From Pseudomonas sp. B21_DOA (GTDB lineage: Bacteria; Pseudomonadota; Gammaproteobacteria; Pseudomonadales; Pseudomonadaceae): a stretch of 64,000 nucleotides of DNA. Positions 1 through 64,000 of this stretch are shown here, in pieces; the stretch's first letter is position 1, and every line of letters begins with the position of its first letter. The notes under the pieces were generated by a model that did not search any database, had not been told where the DNA came from, and was given only the letters and a program-made list of their open reading frames with translations. The position numbers and the translations under genes are program-made. Where the stretch lies: NCBI GenBank assembly GCA_030544685.1, contig CP086683.1, positions 3,906,001 to 3,970,000 on the forward strand, given 5' to 3'.

Positions 1-1
1 C

Positions 2-1369
2 GTCGGCGTTGATCACAACGCCATTACCGATGAAGCCTTCGCGCAGAAGCTCGAGGACTTCATCCGCACCGAAGTGGCGGCGAAGGTCGGCAAGGGCGAT
101 CAGATGCTTGATCCGGTCTTGTGGGCCAAGCTCGCCAAAGGCATCAGCTACGTCCAGGGCGATTTCCTCGACGACAGCACTTATTCAGCCCTGGCGGCGA
201 AAATCGCCGACAGCGGCACTGGCAATGCTGTGTTCTATCTGGCCACCGCGCCGCGTTTCTTCAGTGAGGTGGTGCGCCGCCTCGGCAGCGCCGGCTTGCT
301 TGAAGAAACGCCCGAAGCGTTCAGAAGGGTGGTGATCGAGAAGCCATTCGGCTCCGACCTGCACACCGCCGAAGCCTTGAATGCTTGCCTGCTCAAGGTC
401 ATGTCCGAGAAGCAGATCTACCGGATCGACCATTATTTGGGCAAGGAGACTGTGCAGAACATTCTGGTCAGCCGGTTCTCCAACAGCCTGTTCGAAGCGT
501 TCTGGAACAATCATTACATCGACCACGTGCAGATTACGGCGGCGGAAACCGTTGGCGTCGAAACCCGTGGCAGTTTTTACGAACACACCGGCGCACTGCG
601 TGACATGGTGCCCAATCACCTGTTCCAGTTGCTGGCCATGGTCGCCATGGAACCGCCGGCCGCATTCGGCGCCGATGCGGTGCGTGGCGAGAAGGCCAAG
701 GTAGTGGGGGCAATTCGCCCCTGGTCCACCGAAGAGGCGCGGGCCAACTCAGTGCGCGGCCAGTACACATCGGGCGAGCGCGACGGCACACCGTTGAACG
801 GTTATCGCGAAGAAGCCAACGTCTCGCCCGACAGCACCACCGAAACCTATGTGGCGCTCAAGGTGATGATCGATAACTGGCGCTGGGTCGGCGTGCCGTT
901 CTACCTGCGCACCGGCAAACGCATGAGCGTACGCGACACGGAAATCGTCATCTGCTTCAAACCGGCGCCGTACGCGCAGTTCCGCGACACCGAAGTCGAT
1001 GAGCTGCAGCCGACTTATCTGCGTATCCAGATCCAGCCAAACGAAGGCATGTGGTTCGACCTGCTGGCCAAGCGGCCGGGGCCGGCGTTGAACATGGCCA
1101 ATATAGAGCTGGGTTTTGCGTATAAGGATTTCTTCGAGATGCAGCCTTCCACCGGCTACGAAACCTTGATCTACGACTGCCTGACCGGTGATCAGACGCT
1201 GTTCCAGCGCGCTGACAATATCGAGAACGGTTGGCGAGCCGTGCAGCCATTCCTCGATGCCTGGCAGCAGGACGCCAGCGTCGAGTTGTACGCGGCTGGT
1301 GACGATGGCCCTCAAGCAGCGGAAGATCTCCTGACTCGCGATGGCCGCGTCTGGCACGGTCTGGGATGA
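2..1369 (+). CDS. zwf: glucose-6-phosphate 1-dehydrogenase, 5'-truncated by window edge
   Basis: Oxidises glucose-6-phosphate to 6-phosphogluconolactone with NAD(P)+, the entry step of the Entner-Doudoroff and pentose-phosphate routes. The reading frame is open from base 2, so the start lies upstream. About 455 residues are visible. The family is usually near 490-510 aa, so roughly 40-50 N-terminal residues, including the Rossmann glycine motif, are missing. The active-site signature RIDHYLGKE (near base 421) contains the catalytic His. The stop overlaps the next start as ATGA, which implies translational coupling. Pseudomonads often carry a second zwf copy beside gnd and a Cof-type phosphatase. 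The HAD neighbour here suggests that second copy rather than the hexR-zwf-pgl one, but this is inference because the upstream gene is not visible. Confidence 0.93.
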   Translation, partial: VGVDHNAITDEAFAQKLEDFIRTEVAAKVGKGDQMLDPVLWAKLAKGISYVQGDFLDDSTYSALAAKIADSGTGNAVFYLATAPRFFSEVVRRLGSAGLLEETPEAFRRVVIEKPFGSDLHTAEALNACLLKVMSEKQIYRIDHYLGKETVQNILVSRFSNSLFEAFWNNHYIDHVQITAAETVGVETRGSFYEHTGALRDMVPNHLFQLLAMVAMEPPAAFGADAVRGEKAKVVGAIRPWSTEEARANSVRGQYTSGERDGTPLNGYREEANVSPDSTTETYVALKVMIDNWRWVGVPFYLRTGKRMSVRDTEIVICFKPAPYAQFRDTEVDELQPTYLRIQIQPNEGMWFDLLAKRPGPALNMANIELGFAYKDFFEMQPSTGYETLIYDCLTGDQTLFQRADNIENGWRAVQPFLDAWQQDASVELYAAGDDGPQAAEDLLTRDGRVWHGLG

Positions 1370-2187
1370 GTGACCTGGCGAAACAACCCATCCGTTTTCT
1401 CCTCAGCGACATGGACGGCACCTTGTTGCTGCCCGATCACACGCTGAACCAACGCACCATTGACGCCGTGAGCTCATTGCGCGACGCCGGCGTACTGTTC
1501 AGCCTCGCCAGCGGACGCCCGCCGAGAGCCATGCTGCAACAGATCGAGGCCCTGGGCGTTGATCTGCCGACGGCGGCGTTCAATGGCGGCACCATCGTCA
1601 AACCGGACGGCACACTGTTGGCCGCGCATTATTTGCCGGCGACGACCGCACTGATTGCGCTGGCGCAGTTTGCCGATCAGCCGGACGTCGAGGTTTGGGT
1701 ATTCAGCGGCGGTGACTGGCTGCTCAAGGACCCGCACGGGCCGATGGTTCCGCGTGAGCAAAGTGGCCTCGGTTACCCGCCGGTGGTCGTGGAGAGTTTT
1801 GAGCCGTATCTGCAGCGGATCGACAAGATTGTCGCGACCAGCAACAACACAGAACTGTTGATCGAACTGGAGGCGCAGCTGTTGCCCAAGGTCAACGGTA
1901 TGGCTCAGGTGTCGCGTTCACAGCCGGTGTATCTCGACGTCACCGCGCTGGAGGCCAACAAGGGCACTGCGTTGACGACGATTGCCGAGTACCTCGGCGT
2001 ACCGCTGGAACAGACCGCCGTCATCGGCGACGGCGGCAACGACCCGGCGATGTTCAAATGCGCAGGTTTGTCGATTGCCATGGGCCAGGCGGAAGAGGCG
2101 GTTAAGCGCCAGGCCGACGTCGTCACCGCGCCGAACACCGAAGACGGCGTGGCCCAGGCGATCAAAAAGTACATCCTCCCGCACTGA
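1366..2187 (+). CDS. Cof-type HAD-IIB sugar-phosphate phosphatase
   Basis: A 273-aa haloacid dehalogenase-superfamily hydrolase. Motif I is DMDGTL near residues 15-20, with Asp nucleophile and Asp acid/base. Motif II is the Ser in SLASGRPP, and motif IV is GDGGNDPAMF near residue 218. The large insertion between motifs II and III is the C2B cap typical of Cof/YbiV enzymes, which dephosphorylate sugar phosphates or cofactors in the cytoplasm. The start ATG overlaps the zwf stop (ATGA), so the two genes form one transcription unit. A role in removing phosphorylated sugar intermediates next to Zwf is plausible, but the substrate cannot be read from the sequence. Confidence 0.85.
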   Translation: MSDLAKQPIRFLLSDMDGTLLLPDHTLNQRTIDAVSSLRDAGVLFSLASGRPPRAMLQQIEALGVDLPTAAFNGGTIVKPDGTLLAAHYLPATTALIALAQFADQPDVEVWVFSGGDWLLKDPHGPMVPREQSGLGYPPVVVESFEPYLQRIDKIVATSNNTELLIELEAQLLPKVNGMAQVSRSQPVYLDVTALEANKGTALTTIAEYLGVPLEQTAVIGDGGNDPAMFKCAGLSIAMGQAEEAVKRQADVVTAPNTEDGVAQAIKKYILPH

Positions 2188-2240
2188 GTCAAATCAAAGC
2201 CTGATATGGGCTGCCTGGAATTCGGATCACCGGAAACCAT

Positions 2241-2466
2241 TGTGGGACGAGCTTGCTCGCGAAGGCGCCGGGTCAGGCGACTGAGAGGGTGGATGTGCCG
2301 CCGTTATCGCGAGCAGGCTCACTCCTACAAGGTTTCAGCGGCGCCCACAACATCCCGGCAAAACCACAAAACCAGTGTGGGAGCGGGCTTGCTCGCGAAG
2401 GCGCCGGGTCAGGCAACAAATCAGTTCACTGACACACCGCTTTCGCGAGCAAGCCCGCTTGCACAG
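2241..2466. repeat. two REPIN elements between the zwf unit and nhaB
   Basis: Two copies of inverted REP pairs, at 2241-2329 and 2375-2466. Each has a left arm of the form TGTGGGA-GCTTGCTCGCGA and a right arm of the form TCGCGAGCAAGCCCGCT. They fill the convergent gap between the HAD gene and nhaB and could fold as transcription-blocking hairpins. No gene is seen in this gap; short ORFs across it are repeat translations. Confidence 0.85.
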
Positions 2467-2483
2467 TTTCAATCAGTGTTCTG

Positions 2484-3986
2484 TCAGAGCCAGTAGCTCA
2501 CCGCGTACCAGCCCAGCAGGCCCATCACCACGGTATACGGCAGCGCCATCCACACCATGCGCCCGTAAGACAAGCGTACCAGCGGCGCGATCGCCGAGGT
2601 CAGCAGAAACAAAAACGCGGCCTGACCATTCGGTGTCGCCACACTCGGCAGATTGGTCCCGGTGTTGATCGCAATCGCCAGCGCCTCGAAATGCTCGCGA
2701 CTCATGTGCCCGGCGAGGAACGCTTGTTTCACTTCGGTGATGTAAATGGTCGCGACAAACACATTGTCACTGATCGCCGAAAGCACGCCGTTGGCGATAA
2801 ACAACATGCCCGGCTGTTGATCCATAGGCAGCGCCAGCACCCACTGGATCAGCGGGGCGAACAATTGCTGATCATGAATCACTGCCACTACGGCGAAAAA
2901 CACCACCAGCAACGCGGTAAACGGCATTGCATCCTTAAAGGCGCTACCCAGGCGATGTTCGTCAGTGATTCCGGTAAACGCAGTGATCAACACAATCACC
3001 ATCAAACCAATCAGGCCGACTTCCGCCAAGTGAAACGCCAGACAACCGATCAGTATCAGCGCCGCGGCACCTTGCACCAGCAAAGCCGCCGTCTGGCGCG
3101 AGGTGCGCTTCGCGTTGTCTTCCGCCGCATAGTTGGCCAGCACAGCGCGCACATTGTCCGGCAGCAACGTGCCGTAACCGAACCAGCGCAGCTTCTCCAG
3201 CAGTACGCAGGTGACCAGACCTGCCACCAGCACCGGCAGCGAAACCGGCGCCACCTTGGTGAAGAACTCGCCGAAATGCCAGCCCATCTCGTGGCCGATC
3301 AACAAGTTCTGCGGCTCACCCACCAGTGTGCAGACGCCACCCAGCGCCGTGCCGACCGCGCCATGCATCAGCAGGCTGCGCAGGAACGCGCGAAATTGAT
3401 TCAAGTCGTCATGATGCAGCGACGGTAGATGCTGGTCGTCACTGAACTCGCTGTCCTGACGCGGATCATTGCCCGACGCGACCCGGTGATACACCGAGTA
3501 GAACCCGACAGCCGCACTGATGATTACCGCCGTCACGGTTAACGCATCAAGAAACGCCGAAAGAAACGCCGACAAGAAGCAGAACATCAGCGCCAGAATG
3601 GCTTTCGAACGCACGCCCAACAGCAGGCGCGAGAAGAGGAACAGCAGCAGATCCTTCATGAAGTAAATGCCGGCGACCATGAACATCAGGAGCAGGATCA
3701 CCGGAAAGTTGTGCACTAACTCATCGTAAAGCGCCTGCGGCGTGGTCATCTTCAGCAGCAACGCCTCAATCAGCAGCAAGCCGCCCGGCATCAACGGATA
3801 GCACTTGAGCGCCATGGCCAGGGTGAAAATGAATTCGATCACCAGCAGCCAACCCGCCGCAACCGGACCGATGGTGAACAGCACCACAGCATTGAGAATG
3901 AGAAAACCGACGATGGTCGCCTTGTACCAGCGTGGCGATTGCCCGAGGAAGTTGTGCGCGAACGCTTGGGCGATTGAACCGGACAT
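2484..3986 (-). CDS. nhaB: Na+/H+ antiporter NhaB
   Basis: A 500-aa inner-membrane antiporter that extrudes Na+ in exchange for protons. It has the family's usual length and about a dozen hydrophobic segments. Family-like stretches include the N-terminal [12 protein letters not shown], the motif [11 protein letters not shown] near residue 143, and the [16 protein letters not shown] segment near residue 217. An AAGGAG ribosome site lies 6 bases before the ATG. It is a single gene, convergent with the upstream zwf/HAD unit across a REPIN-filled gap. The next gene upstream on the same strand (delta-60 repeat protein) ends 87 bases away. Confidence 0.95.
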
Positions 3987-4072
3987 CGGCTGCTCCTTTT
4001 ATTTAGAAGCGCGAAAGTTGCCGGATGTTTCAGGGAAGATCAAGCGGCCCCTCGCATTGGCTGTCGAACGCA

Positions 4073-5361
4073 CTATTGATTCAGATAGCGCGCAACCAAG
4101 GCCCGGTAATTGCCATCCAGCGAATACCCGCCGACGACAATGGCCCCGTCAGCCTGGACTGCTAACGAATTCGCCGTATCGAGACTTCTACCCAACCGCG
4201 TGCGCAGCCAGCCGTGGCCTTCGCCAAACTCTGGGTCGAGGCTGCCATTGCGTTGATAGCGGGCGACCATGAAATCCGCCTCAACCCCGCCGATGGTTGC
4301 CCCGACAGCGATGATCCGACCGTCGCTCATCAACTGAGCCGCATTCCATTGGCAACCGCTGGGGCCAATGTCCAACACTTGCGGCAGGCCGTGGTGGCAG
4401 TGCAAATCCGGTCTGCCATTGGTGTGCAGGACAAATGTCAGGCAGCGGATCGGATCGCGACTGCTGCCAAAACAATAAAGCCTGTCCTCAGACTCGAGGA
4501 TCTGATTGACCTGAGCGCTGTTGCCCTGCGCCTTGAAAGCCATGAAGCCGTCAACCGCAAAGCGCTCGTCCAGGCTTCCATCGGGTCGATATACTGCCAG
4601 CAGTCCCTGTTGCGGAAAGTCGATCGAGCCGGCCACGACGATGCGCCCATCCTGCTTCAACAGCAGCGTGCTCAACCAGGTATTGAGCAGCAGGTGGCGG
4701 ACCATGACAAATCCGCGCCCGTTGAAGGATTGGTCCAGGCCACCGTCGGGTTCGAGGCGAATCAGCATCCCGGCGTGATCGGCGAGGCTGAAATGATGGT
4801 TGGCGATCAGCAAAATGCGGCCGTCTGCCTGCACCGCAAAATCACAAGCCTCGACGCCCGGCACCCCGGTGGCAACCAATTGTCGCGGGTGCCTATGGAC
4901 AGCTCGCCGGGCAGGCGCACGACCTGGAAGCCGGCATCTCCGAAGGATCGGCTTGGCTGACCGTTGGCATCAAACATGGCGAGGGCCGGCAGGGTGCGAT
5001 GGGTATTTTCATAATGCAGGCCGGCCAACAGGATTCTTCCGCCAGGCAGCACCTGGACCTTGCCGGCCTTGGCTTCGAAACCTTTGACGAAGCTGCCGAT
5101 CACGCTGCCCTGGTGGCCGAAGGACAAATCGGCGGAGCCATCGGCGAGCAACCGTGCCAAGCCAAAACGGCTGCCGTTGGCTGTACCTACTTTCGCGGCG
5201 ACGAGAATTCGGCCCTGTGCATCGAGGGTAACGTGCTGGGTCAGACTGGAGAGACTGCCGGCAAAGTACACTTGCGCAACGCCACCGATAGCGAATGCCG
5301 AATCGAGCGATCCCGGATTATTCCAAGCGGTAGGTAGGGCATAAGTGTTCAGGGTGGACAT
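4073..5361 (-). CDS. delta-60 repeat (beta-propeller-like) protein, one frameshift in assembly
   Basis: About 429 aa if one base is restored. The sequence carries seven repeats of roughly 60 residues with the delta-60 signature (G-LD-SFG--G), for example DGSADLSFGHQG, DGGLDQSFNGRG and NGSLDPEFGEGHG. Such repeats probably form a beta-propeller. Start at 5361 (MSTLNTY) is chosen because AAGGAG sits 9-10 bases upstream. No signal peptide or membrane segment is apparent. The frame changes at the GGG run 4887-4889 (CCC on the coding strand). Adding one C gives continuous repeat sequence (GELSIGTPRQLVATG). The function of delta-60 proteins is unknown; binding or scaffolding roles are guesses. Confidence 0.72.
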
Positions 5362-5573
5362 GCGCGAGGCTCCTTGCGAGTGAGCCGATACCCAGTGATT
5401 GGGCGGCTGACTGCATGAGCGAAACATTCAATCCCTGAACCACGAGAAGTACAACTGGAAGAACTAACAGAACGACGGTCGCACTGTGCCAGAACAGTGT
5501 CTTGTTGAACCAGTCGCAAGCGAGCCAAGCATTTAAGCAATATCTGACCCGAGAACTAACGGCTATCTCACAT

Positions 5574-5607
5574 GAAAAGGGCGGATGACTTTAACGTCAT
5601 CCGCCCT
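5574..5607 (-). terminator. intrinsic terminator after the small 5618-5884 gene
   Basis: A perfect 13-bp stem (AAGGGCGGATGAC, loop of 6, GTCATCCGCCCTT) is followed on the minus strand by a short T tract. It lies 10 bases past the stop of the DUF1652-like gene and just upstream of the delta-60 gene. Confidence 0.8.
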
Positions 5608-5617
5608 TGTTCTGTCA

Positions 5618-5884
5618 TCAGTGTGGCATCGACCACGATTGCAGCGTGTGACCTTCTTCGCTCAACTCGGCGCGGGCCTGCTGCAGCAGTTGTTCAAGTT
5701 GCGCCGGGTCAGAATAGGCGCTGCTCGGGATCTGTTTGCGACCGATATGGGAGTTGGTGCGGTCGACGACGGTCAGGCTCAGTTCGCCATTGCCGTCTTG
5801 TGGCGCCCAGGCCACGCACTGAAAAGGCTTGAAGGCGTGGTTGGCAATCAAAAGAGCTTCGTTGATACGGAGCGGGGCAGTCAT
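5618..5884 (-). CDS. small DUF1652-like cytoplasmic protein
   Basis: An 88-aa protein without signal peptide or membrane segment. The pattern NHAFKPFQCVAW, then a short strand region (ELSLTVVDR) and a C-terminal helix rich in Gln/Glu/Ala (LEQLLQQARAELSEEG), resembles the Pseudomonas-restricted DUF1652 family (about 85 aa, with I-HAF-P--C near the start). I make this family link from memory of the pattern only. A GAGAAGA ribosome site precedes the ATG and a strong terminator follows. No function is known. Confidence 0.6.
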   Translation of the reverse strand: MTAPLRINEALLIANHAFKPFQCVAWAPQDGNGELSLTVVDRTNSHIGRKQIPSSAYSDPAQLEQLLQQARAELSEEGHTLQSWSMPH

Positions 5885-6070
5885 GGGGTCTTCTCTCTAT
5901 TAGCGCCCAATCAAGTGATGTGCCGGCGGTTGGGCTTACCGTGCGGCGGGTTACTTGTACTGATGCACGCAACCGGGGGCGGGTCACAAGTGAAACAAAC
6001 AAATTTCAAGTTCTTTACATAACGTAAGTTCGTTTCGTTGATCCTGCCATGTCTGAACACCGCGCTGAAT

Positions 6071-6219
6071 TCACCCTCACCCAACCCTCTCCCCGAGGAG
6101 AGGGAGCCGATTTGTGGGCTTTTCAAACTCGAGTCCGGCTTGGTCTTTCAGATCGGCGTACCCCGTGCAAACACCTCGGTCAGTTCCCTCTCGCTCGGGA
6201 GAGGGTTAGGGTGAGGGGC
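6071..6219. repeat. second-class REP palindrome in a 519-bp gene-free stretch
   Basis: Left arm TCACCCTCACCCAACCCTCT and right arm AGAGGGTTAGGGTGAGGGGC face each other across about 110 bp. This is a different sequence family from the GTGGGAGC REPs elsewhere in the window. It lies in the 5885-6403 gap between divergent genes. The remainder of that gap (6240-6350) is AT-rich and probably holds the promoter of the sigma-54 activator gene, but I see no confident -35/-10 pair. Confidence 0.75.
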
Positions 6220-6403
6220 CGCTCTCTGACACAAAGCAAATAGTCGATAGCTAACTAACAACCAACTTTCTTATAACTCTTTTAACAACCTCCCTATAAG
6301 CAATCGATACAAGCCCCCGTCAAAATCTTGCTAGTGTTACAACCGGGTCTGCCAAATGACTGTTTTTACAATCATTTCCAATGTTTGGCGCCAAGGAACA
6401 GTC

Positions 6404-7729
6404 ATGAGCGAAGCGCCTGCGTCGAGACGTTTACTGGTGGTCGATCCCTGCGACGACTGTCATCGCCTGTTGCCCGGATTGCGCGCCGTAGGCTGGGATG
6501 TCGACAGTTGTAATCTTGAGAATGCCAGCGCGCGCGCCTGCGACGTCGGCCTGCTGCGCTTGCAGCCGTTTCACCTTGAACGCCCTGACGCGGTCAAGGA
6601 GCTGATCAGCCGCAGCGGCACCGAATGGATCGCCGTACTCAATCAGGAAGTCCTGCGTTTGCAGAACGTCGGCGACTTCGTCTGTGAATGGTTCTTCGAC
6701 TTCCATACCTTGCCCTTCGACGTCTCGCGCGTACAGGTCACCCTGGGTCGTGCTTTCGGCATGGCGCGCCTGCGCGGGCAGGGCACGATACATGTCGACC
6801 AGCCGGAACACGAACTGCTGGGCGACAGCAAACCGATTCGCGAACTGCGCAAACTGCTGAGCAAACTTGCACCGACCGAATCGCCCGTGCTGATTCGCGG
6901 CGAAAGCGGCACCGGCAAAGAACTGGTCGCCCGCACCCTGCACCGACAATCCCAGCGCCACAACAAACCGTTCGTAGCAATCAACTGCGGCGCGATTCCC
7001 GAGCATTTGATCCAGTCCGAACTCTTCGGCCACGAGAAAGGCGCGTTCACTGGCGCCCATCAGCGCAAGGTCGGGCGCATCGAAGCCGCCAACGGCGGCA
7101 CGTTGTTCCTCGACGAAATCGGCGACCTGCCGCTGGAATTGCAAGCCAATCTGCTGCGTTTTCTCCAGGAAAAGCACATCGAGCGGGTCGGCGGCAGTCA
7201 GCCGATCCCGGTCGACGTGCGAGTGTTGGCCGCCACCCACGTCGACCTGGAAGCAGCGATTGAGAAGAAACGCTTTCGTGAAGACCTGTATTACCGGCTG
7301 AACGTGCTGCAAGTGGTGACCGCACCATTACGTGAACGCCATGGCGATCTGTCGATGCTGGCCAACCACTTTTCGCACTTCTACAGCCATGAAACCGGGC
7401 GCCGACCAAGAAGCTTCAGCGAAGATGCGTTGATTGCCATGGGCAAGCACGACTGGCCGGGGAATGTCCGCGAGCTGGCGAACCGGGTACGGCGCGGGTT
7501 GGTGTTGGCAGAGGGGCGGCAGATCGAGGCGCGGGATCTGGGATTGATCAGCCAGCATTCCATCGCAACACCGATGGGCACGCTGGAGGATTACAAGACC
7601 CGGGCGGAGCGGCAGGCGTTATGTGATGTGCTTAACCGGCATAGTGATAATTTGAGTGTGGCCGCGAAAGTGTTAGGGGTTTCGCGGCCTACTTTTTATC
7701 GGTTGTTGCATAAGCATCAGATTCGCTGA
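6404..7729 (+). CDS. sigma-54 dependent transcriptional activator, VpsR/FleQ type
   Basis: A 441-aa bacterial enhancer-binding protein. Residues about 1-130 form a degenerate receiver-like domain of the VpsR/FleQ kind; the usual phospho-Asp is not evident (DVGLLRL at that strand). The AAA+ domain follows, with Walker A GESGTGKE, the sigma-54 contact loop GAFTGA and Walker [13 protein letters not shown]. The C-terminus is a Fis-type helix-turn-helix ([17 protein letters not shown]). Start 6404 is preferred over 6356 because AAGGAA sits 7 bases before it. It lies on the opposite strand, 2.5 kb beyond the end of the fap operon, whose promoter is sigma-54-like. A role in fap activation, perhaps with a nucleotide second messenger as in VpsR and FleQ, is inference. 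Confidence 0.88.
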
Positions 7730-7764
7730 ACGCTTTTACACTTATGCCACTCACTCAAACTCAC

Positions 7765-9966
7765 CTAGCCGCCTTCTGACTCTCTTAACCGAATATTGTC
7801 AATACGCATTCGTCCGTATCCGGCGATAGTCAGGCCAACGGTGCTAAAGTTCAACTCTTTCGCAGTAAATCTAACGCTAGTAGAAGCCCAGCGAGAGGTC
7901 GCTGGAAGTTTCGGCGGTATCACTTCATTGACTCCAAAAGTGACAGAGGCTTGTTCCAACATATAATCGAAACTCAGTGTGTAAGCCCTGCCAGATTTCA
8001 TAGACGGGAAGAGTTTTTTTATAATTATCCCTTCGCTCCCCGAAGAGTTGCTCTTGATTGATTCAAGGAAATGTTGTCCTGCCTCGAGGACAACTTTGGA
8101 CGGAAAAGAAGATCCATCCATGTCCAGCCAGCCATCCCGATTACCTTCCGTGAAATCGGTACACTCATCTAGTCCCGCCTTAATCGAATAATGTCGAGTT
8201 TGGCAAGCAGTAGCGTCACTCCATTCAGAGGCACTGAACAGCGCAACGTTTAAAATAACCGTCAGTCGCGAATCCGCCTTACACCCCCGCAACCACTCCA
8301 CCTCTGTCAAATAACTAAGCCCCACCCCCTGATCATGTACTGCTCCTACAAACTGCTCCTTAACCCGCTCCCCACCGTCGGCAAACGTCTCCACATACTT
8401 CAACCAGATCTTCAACCCCGCCCGCTGAAACGGCCAGGCCCCACACAACACCTTCGTATCATCCTTGATCAACCCGATATCCAACACCTCCCCATCAAAG
8501 CCCTCAAACTTCGGCATCGGCATGCTCAACTGCAGCAACTCACCAATCTTCAGTCCCACACTCTGAACCGGCGTTTCCTGCCCAGCACTGATCACCCGAT
8601 ATTTCAAAACCACCGTGCGCTGCAAGTTCGCCCCGGTAATCGAGAAATGCACTTTGAATTCGACTTTCGTTTGCCCAGCCGCTACGACCTTTTTCTCTGG
8701 CGGCACCGAACCATCACCCGGGCGTCCGACCACTTCCAGTTCAAGCTCGTCATTGGCGTTCAACCTCAAGTTATTGAACACCACCGTGAAGCCGTTTTGA
8801 TGCAGGTTAGGATCAAGCAAATACGCCGGCGCTTCGACGACGGTCGGTGGTTCCAGTTGTTTGATTTCACCCGTTACGGTGACGCTTGCGTCGTTGGACG
8901 TGCCAGCGAGCAGGCCGGCCCGGCATACCTCATATTTCGCCTTGGCCGAACCGCCGCCGAGGGCCTGGACCGAAGCGTTGGGAATTTCGAAGTCGAAGTG
9001 GTCGGGCACCGAGCCCACTGATTTCTTCAGCGGCCCGACGACAATCGGTTGCCCCTGAGGCGGAGTGCCGGTCCAGGTCAGGCGGACCTCATCATCTTGC
9101 TGAAAGACCGGCGAGGTGAAATACACCCTGACAATGACGTTGCTGCTACCCAGTTGAGCGAGATCGATGATGGCAACGGTTTGGTTGTTGACCCGAATCA
9201 ATGGCGCCGGCAACCGGTCGGTCAGATCGACCGACACATATGTGAATTTTGCCCAAGGGTCTTGCGGATCACTGAGATTGCCAACACGGTCAACCACACG
9301 GAAGGTCACCGGAATATCGCGGCCGTTACCTTGCCTTTTGATGACCTCCTCAGTGAACGTCACGAAAATCGGATTGTTGTCTGGACCATCAATCTGCTCG
9401 CGAGTGACCGGATAGAACGACACTTCTTCGTCTCTCCACTTGCCTACGATACGGTCGTAAGTGGCGATGTTCTGGTAGTGCTCAATGAGCATCCGAATTC
9501 CGCCCTTGGCCATTTCCGCACCCACTCCCTTGGATGGATCCGGTACCAGGCTGTATTTGAGGCCAGAGTGCCCCGGCTCGCTGTCGGTATCTTCGCCGCC
9601 GGGGCGGTTGAGCTTCACCCACATCAGCAACTCCTCGGACTTGACCGGTTCCTGGGGAAAACGGGTGACGGTATAAAAGACCTTGGCGGAGTCATTGGTG
9701 ATGAATCCAACCGGGACTTCAAACCTCAGCCGCTGGACCGTGGTGTCGTTGATTATTTGTGTTTTGACCGGCGTGTCGTCGTTATCCCAATACAGTTCGC
9801 ATTTGTCGTCCAGTGCCAGATTCAACCAAGCGTCGACAAGCACAACAAGGTTTCCGTCTGCGATGGACTCTAATGAAATACCACCGTGGTAAATCTCCGG
9901 TGTCTCCAGCTTGGTGGCCGAAGGAATATGAGGCGGAAACAAGTCTGCTGCGCGAAGGACGGTCAT
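7765..9966 (-). CDS. large all-beta Ig-like repeat protein with variable-looking C-terminus, function unknown
   Basis: A 733-aa protein. Start 9966 (MTVLRAADLF) is chosen because GAGGAG lies 7 bases upstream; an ATG 18 bases earlier has no such site. There is no signal peptide or transmembrane helix. The first ~570 residues look like successive beta-sandwich modules of about 100-120 aa (recurring patterns such as DELELEVVGRPGDG and DEVRLTWTGTPPQG). The last ~130 residues (from about GLDECTDFTEGNRDGW to MRIDNIRLRES) resemble a carbohydrate-binding-type jelly roll. DNA encoding that last part (about 7765-8250) is visibly more AT-rich than the rest, suggesting exchange of the C-terminal domain. 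A 22-bp perfect palindrome lies 77 bases upstream. I recognise the general type as common in fluorescent pseudomonads but know no function. Confidence 0.7.
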   Translation of the reverse strand: MTVLRAADLFPPHIPSATKLETPEIYHGGISLESIADGNLVVLVDAWLNLALDDKCELYWDNDDTPVKTQIINDTTVQRLRFEVPVGFITNDSAKVFYTVTRFPQEPVKSEELLMWVKLNRPGGEDTDSEPGHSGLKYSLVPDPSKGVGAEMAKGGIRMLIEHYQNIATYDRIVGKWRDEEVSFYPVTREQIDGPDNNPIFVTFTEEVIKRQGNGRDIPVTFRVVDRVGNLSDPQDPWAKFTYVSVDLTDRLPAPLIRVNNQTVAIIDLAQLGSSNVIVRVYFTSPVFQQDDEVRLTWTGTPPQGQPIVVGPLKKSVGSVPDHFDFEIPNASVQALGGGSAKAKYEVCRAGLLAGTSNDASVTVTGEIKQLEPPTVVEAPAYLLDPNLHQNGFTVVFNNLRLNANDELELEVVGRPGDGSVPPEKKVVAAGQTKVEFKVHFSITGANLQRTVVLKYRVISAGQETPVQSVGLKIGELLQLSMPMPKFEGFDGEVLDIGLIKDDTKVLCGAWPFQRAGLKIWLKYVETFADGGERVKEQFVGAVHDQGVGLSYLTEVEWLRGCKADSRLTVILNVALFSASEWSDATACQTRHYSIKAGLDECTDFTEGNRDGWLDMDGSSFPSKVVLEAGQHFLESIKSNSSGSEGIIIKKLFPSMKSGRAYTLSFDYMLEQASVTFGVNEVIPPKLPATSRWASTSVRFTAKELNFSTVGLTIAGYGRMRIDNIRLRESEGG

Positions 9967-10042
9967 GGCGATGCTCCTCAACATGGGCTGGTCACGGTCA
10001 ACCAGGCACTGGAGGTATCAAACGTCATTCATGCGAAAAGGA

Positions 10043-10064
10043 CACCTGTCAGATCTGACAGGTG
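10043..10064 (-). promoter_or_regulatory. perfect 22-bp palindrome upstream of the 733-aa protein gene
   Basis: Half-site CACCTGTCAGA is followed immediately by its exact reverse complement, with no spacer. It lies 77-98 bases before the start at 9966. The size and lack of a loop favour a dimeric repressor or activator operator over a terminator. The binding protein is unknown. Confidence 0.5.
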
Positions 10065-10111
10065 CAGGCCGGTTTCCGATGAGTGGTCGACGGGCAAAAA
10101 GTCTGAAGATC

Positions 10112-10177
10112 AAAGATCGCAGCCTTCGGCAGCTCCTACACGGATCAATGTAGGAGCCGCCGAAGGCTGCGATCTTT
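10112..10177. repeat. third-class REP hairpin at the 3' end of the fap operon
   Basis: AAAGATCGCAGCCTTCGGCA...CTCCTACA pairs with TGTAGGAGC...GCCGAAGGCTGCGATCTTT, giving a stem close to 28 bp with a short loop. It starts 9 bases after the fapF stop on the minus strand, so it may double as the operon's transcription terminator. Confidence 0.8.
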
Positions 10178-10185
10178 GCTTTTAC

Positions 10186-11502
10186 CTAGAAGTAATACGG
10201 GAATTTCAGGCTGAACGAAAAGTCCGGCGCATCATCGGTCATGCCGATCGACAAGTTCGGCACGATCGTCAGGTTGTCGGTGGCCGCGATGGTCATGCCG
10301 ACGTTGAAGTAACCGGCGTTGGCGTCACTCGACACCACCGATTCCCAATCGCCGCCGTCCTGTTTCAGCTTGCTCTTGCGCTGCACCAGGTCGGAGACCG
10401 AGAACGACATGCTCATCTTCTCGTTGAGGGCGAAGGCGATGCCGGCGCCGATCTGGAAGCTGTCGCCGATGCGCACTTTGCCTGGGGTTTTCTGGTTGAC
10501 GGTGGAGCTGATGTCGTCGAACGACTCCTCGAGGTTGTGGGTGTAGGAGAGGCTGCCGAACAGCACCGCCGGGTCGAACGTCTTGACCAGCGAGATGCCC
10601 GGGGTGATCGACCAGACGCCGTTGCCGGTGGGCAGGGTGTCGGGCACGAACAGGTTGGAGTTGGCGTCGGTCTGGCGCAGCTTGATGCCGAACGGGTCTT
10701 TGCCGGTCGGCGCCTTGACGCGCAAGGTGACGACGGCGTCCGGGGTGTTGACCGACTCGTCGAGGAACTTGTAGGCGATACCGAAGTTGACGTCGCCAAT
10801 GGTTGGATCCTTGGTCACGGTTTCTTCGGTGGTCACACCTGCAGCGCCCTGATTGCCGCCGCCGGACTGATACGTCGACTCGCGATAGACCACCGGCACG
10901 TTCAGGTCGAACTGCCAGCGATTGTCGAAGTTGTAGCGGCCGGTGAGGTCCAAGGTCCAGGTGTCGGCCTTGATCCGGTCGAGGTTGATGTTGCCCAGGA
11001 AGATCGAATCCAGCGCAAGGAAACCGTTCAGGATCAACTGGCGGGTGTCATAGCGTGAATAGGTGACACCGGTTTCGAAACTGAACTTGCCGCCACCGAA
11101 AAAGCCGCTGGCCTCGTCGTACAGGTTGGAAACACTTTGCGCCGGTTGCGAATCGTCAGCCAGCGATTGACCGTAGGAAGCGCCACTGCCCTCGGCGGCG
11201 CCTCCCGATGCAGCGGCCGCACCGGTGCCTGTGGCGGCTCCGGTAGCGACGCGATTGCCTTTCATGTCGGACGGCGATTTGGCCAGCCGTTTTGGCGGTG
11301 GGGCGGCGGGTGTTTCTTCTACCTGGCGGACCCGTTGTTCAAGTACCGCCAGCGCTTGTTGTTGTTGTTCGTATCGTTGCTTCAGTTCCAGAAGTTCCCG
11401 TTTCAGGGCTTCTACATCGGCGTCGGGCGCTGCTTGCAGCATTGCCGCCGGGAGAAGGGTACTCAAACACACTGCAGCACGCAGTGATACTGATCGATAC
11501 AT
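10186..11502 (-). CDS. fapF: FapF, outer-membrane amyloid secretion channel
   Basis: A 438-aa protein that in the Fap system exports amyloid subunits across the outer membrane. It has a signal peptide (ending near LQAAPDA), an N-terminal coiled coil of about 40 residues ([18 protein letters not shown]), a Gly/Ala-rich linker, and a C-terminal beta-barrel domain of amphipathic strands ending in the aromatic residue of FPYYF, as expected for BAM-assembled barrels. It is the last gene of fapABCDEF, with the same order as in P. aeruginosa and P. fluorescens. The gap to fapE is 45 bases. A REP hairpin follows the stop. Confidence 0.92.
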
Positions 11503-11547
11503 GAATAAGCCGTCCCTTTTAGCCCAATGATCGAGACTCAGCGTAGT

Positions 11548-12294
11548 TCAATATCCGATATTGCGTAGGGCCCCGAGTTGGGTCAGGTTGCAGTCCAGTG
11601 CACCGGCGCTTCTGCCGTTATTGTTAAGTACGACGTTGAGTTGCGTAAGGTTGTTGACCACGTTGGCACTGCCCAGCAAACGGGTGTTCTGCAGCAGCCC
11701 GCCCTGGGCGACCTGTTGCAGTGCGTTACCTTGATTGCCGCTGGCCTGAATGGCCATTTGCACGCCACCGCCATTGACGGAAACCGCGACGCTGCCGGCG
11801 CCGTTGCTGCCGGTGATGGTCTGCCCGGCGACAAGGGCCTGACCTTGCGATGGCACCAGAGCCGGCGCCTGACTGGCTTCACTGACGTTGATTGCAACGT
11901 TGTTGTTGGCGGTGTTGCCATCGCCGGCGGCGCGCACGCTTTGCGTCACGCCCTGAGTGCTGTTGAGGCCGGCTCCGCCAATCACGGTGCCGGTGCCCAA
12001 GGTGGGCGTACTGCCGTTGCCCGACTCCTTGATGGTCGAGACATAAAATTCCGGTTTGACGGTTGCAGCCTGGACCTGCATTGAGGTCGCGGCCCCGATC
12101 AAGTCGCCGCTGGCGTTGCGCCAGGTGCTGCTCATGACAATGCCGAAGCTGATGATCCGCCCCGGCATGACGTACCGACCGCGCAGCTCGGCGAGCTCCT
12201 GGTCCTTGATTTCGATGGGTTTGAATCCGGCATGGGCAAAGCCTGACGCACCCGCTGCCAGGCAGGCGGCGGCCAGCCAGTATGAGGTTTTCAT
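11548..12294 (-). CDS. fapE: FapE, secreted minor amyloid component
   Basis: A 248-aa protein with a signal peptide (cleavage near FAHAGFK) and Asn/Gln/Gly/Ser/Ala-rich secretory sequence, for example GNTANNNVAINVSEA and NVVNNLTQLNVVLNNN. A single Cys sits near the C-terminus (ALDCNL). Start 12294 is chosen over 12312 because GGGAGCAGCAG lies just before it. Position between fapD and fapF and composition identify it as FapE, which is found in small amounts in purified Fap fibrils and thought to act at export or assembly. Confidence 0.88.
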   Translation of the reverse strand: MKTSYWLAAACLAAGASGFAHAGFKPIEIKDQELAELRGRYVMPGRIISFGIVMSSTWRNASGDLIGAATSMQVQAATVKPEFYVSTIKESGNGSTPTLGTGTVIGGAGLNSTQGVTQSVRAAGDGNTANNNVAINVSEASQAPALVPSQGQALVAGQTITGSNGAGSVAVSVNGGGVQMAIQASGNQGNALQQVAQGGLLQNTRLLGSANVVNNLTQLNVVLNNNGRSAGALDCNLTQLGALRNIGY

Positions 12295-12337
12295 CTGCTG
12301 CTCCCGGGACATCCAGTCCCATTCTCTAACTCGGCGA

Positions 12338-13018
12338 TTAAAAGAAGTCGCTCTGAATGAACCCGAAATCCATCAATTCCGCATCTTTGACCGGGTTGAA
12401 ACCGTCCAGCGAGTTCTTCGCCGTCAGCGGCACGGGAGGGCTGCGCAAGGCGTTGGCCTTGTCATAACCGGGGCCGACGATGGCAAAGACAATTCCGTTC
12501 CAACCTTTGACAAAGTCATCGTGTTTGTAGCGCTTGTGGCCGAGAACCGGGTCACCGATATAGACCCAATCCTTGTCCGAACGCTGCAGGACGACGAAAT
12601 GCTTGTAGCCGCGAATGTCCATCAGGACCACCACCGGAATGGTCACCGCTTCGAGTTTCTCGGGCGGGATCCGGTAGCCACGGGCACGCATGCCGATGCT
12701 TTCTACGTAGCGCTTCATGTCGAGCATGGAGAAACCCTGGGTTCGCACCAGGTCCTGGTCAGCGTTGACCAGCATGCCCTTGATGATGTGCTCCTCATCG
12801 ACGTCGAGCCAATAGGCCTGGCGCAGGACCGTTGCCAGTGCAGCAGCGCCGCAGCTGAAATCGGTTTTCTGTTCGACGATGTCGGCAAACTTGCGCTCAC
12901 GAATGCTTTGCACGTCCTTATAGACCAGCACGCCACCCGGCAGGGCAGCGACGGGCATCTGGGCTGCCTGAGTCAGGCCGCACAGACAAAGCAGAGCGAG
13001 GAGGGCAGGAGTCCGCAT
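12338..13018 (-). CDS. fapD: FapD, C39-family peptidase of the amyloid system
   Basis: A 226-aa periplasmic cysteine protease of family C39, the family that trims double-glycine leaders in bacteriocin export. The catalytic Cys is in the motif FSCGAAALATVLR; the His and Asp are probably in YKHFVVLQ and YIGDPVLG. It has a signal peptide (MRTPALLALLCLCGLTQA). Start 13018 is chosen by that leader; longer upstream ATGs would bury it. In the Fap system FapD is needed for fibre production, probably processing a partner. It is separated from fapC by 65 bases containing a terminator-like hairpin. Confidence 0.92.
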   Translation of the reverse strand: MRTPALLALLCLCGLTQAAQMPVAALPGGVLVYKDVQSIRERKFADIVEQKTDFSCGAAALATVLRQAYWLDVDEEHIIKGMLVNADQDLVRTQGFSMLDMKRYVESIGMRARGYRIPPEKLEAVTIPVVVLMDIRGYKHFVVLQRSDKDWVYIGDPVLGHKRYKHDDFVKGWNGIVFAIVGPGYDKANALRSPPVPLTAKNSLDGFNPVKDAELMDFGFIQSDFF

Positions 13019-13045
13019 GATCGAATACGCCTTGTGGAACCTGGG

Positions 13046-13069
13046 AAAAAGCCCCGTTGCCGGGGCTTT
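13046..13069 (-). terminator. intercistronic terminator/attenuator between fapC and fapD
   Basis: On the minus strand a GC-rich stem (GAAAGCCCCG-GCAA-CGGGGC) ends in TTTTT. It sits between the fapC stop and the fapD start, inside the operon, so most transcripts probably end here and only a fraction reads into fapDEF. Confidence 0.78.
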
Positions 13070-13083
13070 CGTTTCGATCGCGA

Positions 13084-14076
13084 TTACATGCAGGCTTTGC
13101 AACCTGCGGCGATGGACAGCGAGTTGCTTTGTTGGTTGCCCACACCCGCCGAGACGTTGGCTCCGCCGTTGCCGGAGAAGTTGTTCATCGAGTTGGTCAT
13201 GTTGGCATTGTTGACGACTGGGGTTTTCCAGCCATCTTTGGTCAGCACTTGTTGGGTGGTGACGCCAGCGAGGCCAAAGCTGCCCACGGCTTCGAACTTG
13301 GCTTTCTGATCATCGTTGCCGCCGTGGCCGCCGCCACGGTTACCCCAACCGCCATGGTTGTTGTCGTCTTCGATGGTCGCGGTGCCTTTGGCTTTGAATA
13401 CGCCAGCGGCTGCATAAGTACCGGTAAGAGTGTCGGTTTTGTAAGCCTGCACGCCTTTGTTTTCCACGACCAGGCCAGTCGAGGACTGGTTGGCAGAGGC
13501 AGCAGCCTGCGCTACACGACCACCAGAAACGGCGATGGCGAGGTTGTTTTTCTGTTGGTTGAAGTTGCCGGCGGTCACGTTGATGCCAATGTTGCCGGAA
13601 CCGTTGTTGCCAGCGTTGTTGAGCGTGGCGTTGTTGAAGGTGGAGGAGTTTTTCACGTAGTTGTTGTTGTTCACCTGAGTCGCGCTCGAGGCGGCAACAG
13701 CATTACCGAAGATAAAGCTTTCGTCAGCGGTGGCCAGTGCAGCAGCGTTGTCCTGCTGGTTGCCGTCGCCGCCAGCCACGTTGGCGCCCATGTTGCCGTT
13801 GGAGCCATTGAGCGAGTCGCTGGCATTGGCGTTGTTCAGGGTGCCCTGGTTTTTTACCACGTTGCCGTCGCTGTTTTGCGCGTCGAGGACAGCGGCGCCG
13901 GCGCCTGCGGTGATCTGCAGCAGTTGTTCAAGGTTAGGTCCTTGAGGCTGGCCGTGACCATTGCCGTGCCCGTTACCATGACCGTTATCGTCACCACGGC
14001 CGCCGGCCTGTGCTGCCATTGCCATCACTGCTGCGAGTGCGAAAACCAGTGGTTTGAGAGCCATTGTAGGTTTCAT
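13084..14076 (-). CDS. fapC: FapC, major functional amyloid subunit
   Basis: A 330-aa secreted protein, the main fibre subunit of Pseudomonas functional amyloid. It has a signal peptide (MALKPLVFALAAVMAMAAQA region) and a His/Gly/Asn-rich segment. Three imperfect amyloid repeats follow, each rich in Asn, Gly and Gln and ending in GN-QQ-N (GGDGNQQDNAAALA; AGNFNQQKNNLAIAV; AGVGNQQSNSLSIA), separated by two linkers. The C-terminus carries the conserved CxxC (GCKACM). GGAGAAAC precedes the ATG. It is the third gene of the operon, preceded by fapB after 73 bases and followed by an intrinsic terminator, which fits its need for excess expression. Confidence 0.95.
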   Translation of the reverse strand: MKPTMALKPLVFALAAVMAMAAQAGGRGDDNGHGNGHGNGHGQPQGPNLEQLLQITAGAGAAVLDAQNSDGNVVKNQGTLNNANASDSLNGSNGNMGANVAGGDGNQQDNAAALATADESFIFGNAVAASSATQVNNNNYVKNSSTFNNATLNNAGNNGSGNIGINVTAGNFNQQKNNLAIAVSGGRVAQAAASANQSSTGLVVENKGVQAYKTDTLTGTYAAAGVFKAKGTATIEDDNNHGGWGNRGGGHGGNDDQKAKFEAVGSFGLAGVTTQQVLTKDGWKTPVVNNANMTNSMNNFSGNGGANVSAGVGNQQSNSLSIAAGCKACM

Positions 14077-14149
14077 GGTGTTTCTCCGTCGTGCTTATTA
14101 GTTGGTTAAGTGTTGGGACTTTTCTAATTGCACTGCTTTTTTGTATGGG

Positions 14150-14722
14150 TCAGTCAGCGACCCGGATGCTCAGGGTGTTAGCCATGCGGTTCCCCACCCC
14201 GGCACTCTGGTTCACCTGGATGACCCCGCGACTGCCGGTGAAGGCCTGATCACTTGTCGTGACCTGGCGACTGCCGATCGAGGTACCAGTTGCTCCTGAG
14301 CTCGGTAAAAACGCCACGTTCTGTTGCGAAAGGGCGCTGTCGTCAACGCTCTGCGGGCCGGCACTGATGCTGACGCGCGTCACGTTGGCCATTTGATTGT
14401 TGGCTCCGGCGCCCTGGTTCACGCCGAGGATGCCGTTGCCGTTGCTGAAAGAGTTGCCGCCGATGTTGGCGCTCGCGTCGATGGCGCGGCTGGCAGGCGT
14501 GTCGATGGTTTGCCTGACGCTGGTGGTGGCATGGGATTCGGTGCCGATGGCAATCGCCTTGGTGTTGGCTTGTTGCATCTGGTCACCGGCTGCCTGGTTG
14601 ACGTTGAAGTTGCCGCGATACTGAGCGCCGGAATCCTGAATATTCGCTTTGTTGACCGAGGTCGAATCGGCCATGGCGCTGGTGCAGCCGAGCAGGGCGA
14701 GAAGCAGCAGGGTGCGATTCAT
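14150..14722 (-). CDS. fapB: FapB, minor amyloid subunit / nucleator
   Basis: A 190-aa secreted protein with a signal peptide (MNRTLLLLALLGCTSAMA). It has three amyloid-type repeats with the core VNQ-AG---QMAN (GNFNVNQAAGDQMQQAN; GILGVNQGAGANNQMAN; GVIQVNQSAGVGNRMAN). It resembles FapC but is shorter and lacks the CxxC. In the Fap system FapB is proposed to nucleate FapC fibrils. The start is 1 base from the fapA stop (TGA-C-ATG), with GGAGG inside the fapA 3' end, so translation is coupled. Confidence 0.92.
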   Translation of the reverse strand: MNRTLLLLALLGCTSAMADSTSVNKANIQDSGAQYRGNFNVNQAAGDQMQQANTKAIAIGTESHATTSVRQTIDTPASRAIDASANIGGNSFSNGNGILGVNQGAGANNQMANVTRVSISAGPQSVDDSALSQQNVAFLPSSGATGTSIGSRQVTTSDQAFTGSRGVIQVNQSAGVGNRMANTLSIRVAD

Positions 14723-14723
14723 G

Positions 14724-15173
14724 TCATTGGCCTCCGGCCATGCGGGTCAGAGGCGCCAGGCCGGTGCTCATCGCCCGGTTGACGGTGTTGGAAATCGAGG
14801 CGCCAGAACCGCCGCCACTGCCGCTGCGCATGCCGGGCAGGCCGTTCTGGTTGGTCAGGGTGTTCATGCCTGGCAGGTTGGAACTGGGCGTAGTCATGTT
14901 GCCGCGAATCGACGAGCCACTGGCGACGCTGGCGAAATCGCCGTCGCTGAGTTCGGTGCTGCTGAGGGTCTGATTGATCCGCGCCGAAGGGTTGGCATTG
15001 ACGGTGGTCGGGTAGGGGTCTTTGCCGCCATTACGCCCGATCGGGATTGGCTGAACGTCGCGGTTGAGGACGATCACTCCATTGCCTTCGGCCTGGGCGC
15101 TGACACTGATCAATGCGCTGGCGGCTGATCCGATCAGCAGGAGGCAGGTCAGGCTTTTATTGAGATTCCCCAC
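14724..15173 (-). CDS. fapA: FapA, first gene of the amyloid operon
   Basis: A 149-aa periplasmic protein. It starts with GTG, with AGAAGGA nine bases before. A signal peptide (to about ISVSAQAEG) is followed by a low-complexity Ser/Gly/Asn/Thr-rich chain without repeats. In Fap systems FapA is proposed to keep subunits unfolded in the periplasm and to affect the FapB/FapC ratio in fibres. Identification rests on operon order and composition. The predicted sigma-54 promoter lies about 54-70 bases upstream. Confidence 0.87.
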   Translation of the reverse strand: MGNLNKSLTCLLLIGSAASALISVSAQAEGNGVIVLNRDVQPIPIGRNGGKDPYPTTVNANPSARINQTLSSTELSDGDFASVASGSSIRGNMTTPSSNLPGMNTLTNQNGLPGMRSGSGGGSGASISNTVNRAMSTGLAPLTRMAGGQ

Positions 15174-15225
15174 GGCGGCGATTCCTTCTTCAGTGGGCTG
15201 GGTTGTTCAGCGTTGTGAAGGAGAG

Positions 15226-15243
15226 AGCGAAAGCTGTGCCGGG
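15226..15243 (-). promoter_or_regulatory. sigma-54 (-24/-12) promoter of fapABCDEF
   Basis: On the minus strand CCGGCACAGCTTTCGCT has the invariant GG and GC at exactly 10-bp separation, close to the consensus TGGCAC-N5-TTGCW (the -12 element has one mismatch, TCGC). Transcription would start near 15215, giving a leader of about 40 bases before the fapA GTG. Confidence 0.72.
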
Positions 15244-15304
15244 TTTAGATTGTTTATTTAAATCAAGGGCTTAGTTATTTTGAGCGAGGCAGGTGTGTGG
15301 CTAC

Positions 15305-15477
15305 TGTTTCACTGTTGAAACACAGCGAGAGCCGCTTGAGTGGACATCGACTTTGGAAAGCTCTGGCACAAGGGTTTGCGCCGATGTGTTTCATTGACGT
15401 AACAGATGGCGTCACGGATTGATGAACAGCGTTTGGACGCGGCTTTGCGAGGGCAGGAGTGTTTCAAAAACGGACAG
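15305..15477 (-). promoter_or_regulatory. three candidate enhancer dyads upstream of the fap promoter
   Basis: Three 18-bp elements of form TGTTTC-N6-GNAACA: TGTTTCACTGTTGAAACA at 15305-15322 (perfect arms), TGTTTC-ATTGAC-GTAACA at 15387-15404 (one arm mismatch), and a weaker TGTTTC-AAAAAC-GGACAG at 15460-15477. They lie about 65, 145 and 220 bp upstream of the -24/-12 element, the usual distance for sigma-54 activators. The gap 15174-15505 holds no gene. Confidence 0.6.
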
Positions 15478-15505
15478 ATGCGCCCAAAAATACCGGTGTG
15501 GTGGC

Positions 15506-16030
15506 TCAGGCGGACAACAGACGCTCGACCGCCGCAAAGGCTTGGGCCTGGCGTTCGACCCAGTTGCCTTCAATAACCTGCAGCGGCCGTTGATGCTGGA
15601 TCAACCAGTCGCGAGTGGCTTCGAAGAACGCCATGCGATCGTCAAGATCCGGCTGGCAGCGTTGGCCGTCTTCGGCCCAGTCGACTTGTTGCGGCGACAG
15701 CAGCAGGTGCAGGTCGTAGTGGCGCGCGAGCAACTCGGCTTCAAGCCAGTCCGGGCAAGCGCCGAACAGGGTCTGGCTCCAGAGGATGTTGCTCAGCAGG
15801 TGAGTGTCGAGGATCAGCAGGGAGGGTTGCTGCGCTCGCGCCTGATCTTCCCAGCGCAACTGGCCTCGGGCGATAGCAGGAATATCCGCCAAACAGGTGT
15901 CACGGGGATTGTCTTCGATGAACCGACGGACATATTCATCAACGCGCACGCCGCCGAAACGCTGCTCCAATCCCGCCGCCAGCCAGCTCTTGCCGGTGGA
16001 TTCCGGGCCGGTAAGGACTACGACTTTCAT
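15506..16030 (-). CDS. NadR-type ATP-binding kinase (nicotinamide riboside kinase domain)
   Basis: A 174-aa cytoplasmic P-loop kinase matching the C-terminal ribosylnicotinamide kinase domain of NadR, without the adenylyltransferase or HTH parts. Walker A is GPESTGKS at residues 8-15; ILDTHLLSN is a Walker-B-like strand; DDRMAFFEATRDWL matches the family's C-terminal pattern. Start 16030 (MKVVVLTGP) overlaps the pnuC stop as ATGA. Pairing with PnuC indicates that imported nicotinamide riboside is phosphorylated to NMN for NAD salvage. The pathway role is inferred from the pair. Confidence 0.85.
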   Translation of the reverse strand: MKVVVLTGPESTGKSWLAAGLEQRFGGVRVDEYVRRFIEDNPRDTCLADIPAIARGQLRWEDQARAQQPSLLILDTHLLSNILWSQTLFGACPDWLEAELLARHYDLHLLLSPQQVDWAEDGQRCQPDLDDRMAFFEATRDWLIQHQRPLQVIEGNWVERQAQAFAAVERLLSA

Positions 16031-16590
16031 GTGCGCAACGCCGGATCGGCGCGCCACTCACGCCAGCCTTCAACGGCGAGCAGAGTGAACAGCCCATAGA
16101 GGCCTGCGGTCAGGTACAGGCCTTTATAGATGAACAGGCCTACAAAAATGACATCGAGGACAAACCACAGCGCCCAGCATTGCAAGCGTTTCTGCGCCAT
16201 CCACAGTTGTGCGACCAGGCTGAAACCGGTGAGCGCGGCATCGAGCCACGGCTGGGCGGCGTCGGTCCAGTGTGCCATCGCGGCGCCCAGCAGCAGGCTG
16301 CCGATGGCCCCGACGCCGAGACCGAGCAGAATTGAGCGCGCGTCGAGGCGGGTGACTTGGCGCCCGTCATGCATCGTCCCGGCGCGGGTCCACTGCCACC
16401 AGCCGTAGATTTGCAGCGCGGCATAGATCACTTGCAGCAACATGTCCGAATACAGCTTCACCTCAAAGAAGATCCAGCTGTAGAGCAACACCATGACCAG
16501 CCCGATCGGCCAGCACCATGGATTCTGTTTGACCGTCAGCCACACGGCGATGACACCGAGGGCAGCGGCGAACAGTTCAAGCCCGGACAT
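16027..16590 (-). CDS. pnuC: PnuC, nicotinamide riboside transporter
   Basis: A 187-aa inner-membrane protein with about seven hydrophobic helices. It is Trp/Tyr-rich in the way typical of PnuC (WCWPIGLVMVLLYSWIFF, YGWWQWT). It imports nicotinamide riboside by facilitated diffusion, trapped by phosphorylation by the coupled NadR-type kinase. Start 16590 (MSGLELF) gives the family's usual N-terminus. The stop overlaps the kinase start, so the two genes are one unit. Confidence 0.92.
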   Translation of the reverse strand: MSGLELFAAALGVIAVWLTVKQNPWCWPIGLVMVLLYSWIFFEVKLYSDMLLQVIYAALQIYGWWQWTRAGTMHDGRQVTRLDARSILLGLGVGAIGSLLLGAAMAHWTDAAQPWLDAALTGFSLVAQLWMAQKRLQCWALWFVLDVIFVGLFIYKGLYLTAGLYGLFTLLAVEGWREWRADPALRT

Positions 16591-16658
16591 GGCGGATCCC
16601 TGGGGAAGTCGAGAAGGGGGCGGATTGTACTGCATTCGCCCAGACACAGAAGTACCCT

Positions 16659-16751
16659 GTGGGAGCGAGCCTGCTCGCGAAGGCGTCGGGCCAGTCAGTG
16701 GAAGAAGATGTCGACTGGACAGGCCCTTTCGCGAGCAGGCTCGCTCCCACA
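16659..16751. repeat. REPIN between pnuC and the chemoreceptor gene
   Basis: TGTGGGAGCGAGCCTGCTCG...CGAGCAGGCTCGCTCCCACA: two REPs in inverted orientation, about 93 bp in total. It ends 10 bases before the chemoreceptor stop codon, so it may act as that gene's 3' hairpin. Confidence 0.88.
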
Positions 16752-16760
16752 GGTTATGGG

Positions 16761-18395
16761 TCAGACCCTGAACTGGCGCAGTAACCCGTTGAGCTGTTCG
16801 CTCAGCTGCCCAAGCCGCAGACTGGCCGCACTGGATTGTTCCGCCGCCAACGCGGTGCTATGCGAAAGGCCGGCCGCCTGGGTGACGTTCTGGTTGATGT
16901 CCTCCACTACATGGGCCTGTTGCAACGTGGCGCTGGCGATCGAAGCATTCAGACCGTTGAGATTGCGCAACGCCTGGCCAATTGCATTGAGACTCGCCCC
17001 GGCCAGTCCCGCCTGTTCGATGGTCAATTGCGAGGCCTTGCTGCTGTCGCCAATCACCTTCACCGCAGCCTCGGAGTGGTTCTGCAAACGCTCGATCATC
17101 GACTGAATCTCCGCTGTCGATTTCTGCGTACGCTGGGCCAGCAAGCGCACCTCATCGGCCACCACGGCAAACCCGCGACCCTGTTCACCCGCGCGCGCCG
17201 CTTCAATCGCCGCGTTCAAGGCCAGCAGATTGGTCTGCTCGGCAATCGAGCGAATCACTTCCAGTACGCTGCCAATCTGCGTGCTCTCCGCCGCCAGGGT
17301 GCGGATCACTTCCACCGCCTGATCGATCGTGCCGGAGAGCTTGTCGATCTGTTGCAGGCTGCCGTCAATGTTGATCTGCCCCTGTTGCGCCTGCGCTTCG
17401 GCATCACGCATTTCGGCGGCGGCGTGTTCGGCGTTTTTCGCCACGTCCTGCACGCCGTAGGTGACTTCGTTGATTGCCGTGGCCACCAGTTCCATCTGCT
17501 GCGATTGCTGCTGACTGCGCTGCTGCGCCTGCGACGCGTCGTTGCCCAGCTCACTGGACGACTGACCCAAAGCGCTGGCCGAGACCTGCAGATCACCAAT
17601 CACTCGGCGCAGCTTGGCGGTGAAGGCATTGAAGTGATGGGCCAGTTCAGTGACCTCATCCTTGCCGTGGGTATCAAGGCTGCGGGTCAGGTCGCTTTCG
17701 CCGCTGGCGATGTTCGCCATGGCATTCACGGTTTCCTGCAACGGACGGACAATGCTGCGTGCGATCAGGATCACCAGCAGCGCCATGATCAGTGCAATCG
17801 CCAGGCCGATCGCCGACGCCTTGATCATTTGTTCCTGAAATTCCGCCTGAACGTCGTCGACGTAAACGCCGGAACCGATTACCCAGCCCCACGGCTCGAA
17901 CAATTTCACGTACGAAGTCTTCGCAACGGGATCAGTCGCCCCCGGTTTCGGCCAGCGATAATTGACCATGCCCGCGCCTTTGGCCTTGGCGATGGCGACC
18001 ATCTCGTTGAACACCGCAAAACCGTCCGGGTCGCGGATCGCCGAGAGGTTCTGGCCTTCGAGTTTGGGGTTGGTCGGGTGCATGACCATCACGGGCGTGA
18101 GGTCGTTGATCCAGAAATAGTCGCTCTGGTCATAGCGCAGGCCACGAATCGCGGTCAGTGCCTGCTTTTGCGCCGCGTCCCTGGTCAGGGTGCCGGCGGT
18201 TTCCAGGCCATGGTAATAGTTCAGCAGGCCGCTGGCGGTCTGCACCACATGCTGGGTTTTCTGCGCCTTGGCGTGGTAGAGGTCGTCGTGGATCTGCTTG
18301 AGCATCAGCACGCCCAAGGTCAGCAACATGACCATCGCCACGATCAAGATGAGCCACAAGCGTCGGCTGATCGACACACTGCGCAAGCTGTTCAT
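16761..18395 (-). CDS. methyl-accepting chemotaxis protein with single Cache sensor
   Basis: A 544-aa inner-membrane chemoreceptor. Start 18395 ([14 protein letters not shown]) places the first membrane helix at about residues 12-32. A periplasmic Cache_2-type sensor follows ([31 protein letters not shown]), then a second helix near 190-212, a HAMP domain and the cytoplasmic signalling hairpin with the conserved tip [20 protein letters not shown]. Single-Cache receptors usually sense small organic acids. The ligand cannot be inferred. It is monocistronic. Confidence 0.93.
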
Positions 18396-18700
18396 AACGC
18401 TGTCACTCCGGATTCTTGTTCTTGTAATAAATGATCGCCAGCATCCAGCCACCGCTGAGTGCTCGGGACTGCGCCAGCCAAGCCATGCAGCGCGGGGAGC
18501 GCTATTAAGGCTTGTCTGTTAGGATTTCGGCCCCGCGCGCAAAAACCTGAATCCGGTTTTGACATTTCACGGAATTTTTACCGTTTCGTGTGGATCCTGT
18601 GCGCGCGGAATCGGTACAGCTTTAACCAGCTACGCTGAACGCAGTGAACGCTAAAAATACTATCGGGGCATGCCGTCGCGCATCGCTCTCTGGGGGATTG
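18396..18700. other. 305-bp divergent intergenic region, chemoreceptor/uppP
   Basis: No gene is seen. It must contain both divergent promoters. A perfect TTGACA hexamer occurs at 18559-18564 on the plus strand, but no convincing -10 partner follows, so I do not call a promoter. No REP element is present here. Confidence 0.5.
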
Positions 18701-19531
18701 ATGGATCTTTGGACTGCCTTGCAGGCACTGATACTAGGAGTTGTAGAAGGGCTGACGGAGTTTTTGCCCATTTCGAGTACCGGACACCAGATCATCGTCG
18801 CCGACTTGCTGAACTTCGGCGGCGAGCGGGCCATGGCGTTCAACATCATCATTCAGCTCGGCGCGATTCTCGCGGTGGTCTGGGAGTTTCGCCGCAAGAT
18901 CCTCGACGTGGTGATCGGCTTGCCGACCCAGCCGAGTGCACGGCGTTTTACGGCTAATCTGCTGATCGCGTTTTTGCCCGCCGTGGTGCTCGGAGTGATC
19001 TTTGCCGATCTGATCCACGAATACTTGTTCAACCCTATCACCGTAGCGGCGGCGCTGGTCATTGGTGGGATCATCATGTTGTGGGCCGAACAACGTCAGC
19101 ATGAAGTCCACGCCGAAACCGTTGACGAGATCCGCTGGACCGATGCGCTGAAAATCGGTTTCGCGCAATGCCTGGCAATGATTCCCGGCACTTCGCGCTC
19201 CGGTTCGACGATCATTGGCGGCTTGCTGTTCGGCCTGTCGCGCAAGACTGCAACCGAGTTTTCGTTCTTCCTCGCCATGCCGACCATGGTGGGTGCGGCG
19301 GTATATTCGGGCTACAAATACCGCGATCTGTTTGTGCCAGCGGATTTCCCGGTGTTCGCGATTGGTTTCGTCACCGCGTTTGTTTTCGCCATGATCGCTG
19401 TGCGCGGTTTGCTCAAGTTCATCGGCAACCACAGCTATGCAGCGTTTGCCTGGTACCGAATAGCGTTCGGCCTGTTCATTCTCGCGACCTGGCAATTCGG
19501 CTGGGTGGACTGGTCGGCGGCCAAGCCATGA
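18701..19531 (+). CDS. uppP: undecaprenyl-diphosphatase UppP (BacA)
   Basis: A 276-aa inner-membrane phosphatase that converts undecaprenyl diphosphate to the monophosphate, recycling the lipid carrier for peptidoglycan and O-antigen synthesis and giving basal bacitracin resistance. Both catalytic signatures are present: [15 protein letters not shown] near residues 17-31 and [10 protein letters not shown] near 162-171. About eight hydrophobic segments are visible. The start ATG at 18701 follows TGGGGGATT; the upstream ATG at 18644 would add an unusual tail. The stop overlaps the DUF1294 gene start (ATGA). Confidence 0.95.
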
Positions 19532-19955
19532 ACGATTCGCGCGCGCAGCGCCCGCAAGGACGAGCTTCTGGCGGGCGCCTTCAGCATGTGAAGTTGAAGC
19601 TTGTGGTGCTGTTGATCGTCTGCGCGCTTCCGCTGTTCGGCTCACTGTCGATGTGGCTCAGTGGCCTCTCGCGGGTGCCGCTGGCGGCGTACGGGATTGT
19701 CAGTGTGCTGGCGTTTTTTCTGTACTGGGCCGACAAGCGCAAGGCCCGCGCCGATGCGTGGCGCACCCGGAAAACATCCTGCATGCGGTAGAACTGGCGG
19801 GCGGCTGGCCGGGGGCGTTGATCGCCCAGCAAGTGTTTCGGCACAAGACGCGCAAGGTGTCGTTTCAGATTCTGTTCTGGATGATCGTGCTGCTGCATCA
19901 GGTGTTCTGGATTGACCAGATTTTTCTCGGATCGAACTTGCTGTCGCTGATTTAA
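19528..19955 (+). CDS. DUF1294 small membrane protein, one frameshift in assembly
   Basis: About 142 aa after repair. The first part has two hydrophobic segments and [15 protein letters not shown]. The second, in the next frame, continues [28 protein letters not shown] and a final hydrophobic helix. This is the typical DUF1294 pattern of D-KRA--WRTPE--LH--ELLGGWPGA. The frames join at the CCC run 19766-19768; one extra C gives WRTPENILH. Translation is coupled to uppP by ATGA. Function is unknown; related proteins sometimes carry an N-terminal cold-shock domain, absent here. Confidence 0.78.
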
Positions 19956-19974
19956 CGTCCACCGAAAATCCCCT

Positions 19975-20062
19975 GCGGGAGCGAGCCTGCTCGCGAAAGC
20001 AATCTCATCCTCGCTGATGAGTCGCCTGACAAACCGCCTTCGCGAGCAGGCTCGCTCCCACA
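19975..20062. repeat. REPIN at the convergent end of the uppP unit and yjbR gene
   Basis: GCGGGAGCGAGCCTGCTCGC faces CGAGCAGGCTCGCTCCCACA across about 45 bp. It lies between the DUF1294 stop and the repaired YjbR stop. Confidence 0.85.
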
Positions 20063-20074
20063 GAATTTGCGTGC

Positions 20075-20432
20075 TTACAAAAGCAGGCCGATTTGCGTTT
20101 TTTAGGCAACTTGCTCACCACCAGTTGATGCGACCGCTGCAACAGCGCCTGCAATTCCTCGGCACTCAGCGGGTAGGGCGGGTGCATGATGATCCACTGC
20201 GCCCGCGCCAGATACGGCGCCGGATGAACCCCGGGCGGTCGCAATGGCCGAGAAACAGATCCTTGTCGACCTTGAACGCCAGCGAATCGCCGCGTAATCC
20301 CTGCAAGGCAAACATCTTGTTGCCGGCGATCGAGAACACCCGCACGCCGCCCCATTTGTAATCTTCCCGCGCGCCCGGCAGAGCCAGACAAAATGCGGCT
20401 ACCTCGGTTTCGCTCATTTTTTCCTGTTTCAT
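20075..20432 (-). CDS. MmcQ/YjbR (DUF419) family protein, two frameshifts in assembly
   Basis: About 119 aa after repair, the usual family size. Visible parts: CLALPGAREDYKWG at the N-terminus, KMFALQGLRGDSLAFKVDKD in the middle, HPAPYLARAQWIIM, and LQRSHQLVVSKLPKK near the end. Frames join at the CCCC run 20229-20232 and at the T6 run 20098-20103. Adding one base to each gives DRPGVHPAPYLA and a proper end, KLPKKTQIGLLL, with stop at 20075. Without the second repair the frame runs through the REPIN. The start overlaps the LysR stop (ATGA); an alternative start at 20417 has a better ribosome site. The fold is a DNA-binding-like double-wing; the role is unknown. Confidence 0.75.
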
Positions 20433-21337
20433 AACAACCGCTCCCCGCAGGCATTGAACGATTCGACCAAGTGATCGATCCATGCGCGCACCGCCGGCAT
20501 TACCCCGCGCCGGTGCGGGTACACCGCTTGCAGCCAGCCGCCAGGCAATGACCATTCCGGCAGCATCTGCACCAGCGTGCCGTTACGCAGTTCGGTCTCG
20601 CAGAACATCATCGGCAGCACGGTGAAACCCTGACCAGCCAGCACGCAGGCCTTGCGCACGACAAAATCATCGATGCCCAGCCGCGCTTCCATGCTCAGAT
20701 CGACGCTTTTGCCCTGCTGATCGAGCAGACGCACGTGGACCATGCGATCGGCTTCCAGGGCGCCGAGCACTGGCAGGGTTTTCAAGTCCTGCGGATGATT
20801 GATGGTCTTGCCCTGCATAAAGGCCGGACTGGCGATCACTACCGCCTGGGCCTGACGCAAGCGCCGGGTGACCAGCAACGGGTCTTCATCACCGTGATCG
20901 CGCACGCGCAAAGCGACATCGATGCCTTCGGTGACCAGATCGACGCGGCGGTTGAGCAGCACGACCTCCAGTTGCACCTGCGGAAATTTGCCAAGAAAGT
21001 CGCTGATCACCGTCGGCAGCATTTCATGAGCCAGACCGGTCGGGCACGACACCCGCAAGCGCCCGCGTGGTTCGCTGGACATGCTCGCCACGGCTTCGTC
21101 AGCCATTTCCGCTTCCAGCAGCATCGCCTGACAATGGCGCAAATAGCGCTCGCCGACAGCGGTGAGATTAAGTTGGCGAGTGGTGCGTTGCAGCAGTCGC
21201 GCGCCGAGGCGCTCTTCCAGTTCGGCAATCCTTCTGGAGAGCCGCGACTTGGGAATACCGAGCAGGCGCCCGGCGGCGGCAAATCCGCCGGCTTCGACCA
21301 CTTTGGCGAAGTAATAGAGATCGTTGAGATCCTGCAT
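20429..21337 (-). CDS. LysR-family regulator, divergent from azoR
   Basis: A 302-aa transcription factor. The N-terminal winged HTH covers about residues 1-60 (FAKVVEAGGFAAAGRLLGIP, then KSRLSRRIAELEERLGARLL), followed by a PBP2-type effector domain of the CrgA/DsdC-like subgroup. Start 21337 (MQDLNDLYYF) fits family length. It is divergent from azoR across 126 bp, the standard LysR arrangement, so it probably regulates azoR in response to a quinone or electrophile. The downstream YjbR gene overlaps its stop. Confidence 0.9.
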   Translation of the reverse strand: MQDLNDLYYFAKVVEAGGFAAAGRLLGIPKSRLSRRIAELEERLGARLLQRTTRQLNLTAVGERYLRHCQAMLLEAEMADEAVASMSSEPRGRLRVSCPTGLAHEMLPTVISDFLGKFPQVQLEVVLLNRRVDLVTEGIDVALRVRDHGDEDPLLVTRRLRQAQAVVIASPAFMQGKTINHPQDLKTLPVLGALEADRMVHVRLLDQQGKSVDLSMEARLGIDDFVVRKACVLAGQGFTVLPMMFCETELRNGTLVQMLPEWSLPGGWLQAVYPHRRGVMPAVRAWIDHLVESFNACGERLL

Positions 21338-21463
21338 GTGCCTTTCCACTCGTTCTATCAATGGGACGAACTATCGCATTGTCGGCGACTAATCAGCTAT
21401 TGGTTTGTTGCGTAGGATTGTCTCCATTCCGTCGCCACCGGCGATTCTTTCAGGAGCACCCAC

Positions 21464-22075
21464 ATGAAACTGTTGCACATCGATTCGAGCATTCTGGGCG
21501 ACAACTCGGCTTCCCGTCAGTTGAGCCGTCAAGTCGTCGACGCCTGGCAAGCCGCCGAGCCGAGCGCCGTGGTCACCTACCGCGACCTGGCCGCCGATGC
21601 CATCAGCCATTTTTCGGCCAACACACTGGTCGCCGCTGGCACCACCGCCGAATTGCGCGACGCTGCGCAACAGCACGAAGCCGAGCTGAGCGCCTCGACC
21701 CTGGCCGAATTCATCGCTGCGGACGCCGTGGTGATTGCCGCGCCGATGTACAACTTCACTGTGCCAACCCAATTGAAAGCGTGGATCGACCGCGTTGCCG
21801 TGGCCGGCCAGACTTTCCGCTACACCGAAGCCGGCCCGGAAGGCCTGTGCGGTGGCAAGAAAGTGGTTATCGTGTCGACCTCAGGCGGCATCCACGCCGG
21901 GCAGGCCAGCGGCATCGCTCACGAGGAATATCTGAAGCTGGTGCTCGGTTTCCTAGGCATTACCGACATCGAAATCGTCCGCGCTGAAGGTCTGGCCTAT
22001 GGCGAAGAAGTGCGCAACAACGCCATAAGCGCTGCGCAAGCGAAGATCAGCGAGCAACTGTTCGCCGCCGCGTAA
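21464..22075 (+). CDS. azoR: FMN-dependent NADH-azoreductase
   Basis: A 203-aa flavodoxin-fold enzyme reducing azo compounds and quinones with NADH. Conserved features: [18 protein letters not shown] (FMN-phosphate loop, residues 4-21), [18 protein letters not shown] (flavin-binding loop, near 97-114) and STSGG near 143. AGGAGCACCC precedes the ATG. It is divergent from a LysR regulator. The cellular role is most likely protection against quinones and other thiol-reactive electrophiles. Confidence 0.95.
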
Positions 22076-22114
22076 GGCTTGCGTAAAGAACAGCTGATAT
22101 TCAGGTAATCCCCC

Positions 22115-22161
22115 AAAAACTCTGTATTCTGGTTCTGCAAGGGCCTATTACGGAGTTTTTT
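22115..22161 (+). terminator. possible terminator after azoR
   Basis: AAAAACTCTGTA and TACGGAGTTTTTT can pair (one G-U) across a 22-base loop, ending in a T run. The loop is long, so the call is weak. The remainder of the 167-bp gap holds no gene. Confidence 0.35.
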
Positions 22162-22242
22162 GTTTCTGGTTGTTACATAATCTGGCCCGGGTTATGCAGT
22201 TTCAGCACATCCAACGATGTGGTCCAACAGGGTGGGGCATTC

Positions 22243-23280
22243 ATGAGGCATCTTTGTGCAATGTTGCTGATTTGCCTGCTGGGCAGCCTGAATTCAGTGC
22301 AGGCCGCGCCGGGGCGACACCCGGTCTGGAGCGTCGGTTATCACGAGATGACCTTTCTCGACCCGCTCGATCTGCAACCGATGCGCGCCATCGCTTTTTA
22401 CCCGTCCAGTGACCGCGAGCACATGAGTTTGCTTGAGGGTTACTCGGTCGAGGCCGGAGAAGACACCAAAGTCGCCATCGGCCGCTTTCCCATGTTGATG
22501 CTGTCCCACGGCAACACCGGTACGCCGCTGGCCCTGCATGACCTGGCCACTTCATTGGCGCGCAAAGGCTTTGTCGTGGTGGCGGTGATTCATCCCGGCG
22601 ACAACTGGCGCGACCACAGCCGACTCGGCACGTTGAGCAATCTCTACGGGCGGCCAATCCAGATTTCCCAAGCGATCACCGCGACCCTCGCCGACAACAT
22701 GCTGGCTCCCTTCGTCAACGCTGATCAGGTCGGTGTGATCGGTTATTCGGCCGGTGGCGAGACCGCGCTGATTCTTTCCGGGGCGCAACCGGATCTGGAT
22801 CGTCTGCGCCGCTATTGCCAGGACCGTCCGGACGATCACGACGCCTGCAACACCCAGGGCGAGCTGATTGTCGATCGCGATGACTTGCAGCCGGTGGCCG
22901 ATCCACGGGTTCACGCGTTATTGCTGATGGCGCCGCTGAGCCTGAAGTTCGGCCGCCATACCCTCGCCGATGTGCACGTACCGGTGCTGCTCTACAGCGG
23001 CGACGGCGACAAACTGGTGGCCTTTGATAAAAACGCGGCTGCCCTGGCGCGCAAGCTGCCCACCGCGCCGGACTTCAAGCTGCTGGCCGGGGCAGGGCAC
23101 TTCGTGTTTCTGGCGCCATGCAATGAAGAGCAGATCCGCGCCATGCCAGCGTTGTGCACCGATGCTGATGGAGTGGATCGCGAGGATATTCACCGCAACC
23201 TGATTTCCGAAGCCGGACGATTTTTTGCCCATGCACTGGGCAAATCGACGCGAGCAGGGATGCAGACTGCGGATCAGTAA
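22243..23280 (+). CDS. secreted alpha/beta hydrolase (dienelactone-hydrolase/PAF-AH type)
   Basis: A 345-aa protein with a signal peptide (MRHLCAMLLICLLGSLNSVQA). The nucleophile elbow is GYSAGGE near residue 167. Oxyanion-region sequence MLSHGNTGTP is near 86; the acid is probably in YSGDGDKLV and the His in GAGHFVF. This layout matches predicted dienelactone hydrolases and platelet-activating-factor acetylhydrolase-like esterases exported to the periplasm. The substrate is unknown. It is monocistronic, followed at once by a terminator. Confidence 0.85.
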   Translation: MRHLCAMLLICLLGSLNSVQAAPGRHPVWSVGYHEMTFLDPLDLQPMRAIAFYPSSDREHMSLLEGYSVEAGEDTKVAIGRFPMLMLSHGNTGTPLALHDLATSLARKGFVVVAVIHPGDNWRDHSRLGTLSNLYGRPIQISQAITATLADNMLAPFVNADQVGVIGYSAGGETALILSGAQPDLDRLRRYCQDRPDDHDACNTQGELIVDRDDLQPVADPRVHALLLMAPLSLKFGRHTLADVHVPVLLYSGDGDKLVAFDKNAAALARKLPTAPDFKLLAGAGHFVFLAPCNEEQIRAMPALCTDADGVDREDIHRNLISEAGRFFAHALGKSTRAGMQTADQ

Positions 23281-23319
23281 GCCCGCCCTCAGCACTTGAT
23301 CAATGCTGAGAGCGGGCTT
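23279..23319 (+). terminator. terminator hairpin after the alpha/beta hydrolase
   Basis: AAGCCCGCCCTCAGCA pairs with TGCTGAGAGCGGGCTT (one bulge/mismatch), beginning in the stop codon. It is between convergent genes, so it may act in both directions. Confidence 0.75.
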
Positions 23320-23332
23320 GCTCTTGCGCCGA

Positions 23333-25036
23333 TCAGGACAGCGGCGGCGTACGCGGTGGGATCTGGCGTTTGCTGCCGGTGGATTCGAAGGCAGCGGCGA
23401 AGCGCAACAGGTTCGAATCGTCGTAGGCGCGGCCGGCGAAAGTCAGGCCGACCGGCATGCCGATGTCGGCCATGACGCCCATCGGCACGGTGACCGTGGG
23501 TACGCCGAGGTGGCGGATCGCAAGGTTACCGTTGGCCACCCAGACGCCATTGCTCCAGGCGATGTCGGCCGAGGCTGGATTGACATCGGCGTCCGCCGGA
23601 CCAACGTCGGCGACGGTCGGGAACAGCACGGCGTCGAGACCAAGTTTATCCATCCAGTCTTCGAGGTCGATGCGTCGGGTCTGCTCCAGACCGCGCAAGC
23701 CATCAGGCACGGTAGGGATTTCATTCCACGGCGTGATGCCGCGTTCGGCCATGCGCACGTATTCGTCCATGCCGGCGGCCAGATCGCCTTCGCGGTTGGG
23801 CAGGGTGCCAGGGTCATGGGGGAAGATTTTCGGCCCGTCGACGTCGACCAGACGATTGAGTTTCGGGTCACCGTTGGCTTGCAGGAAATCGTCAAACGCC
23901 CAGGCCGTCAGATCCCACAGTTCATGATGCAGGAATTCTTTCGACACCAAGCCACGAGTGAACACGGTTGGCGCGCCGGGGCGGTCGCCTTCGCAGTTGG
24001 AGACCAGCGGGAAATCGGTTTCGATGACTTCGGCGCCGGCGGCTTCGAGGGCCTGGCGCGCCTGCTTCCACAAATCGATCACTGACGGGCGGGTATTGAT
24101 GCGCTGGCCAGTCGGGCCGCCAATACCGGGGGCGTCGCTGGTGCCGGCGTCCGGGTCGGCATTGATATACATGCGCGGGATGGCGAAGCGTTTGCCGGTC
24201 AGGGCTTTGGCGTCGACGGCCAGTTCGCTGTACGCCGCCGGGCGCACTTCGCTGACACGCGGGATCGGCACCCACGGTTGCAGACGCCACAGGTCGCCAC
24301 GGGTGTCCGGGTCTTCGGCGACAACTACGTCGAGTACCTCAAGCAGGTCGGCCATGGTCCGCGCGAACGGCACGACGACGTCCATGGTTGGGGTCAACGG
24401 CCAGTTACCGCGCACCGAAATCACGCCGCGCGACGGTGTGTAGGCGCACAGGCCGTTGTTCGACGCAGGGCCACGGCCGCTCGACCAGGTTTCCTCAGCC
24501 AGACCGAACGCCGCGAAACTCGCAGCAGTCGCGGTACCGGCACCATTGGAAGAGCCGGAGGCGAACGGCGCGGTGAGGTAAGCAGCGTTGTACGGGCTTT
24601 CCGCCCGGCCATAAACGCCACGCTGCATACCGCCATTGGCCATCGGCGGCATATTGGTCTTGCCCAGACAGATCGCCCCGGCCGCGCGCAGGCGCTCGAT
24701 GGTGAAAGCGTCGCGATGGGCAACCAGATCGGCAAACGCCGGACTGCCGGAGGCGGCGGTCAGGCCCTTGACCAGATAGCTGTCCTTGGCGGTGTAGGGA
24801 ATGCCATCGAGCGGGCCAAGGGATTCACCTTTGGCGCGGCGGGCGTCAGAGGCGCGTGCTTCGTTCAACGCTTCAGGATTGCGCACGATTACGGCGTTGA
24901 GGGCTGTCGGCGTATCGGCACCGTCATAGGCATCGACGCGCGCCAGATAGGCTTGCACCAATTCCACAGCAGTGGTCTGGCCGGATTCGAGGGCGGCGCG
25001 CAATTGCGCGATGGAGACTTCGGTGACTTCGATCAT
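23333..25036 (-). CDS. amidase-signature family hydrolase
   Basis: A 567-aa enzyme of the amidase signature family (Ser-cisSer-Lys). The catalytic Lys is in GIPYTAKDSYLVKG near residue 84. The glycine/serine-rich region is ASGSSNGAGTA near 170, and the nucleophile Ser lies in the following ETWSSGRGPAS. The usual GTDTGGSIR motif is modified. The lid and C-terminal half are long for the family. No signal peptide is seen. Start 25036 (MIEVTEVSIAQLR) has AGGTGA upstream. The amide substrate is unknown. Confidence 0.88.
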   Translation of the reverse strand: MIEVTEVSIAQLRAALESGQTTAVELVQAYLARVDAYDGADTPTALNAVIVRNPEALNEARASDARRAKGESLGPLDGIPYTAKDSYLVKGLTAASGSPAFADLVAHRDAFTIERLRAAGAICLGKTNMPPMANGGMQRGVYGRAESPYNAAYLTAPFASGSSNGAGTATAASFAAFGLAEETWSSGRGPASNNGLCAYTPSRGVISVRGNWPLTPTMDVVVPFARTMADLLEVLDVVVAEDPDTRGDLWRLQPWVPIPRVSEVRPAAYSELAVDAKALTGKRFAIPRMYINADPDAGTSDAPGIGGPTGQRINTRPSVIDLWKQARQALEAAGAEVIETDFPLVSNCEGDRPGAPTVFTRGLVSKEFLHHELWDLTAWAFDDFLQANGDPKLNRLVDVDGPKIFPHDPGTLPNREGDLAAGMDEYVRMAERGITPWNEIPTVPDGLRGLEQTRRIDLEDWMDKLGLDAVLFPTVADVGPADADVNPASADIAWSNGVWVANGNLAIRHLGVPTVTVPMGVMADIGMPVGLTFAGRAYDDSNLLRFAAAFESTGSKRQIPPRTPPLS

Positions 25037-25200
25037 GGGGTCACCTGTTGGGCGTGGATGTTCAGGGCAGGGGTATTCATAGCGGTTCTCGTAGCACGGC
25101 TTTAAGCGACAAGGTTGAGACTGGCGCCTATTTAACACCAAGCCGCGCTTCGAGTAATCGACGGGGTGACGGCCCCGCCGGTTTTTCTGCGTCCAGCGGA

Positions 25201-26706
25201 TTATTCGTTGATGCGCGGATGCTGCTGAACCAGCACTTTGCGCTTGGCCTCCAGCTCGGCGATTTCGGCATCGATGTCTTCGATTTTCTGCTCGATGTTG
25301 TCGTGGTGCTCCTGCAGCAGTTCCTTGGCCTCTTCGAGGTCGGAGGCTGCCGGGGCGGCGCCGCGCAGGGGTTTGTTGGCGGTTTCCTTCATGGTTACAC
25401 CGGTGACCAGGCCGACCACGGCGATGACCATCAGGTAGTAGGCGGGCATGTACAGGTCGTTGGTGCTTTCCACCAGCCAGGCCACGGCGGTCGGGGTCAG
25501 ACCGGCGATCAGCACCGAAACGTTGAAGGCACTGGCCAAGGCGCTGTAGCGGATGTGGGTGGGGAACATCGCCGGCAGGGTCGAGGCCATCACGCCGATA
25601 AAGAAATTGAGCAGCACCGCGAGAATCAGCAAGCCGCAGAAGATCAGGCCGATACTGCCGCTGTTGATCAGCATGAACGCCGGAATGGCGAAGATGAACA
25701 GACCGATGCTGCCGACGACGATGAAGGGTTTGCGGCCGATCTTGTCGCTGATGAAACCGATCATTGGCTGCACGAACAGCATGCCGACCATGATCGCGAT
25801 GATGATCAGTACGCCGTGGTTTTCACTGTAATGCAGGTTGTGCGTCAAGTAGCTCGGCATGTAGGTGAGCAACATGTAATAGGTGACGTTGGTCGCCGCC
25901 ACCACGCCGATGCAGGTCATCAGGCTGCGCCAGTGTTTGGTCGCAACTTCCTTGAACGAGACTTTCGGGCCACCGGCGAGACCTTCACGGTCGCCTTGTT
26001 CGAGTTTTTCCACGTGCTGCTGGAACGCCGGAGTTTCTTCCAGGGCGTGGCGCAGGTACAGGCCGATCATGCCCAGTGGCAAGGCGAGGAAGAACGGAAT
26101 CCGCCAGCCCCATTCCTCGAAGCGCTGCTCACCAAGGATCGTCGAAATCATCACCACCACGCCGGCGCCGAAGACGAAACCGGCGATCGAGCCGAAGTCC
26201 AGCCAGCTGCCGAGGAAACCGCGCTTGCGATCCGGGGCGTATTCAGCGACGAAAATCGAAGCGCCGGTGTATTCGCCACCGACCGAGAAACCCTGAGCCA
26301 TTTTCGCCAGCAACAGCAGAATCGGCGCCCAGATGCCGATCGAGGCATAGGACGGAATCAGGCCTATGGCGAAGGTGCTCAGGGACATGATGACGATGGT
26401 CGCGGCAAGGACTTTCTGCCGCCCGTATTTGTCGCCGAGTGCGCCGAAGAACAGCCCGCCCAGTGGACGAATCAGGAACGGCACGGAGAAGGTCGCCAGG
26501 GCGGCGATCATTTGCACGCCGGGATCGGCGCCGGGGAAGAAGACCTTGCCGAGCACATAGGCGACAAAGCCGTAGACGCCAAAGTCGAACCATTCCATGG
26601 CGTTGCCCAGTGCGGCGGCGGTGATCGCCTTGCGCATCTTGGCGTCGTCGACGATGGTGATGTCTTTCAAACCGATCGGTTTGACAGTGTTCTTGCGTGA
26701 TTTCAT
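25201..26706 (-). CDS. proP: ProP-type osmoprotectant/proton symporter (MFS)
   Basis: A 501-aa major-facilitator protein with 12 membrane helices. Signatures are NAMEWFDFGVYGF in helix 1 and the loop motif GALGDKYGRQKVL. The C-terminal extension (about residues 455-495) is strongly charged with heptad spacing (LEEAKELLQEHHDNIEQK, then IEDIDAEIAELEAKRK), the antiparallel coiled coil that marks osmosensing ProP and sets it apart from other metabolite:H+ symporters. It should import proline and betaines under hyperosmotic stress. The same-strand amidase gene lies 165 bases downstream; the upstream side is the REPIN array. Confidence 0.9.
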   Translation of the reverse strand: MKSRKNTVKPIGLKDITIVDDAKMRKAITAAALGNAMEWFDFGVYGFVAYVLGKVFFPGADPGVQMIAALATFSVPFLIRPLGGLFFGALGDKYGRQKVLAATIVIMSLSTFAIGLIPSYASIGIWAPILLLLAKMAQGFSVGGEYTGASIFVAEYAPDRKRGFLGSWLDFGSIAGFVFGAGVVVMISTILGEQRFEEWGWRIPFFLALPLGMIGLYLRHALEETPAFQQHVEKLEQGDREGLAGGPKVSFKEVATKHWRSLMTCIGVVAATNVTYYMLLTYMPSYLTHNLHYSENHGVLIIIAIMVGMLFVQPMIGFISDKIGRKPFIVVGSIGLFIFAIPAFMLINSGSIGLIFCGLLILAVLLNFFIGVMASTLPAMFPTHIRYSALASAFNVSVLIAGLTPTAVAWLVESTNDLYMPAYYLMVIAVVGLVTGVTMKETANKPLRGAAPAASDLEEAKELLQEHHDNIEQKIEDIDAEIAELEAKRKVLVQQHPRINE

Positions 26707-26857
26707 TGCGCTGTTCCCGCTCGCTGATCCAGATTACCGCTGCGATGCCATCTCCATGATGGCGCCGGCTCTTCTGCCTCAGATACATGTGGACACGAAA
26801 TAATTCACCATTGGCAGGAATTAATTTCCCGCCCGACGCAAGCCCTCTATATCCACT

Positions 26858-28222
26858 GTGGGAGCGAGCCTGCTCGCGATGACGGCAGTACATCCAACAT
26901 CGCAGCCGCCTGACCCGACGCTTTCGCGAGCAAGCCCGCTCCCACAGTGGATCTGTGTTGTGCCGGGATTCTTTGCACGCCGCCGAGCCTTGTAGGAGTG
27001 AGCCTGCTCGCGATGACGGCAGCCCATCCGAAATCGCAGTCGCCTGACCCGGCGCTTTCGCGAGCAAGCCCGCTCCCACAGTGGATCTGTGTTGTGCCGG
27101 GATTCAATGCACGCCGCCGAATCCTGTGGGAGTGGGCTTGCTCACGAAGAGGGCATCACATTCAGCATCACAGCCGCCTGCCCCGACGCTTTCGCGAGCA
27201 AGCCCGCTCCCACAGTGGATCTGTGTTGTGCCGGGATTCAATGCACGCCGCCGAACCCTGTGGGAGTGGGCTTGCTCACGAAGAGGGCAGCCCATCCGAC
27301 ATCGCCTTCGCCTGACCTGGCGCTTTCGCGAGCAGGCTCGCTCCCACAGTGGATCTGTGTTGTGCCGGGATTTAATGCACGCCGCCGAATCCTGTGGGAG
27401 TGAGCTTGCTCACGAAGAGGGCGGCACATTCAGCATCACAGTCGCCTGCCCCGGCGCTTTCGCGAGCAGGCTCGCTCCCACAGTGGATCTGTGTTGTGCC
27501 GGGATTTAATGCACGCCGCCGAATCCTGTGGGAGTGGGCTTGCTCACGAAGAGGGCAGCACATTCAGCATCACAGTCGCCTGACCCGGCGCTTTCGCGAG
27601 CAGGCTCGCTCCCACAGTGGATCTGTGTTGTGCCGGGATTTAATGCACGCCGCCGAATCTTGTGGGAGTGGGCTTGCTCACGAAGAGGGCGGCACATCCG
27701 AAATCGCAGTCGCCTGACCCGGCGCTTTCGCGAGCAAGCCCGCTCCCACAGTGGATCTGTGTTGTGCCGGGATTTAATGCACGCCGCCGAATCCTGTGGG
27801 AGTGGGCTTGCTCACGAAGAGGGCGGCCCATCCGACATCGCAGCCGCCTGACCCGGCGCTTTCGCGAGCAAGCCCGCTCCCACAGTGGATCTGTGTTGTG
27901 CCGGGATTTAATGCACGCCGCCGAATCCTGTGGGAGTGGGCTTGCTCACGAAGAGGGCGGCCCATCCGACATCGCAGCCGCCTGACCCGGCGCTTTCGCG
28001 AGCAAGCCCGCTCCCACAGTGGATCTGTGTTGTGCCGGGATTTAATGCACGCCGCCGAATCCTGTGGGAGTGGGCTTGCTCACGAAGAGGGCGGCCCATC
28101 CGACATCGCAGCCGCCTGACCCGGCGCTTTCGCGAGCAGGCTCGCTCCCACAGTGGATCTGTGTTGTGCCGGGATTCTTTGCACGCCGCCGAATCTTGTG
28201 GGAGTGGGCTTGCTCACGAAAG
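26858..28222. repeat. tandem array of about ten 134-bp REPIN units
   Basis: Each unit is an inverted REP pair. The left arm is GTGGGAGTGGGCTTGCTCAC, the right arm is TTTCGCGAGCAAGCCCGCTC. The internal spacer reads roughly gaagagggcggcccatccgac then atcgcagccgcctgacc, and the external spacer contains GTGGATCTGTGTTGTGCCGG and TGCACGCCGCCGAATC. The external spacer recurs ten times at 134-bp steps and a single REP closes the array near 28200. Units 5-10 are nearly identical; the left-most two differ most. This explains all short overlapping ORFs here; the 26707-28245 gap holds no gene. The array separates proP from oprB. Confidence 0.93.
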
Positions 28223-28245
28223 CGGCATTACATTCACCGCGAGGC

Positions 28246-29543
28246 TTAAAGCGCAGCCTTCACCTGCAAACCGACCACCAGCGCATTGTCGATGTCCTGG
28301 CCGGAAAACGCGCCCGGTTCGATGATGTATTGCAGGTTCGGGCGCAGGGTCAGCCATGGGGTGGCCTGGTAGCCGTAGCCCAATTCGATCAACTGCTCGG
28401 CGCTGTCGAGGTTCGGGAACGCAGCACCATTGGCCAGCGCGGCATCCTGCTGCACATCACGGCTGCGCGGGTTCGGCACGGCGCGGCCGTAGCCCAGCGC
28501 GAGGGTGTCACGCGGACGACCTTCGAACGGTTTGTACAAAACCACACCGGTGCCGTACCACTTGCTGAACGGCGAGGCGGCTTCGCTGGCCGCCGAATAC
28601 TGACCGAATGCATGCAGGCTGCGGCCCTCGGAGGTCGGCGAACGCCATACGGCCTGATCGATCAGCAAATAATGCCCGCCACGCCCGGACACCTCGTCGT
28701 CGCTGCCAATGCGTTTGACGTCGGAGCTGTCGTAGTAATAGCCGAGCTTGTACTCACCCGGCAGCTCGCCGGCGTGCTTGTACACCAGCTCGATCGGCAC
28801 GACGGTGCCGGTGGTGTGCTTCGGCCCAAGATGCCAGGCGCGGCTGGAATTGCCGTTACTTTCTGGATCGACGTTGAACGCCGCCACACGCAGCTGCCAG
28901 GACGGCGACAGGTCGTATTTGACCCGCACGCCCAGACGAGCGTTGGGGTAGTTGGTCCAGCCGCTGCCGCCGGACATGTTCAGCGGATGGCCGCAAAAAC
29001 CGGCGTTCATGAAGTTGCACAGAATGCCGCTGTCGAGACCGCCGAGGTCGTTGCCCATGGCCATGTAGCCGAGCTTGACGTTCAGCGCCGGGGTGAACAG
29101 GCTGCGCTCGTAACTCAGTTCAGTCAGGCGCGTGTACAGGCCGCCGTAGTTTTCCTGAATCGGCAGGCGGTTGCCGACCAGATCTTCCGAAGCGCTGTTA
29201 CCGCGACGGTCGTTGATGGTCAGTTGCACTTTACCGGCGTTGTCGACGCCGTAGAGTTTGCTCAGATCAAACTGCACGCCGAGTTTGATGTTCTGCGAGT
29301 AGCGCGCCGAACGGTGCAGGCCGCCGTCGGCGTTGTAAGCGGTTTCGCCGCTGTAATCGCCAGTGAACTTGACGCCGTCTGCATCGAGTTGATGACGCAA
29401 GCCGCCCCAGTCACCGGTGAGGGTGCTGCGGGTCAGCAGATCGGAATCGCTGGCGGCCAGCGCGGGAGGGCAGTGGTGCAGCTCAGGCCCAGCAACAGGC
29501 CAGTGGAAAGTTTGGTACGAGAAAAGCGAACAGCCGATGACAT
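28246..29543 (-). CDS. oprB: OprB-family carbohydrate-selective porin, frameshift in signal peptide
   Basis: About 432 aa after repair. It is an outer-membrane beta-barrel for glucose and other sugars. The mature part is intact, from ASDSDLLTRSTLTGDWGG to the C-terminal VGLQVKAAL. The true N-terminus lies in another frame: MSSAVRFSRTKLSTGLLLG from 29543, a normal signal peptide. The frames join at the GGG run 29464-29466; one more base gives TTALPALAASDSD. Translation from in-frame upstream codons (to 29604) would produce a non-signal-like leader, so that is not the real start. It is next to gcd, on the same strand: together they serve peripheral glucose uptake and oxidation. Confidence 0.9.
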
Positions 29544-29640
29544 GTGAATCCTTCCTGCTGAAATCTTTAACGCAATAAAACGGCGACGCGGTGCTTTGGG
29601 GCACCGCGCGCTTGGAGGAGGTTGGTGGTGCGGCAGCGAG

Positions 29641-32046
29641 TTACGGCAGGGCGTAAGCCATCACGTAATCGCCACGATCAGTCGACTGGCGTGCGCCGCC
29701 AGCGGTGACGACGATGTACTGCTTGCCGGTCTTCGGCGAAACGTACGTCATCGGGCCGCCCTGGCTGCCGACCGGCAGACGGGCTTTCCAGACTTCTTCA
29801 CCGTTGCCGCTGTTGAAGGCGCGCAGGTAGAAGTCCTGGGTGCCGGCAATGAAGATCAGGCCGCCCTGGGTCGACAGGGTGCCGCCGAGGGTTGGCAGAC
29901 CGATCTTGATCGGCAAGTGCATGCGGATGCCCAGGGGACCGGTGTCTTCAACGGTGCCGACCGGAACCTGCCATGCGACTTTCTGGGTCTTCATGTCGAT
30001 CGCGGTCAAAGTGCCGAACGGCGGCGCCTGGCACGGAATGCCGGCCACCGACAGGAAGCGGTTCTTGTTCACCGCGTACGGCGTGCCTTTGAGCGGCACA
30101 GCACCCATGCCGGTGTTCAGCGCTTCGCCACCGCCAGCGGCCTGGCCTTTGTTCTGCGACGGAATCATCTGAATCCACAGACCCAGGCGCATGTCGTTGA
30201 CGAAGATGAAACCGTGCACCGGGTCAGTGGAAATGCTGCCCCAGTTCATGCCACCCAGCGAACCGGGGAAGCTCAGCGATTTGTCGGTCCCCGGTGCGGT
30301 GTACAGACCGTCGTAGCGCATGCTCTTGAAGTCGATGCGGCAGAGCAACTGGTCGTACGGCGTGGCGCCCCACATGTCCGATTCAGTCAGGTGCTGCGCG
30401 CCGATCTGCGGCATGCCCACGGATTTCGGCTGGGTCGGCGAGTACGGCTCGTTAGGGATGTTCGCCGCTTTCACCGGTACTTCTTTGACCTCGGTCAGCG
30501 GCTTGCCGGTGGCGCGGTCGAGCACATAAATCTGCCCGGCCTTGGTACCGATGACCAGCGCCGGAACGCTTTGGCCGTCCTTGTCGAAGTCGATCAGGCT
30601 CGGCTGCATTGGCAGGTCGAAGTCCCACAGATCGTTGTGCACGGTCTGGAACACCCAGCGTTCTTCACCGGTGCTGGCGTCCAGCGCGAGGATCGAGGCG
30701 CTGTACTTGTGGTCCAGTTCGCTGCGCTCGACACCATAGATGTCGGTGGACGAGCTGCCCATCGGCAGGAACACCGTGTTGGTCGCCGCGTCGTAGGACA
30801 TCGGCGCCCAGCTGTTCGGCGTGCTGCGCACGTAGGTTTTGCCGTCGGCCGGTGCGTTGCGATCCTGCGGGTTGCCCGGGTCGAACGCCCAGCGCATGGC
30901 GCCGGTGATCACGTCAAAACCGCGAATCACACCGCCCGGCATGTCGCTTTGCACGTTGTCGGCAACACGACCGCCAACCACCACGGTGGTGCCGGCCATC
31001 AATGGCGCGGACGACAACTGATAGTAGCTGTCCGGCACATCACCCAGGCCGGCCTTCAGATCGACCTGGCCGTTGTTGCCGAAACCCTGGCAAAACTCGC
31101 CAGTGTCAGCATCGACCGCGATCAGGCGGGCATCGATGGTGTTGGTCAGCAGACGACGCTGGCAGTTGGCAGCCGGCGCCGGTTTGGCTTCGATGATCGA
31201 AGAGTTGCTCGGCTGAGCGATGGTGACGGTGGCATCGAAATAGGCCATGCCACGGCAGCGCTGCCAGACTTTCGACTGGGCGTTGATCTGGTTTTTCCAG
31301 ATTTCCTTGCCGGTGTCGGCGTCCAGCGCGATCAGGTTGTTGTGCGGGGTGCAGATGAAGACTTTGTTGCCGACCTGCAGCGGGGTGAGCTGGTCTTCGG
31401 CGCCGTTGCCATCGCTCTCGGCGACGTCACCGGTGTGGTAGGTCCACGCGACTTTAAGCTTGTCGACGTTGTTGCGGTTGATCTGATCGAGCGCAGCGAA
31501 GCGGCTGCCACCTTCGGTGTTGCCGTAGTGCGCCCAGTCTTTCTGCGCCTTGGCCGGCTCGACCGGAGTCAGGCCCGGGCCAGTGCCAGTGGCGGCAACG
31601 GTTGGGTGGGCGACGAACATGTTGCCCGCCGCAACGGCCACACCGACCGCGAGCACAGCGGCCACGGCATACGCGCCACGACCGGCCACGCGGCCATTAG
31701 CGCGCGCCAGCAGCGGGTAGACCAGAGCGACGACCATACCGATGGCGCTGAACATGAACAGCCGCGAGAACACCGGCCAGAACACCAGCCCGGCGTCAGC
31801 CACGGCCCAGATCGCGGTGGCCACGAGAAATGCGGCGAACAGCCAGGCGCCTGCAGTTTTCTTCAGTGCGATCAGCACACCGGAAACGGTCATCGCCAGA
31901 CCGCCGACCAGGAAGTACCAGGAACCGCCCAGGCTGACCAGCTTCACACCGCCGACCGCGAGCGCCAGACCGAGCAGGGCGATGATCACGCCAAGGCCGA
32001 CCAGAATGAACGTTGAAACGCCTGAGACGCGTTGACTGTGGTTCAC
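29641..32046 (-). CDS. gcd: membrane-bound PQQ-dependent glucose dehydrogenase
   Basis: An 801-aa quinoprotein oxidising glucose to gluconolactone at the periplasmic face and passing electrons to ubiquinone. About five N-terminal membrane helices (residues 10-145) are followed by an eight-bladed PQQ beta-propeller; family stretches include DWAHYGNTEGGSRFAALDQI near 165 and NQRDP-like DRNAPADGKTYVRSTPNSW. Start at the GTG of 32046 (VNHSQRVSG) is preferred because upstream residues are non-hydrophobic and unlike the family; the ribosome site is weak. It lies next to oprB. Enables gluconate production and acid-driven phosphate solubilisation, by analogy with known Gcd. Confidence 0.95.
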   Translation of the reverse strand: MNHSQRVSGVSTFILVGLGVIIALLGLALAVGGVKLVSLGGSWYFLVGGLAMTVSGVLIALKKTAGAWLFAAFLVATAIWAVADAGLVFWPVFSRLFMFSAIGMVVALVYPLLARANGRVAGRGAYAVAAVLAVGVAVAAGNMFVAHPTVAATGTGPGLTPVEPAKAQKDWAHYGNTEGGSRFAALDQINRNNVDKLKVAWTYHTGDVAESDGNGAEDQLTPLQVGNKVFICTPHNNLIALDADTGKEIWKNQINAQSKVWQRCRGMAYFDATVTIAQPSNSSIIEAKPAPAANCQRRLLTNTIDARLIAVDADTGEFCQGFGNNGQVDLKAGLGDVPDSYYQLSSAPLMAGTTVVVGGRVADNVQSDMPGGVIRGFDVITGAMRWAFDPGNPQDRNAPADGKTYVRSTPNSWAPMSYDAATNTVFLPMGSSSTDIYGVERSELDHKYSASILALDASTGEERWVFQTVHNDLWDFDLPMQPSLIDFDKDGQSVPALVIGTKAGQIYVLDRATGKPLTEVKEVPVKAANIPNEPYSPTQPKSVGMPQIGAQHLTESDMWGATPYDQLLCRIDFKSMRYDGLYTAPGTDKSLSFPGSLGGMNWGSISTDPVHGFIFVNDMRLGLWIQMIPSQNKGQAAGGGEALNTGMGAVPLKGTPYAVNKNRFLSVAGIPCQAPPFGTLTAIDMKTQKVAWQVPVGTVEDTGPLGIRMHLPIKIGLPTLGGTLSTQGGLIFIAGTQDFYLRAFNSGNGEEVWKARLPVGSQGGPMTYVSPKTGKQYIVVTAGGARQSTDRGDYVMAYALP

Positions 32047-32187
32047 ATTGAAAGTCCCGTTTGAATGAAGCGCGGGATTATAACGGTAACTAACCATTCA
32101 GTTAACCGCAGTTTTGCCAGGAAAACGTGCACTTCTGTGAATCAAGCGTGGTGCAGGATGGGCAAAATGCAAGGCGAGACGGTTTTC

Positions 32188-32307
32188 TCAAGGCTCGAGC
32201 AGCAGCGGTCGCCATTCGATCAGGGGTGGTTTCAGCGGCTGAGGTTCTTCCAAAAGTAGTGGATCGGATTCAGGTTCCGGGGGCAGTTGTTGATCGTCCT
32301 CTGGCAT
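32188..32307 (-). CDS. possible 39-aa acidic proline-rich peptide
   Basis: An ATG directly abuts the quinone-oxidoreductase stop (TAAATG) and opens a 39-codon frame. It encodes a Pro/Leu/Glu-rich peptide (begins MPEDDQQLPPEPESDP, ends WRPLLLEP). There is no independent ribosome site, so translation would depend on reinitiation. I recognise no family; it could be chance. Confidence 0.25.
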   Translation of the reverse strand: MPEDDQQLPPEPESDPLLLEEPQPLKPPLIEWRPLLLEP

Positions 32308-33318
32308 TTATTGCGAAGCCTGATCAACAGTGATGGCAACCTTGCCCCTGGCCCGACCTTGTCCAACGTAGTGCAACGCGTCAGCTATCTGATCGAACGG
32401 AAAAGTACGATCAACCACCGGTTTGATCACCCCGGCCTCAATCAACGCAGTGATTTTCTGCAACTGAACGCCATCGGCACGCATGAACAGAAACGAATAA
32501 CCCACCCCGTGTTTGCGTGCTTTACGGCGAATCCCGCTGCTGAGCAGGCGCATCACCAGTCCGAGCAGCCACGACAACCCCTGCTCCCGAGCGAACCGCG
32601 CAGTCGGCGGTCCTGACAGGGAAATCAGTTGCCCGCCCGGTTTCAACACCTTCAACGATTTCTCCAGCACATCGCCGCCAAGGCTGTTGAGCACCACGTC
32701 GTAGTCGCGCAGCTCAATGGCGAAATCCTGCTGCTTGTAATCGATCACCACATCAGCGCCCAGCGCCTTGACCCACGCGACATTCGCCGTGCTGGTCGTA
32801 GTCGCAACAAAAGCGCCGAGGTGTTTGGCCAGTTGAATGGCGACCGTGCCAACGCCACCGGAGCCGGCGTGAATCAGCACCTTCTGGCCTTTTTGCAGCC
32901 CGGCGACCTCGACCAGGGCCTGCCACGCCGTCAACGCCACCAGCGGCATGCAAGCCGCCTCGGTCATGGCGATATTGGCGGGTTTCAACGCGACCGTTGT
33001 TTCATCGACAGCGATGCGTTCGGCAAACGTGCCAATCCTGTTTTCAGGCGCACGCGCATAAACCTCATCGCCCGGCTTGAAACGCTTGACCGCCGCACCG
33101 GTGCTGAGCACCACGCCGGCGACATCGTTGCCCAATATCAAAGGCATTTGATAGGGCAGGATCATCTTGAATTCGCCGCTGCGAATCTTCAGGTCCAGCG
33201 GGTTGACGCTGCTGGCGTGGACCTTGATCAACACGTCGTGTGCGCCGACAACCGGCTCGGCGACGTCGCCAATCCGGCCGTTCTGCTTGCCGTAGCGCTC
33301 GATGAAAAATGCCTTCAT
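32308..33318 (-). CDS. NAD(P)-dependent quinone oxidoreductase-like MDR enzyme
   Basis: A 336-aa zinc-free medium-chain dehydrogenase/reductase. The N-terminal GroES-like part has VHASSVNPLDLKIRSG and GNDVAGVV. The nucleotide-binding motif is HAGSGGVGTVAIQLAK near residue 150. No catalytic zinc Cys/His set is present. Such enzymes reduce quinones or alpha,beta-unsaturated carbonyls with NADPH. It is 55 bases downstream of the SDR gene on the same strand, and divergent from a TetR regulator, so the two reductases are probably one regulated unit. Confidence 0.88.
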   Translation of the reverse strand: MKAFFIERYGKQNGRIGDVAEPVVGAHDVLIKVHASSVNPLDLKIRSGEFKMILPYQMPLILGNDVAGVVLSTGAAVKRFKPGDEVYARAPENRIGTFAERIAVDETTVALKPANIAMTEAACMPLVALTAWQALVEVAGLQKGQKVLIHAGSGGVGTVAIQLAKHLGAFVATTTSTANVAWVKALGADVVIDYKQQDFAIELRDYDVVLNSLGGDVLEKSLKVLKPGGQLISLSGPPTARFAREQGLSWLLGLVMRLLSSGIRRKARKHGVGYSFLFMRADGVQLQKITALIEAGVIKPVVDRTFPFDQIADALHYVGQGRARGKVAITVDQASQ

Positions 33319-33373
33319 TGCGGATGCTCTTGTCGGTAGAAACCCGCCGGTATAGCGGCGGGTTTGGATGAGG

Positions 33374-34162
33374 TCAGGCCTGAGTCAGATAACGCTGCGC
33401 CACCGCCGACTGGCGAATCTGCCCCAACAGCCCCTGACGCGCCGCTTGCAAGGCATCCCAGCGCTCGCCTTCGTGCAGCGGCGGGATGGTCACGACTTCG
33501 CGACGGTCGAAGCCGACCAGCGCGGCGTCGACCATGTCGCCGACTTCCATGATGTCGCTGAGGGTGTTGATGTCGATACCGGCGCGGTCCCAGATTTCCG
33601 TGCGGGTGGCCGCAGGCAATACGGCTTGCACGTACACGCCCTGTGGCGACAGCTCCAGGCTCAGGCCCTGGGAGAGGAACAGCACGAACGCCTTGGTTGC
33701 GCCATACACCGACATGCCGAACTCCGGCGCCAGGCCCACCACCGAGCCGATGTTGATGATCGCGCCGTCGCCAGCCTTGGCCAGGCGCGGGGCGATGGCA
33801 CTGGCCAGACGCACCAGCGCGGTGGTGTTGAGCGCGACCAGTTGCGCCACGCTGTCGGTGCTCTGTTCGATGAATGTCCCGGACTGCGCGGCGCCGGCAT
33901 TGTTGACGAGGATGCCGATGCGCGCGTCGCCACGCAGACGCGCTTCGACGGTTTGCAGGTCGCTCAGTTGCGTCAGGTCGGCCTGTAGCACTTCGACATT
34001 GACGTTGTGCTCAGCGCGCAAACCGGCAGCAAGGGTATCCAGACGCGACTGGTCGCGGGCGACCAGTACCAGATCGTGCCCGCGTTGGGCGAAACGTGCG
34101 GCATAGACCGCGCCGATGCCGGAGGAGGCGCCAGTGATCAGAACAGTAGGGCGAGTAGTCAT
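33374..34162 (-). CDS. short-chain dehydrogenase/reductase
   Basis: A 262-aa classical SDR. The cofactor motif is TGASSGIG at residues 10-17, the structural motif is NNAG near 87, the catalytic Ser is in NIGSVVG, and the catalytic YxxxK is YGATK near 155. Substrate unknown. It is first in a two-gene unit with the MDR oxidoreductase and divergent from the TetR gene at 34301 across 138 bp, which suggests repression by that regulator. Confidence 0.9.
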   Translation of the reverse strand: MTTRPTVLITGASSGIGAVYAARFAQRGHDLVLVARDQSRLDTLAAGLRAEHNVNVEVLQADLTQLSDLQTVEARLRGDARIGILVNNAGAAQSGTFIEQSTDSVAQLVALNTTALVRLASAIAPRLAKAGDGAIINIGSVVGLAPEFGMSVYGATKAFVLFLSQGLSLELSPQGVYVQAVLPAATRTEIWDRAGIDINTLSDIMEVGDMVDAALVGFDRREVVTIPPLHEGERWDALQAARQGLLGQIRQSAVAQRYLTQA

Positions 34163-34300
34163 GGTGTGGGCTCTTTTCAGTAGAAGACTGATTGCGGGCC
34201 TTTAGGATGATGATCGAAATCTAAACTGTCAACGGTTTTGATTATGGCCAACATCTATGTATCATCGACGCATGATTTTTCAGCGCTGGAGGTATTCAAC

Positions 34301-34903
34301 ATGCGCGTATCCAAGGCTCAGGCTCAGGCCAATCGCGAGCACATTGTCGAAACCGCTTCAGTGATGTTCCGCGAACGCGGTTATGACGGGGTCGGCGTGG
34401 CTGACCTGATGGCGGCCGCCGGTTTTACTCACGGCGGTTTCTACAAACACTTCGGTTCCAAGGCCGACCTGATGGCCGAAGCCTCGGCCAACAGCCTGGC
34501 GCAATCCACCGCCAGCGCCGAAACCATGAGCGTGCAGGACTTCATCGATGTGTACGTGTCGCGCGACCATCGCGACGGCCGTTCCACCGGTTGCACCATG
34601 GCGGCGCTGTGCGGCGATGCGGCGCGGCAGTCGGGGGATGTGAAGGCAGCGTTTGCCGAGGGGATCGAGCGCTTATTGCAGACCTTGGGCGAAAAATACC
34701 CGACCGCAGCGGATGCACCGCAAGGTGAGGGCCGAACCCGGATGATCGACCTGCTGGCCCGGGCGGTCGGCGCGATCATGCTGTCGCGAGCGTGCCCGGA
34801 CGAATCGGCGCTGGCCGATGAGATTCTGGCGGTCTGTCACGCTTCGATGACTGAGTCGTTACCCATCATCGAGACTTCGCAAGAAACCATGCAGGATAGC
34901 TGA
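34301..34903 (+). CDS. TetR-family repressor
   Basis: A 200-aa regulator. The N-terminal HTH has MFRERGYDGVGVADLMAAAG and FTHGGFYKHFGSKADL. The C-terminal domain is of the AcrR/YcdC-like type with a Cys (STGCTMAALCGDAA) that could sense electrophiles. Start 34301 follows GGAGG by 8 bases; the earlier ATG at 34238 is not supported. It is divergent from the SDR/quinone-reductase pair and convergent with the response-regulator genes. Confidence 0.88.
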   Translation: MRVSKAQAQANREHIVETASVMFRERGYDGVGVADLMAAAGFTHGGFYKHFGSKADLMAEASANSLAQSTASAETMSVQDFIDVYVSRDHRDGRSTGCTMAALCGDAARQSGDVKAAFAEGIERLLQTLGEKYPTAADAPQGEGRTRMIDLLARAVGAIMLSRACPDESALADEILAVCHASMTESLPIIETSQETMQDS

Positions 34904-34908
34904 AGCGA

Positions 34909-35310
34909 TCAGTGCTGGCGGTGCAGGGCCTTGTCGAGTGCCGCTAGCAAAACCTCTTCTTCGAAGGGTTTGCACAGGCACTCGAACGCCTGGTAATGCC
35001 CGGTTTCGGCCAGCGCCGCCTCGTCCCAATGGGCGGACATGCAGATCACCGGAAACTGTCGCGACAGTTGACGCATCACGTCGATGCCGGACAGGCCGGG
35101 CATGCGCAGATCCAGCAGCAGGCAGGCGATCTCGGCAAAATCGGCTTCGGCGAGAAACGCTTCGCCACTGGCATAAACCTGCGCGCGATAACCGACCGAA
35201 CGCAGCAGGTTCGACAGGCTTTTGCGCACCGACGCGTCGTCATCGACGATACAGACGATCGTCGCCCGGTTGCTCTCGGCCGCCGTCGGGCGACCCGCCG
35301 GGCCGCTCAC
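34909..35310 (-). CDS. stand-alone receiver-domain response regulator
   Basis: A 133-aa single REC domain without output module. The acidic pocket is VDDD near residue 22, the phospho-Asp is LLLDLRMPG near 68, the Thr/Ser switch is CMSAH and the Lys is CKPF near 114. It starts with GTG overlapping the preceding gene's stop (GTGA). Coupling to the wHTH-REC-LuxR gene and proximity to the giant histidine kinase suggest a phosphate sink or diguanylate-free adaptor role in the same pathway; this is inference. Confidence 0.85.
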   Translation of the reverse strand: MSGPAGRPTAAESNRATIVCIVDDDASVRKSLSNLLRSVGYRAQVYASGEAFLAEADFAEIACLLLDLRMPGLSGIDVMRQLSRQFPVICMSAHWDEAALAETGHYQAFECLCKPFEEEVLLAALDKALHRQH

Positions 35311-36296
35311 GACAGGCTCGATGGGCCAGGCGAAGGCGCAGCGCTGATCAGTCCATAGAGTTCGACGAGGTTGACCAGCGAGCGGGTCTGCATCTTCGCC
35401 ATGATGTGTTTGCGATGAACCTTGGCGGTCACTTCACTGGTGCCCAACTGGTTGGCGATCTGCTTGTTCGACAGACCGCCGACAATTAGTGGCAGCACCT
35501 CGCGCTCACGCGGCGTCAGTTGCGCCGCCAGTTGCCGCACGTGCTGAACCCGTTGCCATTGATTGAACGCAGTCGCGGCGTGTTGACGGGTGCTGCGCAG
35601 AATGCCGAGCAGTTCATCGTCGTTGAACGGCTTGGTCAGAAATTCCACCGCGCCAGCCTTCATCGCCTGCACCGACATCGGAATCGTGCCGTGGCCGGTC
35701 ATGAAAATCACCGGCCACGGCTGGCCGCGCTCATTCAGCGCCGCCTGCAATTGCAGGCCTGTGGTTTCGGGCAGGCTGACGTCGAGCAACAGGCACGCCG
35801 GGCCATTGGCGATGTCGGCCTCGAGCAGTTCTTCGGCGGACTGGAAAATCCGGTGCTCGATGCCTTCGGCGCGCAACAAGCGGCTCAGCGCGCTACGCAC
35901 GCAGGCCTCATCGTCAACGATGAACACCGGCACCGATTGCGCATCGACCGGCGGTGGCTGCGCCGCAATCGGCGCCGAGGCCAAGGCGTTGAACACGGGC
36001 AGTTTGGGTTCGCGGTCTTTCAATAATCGGTAACCTCGACGGGCAACCGTCTGGATGATTTCTTTTTCCCCGAGCAGTTTGCGCAGCGAGGAAATCTGCA
36101 CCTGCAGATTGTTCTCTTCGACGACGATGTCCGGCCACACCTGATTGATCAGCTCGTCCTTGCTGACGATGCGCCCATCGGCCTGCATCAGTACCGAAAG
36201 TATTTCGAACGCCCGCCCGCCCATGCGCAAGGGCCGGCCATCGAGAAAGGCTTCGCGCCGTTCCAAAGAAATCGTGGCTTGGCCAAGTCGGATCAT
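35307..36296 (-). CDS. response regulator with two DNA-binding domains: wHTH-REC-LuxR
   Basis: A 329-aa protein. Residues about 1-95 form an OmpR/CadC-type winged helix (GRAFEILSVLMQADGRIVSK, IQTVARRGYRLL). Residues about 123-235 form a receiver (VDDE; LLLDVSLPE phospho-Asp; MTGHG; TKPF). Residues about 260-320 form a FixJ/NarL-type LuxR HTH (LTPREREVLPLIVGGLSNKQ). Start 36296 (MIRLGQATIS) is chosen because homologous wHTH sequence begins there; upstream frame is unlike protein. Two separate DNA-binding modules around one receiver is an uncommon arrangement. It is divergent from the giant histidine kinase at 36551 and coupled to the lone receiver downstream, so the three genes form one signalling system. 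Confidence 0.87.
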   Translation of the reverse strand: MIRLGQATISLERREAFLDGRPLRMGGRAFEILSVLMQADGRIVSKDELINQVWPDIVVEENNLQVQISSLRKLLGEKEIIQTVARRGYRLLKDREPKLPVFNALASAPIAAQPPPVDAQSVPVFIVDDEACVRSALSRLLRAEGIEHRIFQSAEELLEADIANGPACLLLDVSLPETTGLQLQAALNERGQPWPVIFMTGHGTIPMSVQAMKAGAVEFLTKPFNDDELLGILRSTRQHAATAFNQWQRVQHVRQLAAQLTPREREVLPLIVGGLSNKQIANQLGTSEVTAKVHRKHIMAKMQTRSLVNLVELYGLISAAPSPGPSSLS

Positions 36297-36550
36297 GCAG
36301 GCCTCTGCGTCGCGGTGAGGAGGACAGGGCGCGGGCGCCGGGTTATCAGGCTCGTACGCTAGGGGACGGCCTGCCATAAAGCAATTATCCCGAGGGATAA
36401 GACGCGCGCTTTCATAACGCGAAAACAGCGGCGCGAGGCTCTGGACAGCCATCTTGAGGCCGCAGACGGACATCAGCGCAGCGGCTGGCCCTCTGGCAAA
36501 AAACGCTGCGTATACTTCGCCACCAGCCTGAATCCCATTTCCAGCGGTGA

Positions 36551-39500
36551 ATGCGTATGCCCGGCCAGCCATCCTCATCTGCAATGTCGCGCGCGGCCGA
36601 TGCGCCGATGCTCGATGAAACATGGCTGGAAACTTGCCGTTTCAGCCTGCTGCGCCGCGACCATGAGCTGACCTGGTTCAGCCTTGAAGACAGCCGCTCG
36701 GGCCAGACCTGGTTCGCCGTGCGCGCACCGATTCAGCGCCCGGCGCTGTGCCAGCGGCTGGAGCGCGACTTTCATTTGCAACTGCCTTCGCAGTGGGTGA
36801 TCAACCCGCTCGCGCTGCTTCGTTCGGCGGACGGGCCGGTGCTGATCTATCCGCAATGGGGGCGCCGCTGGCTGGCCTGTTCGACGCAGCCGGCTTACCA
36901 CTCGGGCGAGTGCTGAATATCGCCGTTGCGGCTGCCAATGCGCTGGCCCACTCTCGGCATCCCGATACACCGCAAAACCCTGTGGGAGCGAGCCTGCTCG
37001 CGAAAGCGTCATTCCAGCCGACATCACCCTTGACTGACCCACCGCTTTCGCGAGCGGGCTCGCTCCCACATGGATCCCTGTTGCCGTGGCATCTGATAGT
37101 CGGCGCCGACGACAGCGTCAGGCTGATGGGCTTTCACACCCACGCGCAGGAAACGCCGGCGACTGAACTGCCGAGTCTGGAACACTGGCCTTATCTGGCG
37201 CCGGAACAGCTGCAGCGCGACAACGTCGATTGCGATGAGCGCAGCGACGTCTATGCGCTGTCGGCAATCCTCTACGAGGCGCTGACCGGGCGCCCGCCGC
37301 TGATCGCTCGCGACGCCTCGCAATGGTTGCATGTACACGCCGCCGTCCAGCCATTGTCGCCAGCGCAATACCATCCCGACCTGCCGCAAGGCATTTGCCA
37401 TGTGCTGCTCAAGGGCCTGGCCAAGGAGCCGGACGCGCGCTATCAAAGCATCGAATCGCTGGCCGCCGATCTAACCTGGTGCCTGCGGCAATGGCAGAAA
37501 AAGGCCAGATCGAAGCGTTCCGCCTGGGTGCCTTCGATGCTCGCGCAACGGCCACGCGCGGCGATGTGCTGTTTGGTCGTGATGACGAACGTCAGCAACT
37601 GCTTGAACAGATCCAGCGCGTGCGCAGCGACGGCATCGCTCGCGTGCTGCTGGTTGCCGGCGCACCGGGAGCGGGAAAGTCGACGCTGATCCAGCAAGTC
37701 CTGCGTAGCCAGGCACCCGGTTATTGGGCCAGCGGCAAGATCGAACTGCTGAACAATGAACGGCCTTTCGCGCCACTGGCACAGATTTTCCAGTCACTGA
37801 TCAGCCAGGTATTGGCCAGGCCCGCACTGGCCTTGCAGGCCGTGACCGAGCAATTACGCGAAACCCTCAAGGGACGCGGCCGCTTGCTGGTAGACCTCGT
37901 GCCGGAGGCCGAACTGCTGATCGGCGCCACCGCCGAACTGCCGAACATGCCGGCGCGCCACGCCCTCGACCGGGTCAATCGGGCGCTGCTCGATGTGCTC
38001 GAAGTCTTTGCGCAACCGGGGCATCCGCTGCTGCTGTTTATCGATGATTTGCAGTGGGCTGACGACTCGACTCAGGCGTTTCTCAAAGCCTTTATCGCCC
38101 GACCGACGCGGCATCTGCTGCTGGTTCTGGCGTATCGCGAGGGCGAGTTGACGGAGCATCCGGGTGGCTGGCTCGATGAAATGCGCAGAGCACCCGCGCT
38201 GCCAGTTATTGACCTCGGACTAGGGCCGCTGTCGGTGCAGGCCGTCGCGCAATTGATGGCGGTCGAACTCGATGCTGACGTCGACAACCTCGAAGCGCTG
38301 GCCCGCGTCGTGCACTTCAAAACCGCTGGCAATCCGTTATTCGTCAGCCAGGTAGCACGCGCGCTGGTGGATGAGCGTCTGCTGCGTTTCGACGCTGAGA
38401 TGCGCCGCTGGGTGTGGAATCAGGCGGAGGTGGATGGCTATCGCTACGCCGACAACGTTGCCGAATTGATGGTGCAACGTTTGCAGCGCCTGCCGGCCAG
38501 TGCCCGTGAAGTGTTGCGCACGGCGGGTTACGTCGGTGGTCGCTGCGATGAAGCGCTGTTGTGCAATCTGTTGGCGGATGATCCAGCGCGGTTGCGGGGT
38601 GATGTGGATTATCTGGTCAGTGCAGGCTTTCTCCTGCGCGAGCCGGGGCAACTTGTGTTTCCCCACGATCGAGTGTTGGAAGCCGCCGCTGCGCTGACCG
38701 CGCCGGCCGGGCGTTCGGCTGAGCATGCGCGCATCGCAGCCGCCATGCTCGATCTAAGCGGCGGGCAACGGCAGGCGAAGGTGTTCGATATTGCCAGTCA
38801 GATTCAGCGCAGCGACGGTCATGCGCTTTCAGGAGGTCGACGCGTCGAATTCATCCAGTTATTGGTCGAAGCCGCCGAGCGCGCTCGCGATAGCGCCGCT
38901 GTCGAGCAGGCCGTGGATTATCTGCGCAGCGCCGAGGTGTTACTCGGCGACAACGGCTGGACGCAGCTCTACCCGCAAGCCTTCGCGGCGCGCTGGCTGG
39001 CAGCCGACTGCGCGATGTTGCTGGCGGATCTGCCCGGCGCGCAACAGCGTCTCGACGACTGCCTGGAACACGCTGCCACCGTGCTGGACCGGGCGAAAAC
39101 CTACCGCCTGCGCGCCAGCCTGCGTACCTTGCATTCCGACTATCAAGGCGCGATCGGCGAAGCGCTAAGTGGCCTGGCGCTACTCGACATTGCCCTGCAG
39201 CGCCAGCCATCGGCGGCGCAACTGGCCGGAGCGTTCGAGCGGGTTCGGCAATTGGTCGGCACACGGCAGATTGCTGAACTGAGCGCATTGCCCAAGGCCG
39301 ACGAGCCGCGAATCGAAGTGGCCATGGAGTTGCTGAGCACGCTGATCGCCTCGTTTTTTGTGCAGGACGATATCGCTTTCCTGCACTTGGCGAAGATGGT
39401 CGAATTGACCCTCTTGCACGGCACCACACCCAGCAGCGGCTACGGTTTTGCCTGGTATGGCGTGATGATCGCCGACCGTTATGGCGAATATCTGGACGGT

Positions 39501-41796
39501 GTCGCTTTCGCCGAACTGGCGCTCGATCTGACCGACCTGCACGGCTACGAAGCCGGGCGCACCGGCACGCTGGTGGCGCTCGATCAGGTCAGCCCATGGA
39601 CCAAACCGATGGCCTACGCCCGGCAGAAAGCTTTCGCCGCATTCGAGTGCGGTCAAGCCGGCGGCGATCTCGGCATGTCGTGTTACGCCTGCAACCACAT
39701 CGGCTCCGATCTGCTGTTCATGGGCGAGCCGCTGCAAAAGGTGTTGAACGAGCTGGACGTCGGCCTGAGTTGGGTGCGGCAGTTTCACTACATCGACATC
39801 GAGCGCATTCTGCTGGCGCAACAGGCGTTTGCCAGTGATTTGCGCAGTGGGCGCGAGCCACGTTCGATCGCAGCGCTGGATGCTCTGGAACATGACTGCT
39901 TCGGCCCGCTGGATCGCGATCGCGTCTCACAGCCAACACTGTTCTGGATGTGGTTGTACTCAGGTATGTCGGCGTTCTATTTCGGCGATGTGCGTTACGC
40001 ACTACGCCGTTTCGAAGCGGCCGAGGCATTGACGTGGTCGCTGCCGGCGCACATCGATTTGGCGCATTACTACCTGTTCTACAGCTTGGCACTGGCCAGT
40101 CCCGAGGCGCCGGGCTCTGTTGCCGAAAAACTGCAGAAACTGGAGCAGCAACGGCAGCGTTTTTGCCTTGGGTCGAGCTCAATCCGTCGACTTTCAGTAA
40201 CCAACTGCTGCTGATCGAGGGCGCGATGGCCCGCGTGCGTGGCGAAGGGCTGGTCGCCATTCGCTGCTTCGACCAGGCGCAAATCGCGGCGGCCGCTGCC
40301 GGATTTATCCATCAACAGGCGCTGGCGCATGAACAACTGGCCGAGGTGTGTCTGGGCAACGGTCTGGTCTCCGGCACGCATCATCACCTGCGCGTCGCCC
40401 GCGACTGTTATGTGCTGTGGGGCGCTGAGGCCAAGGCACGTCGACTGGAAGCCGCGCATCCTTTTCTGGCCCGCGAGCATTCCTTGGAAACGGTCACACC
40501 GGTGACGCGGGTACGCCTTGATCTGGAAGTCGGCATCGAAGCGGCGCGCGCGGTGTCGCAAGAGGTGTTGCTCGATCGGTTAGTGGAAACCTTGATGACT
40601 CACTTGATGATTCAGGCCGGCGCCGATCGGGGGCGTTGCTGTTGGTCGCCGACGGTGAGTTGCAACTGGCTGCCGCCGCGCAGGTCGAGGCGGGCAACGT
40701 GCGAGTCAGTCAGGACAACGAGCGCGTGCTGGAGCAGATCGCGCCGGTTTCAGTGCTCAATTCGACCATGCGTACACGCACGCCGCTGGTGCTCGACGAT
40801 GCCCGCGTCGACTGCCCGCAAGCCTACAGCGCCGACCTGTGCGAGCGGCAGACGCGCTCGCTGATGTGCCTGCCGTTGCTCAAGCAGGGCGCGCTGATCG
40901 GTCTGGTGTATCTGGAAAACAGCCTGGTACCAAAGCTGTTCAGCGCCGAACGCCTGACCATGCTGGAAATTCTCGCCTCGCAGGCAGCGGTGTCGCTGCA
41001 GACCGCGCGGCTCTACGCGCAACTGGTCGAAGACAACCGCTTGCGTGCACAGATGGAAGCCGACTTGCGCAGCTCGCGGGCGGAACTGGCGCGCAACTCG
41101 CACCTGAAAATGATGGGCGAACTGTCGGCCTCGATCGCCCACGAAATCAGCCAGCCATTGCTGGGGATTTCATCGAACGCCTCGGCCAGTCTGCGCTGGC
41201 TCAAGCGCGACATACCGGATCTAGACGAAGCAATTCAGGGCCTGGAGGACATTCGTTCCGACAGCGCCCGTGCCACCGAGATCGTCCAGGCCTTGCGCGC
41301 ATTGGCCAGGCAGGCGCCGTTGCAACGATTGCCGGTGTCGATTGACGCGTTGATCGGTGAGGTCGTGCAACTGACGGCCGGCGATGTGCACAATCGCGGG
41401 GTGAGCTTGCACACGCAACTCAACGCTGCTGACCCGGTACTGGGGGATCGGGTGCAGATCCAGCAGGTGATCTACAACCTGATCGTCAACGCGCTGGAAG
41501 CGATGGCTGGGCAGGGCGTGAGTGACGGGCGCCTGGTGATTGAGTCGACGCTGTCCGATGGGCAGGTCTGCGTGGCTTTTCAGGACAACGGGCCGGGGAT
41601 CGCCGAGCATCAGCGTGAAGAAATTTTCGATGCGTTCTTCACCACCAAGGGCAGCGGCATGGGCATGGGCCTGGCGATTTGCCGAACGGTGATCGGCGCC
41701 CATGGCGGGACGTTGCGCGTGGAAGACAGCGAGGAGGGCGCGCGGATCTGCTTCAGACTGCCGCTTGCGCCGGACGCCAGGATCAAAAGCCCCTGA
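36551..41796 (+). CDS. giant sensor: kinase-like domain, AAA ATPase, GAF, histidine kinase; four frameshifts in assembly
   Basis: About 1,749 aa after repair. The order is: serine/threonine-kinase-like domain (1-310), with YLAPEQ and DERSDVYALSAILYEALTG; AAA/STAND ATPase (from ~345), with Walker A GAPGAGKST and Walker B LLLFIDDLQWAD; a long helical, TPR-like middle; GAF domain; histidine kinase with H-box SASIAHEISQPL, N-box YNLIVNALEAM, G-boxes DNGPGI and GSGMGMGLAI. Frames join at mononucleotide runs: G5 at 36858, A5 at 37498, T5 at 40160, G5 at 40629; one base added to each restores continuity. A 90-bp REPIN lies in-frame in the kinase-like part, where the catalytic HRD loop should be, and no canonical catalytic Asp is visible, so that domain is probably a pseudokinase. 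It faces the wHTH-REC-LuxR regulator. The precise start among 36551, 36557 and 36584 is unclear. Confidence 0.85.
36981..37070. repeat. REPIN inside the kinase-like coding region
   Basis: TGTGGGAGCGAGCCTGCTCG...CGAGCGGGCTCGCTCCCACA, exactly 90 bp, so the reading frame is kept. It translates without stops (VGASLLAKASF ... LSRAGSLPH). It is the only REPIN in the window lying within a clear gene. Confidence 0.9.
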
Positions 41797-41835
41797 CTTG
41801 TAGCTGAGTGATGTCTGGCAGACCGGGTAAAAAAA

Positions 41836-41853
41836 GCCGCGAAAAATCGCGGC
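41836..41853. terminator. bidirectional terminator between the sensor gene and the AraC-type gene
   Basis: GCCGCGA-AAAA-TCGCGGC stem-loop flanked by A-rich sequence on the left and AAAA on the right. It sits between convergent genes; the T tract is best for leftward transcription. Confidence 0.7.
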
Positions 41854-41891
41854 CAAAAGGGAGGAGTGAACAAAACCCTTTGAAATCCGAC

Positions 41892-42368
41892 TCAGGGCCG
41901 CAGTTCCGTCAAGCGCTGGCCCATCGTCGGATTCAGCAACCCATCGCTGAGCTGCCAGACATCCGCATCCACCAGCGCCACCCGCGCTCCGCACATCAGT
42001 TGGCGCCAGACCTTCGGCGGCATCCCCACCATGCGCCCAAAGGTGCGGGTGAAATGCGAGTGATCGGAAAATCCGCATTCATAAACAATCTCGGTAATCG
42101 CCATCGAGGTCAGCAAAAGTCCCTTGGCCTTGTCGATCTTCATCTTCAGCATCCATTCCTGCGGCGAGCAGCCAGTGACGATCTTGAACGCCCGGGAAAA
42201 GTGACTGCGCGACAGATTGCAGTGCTCGGCAATTTCGCTGACGCGCAGGCTGCGGCTCAGATCGTGCAGCATGTAAGACTTGGCGCGGCGTTCCTGCCAG
42301 CTGGACAGCGCGCCCAATGGGCGCGCGAGCTGGCTGGGGTGGTCTGACTTCACCGATTGCGGGTTCAT
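41892..42368 (-). CDS. short AraC-family DNA-binding protein
   Basis: A 158-aa protein made mostly of the two AraC helix-turn-helix motifs (LRVSEIAEHCNLSRSHFSRA; ITEIVYECGFSDHSHFTRTF). It lacks the usual 150-residue sensing domain, so it is a stand-alone DNA-binding module like SoxS/MarA, with a short C-terminal tail. It is downstream of, and co-oriented with, the Old Yellow Enzyme gene after 72 bases, so it may be co-transcribed and regulate the same stress genes; this is inference. Confidence 0.85.
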   Translation of the reverse strand: MNPQSVKSDHPSQLARPLGALSSWQERRAKSYMLHDLSRSLRVSEIAEHCNLSRSHFSRAFKIVTGCSPQEWMLKMKIDKAKGLLLTSMAITEIVYECGFSDHSHFTRTFGRMVGMPPKVWRQLMCGARVALVDADVWQLSDGLLNPTMGQRLTELRP

Positions 42369-42440
42369 GGCGGCTCTCCTGATCGATGGGCAAAGTCTGG
42401 CCGCTGGCTTTATTTAAAGTCCTTAAACAAACCTTAAAAG

Positions 42441-43568
42441 TTATGAAGCGCAGGTCTCAGCGTGAAACGGGTAATCGACGTAGCCGCGCTGATCGCCACC
42501 AAAGAAACTGCTCGGATCCGGCGTGTTCAGTTCAAGCCCATCGTGCAGCCGACGCGGCAGATCCGGGTTGGCCAGGAATGGCCGGCCAAAGGCGATGATG
42601 TCGGCGCGATCGGAGTTCAGCGCCTGTTCGGCGGATTGAGCGTCGTAACCGCCGGCGAGAATCAGCACGCCGTTCCAGGTCTGGCGCAGCTGGGCGATGA
42701 TCGCGTCCCAGCGCGGGTCGAAGTTTTCGTCCTTGACGGTGCCGACCATGGCCGGCTCGACCAGGTGCAGGTAGGCCAGATTCCACTGGTTGAGCGCTTC
42801 GACCAGATAACCGAAGGTCGCTTCGGGCGTGTCATCACCCATGCCCATAAAGCGGCCCATCGGCGTCAGCCGCACGCCGACGCGCTCGGCGCCGACTTCG
42901 TCAGCCACGGCAGCGACCACTTCGAGCAGAAAGCGCGCACGGTTCTCGACGCTACCGCCATAGGCGTCATCACGCTGGTTGCTGTTGCTGTTGAGAAACT
43001 GGTCGAGCAGATATCCGTTGCCGGCATGGATTTCCACGCCGTCCATGCCGGCGTTCAACGCGTTGCGCGCGGCGCGGCGATAATCTTCGACGATGTCGGC
43101 GATTTCCGCTGTTTCGAGGGCGCGCGGCACCGGCACATCACCCCACACGCCGTTGCCTTGTTCATCGACGATAAAAGTCTTGCCCGGCACAGGCAGGGCG
43201 CTCGGCGCCACCGGCAAACCGGCGTCCGGCTGGAAGCTGGGATGCGAGACCCGGCCGACGTGCCACAGCTGCATGAAGATCAGACCGTCGGCCTCGTGCA
43301 CCGCGGTGCTGACTTCGCGCCAGGCCTGGACTTGTGCATCGGTGTAGATCCCCGGCGTCCACGCATAGCCCTGGCCTTGCTGAGAAATCTGCGTGGCCTC
43401 GGTAATGATCAGCGCAGCACTGGCGCGTTGGCGGTAGTACTCGGCGTTCATTGCGGTCGGCACGTCGCCCGGCTGGCCGGCGCGCGAGCGGGTCAGGGGC
43501 GCCATCGCCACGCGATGAGCAAGGGTGTAAGGGCCGAGTGCGATGGGTTGAAACAGGCGACGGGTCAT
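42441..43568 (-). CDS. Old Yellow Enzyme family alkene reductase
   Basis: A 375-aa FMN enzyme with a TIM-barrel fold reducing activated C=C bonds and nitro compounds with NAD(P)H. Signatures: RVAMAPLTRSRA, MQLWHVGRVSH, the substrate-binding VEIHAGNGYLLDQF (His and Asn) near residue 176, and IAFGRPFLANPDLP near 335. Start 43568 (MTRRLFQPI) is chosen because the earlier ATG adds unrelated residues. A second OYE paralogue is at 52818. It probably handles electrophiles. No TAGAC operator is seen upstream of this copy. Confidence 0.93.
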   Translation of the reverse strand: MTRRLFQPIALGPYTLAHRVAMAPLTRSRAGQPGDVPTAMNAEYYRQRASAALIITEATQISQQGQGYAWTPGIYTDAQVQAWREVSTAVHEADGLIFMQLWHVGRVSHPSFQPDAGLPVAPSALPVPGKTFIVDEQGNGVWGDVPVPRALETAEIADIVEDYRRAARNALNAGMDGVEIHAGNGYLLDQFLNSNSNQRDDAYGGSVENRARFLLEVVAAVADEVGAERVGVRLTPMGRFMGMGDDTPEATFGYLVEALNQWNLAYLHLVEPAMVGTVKDENFDPRWDAIIAQLRQTWNGVLILAGGYDAQSAEQALNSDRADIIAFGRPFLANPDLPRRLHDGLELNTPDPSSFFGGDQRGYVDYPFHAETCAS

Positions 43569-43738
43569 GGGTAGCTCCGGATTTTGATGAGTAGGGTTCA
43601 AGTGCGGCAGCCAGGTGCCGCGCGCTGTGCAGGTAACTTAACCGGGGTGGCGGGGCTGATAATCCGTGGCCGGCGCTACGCAGTTTTGCGCGCAACGCAA
43701 CGGCACCCGCGCTCATCGCTGATGAACGCGGGCCTGGT

Positions 43739-45971
43739 TCAGGCGGGTTGGGTCGAGCGAGTCAGCGGCAAATTCAGCCAGCGCCGGCCGGTGGCATTGC
43801 TGACCGCGTTGCCGAGAGCCGCAGCCATTGGCCCTTGGACGATTTCGGCAGCACCTAGGAAGGGTTCGCCCGGTTGATCGAGCAGGTGCACATCGACTTT
43901 TTCGGCAATTGCGTGAAACGCAGAATTGGATAACCGCTCCAGTCATAGCTGCGAATGCCGCCGGCGTCGTAGGCGACCTTTTCGTAGAGCGTCCAGCTGG
44001 CCGACTGGACGATACCGCCCTCGACCTGATTGCGCAGGCCATCGGGGCTGACGATCTGGCCGACGTCGACCGCCGTGACTACATGATCCACGCGAATCTC
44101 GCCGGTCTGCGGATGCACGCGCAGTTTCACCGCGAGGGCGCAGTAACCCATGATGTTCTTGTAGCGGGCGAAGGCGAAACCGATCCCCGCGCCGGGCTCG
44201 TTGCTCTTGTGTGGCCAGCCGATTTCGTCGCGCACGCGCTCGATCACGGCACGGGCACGCGGATCGCTGAGATGGGCCAGACGCAACGCCACTGGATCGA
44301 GTCCGGCCTTGATCGCCAGCTCATCGATACTCGCTTCGATGGCGAAAATGTTGATGTGCGCTCCCAGTGAACGCATGGCCGAAGTGCGGAACGGCATCGT
44401 GGTAACGAAGTTCATGTTGATCCGCGTCGCGCCCAGCTGGTACAGCGGCACCGCATTTCGATCGCCGTCACCTTCGGGCTGGGCGATTGGCACCGACGGC
44501 GCCGAGACGAAGGGTTTCGCCAGTAGACGTGCCGGCAGCAAACGCCCGGCATTGACGATGCGTTCATTGTGCGGCGTGGTCCACAGCTCGTAGTTCCAGT
44601 CCTGCAAACGGCCCTGACTGAGGCTCGCATCGACTTCGGTAACCATCGCCGAACTGTACGGTTCCCAGAGATTCTCCTGCTCGCGCATCCATTGCACCCT
44701 GACCGGCGTGCCCGGCAGGCGCATGGCGATCAGCGCGGCATCGGCGGCGGCATCATCGGCGCCGTTGTGGCCGTAGCAACCCGAGCCTTCGGTATGAATG
44801 CAGCGCACGCGGTCCGGCGGCAGCCGCAGCATTTCGGCGATGCCGGCGCGCAGCGGATAGACGCCCTGGGTGTGGGTCCACACCGTGAGCACGCCATCGT
44901 TGAACCAGGCCACCGCACAGGACGGGCCGATCGAGCCGTGCATCAGATAATGCTTGGTCACCCGCGCTTTGAAGCGCGTCTCGGTCGCGCCGCCGGGATT
45001 GCCGTTGTTGCTGATCGGATATCGCTTGGAGGGCAATTGCTTGAGCAAATCATGAATCCCGGCGGCTTCGGGAATCGCCTCGCCGCCGCTCCACTTGGCA
45101 CTTTCCATGCCGGCGCGCATGGCCTTGATCGCTTGCCACTCATCACCGGCGACCACCGCCAGATAGTTGCCGTCGCGAATCATTTTGACCACGCCGTTCA
45201 ACGCCTCGATGGACGCGGCATCGAACGCCTGAAGCGTGCAGCCGGGACGCGGCGGGCGAATCACCCGCGCATGCAGCATGCCCGGCAAGCGCATGTCCTG
45301 GACGAATGCCGCGCCGCCGCTGACCTTGGCCGGAATGTCCAGACGCGGCAGGTTGTGCCCGATGAGTTTGAAGTCGGCCGCCGCCATCGCTGGTGATTGT
45401 GCTTTCGCGTATTGGTGCACATCGACATGCTTGACCGCGTCGGCATATGTCATGCGCTGGCCGGCTGGTCCTTCTATGGCGCCGTCGCGAGTGCTCAGTT
45501 GCGCAATGTCGACTTGCCAGCTGCGCGCGGCGGCATCGACGAGCATTTCCCGCACCTGCGCAGCAGCGTTGTACAGCGCGGTGCCGCTGTCGAAAATACT
45601 GTGGCTGCCGGCGGTGTAGCCTTCGTTGGGCGTCAGCGCGGTGTCGGCGGTGAGCAAGTTGATTGCGCTGGCCGGCACCTGCAAACGCTCGGCGGCGATT
45701 TGCAGCAACGCGGTTTTCACCCCGGTGCCCAGCTCGACCTTGCCGGTGTACACGGTGATGCCGTCGGCGCCGATGCGGATCCACGCGTCGAGGTATGGGT
45801 TGGTGCGCAGGCTGCCGGGCAGATCGGGGCCAGCACCACAGTGCCAAGGGTGTCGACTTCGGTGTCGGCCAAGGCACGCCGCGCTACCGGCATTAGCGTG
45901 AAAGCCATGAGCAACGCGCCGCCACGCAGGAAGGCCCGACGGCTGGGGTTCAAGCCGTTAGCTTCGCTCAT
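43739..45971 (-). CDS. xanthine-dehydrogenase-family molybdopterin subunit (IorB-like), two frameshifts in assembly
   Basis: About 744 aa after repair. It is the molybdenum-cofactor subunit of a periplasmic aldehyde or N-heterocycle oxidoreductase. It starts with a twin-arginine signal (SRRAFLRGGALLMAFTL). Later parts include VYTGKVELGTGVKTAL, the MPT-binding TMPFRTSAMRSLGAH region and the C-terminal LLDQPGEPFLGAAE. Frames join at the GGGG run 45836-45839 (one C added gives VVLAPDLPGSLRTN) and at AAA 43916-43918 (one T added gives RFHAIAEKVDVHLL), ending at the stop 43739. The start overlaps the 2Fe-2S gene stop (ATGA). Partner genes are the 2Fe-2S subunit and a cytochrome c, giving electron flow from substrate to the respiratory chain. 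The substrate is unknown. Confidence 0.87.
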
Positions 45972-46441
45972 GTCAGGCTCCCGTTATGCCCAGCCACCTG
46001 TTTGATCGCCTCGATGATGCGCAAGTGCGTGCCGCAGCGGCACAGATTGCCGGCCATGTGCTCAAGAATGGTTTGCTCGTCCGGGTGCGGATCACGCTCA
46101 AGCAACGACTGCGCGCGCATCAGCATGCCGGCGATGCAGTAACCGCATTGCGCGGCCTGCTTGTCGATGAACGCCGCTTGCAACGGGCCGGGTTTGTCGG
46201 CGCTGCCGAGGCTTTCCACGGTACGGATCTTTTTGCCTTCAAGGCCGGCGCACGGTGTCAGGCAGGCGAACACTGGCTGGTCGTCGACGATCACCGTGCA
46301 CGCGCCGCACTGGCCCAGGCCGCAGCCGTACTTGGCGCCGTTGAGGTTCAAGTGATTACGCAGCGCGTACAGCAGCGGCATGTCCGGTTCGAGCTCCAGC
46401 GCTTGGGCAGCTCCATTGACGGTGAGAGTGATCTGGCTCAT
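45968..46441 (-). CDS. (2Fe-2S)-binding subunit of the molybdenum hydroxylase (IorA-like)
   Basis: A 157-aa protein with the two cluster sites of the xanthine-oxidase family: plant-ferredoxin type YGCGLGQCGACTV with the fourth Cys in VFAC (residues ~40-62), and the helical site CGYCIAG ... GNLCRCGTH (~98-140). It relays electrons from the molybdenum centre to the cytochrome c. No leader is present; it is probably co-exported with the Tat-signal-bearing large subunit. Start 46441 overlaps the cytochrome stop and its stop overlaps the large-subunit start (ATGA at both), showing tight coupling. Confidence 0.93.
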   Translation of the reverse strand: MSQITLTVNGAAQALELEPDMPLLYALRNHLNLNGAKYGCGLGQCGACTVIVDDQPVFACLTPCAGLEGKKIRTVESLGSADKPGPLQAAFIDKQAAQCGYCIAGMLMRAQSLLERDPHPDEQTILEHMAGNLCRCGTHLRIIEAIKQVAGHNGSLT

Positions 46442-47718
46442 TTCGTCTCCTGACGTAACGCTTCGATAGTGGAAGAGAGGTCGGCCCATGGCTGATCGGG
46501 TCTGGCTTGCTCGCGCAGATACGCGGCGAGGGCACCGAGCTGGGCGTTGTCGAGGCTGGCGGCGAACGGCGGCATCACCGGGCCGGGTGCGCCGGGAATG
46601 GCGGGCACGCCTTCGAGTACGGTCTTGAGAAAGTTGCGCGAGCTGGCCGCTTGCAGCGCCGAGGTGCTCTGCAGGCCAGGGCGACCGTCGATTTCACGCA
46701 TCGGCGCGGCGGCTGCGTGGCAGCCGGCGCAGGCACTGCTGAAGAGCAGGGCGCCAGTGCTGTGATCCGCTGGACTGCTCGACAGCTTTTTCGCGGTGGT
46801 TTCAGTCACCGCGTGCGGGTTTTGCAGGCTCAGCAGGTAGTCGACAATTGCCTCGGCTTCGCTGGCCGGCAAGCGCGCCAGACTCAGGCTGACCGGGCGC
46901 ATCGGGCCGGCGGGTGTGCCGTGGCCATCGACCACGTCGGCGCGCAGGTAGCCGGCCAACTGCTCGCGATTCCACGGAGTGGCGCGTTGGCCGAGGCCGA
47001 CCAGTGCCGGCGCTTCCCAGCCATCGACGCTGCCGCCTTGCAGGTATTGCGAGGATTTCTCCGCGCCAATCAGGTTCAGCGGCGAGTGGCAGCCGGCGCA
47101 GTGGCCCGGGCCGTCGACCAGATAACGCCCGCGATTCCATGCCGCGCTGTGTTCGGCCAGCGGCGTCAGTGGCTCGCCATGCAGAAACAGCAGGTTCCAG
47201 AACGACACCAGCGGACGGATGTTCATCGGGAAGTTCATCTGGTTCTGCCGCGCCGGGGCGTGTACGGCGGGGCCGCTCATCAAGTAGGCATAGGCGTCGG
47301 CGATGTCTTCGGAGCTCATGCGCCGGTAGTGCACGTAGGGAAACGCCGGGTAGAGAAAGTGGCCGTCGCGGGCAATGCCTTCGCGCATCGCCCGCTCAAA
47401 CGCCGGCAATGACCATTCGCCGATGCCGGTCTGCGCATCTGGAGTGATGTTGGTGCTGTACAGCGTGCCGAACGGCGTCACCAGCGGCAGCCCGCCGGCC
47501 AGGTATTCGCCGCCGGGGCGACTGTGACAGACCGCGCAGTCGCCCGCCTCGACCACCCGTGCGCCGCGCTGCAATTGCGCAGTATCGAATGACATGGGGC
47601 GTTTGATGGGTGTGATCGCCGGGCGCCACATCAGCGCGACGGCGACGATCAGGCCGATCACCGCGAGCACGGCGACGCAGATCCACAGGGTTCTGGACTT
47701 GAGCAGATGGTTGTTCAT
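46438..47718 (-). CDS. membrane-anchored tri-heme cytochrome c, electron acceptor subunit
   Basis: A 426-aa periplasmic cytochrome with an N-terminal uncleaved membrane helix (WICVAVLAVIGLIVAVAL, residues 12-29). It has three CxxCH heme sites: CAVCH near 61, CAGCH near 207 and CAGCH near 333. This domain set matches the cytochrome subunit of alcohol/aldehyde dehydrogenases and IorAB-type hydroxylases. It is the first gene of the cytochrome/2Fe-2S/Mo operon. Start 47718 (MNNHLLKSR) is chosen because it gives a proper anchor; the longer frame is not protein-like. The 285-bp gap to the divergent MFS gene (47719-48003) shows no gene. Confidence 0.92.
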   Translation of the reverse strand: MNNHLLKSRTLWICVAVLAVIGLIVAVALMWRPAITPIKRPMSFDTAQLQRGARVVEAGDCAVCHSRPGGEYLAGGLPLVTPFGTLYSTNITPDAQTGIGEWSLPAFERAMREGIARDGHFLYPAFPYVHYRRMSSEDIADAYAYLMSGPAVHAPARQNQMNFPMNIRPLVSFWNLLFLHGEPLTPLAEHSAAWNRGRYLVDGPGHCAGCHSPLNLIGAEKSSQYLQGGSVDGWEAPALVGLGQRATPWNREQLAGYLRADVVDGHGTPAGPMRPVSLSLARLPASEAEAIVDYLLSLQNPHAVTETTAKKLSSSPADHSTGALLFSSACAGCHAAAAPMREIDGRPGLQSTSALQAASSRNFLKTVLEGVPAIPGAPGPVMPPFAASLDNAQLGALAAYLREQARPDQPWADLSSTIEALRQETK

Positions 47719-48003
47719 GGTCGGCAGAAAAACGCGGCGGGCAGTGGCAGGACGAGTGAAGTGCGGGTCATGGAAACGCTCCTTGTAGCAGCCGGGGAAG
47801 GGCGCCGATGCGGACGTCTGCGCCAGGGCCAAAGCGTAGAGAAGACGCCTGCGGCGGAGAATCACCGGTCCGCGCAACAGCGCGTTGCGCCACAAGCAAC
47901 GTTGCGCGCCACGCATCAGTGCGTTGCCAGTGGCACGGATTCTCGCGGCCGCCGGGCGACCGTAGCCTTGGCAGCACATTCCCGAACTCAACGAGGTGTC
48001 ACC

Positions 48004-49205
48004 ATGCTTACGGGCAACCCTGCCGTTGCGGCCCCGGCCGAACAGCCTGCTTCACTCTCCGGCCTGATGGTCGCGTTTCTGGCATTCTGCTGCGGCGCGG
48101 TCGTCGCCAACCTGTATTACGCGCAGCCCATTGTCGAACTGATCGCCCCGCAGATCGGCCTGTCCAGCGCCAATGCCAGTCTGATCGTGTCGCTGACGCA
48201 GTTCGGTTACGCGCTGGGCTTGTTGCTGCTGGTGCCGCTGGCCGACCTGATGGAGAACCGCCGTCTGGTGGTCGGTTTCACCCTCGCCGCGAGTGTCACG
48301 CTGCTGTGTGCTGGCCTGACTCATTCGCCGTCGCTGTTCCTGCTGCTCTCTTTGCTGATCGGCCTGACCTCGGTAGCGGTGCAGATCCTCGTGCCACTGG
48401 CCGCGCACCTGGCACCGGAAGCCAGCCGTGGCCGTGTGGTCGGCAATATCATGAGCGGCCTGCTCTTGGGGATTCTGCTGTCGCGGCCGCTGTCGAGTCT
48501 GTTGGTCGAGGTGTTCGGCTGGCGCGGGGTGTTTTACAGCGCGGCGGCACTGATGGCGGTGATCGCGCTGATTACCGCTGTGGCATTGCCGCGCCGGGTG
48601 CCGACGCACAAAGCCACTTATGTCGCGTTGATTGGTTCGGTGTTTGCCCTGGCCGGGCGCTTCCTGTGTTGCGCCAGCGTTCGCTGTATCAGGGTTTGCT
48701 GTTCGCCAGTTTCAGCCTGTTCTGGACCCTTGCGCCGATTGAGCTGATGCGTCACCACGGTTTCAGCCAGGCGCAAGTGGCAATCTTCGCGTTGGTCGGT
48801 GCGGTGGGTGCGATTGCCGCGCCGATTGCCGGACGTCTGGCCGATGCCGGGCACGGTCGTCGCGGTACCTTGGTGGCGTTGCTGCTGGCGCCGCTGTCGC
48901 TGTTGATCGCCGCGTTGCCGGGCAGTGGTTATGTGTGGCTGGTGGTGTGTGCGGTGCTGCTGGATTTTGCCGTGCAATTGAACATGGTCCTCGGCCAGCG
49001 TGAGGTCTACGCCCTCGACCCGCACAGCCGCGCACGCCTGAACGCGGTGTACATGACCAGCATCTTCGTCGGCGGCGCCCTCGGCTCCCTGATCGCCAGC
49101 CCGCTGTACGAACACTTCGGCTGGAACCTCTCGGCCGTCGCCGTGGCGGTGTTGCCGGCACTGGCGTTGGCGTTGTTCCTGGGTCGCAAGGCTGAGCACA
49201 GCTGA
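48004..49205 (+). CDS. MFS transporter (YgaY/AraJ-like exporter), one frameshift in assembly
   Basis: About 400 aa after repair, with 12 hydrophobic helices. The N-terminal half has VVANLYYAQPIVELIAPQIG and LLLVPLADLMENRR (MFS loop motif). The second half, in the next frame, continues LYQGLLFASFSLFWTLAPIE to the C-terminus. The frames join at the GGG run 48655-48657; one extra G gives FALAGALPVLRQRSLYQ. It is divergent from the molybdenum-hydroxylase operon. Transported compound unknown. Confidence 0.85.
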
Positions 49206-49230
49206 ATTTCAAGAACGATACAAAACCACT

Positions 49231-49586
49231 GTAGGAGTGAGCCTGCTCGTGATGGCGGAGTGTCAGTCGATAAATTGCTGCCTGATCCACCGCCTTCGCG
49301 AGCAAGCTCGCTCCCACAGGGATTGTGGACAACAGCGTGATCGGTGACCCACCGCAAAATCAATGTGGGAGGGGCTTGCTCCCGAAAGCGGTGGGGCAGG
49401 CAGCACATTTTCGGCTGACGGGACGCCTTCGCGAGCAGGCTCACTCCTACAGGGGATTGCGGGCAACCGCGTGATCGGTGACCCACCACAAAACCAATGT
49501 GGGAGGGGCTTGCTCCCGAAAGCGGTGGGGCATGCAGCACATTTTCGATTGACGGGACGCCTTCGCGAGCAGGCTCACTCCTACAG
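49231..49586. repeat. REP cluster, about three REPINs
   Basis: Inverted REP pairs at 49231-49319, 49363-49454 and 49498-49586. The latter two are about 135 bp apart and share spacers (GGCAGCACATTTTCG; GCGTGATCGGTGACCCACC). Some left arms have the variant GTGGGAGGGGCTTGCTCCCG. The gap 49206-49726 otherwise holds no gene. Confidence 0.88.
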
Positions 49587-49726
49587 GGGGCGGTGTGATT
49601 TGCCGATTTTTTCAGGAGCAGATGAACATGCATTTTGTAGAGAGCGCCCCCAAGCACGACGATACAAGACGTGTGGCGAGCGCTGATGCACAATCAGCGG
49701 CGTTCCCTCACCACCGGATCCCGCTT

Positions 49727-50632
49727 ATGGACAAGTTGCTGGCCTTGAAGATGTTTGTTGAAACCGTGCGCTGCGGGGGCTATTCCTCGGCGGCGCGCAA
49801 GCTTGGGATTTCGACGTCTTCGGTGACACGGCAAGTGGCGGGGCTGGAAAACGAGTTGGGTGCCAGCCTGCTCAATCGCACCACGCGCAACACCAGCGTG
49901 ACCGTCGCCGGCCAGACCTATTTCGAGAAGGCCGTGGCCATTCTCGATGCAATCGACGAAGCCGATGCGGTGGTCGCCGATCGTGGCAGTGATGCCCAGG
50001 GCCGCTTGCGCATCAGCGTGCCGGTGGAATTCGGCCGCAGGCTGATTGCGCCGCACCTGAGTCGCTTGCTCGAGCGCCATCCGGGGCTGGAGATCAGCCT
50101 GTCGCTGAGCGATCAGGTCAGCGATTTGCTCAGCGAGCAGATCGACGTTTCGGTGCGCCTCGGCTCGACAGTGGTCAGCGAGGACATCGTCAGCAAACGC
50201 GTCGGCCAATTCCAGCGCTGGGTCGTCGCCAGCCCCGATTACCTTGCGCGCAGTGGTGTGCTGGAGCACCCGCGGGATCTGCTTGAGCACCAGTGCCTGC
50301 GCTTCGACTACGGCGGCAGCCATCACCACTGGACCTTTCAGGGCGACGAAGAGCCGATTCAGCTCAACGTCCAGGGTCGCCTGCAAAGCAACAACGCCGA
50401 CATCCTGCGCGAAGCGGCGATTGGCGGTGGCGGTGTGGCGCTGCTCGCCGACTGGCTGGTGCGTGACGACGTCACCGCCGGGCGCCTGACGCGCTTGCTT
50501 GAGCACTACGAGGTCAATCCTGGCAGCGCCAGCAGTTGCATCAACGCGTTGTACCTGCCCAACCACCGTGGTTCGAGCCGGATCAACGTGTTCATCGATT
50601 TTCTCGTGGAAATCCTCAAACCCGCTGCTTAG
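49727..50632 (+). CDS. LysR-family transcriptional regulator
   Basis: A 301-aa regulator. The HTH covers residues ~1-60 (FVETVRCGGYSSAARKLGIS, TSSVTRQVAGLENELGASLL), and the effector domain is of the CrgA/QseA-like subgroup (LRISVPVEFGRRLIAPHLSR). Start 49727 (MDKLLALKMF) is chosen on alignment with the family; upstream in-frame ATGs at 49595 and 49625 add unrelated residues. Targets unknown. The preceding MFS gene is 520 bases away across REPINs, so co-transcription is unlikely. Confidence 0.88.
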   Translation: MDKLLALKMFVETVRCGGYSSAARKLGISTSSVTRQVAGLENELGASLLNRTTRNTSVTVAGQTYFEKAVAILDAIDEADAVVADRGSDAQGRLRISVPVEFGRRLIAPHLSRLLERHPGLEISLSLSDQVSDLLSEQIDVSVRLGSTVVSEDIVSKRVGQFQRWVVASPDYLARSGVLEHPRDLLEHQCLRFDYGGSHHHWTFQGDEEPIQLNVQGRLQSNNADILREAAIGGGGVALLADWLVRDDVTAGRLTRLLEHYEVNPGSASSCINALYLPNHRGSSRINVFIDFLVEILKPAA

Positions 50633-50762
50633 CACTGCACACTCTGTTGCTGCAGCCGCTGCACACTGCTTGTATGCTTGCGCCCCGGAACACGTGGCCG
50701 CCGTGAGTGCCGACGTTCGAATGATGGCTGGAATGGATACCGGACTTCCTTAAGGTACTGAC

Positions 50763-52265
50763 GTGAAGCGTGATACTCGCCTTGTAATGCTCCTGCTGCT
50801 GGTGATCGGCTGTTCCCTGACTTCGCTGACGATCTGGAAAGTCTGGTCTTCGCGCGAGCGTGCGCTGGCGGAAGTCGATGTGCATGGCCTGAACCTGACC
50901 CAGGCGCTCAACACCTACACCGAAGGCATCGTCCGGCAAAGCTCGCTGCTCTTGCTCGGGCTGGTCGAGCGCCTGGAAACCGAGGGCAACGGCCCGGCGC
51001 AGATTCAGCGCATCCAGAGCCTGATCGACCGCCAGCAGGCGTTGATGCCCCAGCTCAGCGGCATCATCATCTATGACCGGAACGGGCATTGGCTGATGTC
51101 CTCCAACCGGCCGATTCCGGAGGGCGCCAACAGTAGCGACCGCGCCTATTTCATTCACCACCGTGACAGCCCGAGCCGCGAGCCGTTCATTGGCCCGCCG
51201 ATCCAGAGCCGTGCCAATCACGAATGGGTGGTGACTATCAGTCGGCGCTTCAACGACGACGGCGGGCAGTTCGCTGGCGTGGTAGCGGTGACGCTGGGGG
51301 TGGAAAACTTCCTGCGCGTGTTCGGCAAACTCGACGTTGGCCAGGACGGCGCGATCGGTCTGTCTTACACCGATGGCACGCTGCTGGTGCGCTACCCGTT
51401 CCGCGAGCAGGACATGGGGCGCAACTTCTCCAAATCGCCGATCTACGCCAAATACCTGGTCGACCGCTCGGTCGGTACCGCCTCGTACACCTCCAGCCTC
51501 GACGGCGTCGAGCGGCTGTACGCGTTCCGTAAAAGTGAAACCCTGCCGCTGATCACCACCGTGGCCCTGGGCAAGGATGAAGCACTGGCGGCGTGGCGCA
51601 TCGAAGCGGGATTGTCGGCGGTGGTGGTCGTCGGGCTGCTGGGGCTGACCGGGTTGATCGGCTGGTTCCTGATCCTCGATATTCGCCGACGTACCGCAGC
51701 CGAGGAGGCGTTGCGCGATGCCCAGCAGCAGTTGCTCGCGTCCAATCGACAGCTGGAATTGCTGGCGATGAAAGACGCGCTCACCGGTTTGGCCAACCGC
51801 CGCTGTTTCGATGAGACGCTGGCGGTGGAAGCGCGGCGGGCGCAGCGTGACGGGACCTCGCTGGCCCTGCTGATGATCGATATCGATCACTTCAAATTGT
51901 TCAACGATGCCTTGGGCCATGTCGCCGGTGATGCTTGTCTGCAAGCGGTCAGCAATGTGCTTGAAAGCTGCGTGCGACGGCCGTCGGATCTGGTTGCGCG
52001 CTACGGTGGCGAGGAAATGGCGGTGATCATGCCCGCCACCGACAGCGCCGGGGCGACGGTGGTCGCGCAGCTGATGCTCGAGCGGTTGCAGCAGGCCCAT
52101 ATTGCCCATCCGGGCAGTCCGTTCGGGCGGGTGACGGTGAGTATTGGTATCGCGGTGGGCACGGGCGTGGGGCTGGATTCACTGCCGGATTTGATCGAGG
52201 CCGCTGATCAGGCGCTGTACCGCGCGAAAGCGGTTGGCCGCAACGGTATGGCCGGACGGGCCTGA
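50763..52265 (+). CDS. membrane diguanylate cyclase with periplasmic Cache sensor
   Basis: A 500-aa protein making cyclic-di-GMP. The first membrane helix is at about residues 8-27, a dCache-like periplasmic sensor spans 30-280 (SSDRAYFIHHRDSPSREPFI; RRFNDDGGQFAGVVAVTLG), and a second helix is near 285-305. The GGDEF domain is C-terminal. The active-site signature is RYGGEEM, with Met where Phe is usual. Five residues earlier an intact inhibitory I-site RxxD (RPSD) is present, so product inhibition is expected. It lies alone. As c-di-GMP drives biofilm matrix, a link to the fap amyloid is possible but unproven. Confidence 0.92.
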   Translation: MKRDTRLVMLLLLVIGCSLTSLTIWKVWSSRERALAEVDVHGLNLTQALNTYTEGIVRQSSLLLLGLVERLETEGNGPAQIQRIQSLIDRQQALMPQLSGIIIYDRNGHWLMSSNRPIPEGANSSDRAYFIHHRDSPSREPFIGPPIQSRANHEWVVTISRRFNDDGGQFAGVVAVTLGVENFLRVFGKLDVGQDGAIGLSYTDGTLLVRYPFREQDMGRNFSKSPIYAKYLVDRSVGTASYTSSLDGVERLYAFRKSETLPLITTVALGKDEALAAWRIEAGLSAVVVVGLLGLTGLIGWFLILDIRRRTAAEEALRDAQQQLLASNRQLELLAMKDALTGLANRRCFDETLAVEARRAQRDGTSLALLMIDIDHFKLFNDALGHVAGDACLQAVSNVLESCVRRPSDLVARYGGEEMAVIMPATDSAGATVVAQLMLERLQQAHIAHPGSPFGRVTVSIGIAVGTGVGLDSLPDLIEAADQALYRAKAVGRNGMAGRA

Positions 52266-52269
52266 TGCG

Positions 52270-52353
52270 CTAGAAAGCTTCGCCCTTATCCAGTTTCGCC
52301 ATCAGCATCTGCCCGCGTTGCCACAGCGCATCCTGCTTGGCCAGCGGCATCAT
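52270..52353 (-). pseudogene. possible 3' remnant of a gene cut by the REP array
   Basis: The frame reads MMPLAKQDALWQRGQMLMAK then LDKGEAF and a stop. It looks like the amphipathic C-terminus of a protein, but upstream sequence is pure REP repeat. There is no ribosome site. It may be a leftover tail or a chance frame. Confidence 0.3.
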
Positions 52354-52363
52354 CGGCTGACAG

Positions 52364-52798
52364 GACGCCTTCGCGAGCAAGCCCGCTCCCACAGGGATGT
52401 CGGGTGTACCACCTGATTCTTGATTCACAATAGAACCAATGTGGAGGGGGCTTGCTCCCGAAGGCGGTGGGCCAGCTTGCGTATTCATCGGCTGAGAGGA
52501 CGCCTTCGCGAGCAAGCCCGCTCCCACGGGGATGTCGGGTGTACCACCTGATCCTTGTTCCACCACAGAACCACTGTGGGAGGGGCTTGCTCCCGAAGGC
52601 GGTGGGCCAGCTTGCATATTCATCGGCTGAGAGGACGCCTTCGCGAGCAAGCCCGCTCCCACAGGGATGTCGGGTGTACCACCTGATTCTTGATCCACCG
52701 CAGAACCACTGTGGGAGGGGCTTGCTCCCGAAGGCAGTGGGCCAGCTTGCATATTCATCGGCTGACACACCGCTATCGCGAGCAGGCTCGCTCCCACA
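52364..52798. repeat. tandem REP cluster, three to four units of about 134 bp
   Basis: Units pair CTTCGCGAGCAAGCCCGCTC (52368, 52503, 52637; last copy near 52770 reads CTATCGCGAGCAGG) with GTGGGAGGGGCTTGCTCCCG. Spacers GGGATGTCGGGTGTACCACC and GGTGGGCCAGCTTGC recur. The gap 52266-52817 holds only this cluster and the short remnant frame. Confidence 0.88.
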
Positions 52799-52817
52799 AG
52801 GGATTTGTGTTGGGTTG

Positions 52818-53939
52818 TCAGCCAGGGTAGGTCGGATAGTCGATATAACCCTCGGCACCGCCGCCATACACCGTCGCCGGGTTCAACTGATTCAACGGCC
52901 AGTCATTGGCAATCCGCGCCGGCAGGTCCGGGTTGGCCATGAAGGGCCGGCCAAACGCGACCAGATCCGCCAGCCCCGACTCGAGCAACTGCGCCCCGGT
53001 GTTGGCGTTGTAGCGTCCGGCATAAATGATCGCGCCGCTGAAAGTGTCGCGCACCGCCTGGCGGAAGGTCTGCGGCATCGCAGGCGCGTTATCCCAGTCG
53101 GCTTCGGCGATCGACAGGTAGGCGATGCCGACGTCTTCAAGAATCTTGATCGCTGCAATGTAAGTGCTGTGCGGATCTTCCTCGACCAGGCCCAGATATG
53201 TCCGCGCTTCATCGGTGGTGCTGAACAGCGGCGCGAAACGCACACCGACTTTGTCCTTGCCGATGCATTCGGCAACACCAGCCACCACTTCGCGCAAGAA
53301 GCGCAAGCGATTGTCCAGCGAGCCGCCGTACTGATCGGTGCGCAGGTTGCTGTGGGCGGAGATGAACTGGTTGACCAGATACCCGTTGGCGCAATGCAGT
53401 TCGATGCCATCGAAACCCGCTTCCATCGCGTTGCGTGCAGCTTGGATATACAGCTGAATCAGTTCCTGGACTTCATCAGTGCTCAACGCGCGCGGAGCGG
53501 ACGGCGGTACCAGTTCACCGGCACCGGGCGCCGTTTCGATAAACACACTGACTCGATCCGTGGCCATCGCAGAGGCCGATACCGGCGCATCGCCATTGGG
53601 CTGCAACGCCGTGTGCGAGACCCGACCGACATGCCAGAGCTGGGCGAAGATCACACCATCCACGGCGTGCACCGCCTCGGTGACTTTGCGCCAACCGGCA
53701 ATCTGCTCCAAGGTGTGAATGCCCGGCGTCCACGCATAACCTTGGCCGCGCGGTTCGATCTGCGTGCCTTCGGTGACGAGCAAACCGGCACCGGCGCGCT
53801 GTTGGTAATACTCGGCCATCAATTCGTTGGCGACATTGCCCGGTTGCGTGCTGCGCTGGCGGGTGAGGGGCGGCAGGACGATGCGGTTTTTCAGGGTGTG
53901 GTTGCCCAATTTAGCGGGCGTAAAGAAAGCATTGTTCAT
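52818..53939 (-). CDS. nemA: NemA-like N-ethylmaleimide reductase (Old Yellow Enzyme)
   Basis: A 373-aa FMN alkene reductase. Signatures: RIVLPPLTRQRS, FAQLWHVGRVSH, IELHCANGYLVNQF (substrate His and Asn) near residue 178, and VAFGRPFMANPDLP near 320. It reduces maleimides, enones, quinones and nitro-esters. An operator-like TAGACCAGTCGACTAGTG lies 22-39 bases before the start, matching two sites near the TetR gene at 54930, so it probably belongs to that regulator's regulon, as nemA does with nemR in E. coli. It shares strand with the DJ-1 gene 100 bases upstream. Confidence 0.9.
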   Translation of the reverse strand: MNNAFFTPAKLGNHTLKNRIVLPPLTRQRSTQPGNVANELMAEYYQQRAGAGLLVTEGTQIEPRGQGYAWTPGIHTLEQIAGWRKVTEAVHAVDGVIFAQLWHVGRVSHTALQPNGDAPVSASAMATDRVSVFIETAPGAGELVPPSAPRALSTDEVQELIQLYIQAARNAMEAGFDGIELHCANGYLVNQFISAHSNLRTDQYGGSLDNRLRFLREVVAGVAECIGKDKVGVRFAPLFSTTDEARTYLGLVEEDPHSTYIAAIKILEDVGIAYLSIAEADWDNAPAMPQTFRQAVRDTFSGAIIYAGRYNANTGAQLLESGLADLVAFGRPFMANPDLPARIANDWPLNQLNPATVYGGGAEGYIDYPTYPG

Positions 53940-53960
53940 GGAATAAACCTTGAATCTGAT

Positions 53961-53978
53961 TAGACCAGTCGACTAGTG
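53961..53978 (-). promoter_or_regulatory. TetR operator upstream of nemA
   Basis: TAGACCAGTCGACTAGTG, an imperfect TAGAC-N5-GTCTA dyad (one arm mismatch), just upstream of the nemA start. It agrees with the 54820 site at 16 of 18 positions. Confidence 0.7.
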
Positions 53979-54041
53979 ACTGGGCAAAAAAACAACGCCG
54001 GGCTGTACGCTCGCGGCGTTGATCGGGGTAGAGCGATGGAT

Positions 54042-54718
54042 TCAGCCGAGCATCTTCAACAGCTTTTCGGCAACGGCGGCGGAGCTGGCCGGGTTCTGGC
54101 CTGTGACCAGTTGACCGTCAGCGACCACATGCACCTGCCAATCAGCGACTTTCGAATAGCGGCCGCCCAGGCGCTGGAACTCGTCTTCGATAAGAAACGG
54201 CACCACATCAGTCAGACCAACAGCAGCTTCTTCGGCGTTAGTAAAGCCGGTGACGTCACGGCCCTTGACGATTGGCTGGCCGTCAGCGCGCACCACGTGC
54301 AACAACACGCCCGGTGCGTGGCAGACAAAACCATGCGGCTTGTTAGCGCGGTCGAAGGCTTCGATCAGTGCAATCGAGGCCTTGTCTTCAGCCAGATCCC
54401 ACAGCGGGCCGTGGCCGCCTGGGTAGAACACGGCATCGAAATCCTCAGCCTTCACGTCAGCCAACCGGCCAGTGGTGGCCAATGCTTGTTGCGCGGCCGG
54501 ATCGGCGCGGAAGCGATCGGTTTCGGCAGTCTGTGCGCTTGGCTCATCGCTTTTGGATCGAGCGGTGGCTGGCCGCCGGCAGGCGATACCAGCGTGACGT
54601 CGGCGCCGGCGTCCTTGAAGGCGTAGTAGGGCGCGGCGAACTCTTCCAGCCAGAAGCCGGTTTTCTTGCCGGTGTTGCCGAGTTGATCGTGAGAAGTCAG
54701 AACCATCAAGATTTTCAT
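54042..54718 (-). CDS. DJ-1/PfpI family protein (Hsp31/glyoxalase III-like), one frameshift in assembly
   Basis: About 225 aa after repair. The fold is type-1 glutamine-amidotransferase-like. The N-terminal part, MKILMVLTSHDQLGNTGKKT, GFWLEEFAAPYYAFKDAGAD, is in one frame. The second, with PGGHGPLWDL and the nucleophile Cys in VCHAPGVLLH, is in the next. Frames join at the TTTT run 54551-54554 (AAAA coding); adding one A gives PPLDPKSDEPSAQT. This subgroup degrades methylglyoxal or deglycates proteins. It is divergent from the TetR gene, with two operator sites between them, and upstream of nemA. Confidence 0.88.
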
Positions 54719-54819
54719 AGAGCACCCTTGGGTTGGTCTGGCATCGGCAGGAGGCGAGGGATTCGCTTGTTGTCGGTGCCGCATGAATTTGTGTGTCGGG
54801 GCGCAGCATAGTTTCCAAT

Positions 54820-54837
54820 TAGACCGGTCGTCTAGTG
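54820..54837. promoter_or_regulatory. TetR operator 1 in the DJ-1/tetR divergent region
   Basis: TAGACCGGTCGTCTAGTG contains a perfect TAGAC-N5-GTCTA dyad. It lies 102 bases before the DJ-1 gene start, in the 211-bp divergent region. Confidence 0.75.
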
Positions 54838-54892
54838 ATTTTTCAGAAAATGTTTTTGCCCGTCGGTTATGGCAAACTCCCGGTCCTGAAAA

Positions 54893-54908
54893 CTATACGA
54901 CTGGTCTA
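54893..54908. promoter_or_regulatory. TetR operator 2, just upstream of the tetR gene
   Basis: CTATACGACTGGTCTA; its reverse complement TAGACCAGTCGTATAG matches the other two sites with one or two differences. It lies 22 bases before the regulator start, fitting autorepression. Confidence 0.68.
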
Positions 54909-54929
54909 TTGTCTGGAATTTTGCGCACC

Positions 54930-55514
54930 ATGAAGCCGACCTTTGACGACACCCGCCAACACTTGCTCGACACCGGCCACCGGATGATGGCCGAGAAGGG
55001 CTTCACCAGCGTCGGCCTCAACGAGATCCTGCAGACCGCCGGCGTGCCCAAGGGCTCGTTCTATCACTACTTCAAATCCAAGGAGTTGTACGGCCAGGCG
55101 CTGCTTGAGGACTACTTCGTCGACTACCTCGCCGACATGGAGCGCCGCCTGACCCTGCCGGGGCTGACTGCGTTCGAGCGTTTGATGGATTACTGGCAGG
55201 GCTGGCAGAACCGTTGCACCCTGGAGGGCCATGGCGACGAATGCCTGGTGGTGAAACTCAGCGCCGAAGTCGCCGACCTGTCTGAGTCAATGCGCCTGAC
55301 CCTGCGCGACGGCGCCGAACGCATCGTCGCGCGCATCACCGAATGCATCGAACAAGGCCAGACCGACAAAAGCCTGCCCGAGGGCGACGCGCGGAAGTTG
55401 GCGGAGACGCTGTATCAGCTCTGGCTCGGTGCCAGCCTGCTGAACAAACTGCAGCGCACCGGACAGTCGCTGGAGACCTCAATGGCGATGACCCGGCAGT
55501 TGTTGCAAGTCTGA
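54930..55514 (+). CDS. NemR-like TetR-family repressor
   Basis: A 194-aa regulator. The HTH is MAEKGFTSVGLNEILQTAGV then PKGSFYHYFKSKELYG. The C-terminal domain has Cys residues (NRCTLEGHGDECLVVK) like those by which E. coli NemR senses electrophiles and HOCl. Start 54930 (MKPTFDDTRQHLL) is chosen because the longer frame reads through the operators. Three matching operators lie before nemA, the DJ-1 gene and this gene. Likely derepressed by electrophiles such as maleimides or methylglyoxal. Confidence 0.88.
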   Translation: MKPTFDDTRQHLLDTGHRMMAEKGFTSVGLNEILQTAGVPKGSFYHYFKSKELYGQALLEDYFVDYLADMERRLTLPGLTAFERLMDYWQGWQNRCTLEGHGDECLVVKLSAEVADLSESMRLTLRDGAERIVARITECIEQGQTDKSLPEGDARKLAETLYQLWLGASLLNKLQRTGQSLETSMAMTRQLLQV

Positions 55515-55530
55515 GCCTCGCCGCTGGTTC

Positions 55531-56695
55531 CTGTAGGAGTGAGCCTGCTCGCGAAGACGGCGGCACATCCAACATCTTCTTTAACTGACCCAATGCATTC
55601 GCGAGCAGGCTCGCTCCCACAGGTTTTCGCGGCGTGTGCCAAATCCCGGCGACACGCAAAATCCACTGTGGGAGCGAGCCTGCTCGCGAAGACGGCGGCA
55701 CATTCAACATCTCATCGCCAGACCGAATGCATTCGCGAGCAAGCCCGCTCCCACAGGTTTTCGCGGCGTGTGCCAAATCCCGGCAACCCACAATATCCAG
55801 TGTGGGAGTGAGCTTGCTCGCGAAGACGGCGGCACATTCAACATGTCATCGCCTGGCCGAATGGCTTCGCGAGCAAGCCCGCTCCCACAGGTTTTCGCGG
55901 CGCGTGCCAAATCCCGGCAACCCACAATATCCAGTGTGGGAGCGGGCTTGCTCGCGAAGACGGCGGCACATTCAACATCTCATCGCCAGACCGAATGCAT
56001 TCGCGAGCAAGCCCGCTCCCACAGTTTTCGCGGCGCGTGCCAAATCCCGGCAACCCCAATAACCAGTGTGGGAGCGGGCTTGCTCGCGAAGACGGCGGCA
56101 CATTCAACATCTTCATCGCCTGACCCAGCGCATTCGCGAGCAAGCCCGCTCCCACAGTTTTCGCGGCGCGTGCCAAATCCCGGCAACCCACAATATCCAG
56201 TGTGGGAGCGGGCTTGCTCGCGAAGAAGGCGGCACATTCAACATCTCATCGCCCGACCGAATGCATTCGCGAGCAAGCCCGCTCCCACAGTTTTCGCGGC
56301 GCGTGCCAAATCCCGGCAACCCACAATATCCAGTGTGGGAGTGAGCTTGCTCGCGAAGACGGCGGCACATTCAACATCTTCATCGCCTGACCGAATGCAT
56401 TCGCGAGCAAGCCCGCTCCCACAGGTTTTTGCGGCGTGTGCCAAATCCCGGCAACCCACAATATCCAGTGTGGGAGCGGGCTTGCTCGCGAAGACGGCGG
56501 CACATTAAACATCTCATCGCCAGACCGAATGCATTCGCGAGCAAGCCCGCTCCCACAGGTTTTCGCGGCGCGTGCCAAATCCCGGCAGCACACAAAACTC
56601 AATGTGGGAGCGAGCCTGCTCGCGAAGACGGCGGCACATTAAACATTTCATCGCCAGACCGAATGCATTCGCGAGCAAGCCCGCTCCCACAGGGG
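55531..56695. repeat. tandem array of nine 134-bp REPIN units
   Basis: Left arms GTGGGAGCGGGCTTGCTCGC begin near 55531, 55668, 55802, 55935, 56067, 56200, 56333, 56468 and 56602. Each is followed by GAAGACGGCGGCACATTCAA, a right arm ATTCGCGAGCAAGCCCGCTC, and the inter-unit spacer TTTTCGCGGCGYGTGCCAAA. Units 2-8 are nearly identical. All ORFs in 55515-56733 are repeat translations; no gene is present. Confidence 0.93.
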
Positions 56696-56733
56696 ACCTG
56701 CGTGGATTATGGGTTTGGGGATCAGCAGGCCAG

Positions 56734-57051
56734 TCAACACTCAGGCAGTTGAGCAAACCACTGCGCATACGGCGTATTGCTCACCTTGTGCCGGTTGTAA
56801 TCCGGGCTGCCATCCTCCCACCACACCGGCCCGCGTTCACCCAATGCGACTTTGGCCTGGTTCACACGTGCTCTCGCTGACTTCAATGCATCAGCATCCT
56901 CCGCGTGTTTGGCCTCTTTGACCGCTCGCCGCGCCGACATGAGTTCGGTAACCAACGCCTCACGCTCGGCCGCTGGCAGCGCTGGATTGCTGCAACGCCA
57001 GAGCTGTTGCTTGACAACAAAATAGCGGCCATCGGGGGTGGTGGGGTACAT
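56734..57051 (-). CDS. conserved hypothetical small protein
   Basis: A 105-aa cytoplasmic protein. The N-terminal part DGRYFVVKQQLWRCSNPALP is followed by a charged helical region (SARRAVKEAKHAEDADALKS, ARARVNQAKVALGERGP) and VWWEDGSPDYNRHKVSNTPY. I recognise this pattern from unannotated proteobacterial proteins but know no function. It begins 26 bases after the molybdenum-subunit stop, so it is probably the last gene of that unit. Confidence 0.75.
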   Translation of the reverse strand: MYPTTPDGRYFVVKQQLWRCSNPALPAAEREALVTELMSARRAVKEAKHAEDADALKSARARVNQAKVALGERGPVWWEDGSPDYNRHKVSNTPYAQWFAQLPEC

Positions 57052-57076
57052 GGGCGATATCCTGCGTGATCCAGTC

Positions 57077-59287
57077 TCAGACCGGATAGGACCACTCGCC
57101 GATGAGTTTATCCAGCGTAATCGGATAATCGCGCACCCGTACGCCGCAGGCGTTGTAGATCGCATTGGCGATGGCCGCCGCCGCGCCGCTGATGCCCAAC
57201 TCGCCAACGCCTTTGGCTTTCAACGGGGTGGCATAGGGGTCGACTTCATCGAGAAAGATCACTTCCTGATGGGGAATGTCGGCGTGCACCGGCACCTCGT
57301 ATCCGGCCAGATCGTGGTTGACGAAAAAGCCGATTCGATGATCCACCGCCAGCTCTTCCATCAATGCCGCACCCGCACCCATGGTCATCCCGCCGATAAT
57401 TTGGCTGCGCGCGGTTTTCGGGTTGAGGATGCGCCCGGCGGCGCACACGGCCAGTTGCCGACGCAGGCGAATTTCGCCGGTCGCCGCATTGACCGCGACC
57501 TCGGCGAAATGCGCACCGAAAGTCTGCTGGGCGAAGCGCTGGGAAAGGTCGCCGTATTCCATGCGGTCCTCACCCGTCAGCTCGCCATTGGCTGCGGCCT
57601 GAGCCAAGGCAACCTGCTGCGAGCCTGCGCGAATTTGTCCGTCGACAAACTCGGCTTGTCGCGGGTCTATCCCCACGGCGCGGGCAGCGGCCTCGCGCAA
57701 TTTCAGGCACGCGGCATACACGCCGGCGGTGGAGGACGCTGCGCCCCACTGGCCGCCGGAGCCCGACGATTCCGGAAATTTCGAATCGCCCAGACGCACC
57801 ACAACGCGCTCCAGCGGCACGCCCATCATTTCCGCAGCGGTCTGGGCAATGATGGTGTAACTGCCGGTGCCGATTTCGGTCATGTCCGTTTCTACGGTGA
57901 TGACGCCCTGACGATCAAGCCGCACCCGCGCCGCCGAAGCGGTGGTCGGTGCGCCGCGAATCGCCGAGGCCAGCCCGATGCCGATCAGCCAACCGCCCTC
58001 ACGGCGCTGACCGGGTTGAGGGTTGCGCTGACGCCAGCCAAAGCGTTCGGCGCCAGTTTTCAGGCATTCCACCAACTGTCGTTTGGAGAACGGCCGCGCC
58101 GGTTGCTCAGGATCGACCTGCGAGTCGTTGAGGATGCGCAACTGCAGCGGATCCATCTGCAGCTTTTCGGCCAGTTCATCCATGGCGATTTCCAGCGCCA
58201 TCATCCCCGGTGCCTCGCCCGGCGCGCGCATCGCCGAACCCTCGGCGAGATCGAGCACGGCAAGGTTCAAGCGGGTCATGCGATTGGCCCCGGCGTACAG
58301 CAATCGCGTTGACGCGGTCGCCGCTTCGGCGCGACCGCCGCGCAGGTTGCCCGACCAGCTCTCGTGGCCGATCGCCGTGATCACGCCGTCACGGTTGGCA
58401 CCGATGCGCAGGCGCTGAATCGTTGCCGGACGATGGGTCAGGTTGTTGAACATCAGCGGCCGCGGCAGCGCGACTTTTACAGGTCGCCCGGCATGTCGAG
58501 CGGCCAGGGATGCCAAGACTGCGTCGCAAAGAATCGTGCCCTTACCGCCGAAACCGCCGCCGATATACGGCGAGATCAGGCGCACGTCTTCCTTGGCAAC
58601 GCCGAGGGTTTTCGCCAGATCGCGCACGCCCCAGTTGATCTGCTGGATTGATGTCCACAAGGTCAACTGCTTGCCGTTCCAGCGGGCGATGGTTGCGTGC
58701 GGTTCCATCATCGCGTGAGCCTGATCGGGCGTGCTGTAGTGCTGATCGATTTGCACGGGCGCAGCGTTGAAGGCGCCTTCGAAGTCACCGACGCTGGTCT
58801 GCGGCGGCGGGCCGAAACCGGCCGGTGGCGGTGGGGTTGCGGAGTCTTTCGCAGTTGCGAGATCGAACGAACCCGGTGCGGCCACGTAGCGAATTTCAAG
58901 CAGACCGGCAGCCGCGCGGGCCTGTTCAAAGGTCTCCGCGACTACAATTGCCACGGCCTGGTGATAGTGATCGACCTGCGGCCCGGCCAATGCCCGAGCA
59001 ACGTAAAACTCGCCTTTGGCCAACGGCCCGGCGTTTTCGTAAGTGACGATGGCGATCACCCCGGACGCTTCCCGCGCGCTTGCCGAATCGATCGAAGCAA
59101 TGCGCCCCTTGCCGATTCCGGCACCGACGATATAGCCATAGGCGGCGTCCGGCACCGCTGCGTTTTGTTCGTAGGCGTACGTGGCGGTGCCGGTGGTTTT
59201 CAGCTTGCCGTCGATGCGGTCGGCAGGCTGGCCGATCACCTTCAGTTGATCGATCGGATTGGAGCCGGCCGGGGTGTCGAATTTCAT
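57077..59287 (-). CDS. PaoC-like molybdopterin aldehyde oxidoreductase subunit, without its partners
   Basis: A 736-aa xanthine-dehydrogenase-family large subunit most like E. coli PaoC (periplasmic aldehyde oxidase). Molybdopterin-contact segments: ISPYIGGGFGGKGTILCDAV near 250, AMRAPGEAPGMMALE near 368, SGSGGQWGAASSTAGVYA near 535. The catalytic Glu is in GVGELGISG near residue 702. There is no signal peptide; in the Pao system export rides on the PaoA Tat signal. Start 59287 has AAGGAA upstream. No 2Fe-2S (PaoA) or FAD (PaoB) gene precedes it; the 266-bp upstream gap leads to a divergent TonB receptor. It must borrow partners from elsewhere or be a relic. Confidence 0.9.
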   Translation of the reverse strand: MKFDTPAGSNPIDQLKVIGQPADRIDGKLKTTGTATYAYEQNAAVPDAAYGYIVGAGIGKGRIASIDSASAREASGVIAIVTYENAGPLAKGEFYVARALAGPQVDHYHQAVAIVVAETFEQARAAAGLLEIRYVAAPGSFDLATAKDSATPPPPAGFGPPPQTSVGDFEGAFNAAPVQIDQHYSTPDQAHAMMEPHATIARWNGKQLTLWTSIQQINWGVRDLAKTLGVAKEDVRLISPYIGGGFGGKGTILCDAVLASLAARHAGRPVKVALPRPLMFNNLTHRPATIQRLRIGANRDGVITAIGHESWSGNLRGGRAEAATASTRLLYAGANRMTRLNLAVLDLAEGSAMRAPGEAPGMMALEIAMDELAEKLQMDPLQLRILNDSQVDPEQPARPFSKRQLVECLKTGAERFGWRQRNPQPGQRREGGWLIGIGLASAIRGAPTTASAARVRLDRQGVITVETDMTEIGTGSYTIIAQTAAEMMGVPLERVVVRLGDSKFPESSGSGGQWGAASSTAGVYAACLKLREAAARAVGIDPRQAEFVDGQIRAGSQQVALAQAAANGELTGEDRMEYGDLSQRFAQQTFGAHFAEVAVNAATGEIRLRRQLAVCAAGRILNPKTARSQIIGGMTMGAGAALMEELAVDHRIGFFVNHDLAGYEVPVHADIPHQEVIFLDEVDPYATPLKAKGVGELGISGAAAAIANAIYNACGVRVRDYPITLDKLIGEWSYPV

Positions 59288-59447
59288 CTGCAAATTCCTT
59301 TCAGACAGGCTGGCGGCGCACACGTAGCGCGGCGCAGCCATCGATTGACGTCGGATCTCTACGAGCCTAGGCCATCGACGCGCTGCTGATAATGCGCGGT
59401 TTCAGGATGGAGTGATGAATTCTGCTCAGTAATCCTGACCGACATGA

Positions 59448-59466
59448 CAAATAAGAATAAGTTTCA
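59448..59466 (+). promoter_or_regulatory. possible Fur box upstream of the TonB receptor gene
   Basis: CAAATAAGAATAAGTTTCA lies about 90-105 bases before the receptor start and resembles overlapping NATAAT-type hexamers of Fur sites, but with several mismatches. It is in the divergent region shared with the PaoC-like gene. Confidence 0.3.
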
Positions 59467-59553
59467 ATTACCAATGCGCCGGTATACCATGCGCCGCGTT
59501 TTCATTGGCGGTTTTGCCCTTCGTTCTGGCCTATTCGTAAAGGTTTTCACCTC

Positions 59554-61680
59554 ATGCGTCGAACTCTGCTTTCCATTTGTGTGCTGCAGGCGTTGTCTTC
59601 TTCCTCGTGGGCTGAGTCAGCCGAACCGACTTCTTCAATGCTTGAGCTGGAAGCCACCGACGTGGTCGGCACAGCAGATTACGAACGGGCAGACGGCCCG
59701 GTGCAGGGCTATCGCGCCACGCGTTCGGCCAGCGCCACGCGCACCGACACTTCCATTCATGAAACCCCGCAGTCAATCAGCGTGGTGACCAAGGACGCCG
59801 TCGAAGACCTCGGCGCGACGCGTTTGCAGGATGCGCTGGATTACGCCGGTGGCGTCGGTCGGGCGAACAACTTCGGTGGGCAGGGCCTGACCACGTTCAC
59901 CGTGCGCGGTTTCACCACCGGTGAGTTCTACCGCAACGGTTTCCCGATCAACCGTGGCTACCCGAACATGCCCGACGCCAACACCATCGAGCGCCTGGAA
60001 GTGCTGCGCGGCCCGGCGACCATGCTCTATGGCCGTGGCGATCCCGGCGGTACCTTCAACGTGGTGTCGAAACAGCCGTTGCCCGAGCGCACCGTTACGT
60101 TAGGCAGCCAATTGAACGACCAAGGCATGAAGCGCGGCACCCTCGACGCTTCCGGGCCGCTCGATGAAGAAGGGCGTCTGGCCTATCGCTTGAATGTGGT
60201 GGGCGAGGGCGGTGACACCTTCCGCGATCATGTCGAGACCGAGCGCTACGGCATCACCCCGGTGCTGACCTGGCAGGCCACCGACGCGACCAAGCTGATT
60301 TTCGAAGGCGACTTCATGCGCAACAACGCGCCGCTCGATCGCGGCGTGACGCGCTACCCGGCGCAGATCGGCACTGCCTCGCGCGATACCTTCTTTGGCG
60401 AGAAGGACGTCGGCAAGCTGCACAACGACAACAACATGGCGCAACTGCGTTTCGAGCACATGCTCAACGACGACTGGACCCTGGGCGGCGGTTTCCAGTG
60501 GCTCGACGGCTCGCTCAAGGGCAATGCGATCGAGGCCAACGGCATTGCCGCTGACGGCCGCACGCTGGGGCGTAACTTCAACTACCGCAAGCTGGAATGG
60601 ACCGACAAGGACACCCAGCTCAACCTCACCGGGCATTTCGACACTGGCGGTCTGCAGCACACCTTGCTCACCGGCATCGAGTACGAAGATTACGACTACA
60701 AGTCGATCATCCAGCGCTCCAGCGGCGCGGTCAGTGCCTACCCGATCGACATCTTCAACCCGGTCTACGGCCAGCCACGCCCGGCGCTGACCCGCACACC
60801 GACTCACGACAAGGAAAACCTCAAGACCTACGCCGCGTTCGTGCAGGATCAGGTCGCCCTGACCGACAAACTGAAAGTGCTGGCCGGCGCACGTTTCGAG
60901 CGCTTCGAGCACGATTACGAAACCTACGTGCCGGGCGGCAAGAGCTGGCAGGCCAGCGACAACGCCGTCACCCCGCGTATCGGCGTCACCTACGATTTGA
61001 CCGAAACCCTGGCGGTGTACGCCAACACCGCGCGCTCGTTCAAGCCCAACACCGGCGCCAGTCGCGAAGGCGGCGGTTTCGCCCCGGAGAAAGGCAAGTC
61101 CTACGAGATGGGCGTGAAGTGGGAAGCGCTGGATCAGCAGTTGAGCGTCGACGCGGCGATCTACCAGATCGAAAAACGCAACGTACTGACCACCGACCCG
61201 GTGGATTCGACCTTCAGCGTCGCCGCTGGTGAAGTACGCAGCCGTGGTTTCGACGTCAACGTCACCGGCAACCTCACCCCGGAGTGGCGAGTGGTCGGCG
61301 GTTACGCTTACGTCGACGCCGAGGTGACCAAGGACAACACGCTGCGCTCCGGCACGCGCCTGCTGAACATCCCGAAGAACAGCTTCAGCCTGCTCAACAT
61401 GTACGAATTCCAGGACGGCACGCTCAAAGGCCTTGGCCTTGGCACCGGCCTGAAATACGTCGACGAGCGCGCCGGGCAGACCGCCAACACCGCGTTTTCC
61501 ATGGGCAGTTACACCGTGGTCGACCTGCTGAGCTTCTACAAGGTCAACGATAAAGTGCGGCTCAACCTCGATGTGAAAAACATCTTCGACCGCGACTACG
61601 AAGAAGGCGCCTTCGGCAACGTTTACGCCTACCCGGGCGCGCCGCGAACCGTGCAGGTGGGGATTTCCTATACGCTGTAA
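59554..61680 (+). CDS. TonB-dependent siderophore receptor
   Basis: A 708-aa outer-membrane receptor. Signal peptide MRRTLLSICVLQALSSSSWA. The plug domain begins near ETPQSISVVTKDAVEDLG (~70), includes TIERLEVLRGPATMLYGRGD (~150) and GGTFNVVSKQPL, followed by a 22-strand barrel ending RTVQVGISYTL. There is no N-terminal signalling (STN) domain and no sigma/anti-sigma pair nearby, so it is not a cell-surface signalling receptor. The subfamily is the FhuE/ferric-siderophore type. The ligand cannot be assigned. A weak Fur-like site lies upstream. Confidence 0.93.
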   Translation: MRRTLLSICVLQALSSSSWAESAEPTSSMLELEATDVVGTADYERADGPVQGYRATRSASATRTDTSIHETPQSISVVTKDAVEDLGATRLQDALDYAGGVGRANNFGGQGLTTFTVRGFTTGEFYRNGFPINRGYPNMPDANTIERLEVLRGPATMLYGRGDPGGTFNVVSKQPLPERTVTLGSQLNDQGMKRGTLDASGPLDEEGRLAYRLNVVGEGGDTFRDHVETERYGITPVLTWQATDATKLIFEGDFMRNNAPLDRGVTRYPAQIGTASRDTFFGEKDVGKLHNDNNMAQLRFEHMLNDDWTLGGGFQWLDGSLKGNAIEANGIAADGRTLGRNFNYRKLEWTDKDTQLNLTGHFDTGGLQHTLLTGIEYEDYDYKSIIQRSSGAVSAYPIDIFNPVYGQPRPALTRTPTHDKENLKTYAAFVQDQVALTDKLKVLAGARFERFEHDYETYVPGGKSWQASDNAVTPRIGVTYDLTETLAVYANTARSFKPNTGASREGGGFAPEKGKSYEMGVKWEALDQQLSVDAAIYQIEKRNVLTTDPVDSTFSVAAGEVRSRGFDVNVTGNLTPEWRVVGGYAYVDAEVTKDNTLRSGTRLLNIPKNSFSLLNMYEFQDGTLKGLGLGTGLKYVDERAGQTANTAFSMGSYTVVDLLSFYKVNDKVRLNLDVKNIFDRDYEEGAFGNVYAYPGAPRTVQVGISYTL

Positions 61681-61712
61681 ATCGCCGCAGCGGTTGCCGC
61701 CGACCCATGCTG

Positions 61713-61761
61713 GCCTGAGAGTGGCATGTCGAAATCAGACATCGGCATGCCGCACTCAGGC
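61713..61761 (+). terminator. nested inverted repeat after the TonB receptor gene
   Basis: GCCTGAGAGTGGCATG pairs with CATGCCGCACTCAGGC with a few mismatches. Inside it ATGTC-GAAATCA-GACAT forms a second stem. No T tract follows, so it may be a structural repeat or a factor-assisted terminator. Confidence 0.45.
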
Positions 61762-61915
61762 TAGTTGCGCGGCGGTCGGGCCACGTAAGGTGAAGCATCA
61801 TTTCGTCGGCAAAGCGTCTGCGTCGCAGCTTTCGCCTGATGCCGACACCGGAAATGATGATCGCCTGACGCTCAGTCAGTGGCCCAAACGTCGATCATGA
61901 GAACAATAAGAACCC

Positions 61916-63322
61916 ATGACTAGCCTGAACCCCAAGGACTCCAACGGTCAGTTGGCGCAAGGTTTCAAACCGCGTCACGTCACCATGCTTTCCATTGCCG
62001 GCATCATCGGCGCAGGACTTTTCGTTGGCTCAGGCCACGCCATCGCCGCCGCAGGACCTGCGGTGCTGCTCGCGTATCTGTTCTCCGGTCTGCTGGTCGT
62101 GCTGGTCATGCGCATGCTCGGTGAAATGGCCGTGGCGCATCCCGACACCGGCTCGTTTTCCACCTACGCCGATCAAGCCATTGGCCGCTGGGCCGGCTTC
62201 ACCATCGGCTGGCTCTACTGGTGGTTCTGGGTGCTGGTGATTCCCATCGAAGCACTGGCCGCCGGGCACGTGCTCAACCAGTGGTTTCCCCAGGTCGATG
62301 CGTGGTTATTCGCCTTGCTGTCGATCGTGCTGCTGGTGATTACCAACCTGTTCAGCGTGTCGAAATACGGCGAGTTCGAATTCTGGTTCGCCATGGCCAA
62401 GGTCATCGCGATCATCGGTTTCATCGGCTTGGGCTTTGCGGTGCTGATGGGCTGGATTCCCGAGCGCGAAGCCAGTGGCTTGAGCACGCTGATGGCCGAG
62501 CACGGCGGCTTTGCGCCGAACGGCATGTCGGCGGTGGTCGGCGCGTTCATCACCATCATGTTCAGTTTCATCGGCACCGAAGCGGTGACCATTGCCGCTG
62601 CGGAATCGAACAATCCGGCGCAGAACATCGCCAAGGCCACGCGCTCGGTGATCTGGCGTATCGGCATTTTTTATTTGCTGTCGATCTTCGTGGTGATTTC
62701 CGTGGTGCCTTGGAATGACTCGCAGCTCGCCTCGGTCGGTTCCTACCAGCGCGCACTGGAACTGATGAACATTCCTAACGCCAAATTCCTCGTCGACGTG
62801 GTCGTATTGATCGCGGTGGCCAGTTGCATGAACTCGTCGATCTACATTTCCTCGCGCATGCTCTATTCGCTGGGCCGACGCGGCGACGCGCCGCCGGCAT
62901 TGAAGGTGACTTCGGCCGCCGGCGTGCCACGCGCTGCGGTCATTGCCAGCACGGTGATCGGCGCAGGCGTGACGTTACTCAGCTATTTCATGCCGGCCGG
63001 GCTGTTTCAGTTCCTGCTCGCCAGCTCCGGCGCGATTGCCTTGCTGGTGTATCTGGTGATCGCCATTTCGCAGTTGCGCATGCGCCGCCGCCTGGAACGG
63101 GAAAAGGTCGAACTGACCCTGCGCATGTGGCTGTTTCCCTGGCTCACCTGGCTGGTCATTGCCTTCATCTGCGCCGCTCTGGCAGTGATGATGATCACCC
63201 CTGAACATCGCCTGGAAGTGACTTCGACCATTGGCCTGGCGCTGCTGATCTCGTTCATTGGCCTGGTCACCAGCCGCCAGCACCGGCCGGCGGGCAGGGT
63301 GGCGGCTGTTAGCAAAGCCTAA
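61916..63322 (+). CDS. APC-family amino-acid permease (GabP-like)
   Basis: A 468-aa inner-membrane symporter with 12 helices. Family signatures: FKPRHVTMLSIAGIIGAGLF in helix 1, VLVMRMLGEMAVAHPDTGSF in helices 2-3, FSFIGTEAVTIAAAESNNPA in helix 6. This pattern matches GABA/aromatic permeases of the AAT family; GabP is the closest in my judgement, but substrate is not certain. It ends convergent with and overlapping by 3 bases the small gene on the other strand. Confidence 0.88.
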   Translation: MTSLNPKDSNGQLAQGFKPRHVTMLSIAGIIGAGLFVGSGHAIAAAGPAVLLAYLFSGLLVVLVMRMLGEMAVAHPDTGSFSTYADQAIGRWAGFTIGWLYWWFWVLVIPIEALAAGHVLNQWFPQVDAWLFALLSIVLLVITNLFSVSKYGEFEFWFAMAKVIAIIGFIGLGFAVLMGWIPEREASGLSTLMAEHGGFAPNGMSAVVGAFITIMFSFIGTEAVTIAAAESNNPAQNIAKATRSVIWRIGIFYLLSIFVVISVVPWNDSQLASVGSYQRALELMNIPNAKFLVDVVVLIAVASCMNSSIYISSRMLYSLGRRGDAPPALKVTSAAGVPRAAVIASTVIGAGVTLLSYFMPAGLFQFLLASSGAIALLVYLVIAISQLRMRRRLEREKVELTLRMWLFPWLTWLVIAFICAALAVMMITPEHRLEVTSTIGLALLISFIGLVTSRQHRPAGRVAAVSKA

Positions 63323-63531
63323 GCAAACAACGCTTTGAGCCCACGGGAAAACCAGCCGTTCGGGCTCGAAGGTAGAGGCTCGTGTTGACTGAGTGCGCCA
63401 GTCAACGCGCAGGTTTCACCGGCGAGTGAACCCATCAATTGCGGCAGCAAAAAGCTGCGTTCGCATTCACTGGCGGACAGTCCGGTGTTCTCTTGCGGCC
63501 ACACGACGTTGGTTTCTGCATACGGCTTCAT
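63319..63531 (-). CDS. small hypothetical protein downstream of a ferredoxin-reductase gene
   Basis: A 70-aa protein, starting MKPYAETNVVWPQENTGLSA, with Cys in SECERSF and GETCAL, and ending NGWFSRGLKALFA. Start 63531 (ATG) lies 19 bases after the reductase stop, so they are probably co-transcribed. I recognise no domain. Confidence 0.6.
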   Translation of the reverse strand: MKPYAETNVVWPQENTGLSASECERSFLLPQLMGSLAGETCALTGALSQHEPLPSSPNGWFSRGLKALFA

Positions 63532-63549
63532 GGCGCACCTCCTCAACAT

Positions 63550-64000
63550 TCAAACGTCCAGCACCAGGGTTTCGCTGCCCTGCGCCGGGGCGGCGCAGCA
63601 AATCAGCACTTCGTCGTTCGCCAGGCGCATGGCCGGCGGGGTGAGGTAATGCACCTGGCCGCTGGTAAGGCGGGTTTTGCAGGTGCCGCACGAGCCGCCG
63701 CGACAGCTGAACTCCGGATTCAAGCCACGTGCCTCGGCCAGTTCCAGCAAGGTGCCGCTGCCCGGTTCCCAGCGTGCTTCCTTGCCGGACTTGGCAAACA
63801 ACACCTTGACCGGTTCTTCGGCGACCGGCACTTGCGGCGGCGCCGGGGTGCTGATTTCGACGTCGCGGATCAGCGTCGACGGGCCGAAGGTTTCGGCGTG
63901 GATGCGATCATCGGGAATGCGCATTTTGCGCAGGCCGTCGTACAGCGCCTGAGTGAAGCTGCCCGGACCGCACAGGTAGAAATCGTAGTCATCCAGCGGC
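63550..64000 (-). CDS. ferredoxin-NAD(P)H oxidoreductase, C-terminal part (5' end outside window)
   Basis: About 150 residues visible; the frame is open to the window edge. The end of an FAD/NAD(P)-binding reductase (DDYDFYLCGPGSFTQALYDG, IPDDRIHAETFGP) is followed by a C-terminal plant-type [2Fe-2S] ferredoxin with CRGGSCGTC and the last Cys in LICCAAP. This phthalate-dioxygenase-reductase-like layout occurs in flavin reductases fused to ferredoxin, often with an N-terminal pyridoxamine-phosphate-oxidase-like or MOSC part in Pseudomonas. That part is not visible. Partner oxygenase unknown. Confidence 0.85.
   Translation of the reverse strand, partial: PLDDYDFYLCGPGSFTQALYDGLRKMRIPDDRIHAETFGPSTLIRDVEISTPAPPQVPVAEEPVKVLFAKSGKEARWEPGSGTLLELAEARGLNPEFSCRGGSCGTCKTRLTSGQVHYLTPPAMRLANDEVLICCAAPAQGSETLVLDV

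Follow-up and report, generated by a model that had tools for sequence, protein, structure and literature searches.

VpsR of Vibrio cholerae is a c-di-GMP-responsive regulator of matrix genes. In Pseudomonas, FleQ similarly connects c-di-GMP with matrix genes, on which it acts without RpoN (PMC9207406), and in Burkholderia cenocepacia RpoN and the c-di-GMP effector BerB have been described in the control of biofilm formation (PMC5552954). The closest described system is that of Pseudomonas fluorescens PF07, in which 5'-RACE placed the start of fapA at a -24/-12 element and in which deletion of rpoN or of brfA lowers fap expression (PMC9207406). Dependence of fap on RpoN had been reported earlier (PMC8202526), while direct control of fapA by BrfA, and sensing of c-di-GMP by this activator, are stated in a 2026 paper that refers to Guo et al. 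2024 (PMC13101488). The RpoN/BrfA/fap circuit is already known, having been published for PF07. No paper naming the dyads described below was found in the open full-text literature, a result which says little as Guo et al. 2024 lay outside that search.

In the current study, the equivalent locus was analysed in a window of 64,000 nucleotides (the whole stretch of DNA under analysis) from Pseudomonas sp. B21_DOA. NadR-like and PnuC-like genes precede fapA to fapF on the minus strand, and the 332-base interval that separates fapA from the NadR-like gene (15174-15505) constitutes the control region for this amyloid operon. The genes of the locus are as follows.

15506..16057, minus strand: upstream neighbour, NadR-like, AAA_28 domain (PF13521), bounding the regulatory region
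14724..15173, minus strand: fapA, opening the operon, with a GTG start codon (open reading frame; matched by tblastn in relatives where expected)
14150..14722, minus strand: fapB (open reading frame and tblastn synteny)
13084..14076, minus strand: fapC, main amyloid subunit (open reading frame, tblastn synteny and alignment)
12338..13102, minus strand: fapD, C39-type peptidase (PF03412); the start codon is mechanically listed and may lie further in
11548..12312, minus strand: fapE (open reading frame and tblastn synteny)
10186..11502, minus strand: fapF, outer-membrane export protein, found in 48 of 148 family genomes
6404..7729, plus strand: brfA orthologue, 441 aa, 1326-bp open reading frame (Pfam: VpsR domain, sigma-54 activation domain with GAFTGA, Fis-type helix-turn-helix)

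The Pfam search found no family for the product of the first gene, which we take to be fapA from the known order of fap operons. The locus resembles that of PF07 in the operon itself, in the -24/-12 promoter before fapA and in the activator gene, which is convergent with and beyond fapF and has the same length as PF07 brfA (1326 bp); by place and length, the gene at 6404 is the orthologue of PF07 brfA. The window differs from PF07 in the presence of a 739-aa open reading frame between fapF and brfA (7765-9984, minus strand), which lies on the fap strand and is possibly read with fap. In several relatives no more than about 150 bases separate fapF from brfA where the window has this reading frame.

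The earlier note had placed the activator in the VpsR/FleQ type, and the first half of that assignment stands. The N-terminal domain is PF20161 (VpsR; 35 bits against a curated cut-off of 23.7) and its profile matches the VpsR structures 7y19 and 7v2b, but this domain is not of the FleQ type, as no FleQ family was present among the eight Pfam matches of the protein at E 0.001. The protein also matches the sigma-54 activation domain PF00158 (6e-74) with a GAFTGA loop in the sequence, and a Fis-type helix-turn-helix (HTH_8) is detected at E 2.4e-4 and 21.2 bits, just under the cut-off of 22. By our reading, the protein seems to lack the receiver aspartate at the usual position. BrfA has the PF20161 domain, the AAA+ core and a matrix target in common with VpsR of V. 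cholerae, although the two proteins are distant and their target genes differ. FleQ provides the nearest solved AAA+ core by sequence (8pb9), whereas the N-terminal domain of BrfA is VpsR-type.

Within the control region, the following elements were recognised.

15460..15476, strand not assigned: third element, TGTCC-N5-TGAAACA as read on the minus strand, a 17-bp variant dyad; possible weak BrfA site
15387..15404, strand not assigned: second dyad, TGTTTCATTGACGTAACA in plus-strand reading, one change from GAAACA; proposed BrfA site
15305..15322, strand not assigned: proximal dyad, TGTTTCACTGTTGAAACA in plus-strand reading, perfect, 81 bp upstream of the -24 element; proposed BrfA site
15226..15241, minus strand: -24/-12 element, CGGCACAGCTTTCGCT, from sequence, with GG and GC ten bases apart; conserved

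The sigma-54 element proposed in the earlier note is indeed present before the amyloid operon, as CGGCACAGCTTTCGCT at 15226-15241 on the minus strand, and transcription would be expected to start near 15215. By a loose count, a -24/-12-like match alone is not rare in the window: 55 GG-N10-GC sites, the fap element included, score at least 9 on a simple consensus count, and 34 of the 55 belong to one TGGGAG-type repeat. The form [CT]GGCAC-N5-YYGCW arose on the strand of the element in 15 of 5000 dinucleotide shuffles of 15174-15505. A -24/-12-like element lies upstream of fap in each of 50 fap clusters from across the family and in all 75 analysed named relatives; a further locus outside the 75, L222, has a variant AGGCAT form.

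Three TGTTTC-N6-GNAACA dyads, spaced at 75-80 bp, had been claimed upstream of this promoter. Two of them are real (15305-15322 and 15387-15404), the third misfits the pattern, and the spacing is not quite as claimed, measuring 82 and 73 bp. A dyad with a matrix score of at least 20 occurred in one of 5000 dinucleotide-preserving shuffles of 15174-15505, and two or more such dyads in none. With a matrix of 89 sites, none of them from the own genus, the two dyads are the two highest-scoring matches of the 64-kb window (25.1 and 21.3, the next match scoring 13.6). Their occurrence by chance is unlikely. Since the window shows no enrichment for TGTTTC-N6-GNAACA when up to two mismatches are allowed (17 matches against 13.2 expected), the case for the dyads rests on the near-perfect sites and on their conservation.

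The third element reads TGTTTC-AAAAAC-GGACAG on the plus strand from 15460, which is off TGTTTC-N6-GAAACA at four of 12 positions and off the GNAACA form at three of 11, and with the 18-bp matrix it fails, scoring -1.2. TGT-N7-TGAAACA is present exactly at its place in 62 of the 75 named relatives, and most g9 clusters possess an 18-bp dyad of at least 10 bits at a similar distance (-239 to -243). The place is strongly conserved, and we read the element as a variant third site, perhaps a weakened one.

Conservation was assessed in 148 Pseudomonadaceae genomes, 48 of which contain FapF. These 48 yielded 50 fap clusters, since G142 and G064 each have a second cluster, for which there was no fapF match; these second clusters (L074 and L075) consist of fapA to fapE with their own brfA copy and dyads. 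Between -280 and -55 of the -24 element, dyads of at least 10 bits number one in a single cluster, two in 19 and three in 30, such that 49 of the 50 have two or more; fap sites were themselves among those from which the matrix was built. The nearest dyad is situated at -80 to -83 in 46 of the 50 clusters, and the position and spacing of the outer dyads differ between genera. A second set comprised named relatives (P. fluorescens, P. koreensis, P. siliginis, P. khorasanensis and others) and is biased to close kin, being drawn from the best 80 of 441 BrfA matches. Four of these 80 loci end before fapA and 76 reach fapA or fapB, leaving 75 once L222 is set aside; L236 and L239 share one contig. 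In all 75 the nearest dyad lies at -80 to -82 and the second at -160 to -164. The layout of promoter and dyads is kept across the family, and the conservation in relatives on which the earlier note had staked its reading was thus borne out.

In every one of the 48 FapF genomes a BrfA-type protein matched along its full length with at least 547 bits, as did one with at least 397 bits in 23 of the 100 genomes without FapF (Fisher p 1.2e-21, phylogeny ignored). The brfA gene sits beside the fap operon in 47 of the 48; in the exception, G047 (L043 and L151), fap is on contig C131 and brfA on another, C71. The orthologue of the 6404 gene co-occurs with the dyads, as the earlier note had suggested checking, in all 48 FapF genomes and all 50 clusters, each with element and dyads. 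This linkage, together with the lowered fap expression of the PF07 brfA deletion (PMC9207406), supports the proposed local regulator-operon pair for functional amyloid. The recognition helix of BrfA, SRPTFYRLL, is conserved along with the sites and reads SRVTLYRMM in the paralogue branch, in an alignment which left out the paralogue of the own genome.

Concerning the specificity of this arrangement, the dyad and the -24/-12 pattern combined at a 64-base gap were found at 20 places in the 148 genomes, 18 of them at fap, and at a 65-base gap at 14 places, 12 of them at fap, with no match in either reversed control. Wrong gaps of 66 and 67 bases gave 11 and six matches, none at fap, and three and one in the reversed controls. 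The four combined matches away from fap comprise another promoter with three dyads in G101, one in G014 with only a single dyad of at least 11, and one each in G045 and G130. The own genome has a single match, the window site before fapA. Across the genomes scanned, the combined geometry occurs almost exclusively at fap, which favours a dedicated local c-di-GMP-to-amyloid switch over a broad regulon.

The dyad itself is more widespread. With at most one mismatch it occurs at ten places in the own genome against one in the control, and eight of the ten are not at fap; any -24/-12-like match lies within 350 bp of only two of these eight, and the relaxed motif gives 17 matches against 15 in the reversed control. 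A broad BrfA regulon was rejected for this geometry on these counts and on the fap-only combined match of the own genome. Autoregulation of brfA was likewise discarded, as the dyads in 5901-6403 score no more than 5.5 and no -24/-12-like sequence there reaches 8. Twelve genomes of g6 and g15 contain no match to TGTTTCA-N4-TGAAACA with up to one mismatch. A lone dyad is found in each of several genomes without a BrfA-type match of 397 bits (three of g17, G007 of g8, and G103 and G109 of the own genus), and the motif is thus not wholly tied to BrfA.

Several further palindromes were noted. Six genomes of the genus have a conserved dyad before a FadL-like gene, with no convincing sigma-54 element. 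In g9 (L177-L181, L134 and L135), conserved paired dyads, whose flanks vary more than the dyads themselves and which have no clear sigma-54 element (L179 being outside the alignment), lie upstream of a flavoprotein/aminotransferase operon and follow a PAS-GGDEF gene. In seven g12 genomes (L274-L280), another palindrome, TGTAGCG-N4-CGCTACA, and a GGCA-type element are separated by a constant interval, and similar sites occur twice in 100 bases in the own genome (G000:C1:5503298 and 5503398); these are perhaps the sites of another activator.

From the elements, their conservation, the fixed geometry and the co-occurrence with brfA, all of which were observed directly, we consider it highly probable that the fap control region is a sigma-54 promoter opened, via looping, by BrfA bound at both dyads and perhaps at the 17-bp variant. 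Sigma-54 RNA polymerase would wait at the -24/-12 element (15226-15241) and BrfA would bind the TGTWTCA-N4-TGAWACA dyads at 15305-15322 and 15387-15404 through its Fis-type helix-turn-helix, perhaps also weakly occupying the variant at 15460-15476. When c-di-GMP is high, the DNA-bound activator would loop over, contact the polymerase and open the promoter by means of its AAA+ ATPase. BrfA as the protein on these dyads, and the looping itself, we infer. Since BrfA is reported to answer c-di-GMP in PF07 (PMC13101488), high c-di-GMP would switch the amyloid matrix on.

It is conceivable that the dyads are bound by some other sigma-54 activator, for example FleQ or this genome's second protein with a VpsR domain (G000:C1:1026096), and that BrfA acts indirectly. 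In the own genome, the domain of that second protein does score above the cut-off and sigma-54 activators are numerous (11 scored matches), and lone dyads sometimes occur in BrfA-less genomes; the invariable presence of brfA with FapF, its near-constant linkage to fap, the reduced fap expression of the PF07 brfA mutant (PMC9207406) and the divergent helix of the paralogue branch (the own-genome paralogue standing outside that alignment) nevertheless render the proposal improbable. Still less probable is that an unrelated repressor or activator occupies the dyads and that the sigma-54 element works from other sites. Near-perfect dyads at loci devoid of a -24/-12-like element, such as that before the FadL-like gene in six genomes of the genus, would accord with such a protein, but 46 of the 50 clusters preserve the distance from the proximal dyad to the -24 element, and few matches to the combined pattern lie outside fap.

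That the dyads are chance palindromes is the least credible reading of all: the relaxed motif and its reversed control are admittedly about equally frequent in the genome, yet the shuffle test, the ranking by the own-genus-free matrix and the conservation in all 75 named relatives, in which flanks and inner bases change, oppose it. Under the preferred reading, with BrfA on the dyads, the operator TGTWTCA-N4-TGAWACA with its nearest site approximately 81-83 bp before the -24 element constitutes an exact family-wide definition for the amyloid switch, which allows binding and mutation tests to be designed with single-base precision. Possibly new are this family-wide operator consensus and geometry, the BrfA-type genes in 23 of 100 FapF-less genomes, and a clade in which this promoter stands before the gene of a single short exported protein that begins like FapA and ends like FapC.

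Among the 23 FapF-less genomes with BrfA, three (G024, G137 and G146) carry close orthologues (77-78% identity) and have kept the promoter, and 20 carry more distant proteins, 19 of which fall in one tree branch that also holds a second copy from G082, G097 standing apart. The FapF-less BrfA-like proteins occur in 17 genomes of g12 and two of g4 and have the same recognition helix as BrfA; those at L076-L083, L085, L086 and L158-L167, in genomes without FapF, show approximately 48-59% identity where listed. No dyad of at least 13 was found in 21 of the distant BrfA-like loci, analysed over 8.5-13.4 kb, which include L084, the second copy of G082, itself a FapF genome.

In G024, G137 and G146 no fap operon is present between brfA and bacA. 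Dyads at about -241 and -166, and a weaker one at -81 (9.6 to 12.4), instead precede a single open reading frame, which stands where fap would lie in these three genomes; G101 possesses a homologue, apart from its complete fap operon, with a promoter of three dyads at -243, -168 and -81. The reading frames of this short exported protein, each with a BrfA-type sigma-54 promoter upstream, are listed below.

L139, 8102-8848: short exported protein
L140, 8051-8623: short exported protein; frame appears broken (G024)
L152, 5122-5778: short exported protein
L308, 3551-4018: short exported protein

The G137 protein has seven matches, including itself, in a collection of 5.8 billion proteins. In a profile comparison by hhalign it matches FapC over the C-terminal half of the latter (probability 97, E 8.6e-11, from two shallow alignments of seven sequences), its start resembles by eye the FapA leader of the sister genome G101, and pieces of fap DNA are detectable around its gene. 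The gene looks like a fap remnant that has become a one-gene target or is decaying from one. We tentatively suggest, as a possibility with somewhat less than even chances, that the role of BrfA is broader than Fap control, having been kept in place after fap loss to drive a reduced, one-gene, c-di-GMP-controlled matrix protein in G024, G137, G146 and G101, and serving other targets in g12 and g4. The analysis also points to lineages, without FapF, that lost the operon and kept the regulator.

Finally, the window contains many copies of TGGGAGYGRGCTTGCT in steps of about 134 bases on both strands (at approximately 26900-28300, 52370-52700 and 55700-56700), arrays which we presume to be REP-type repeats.
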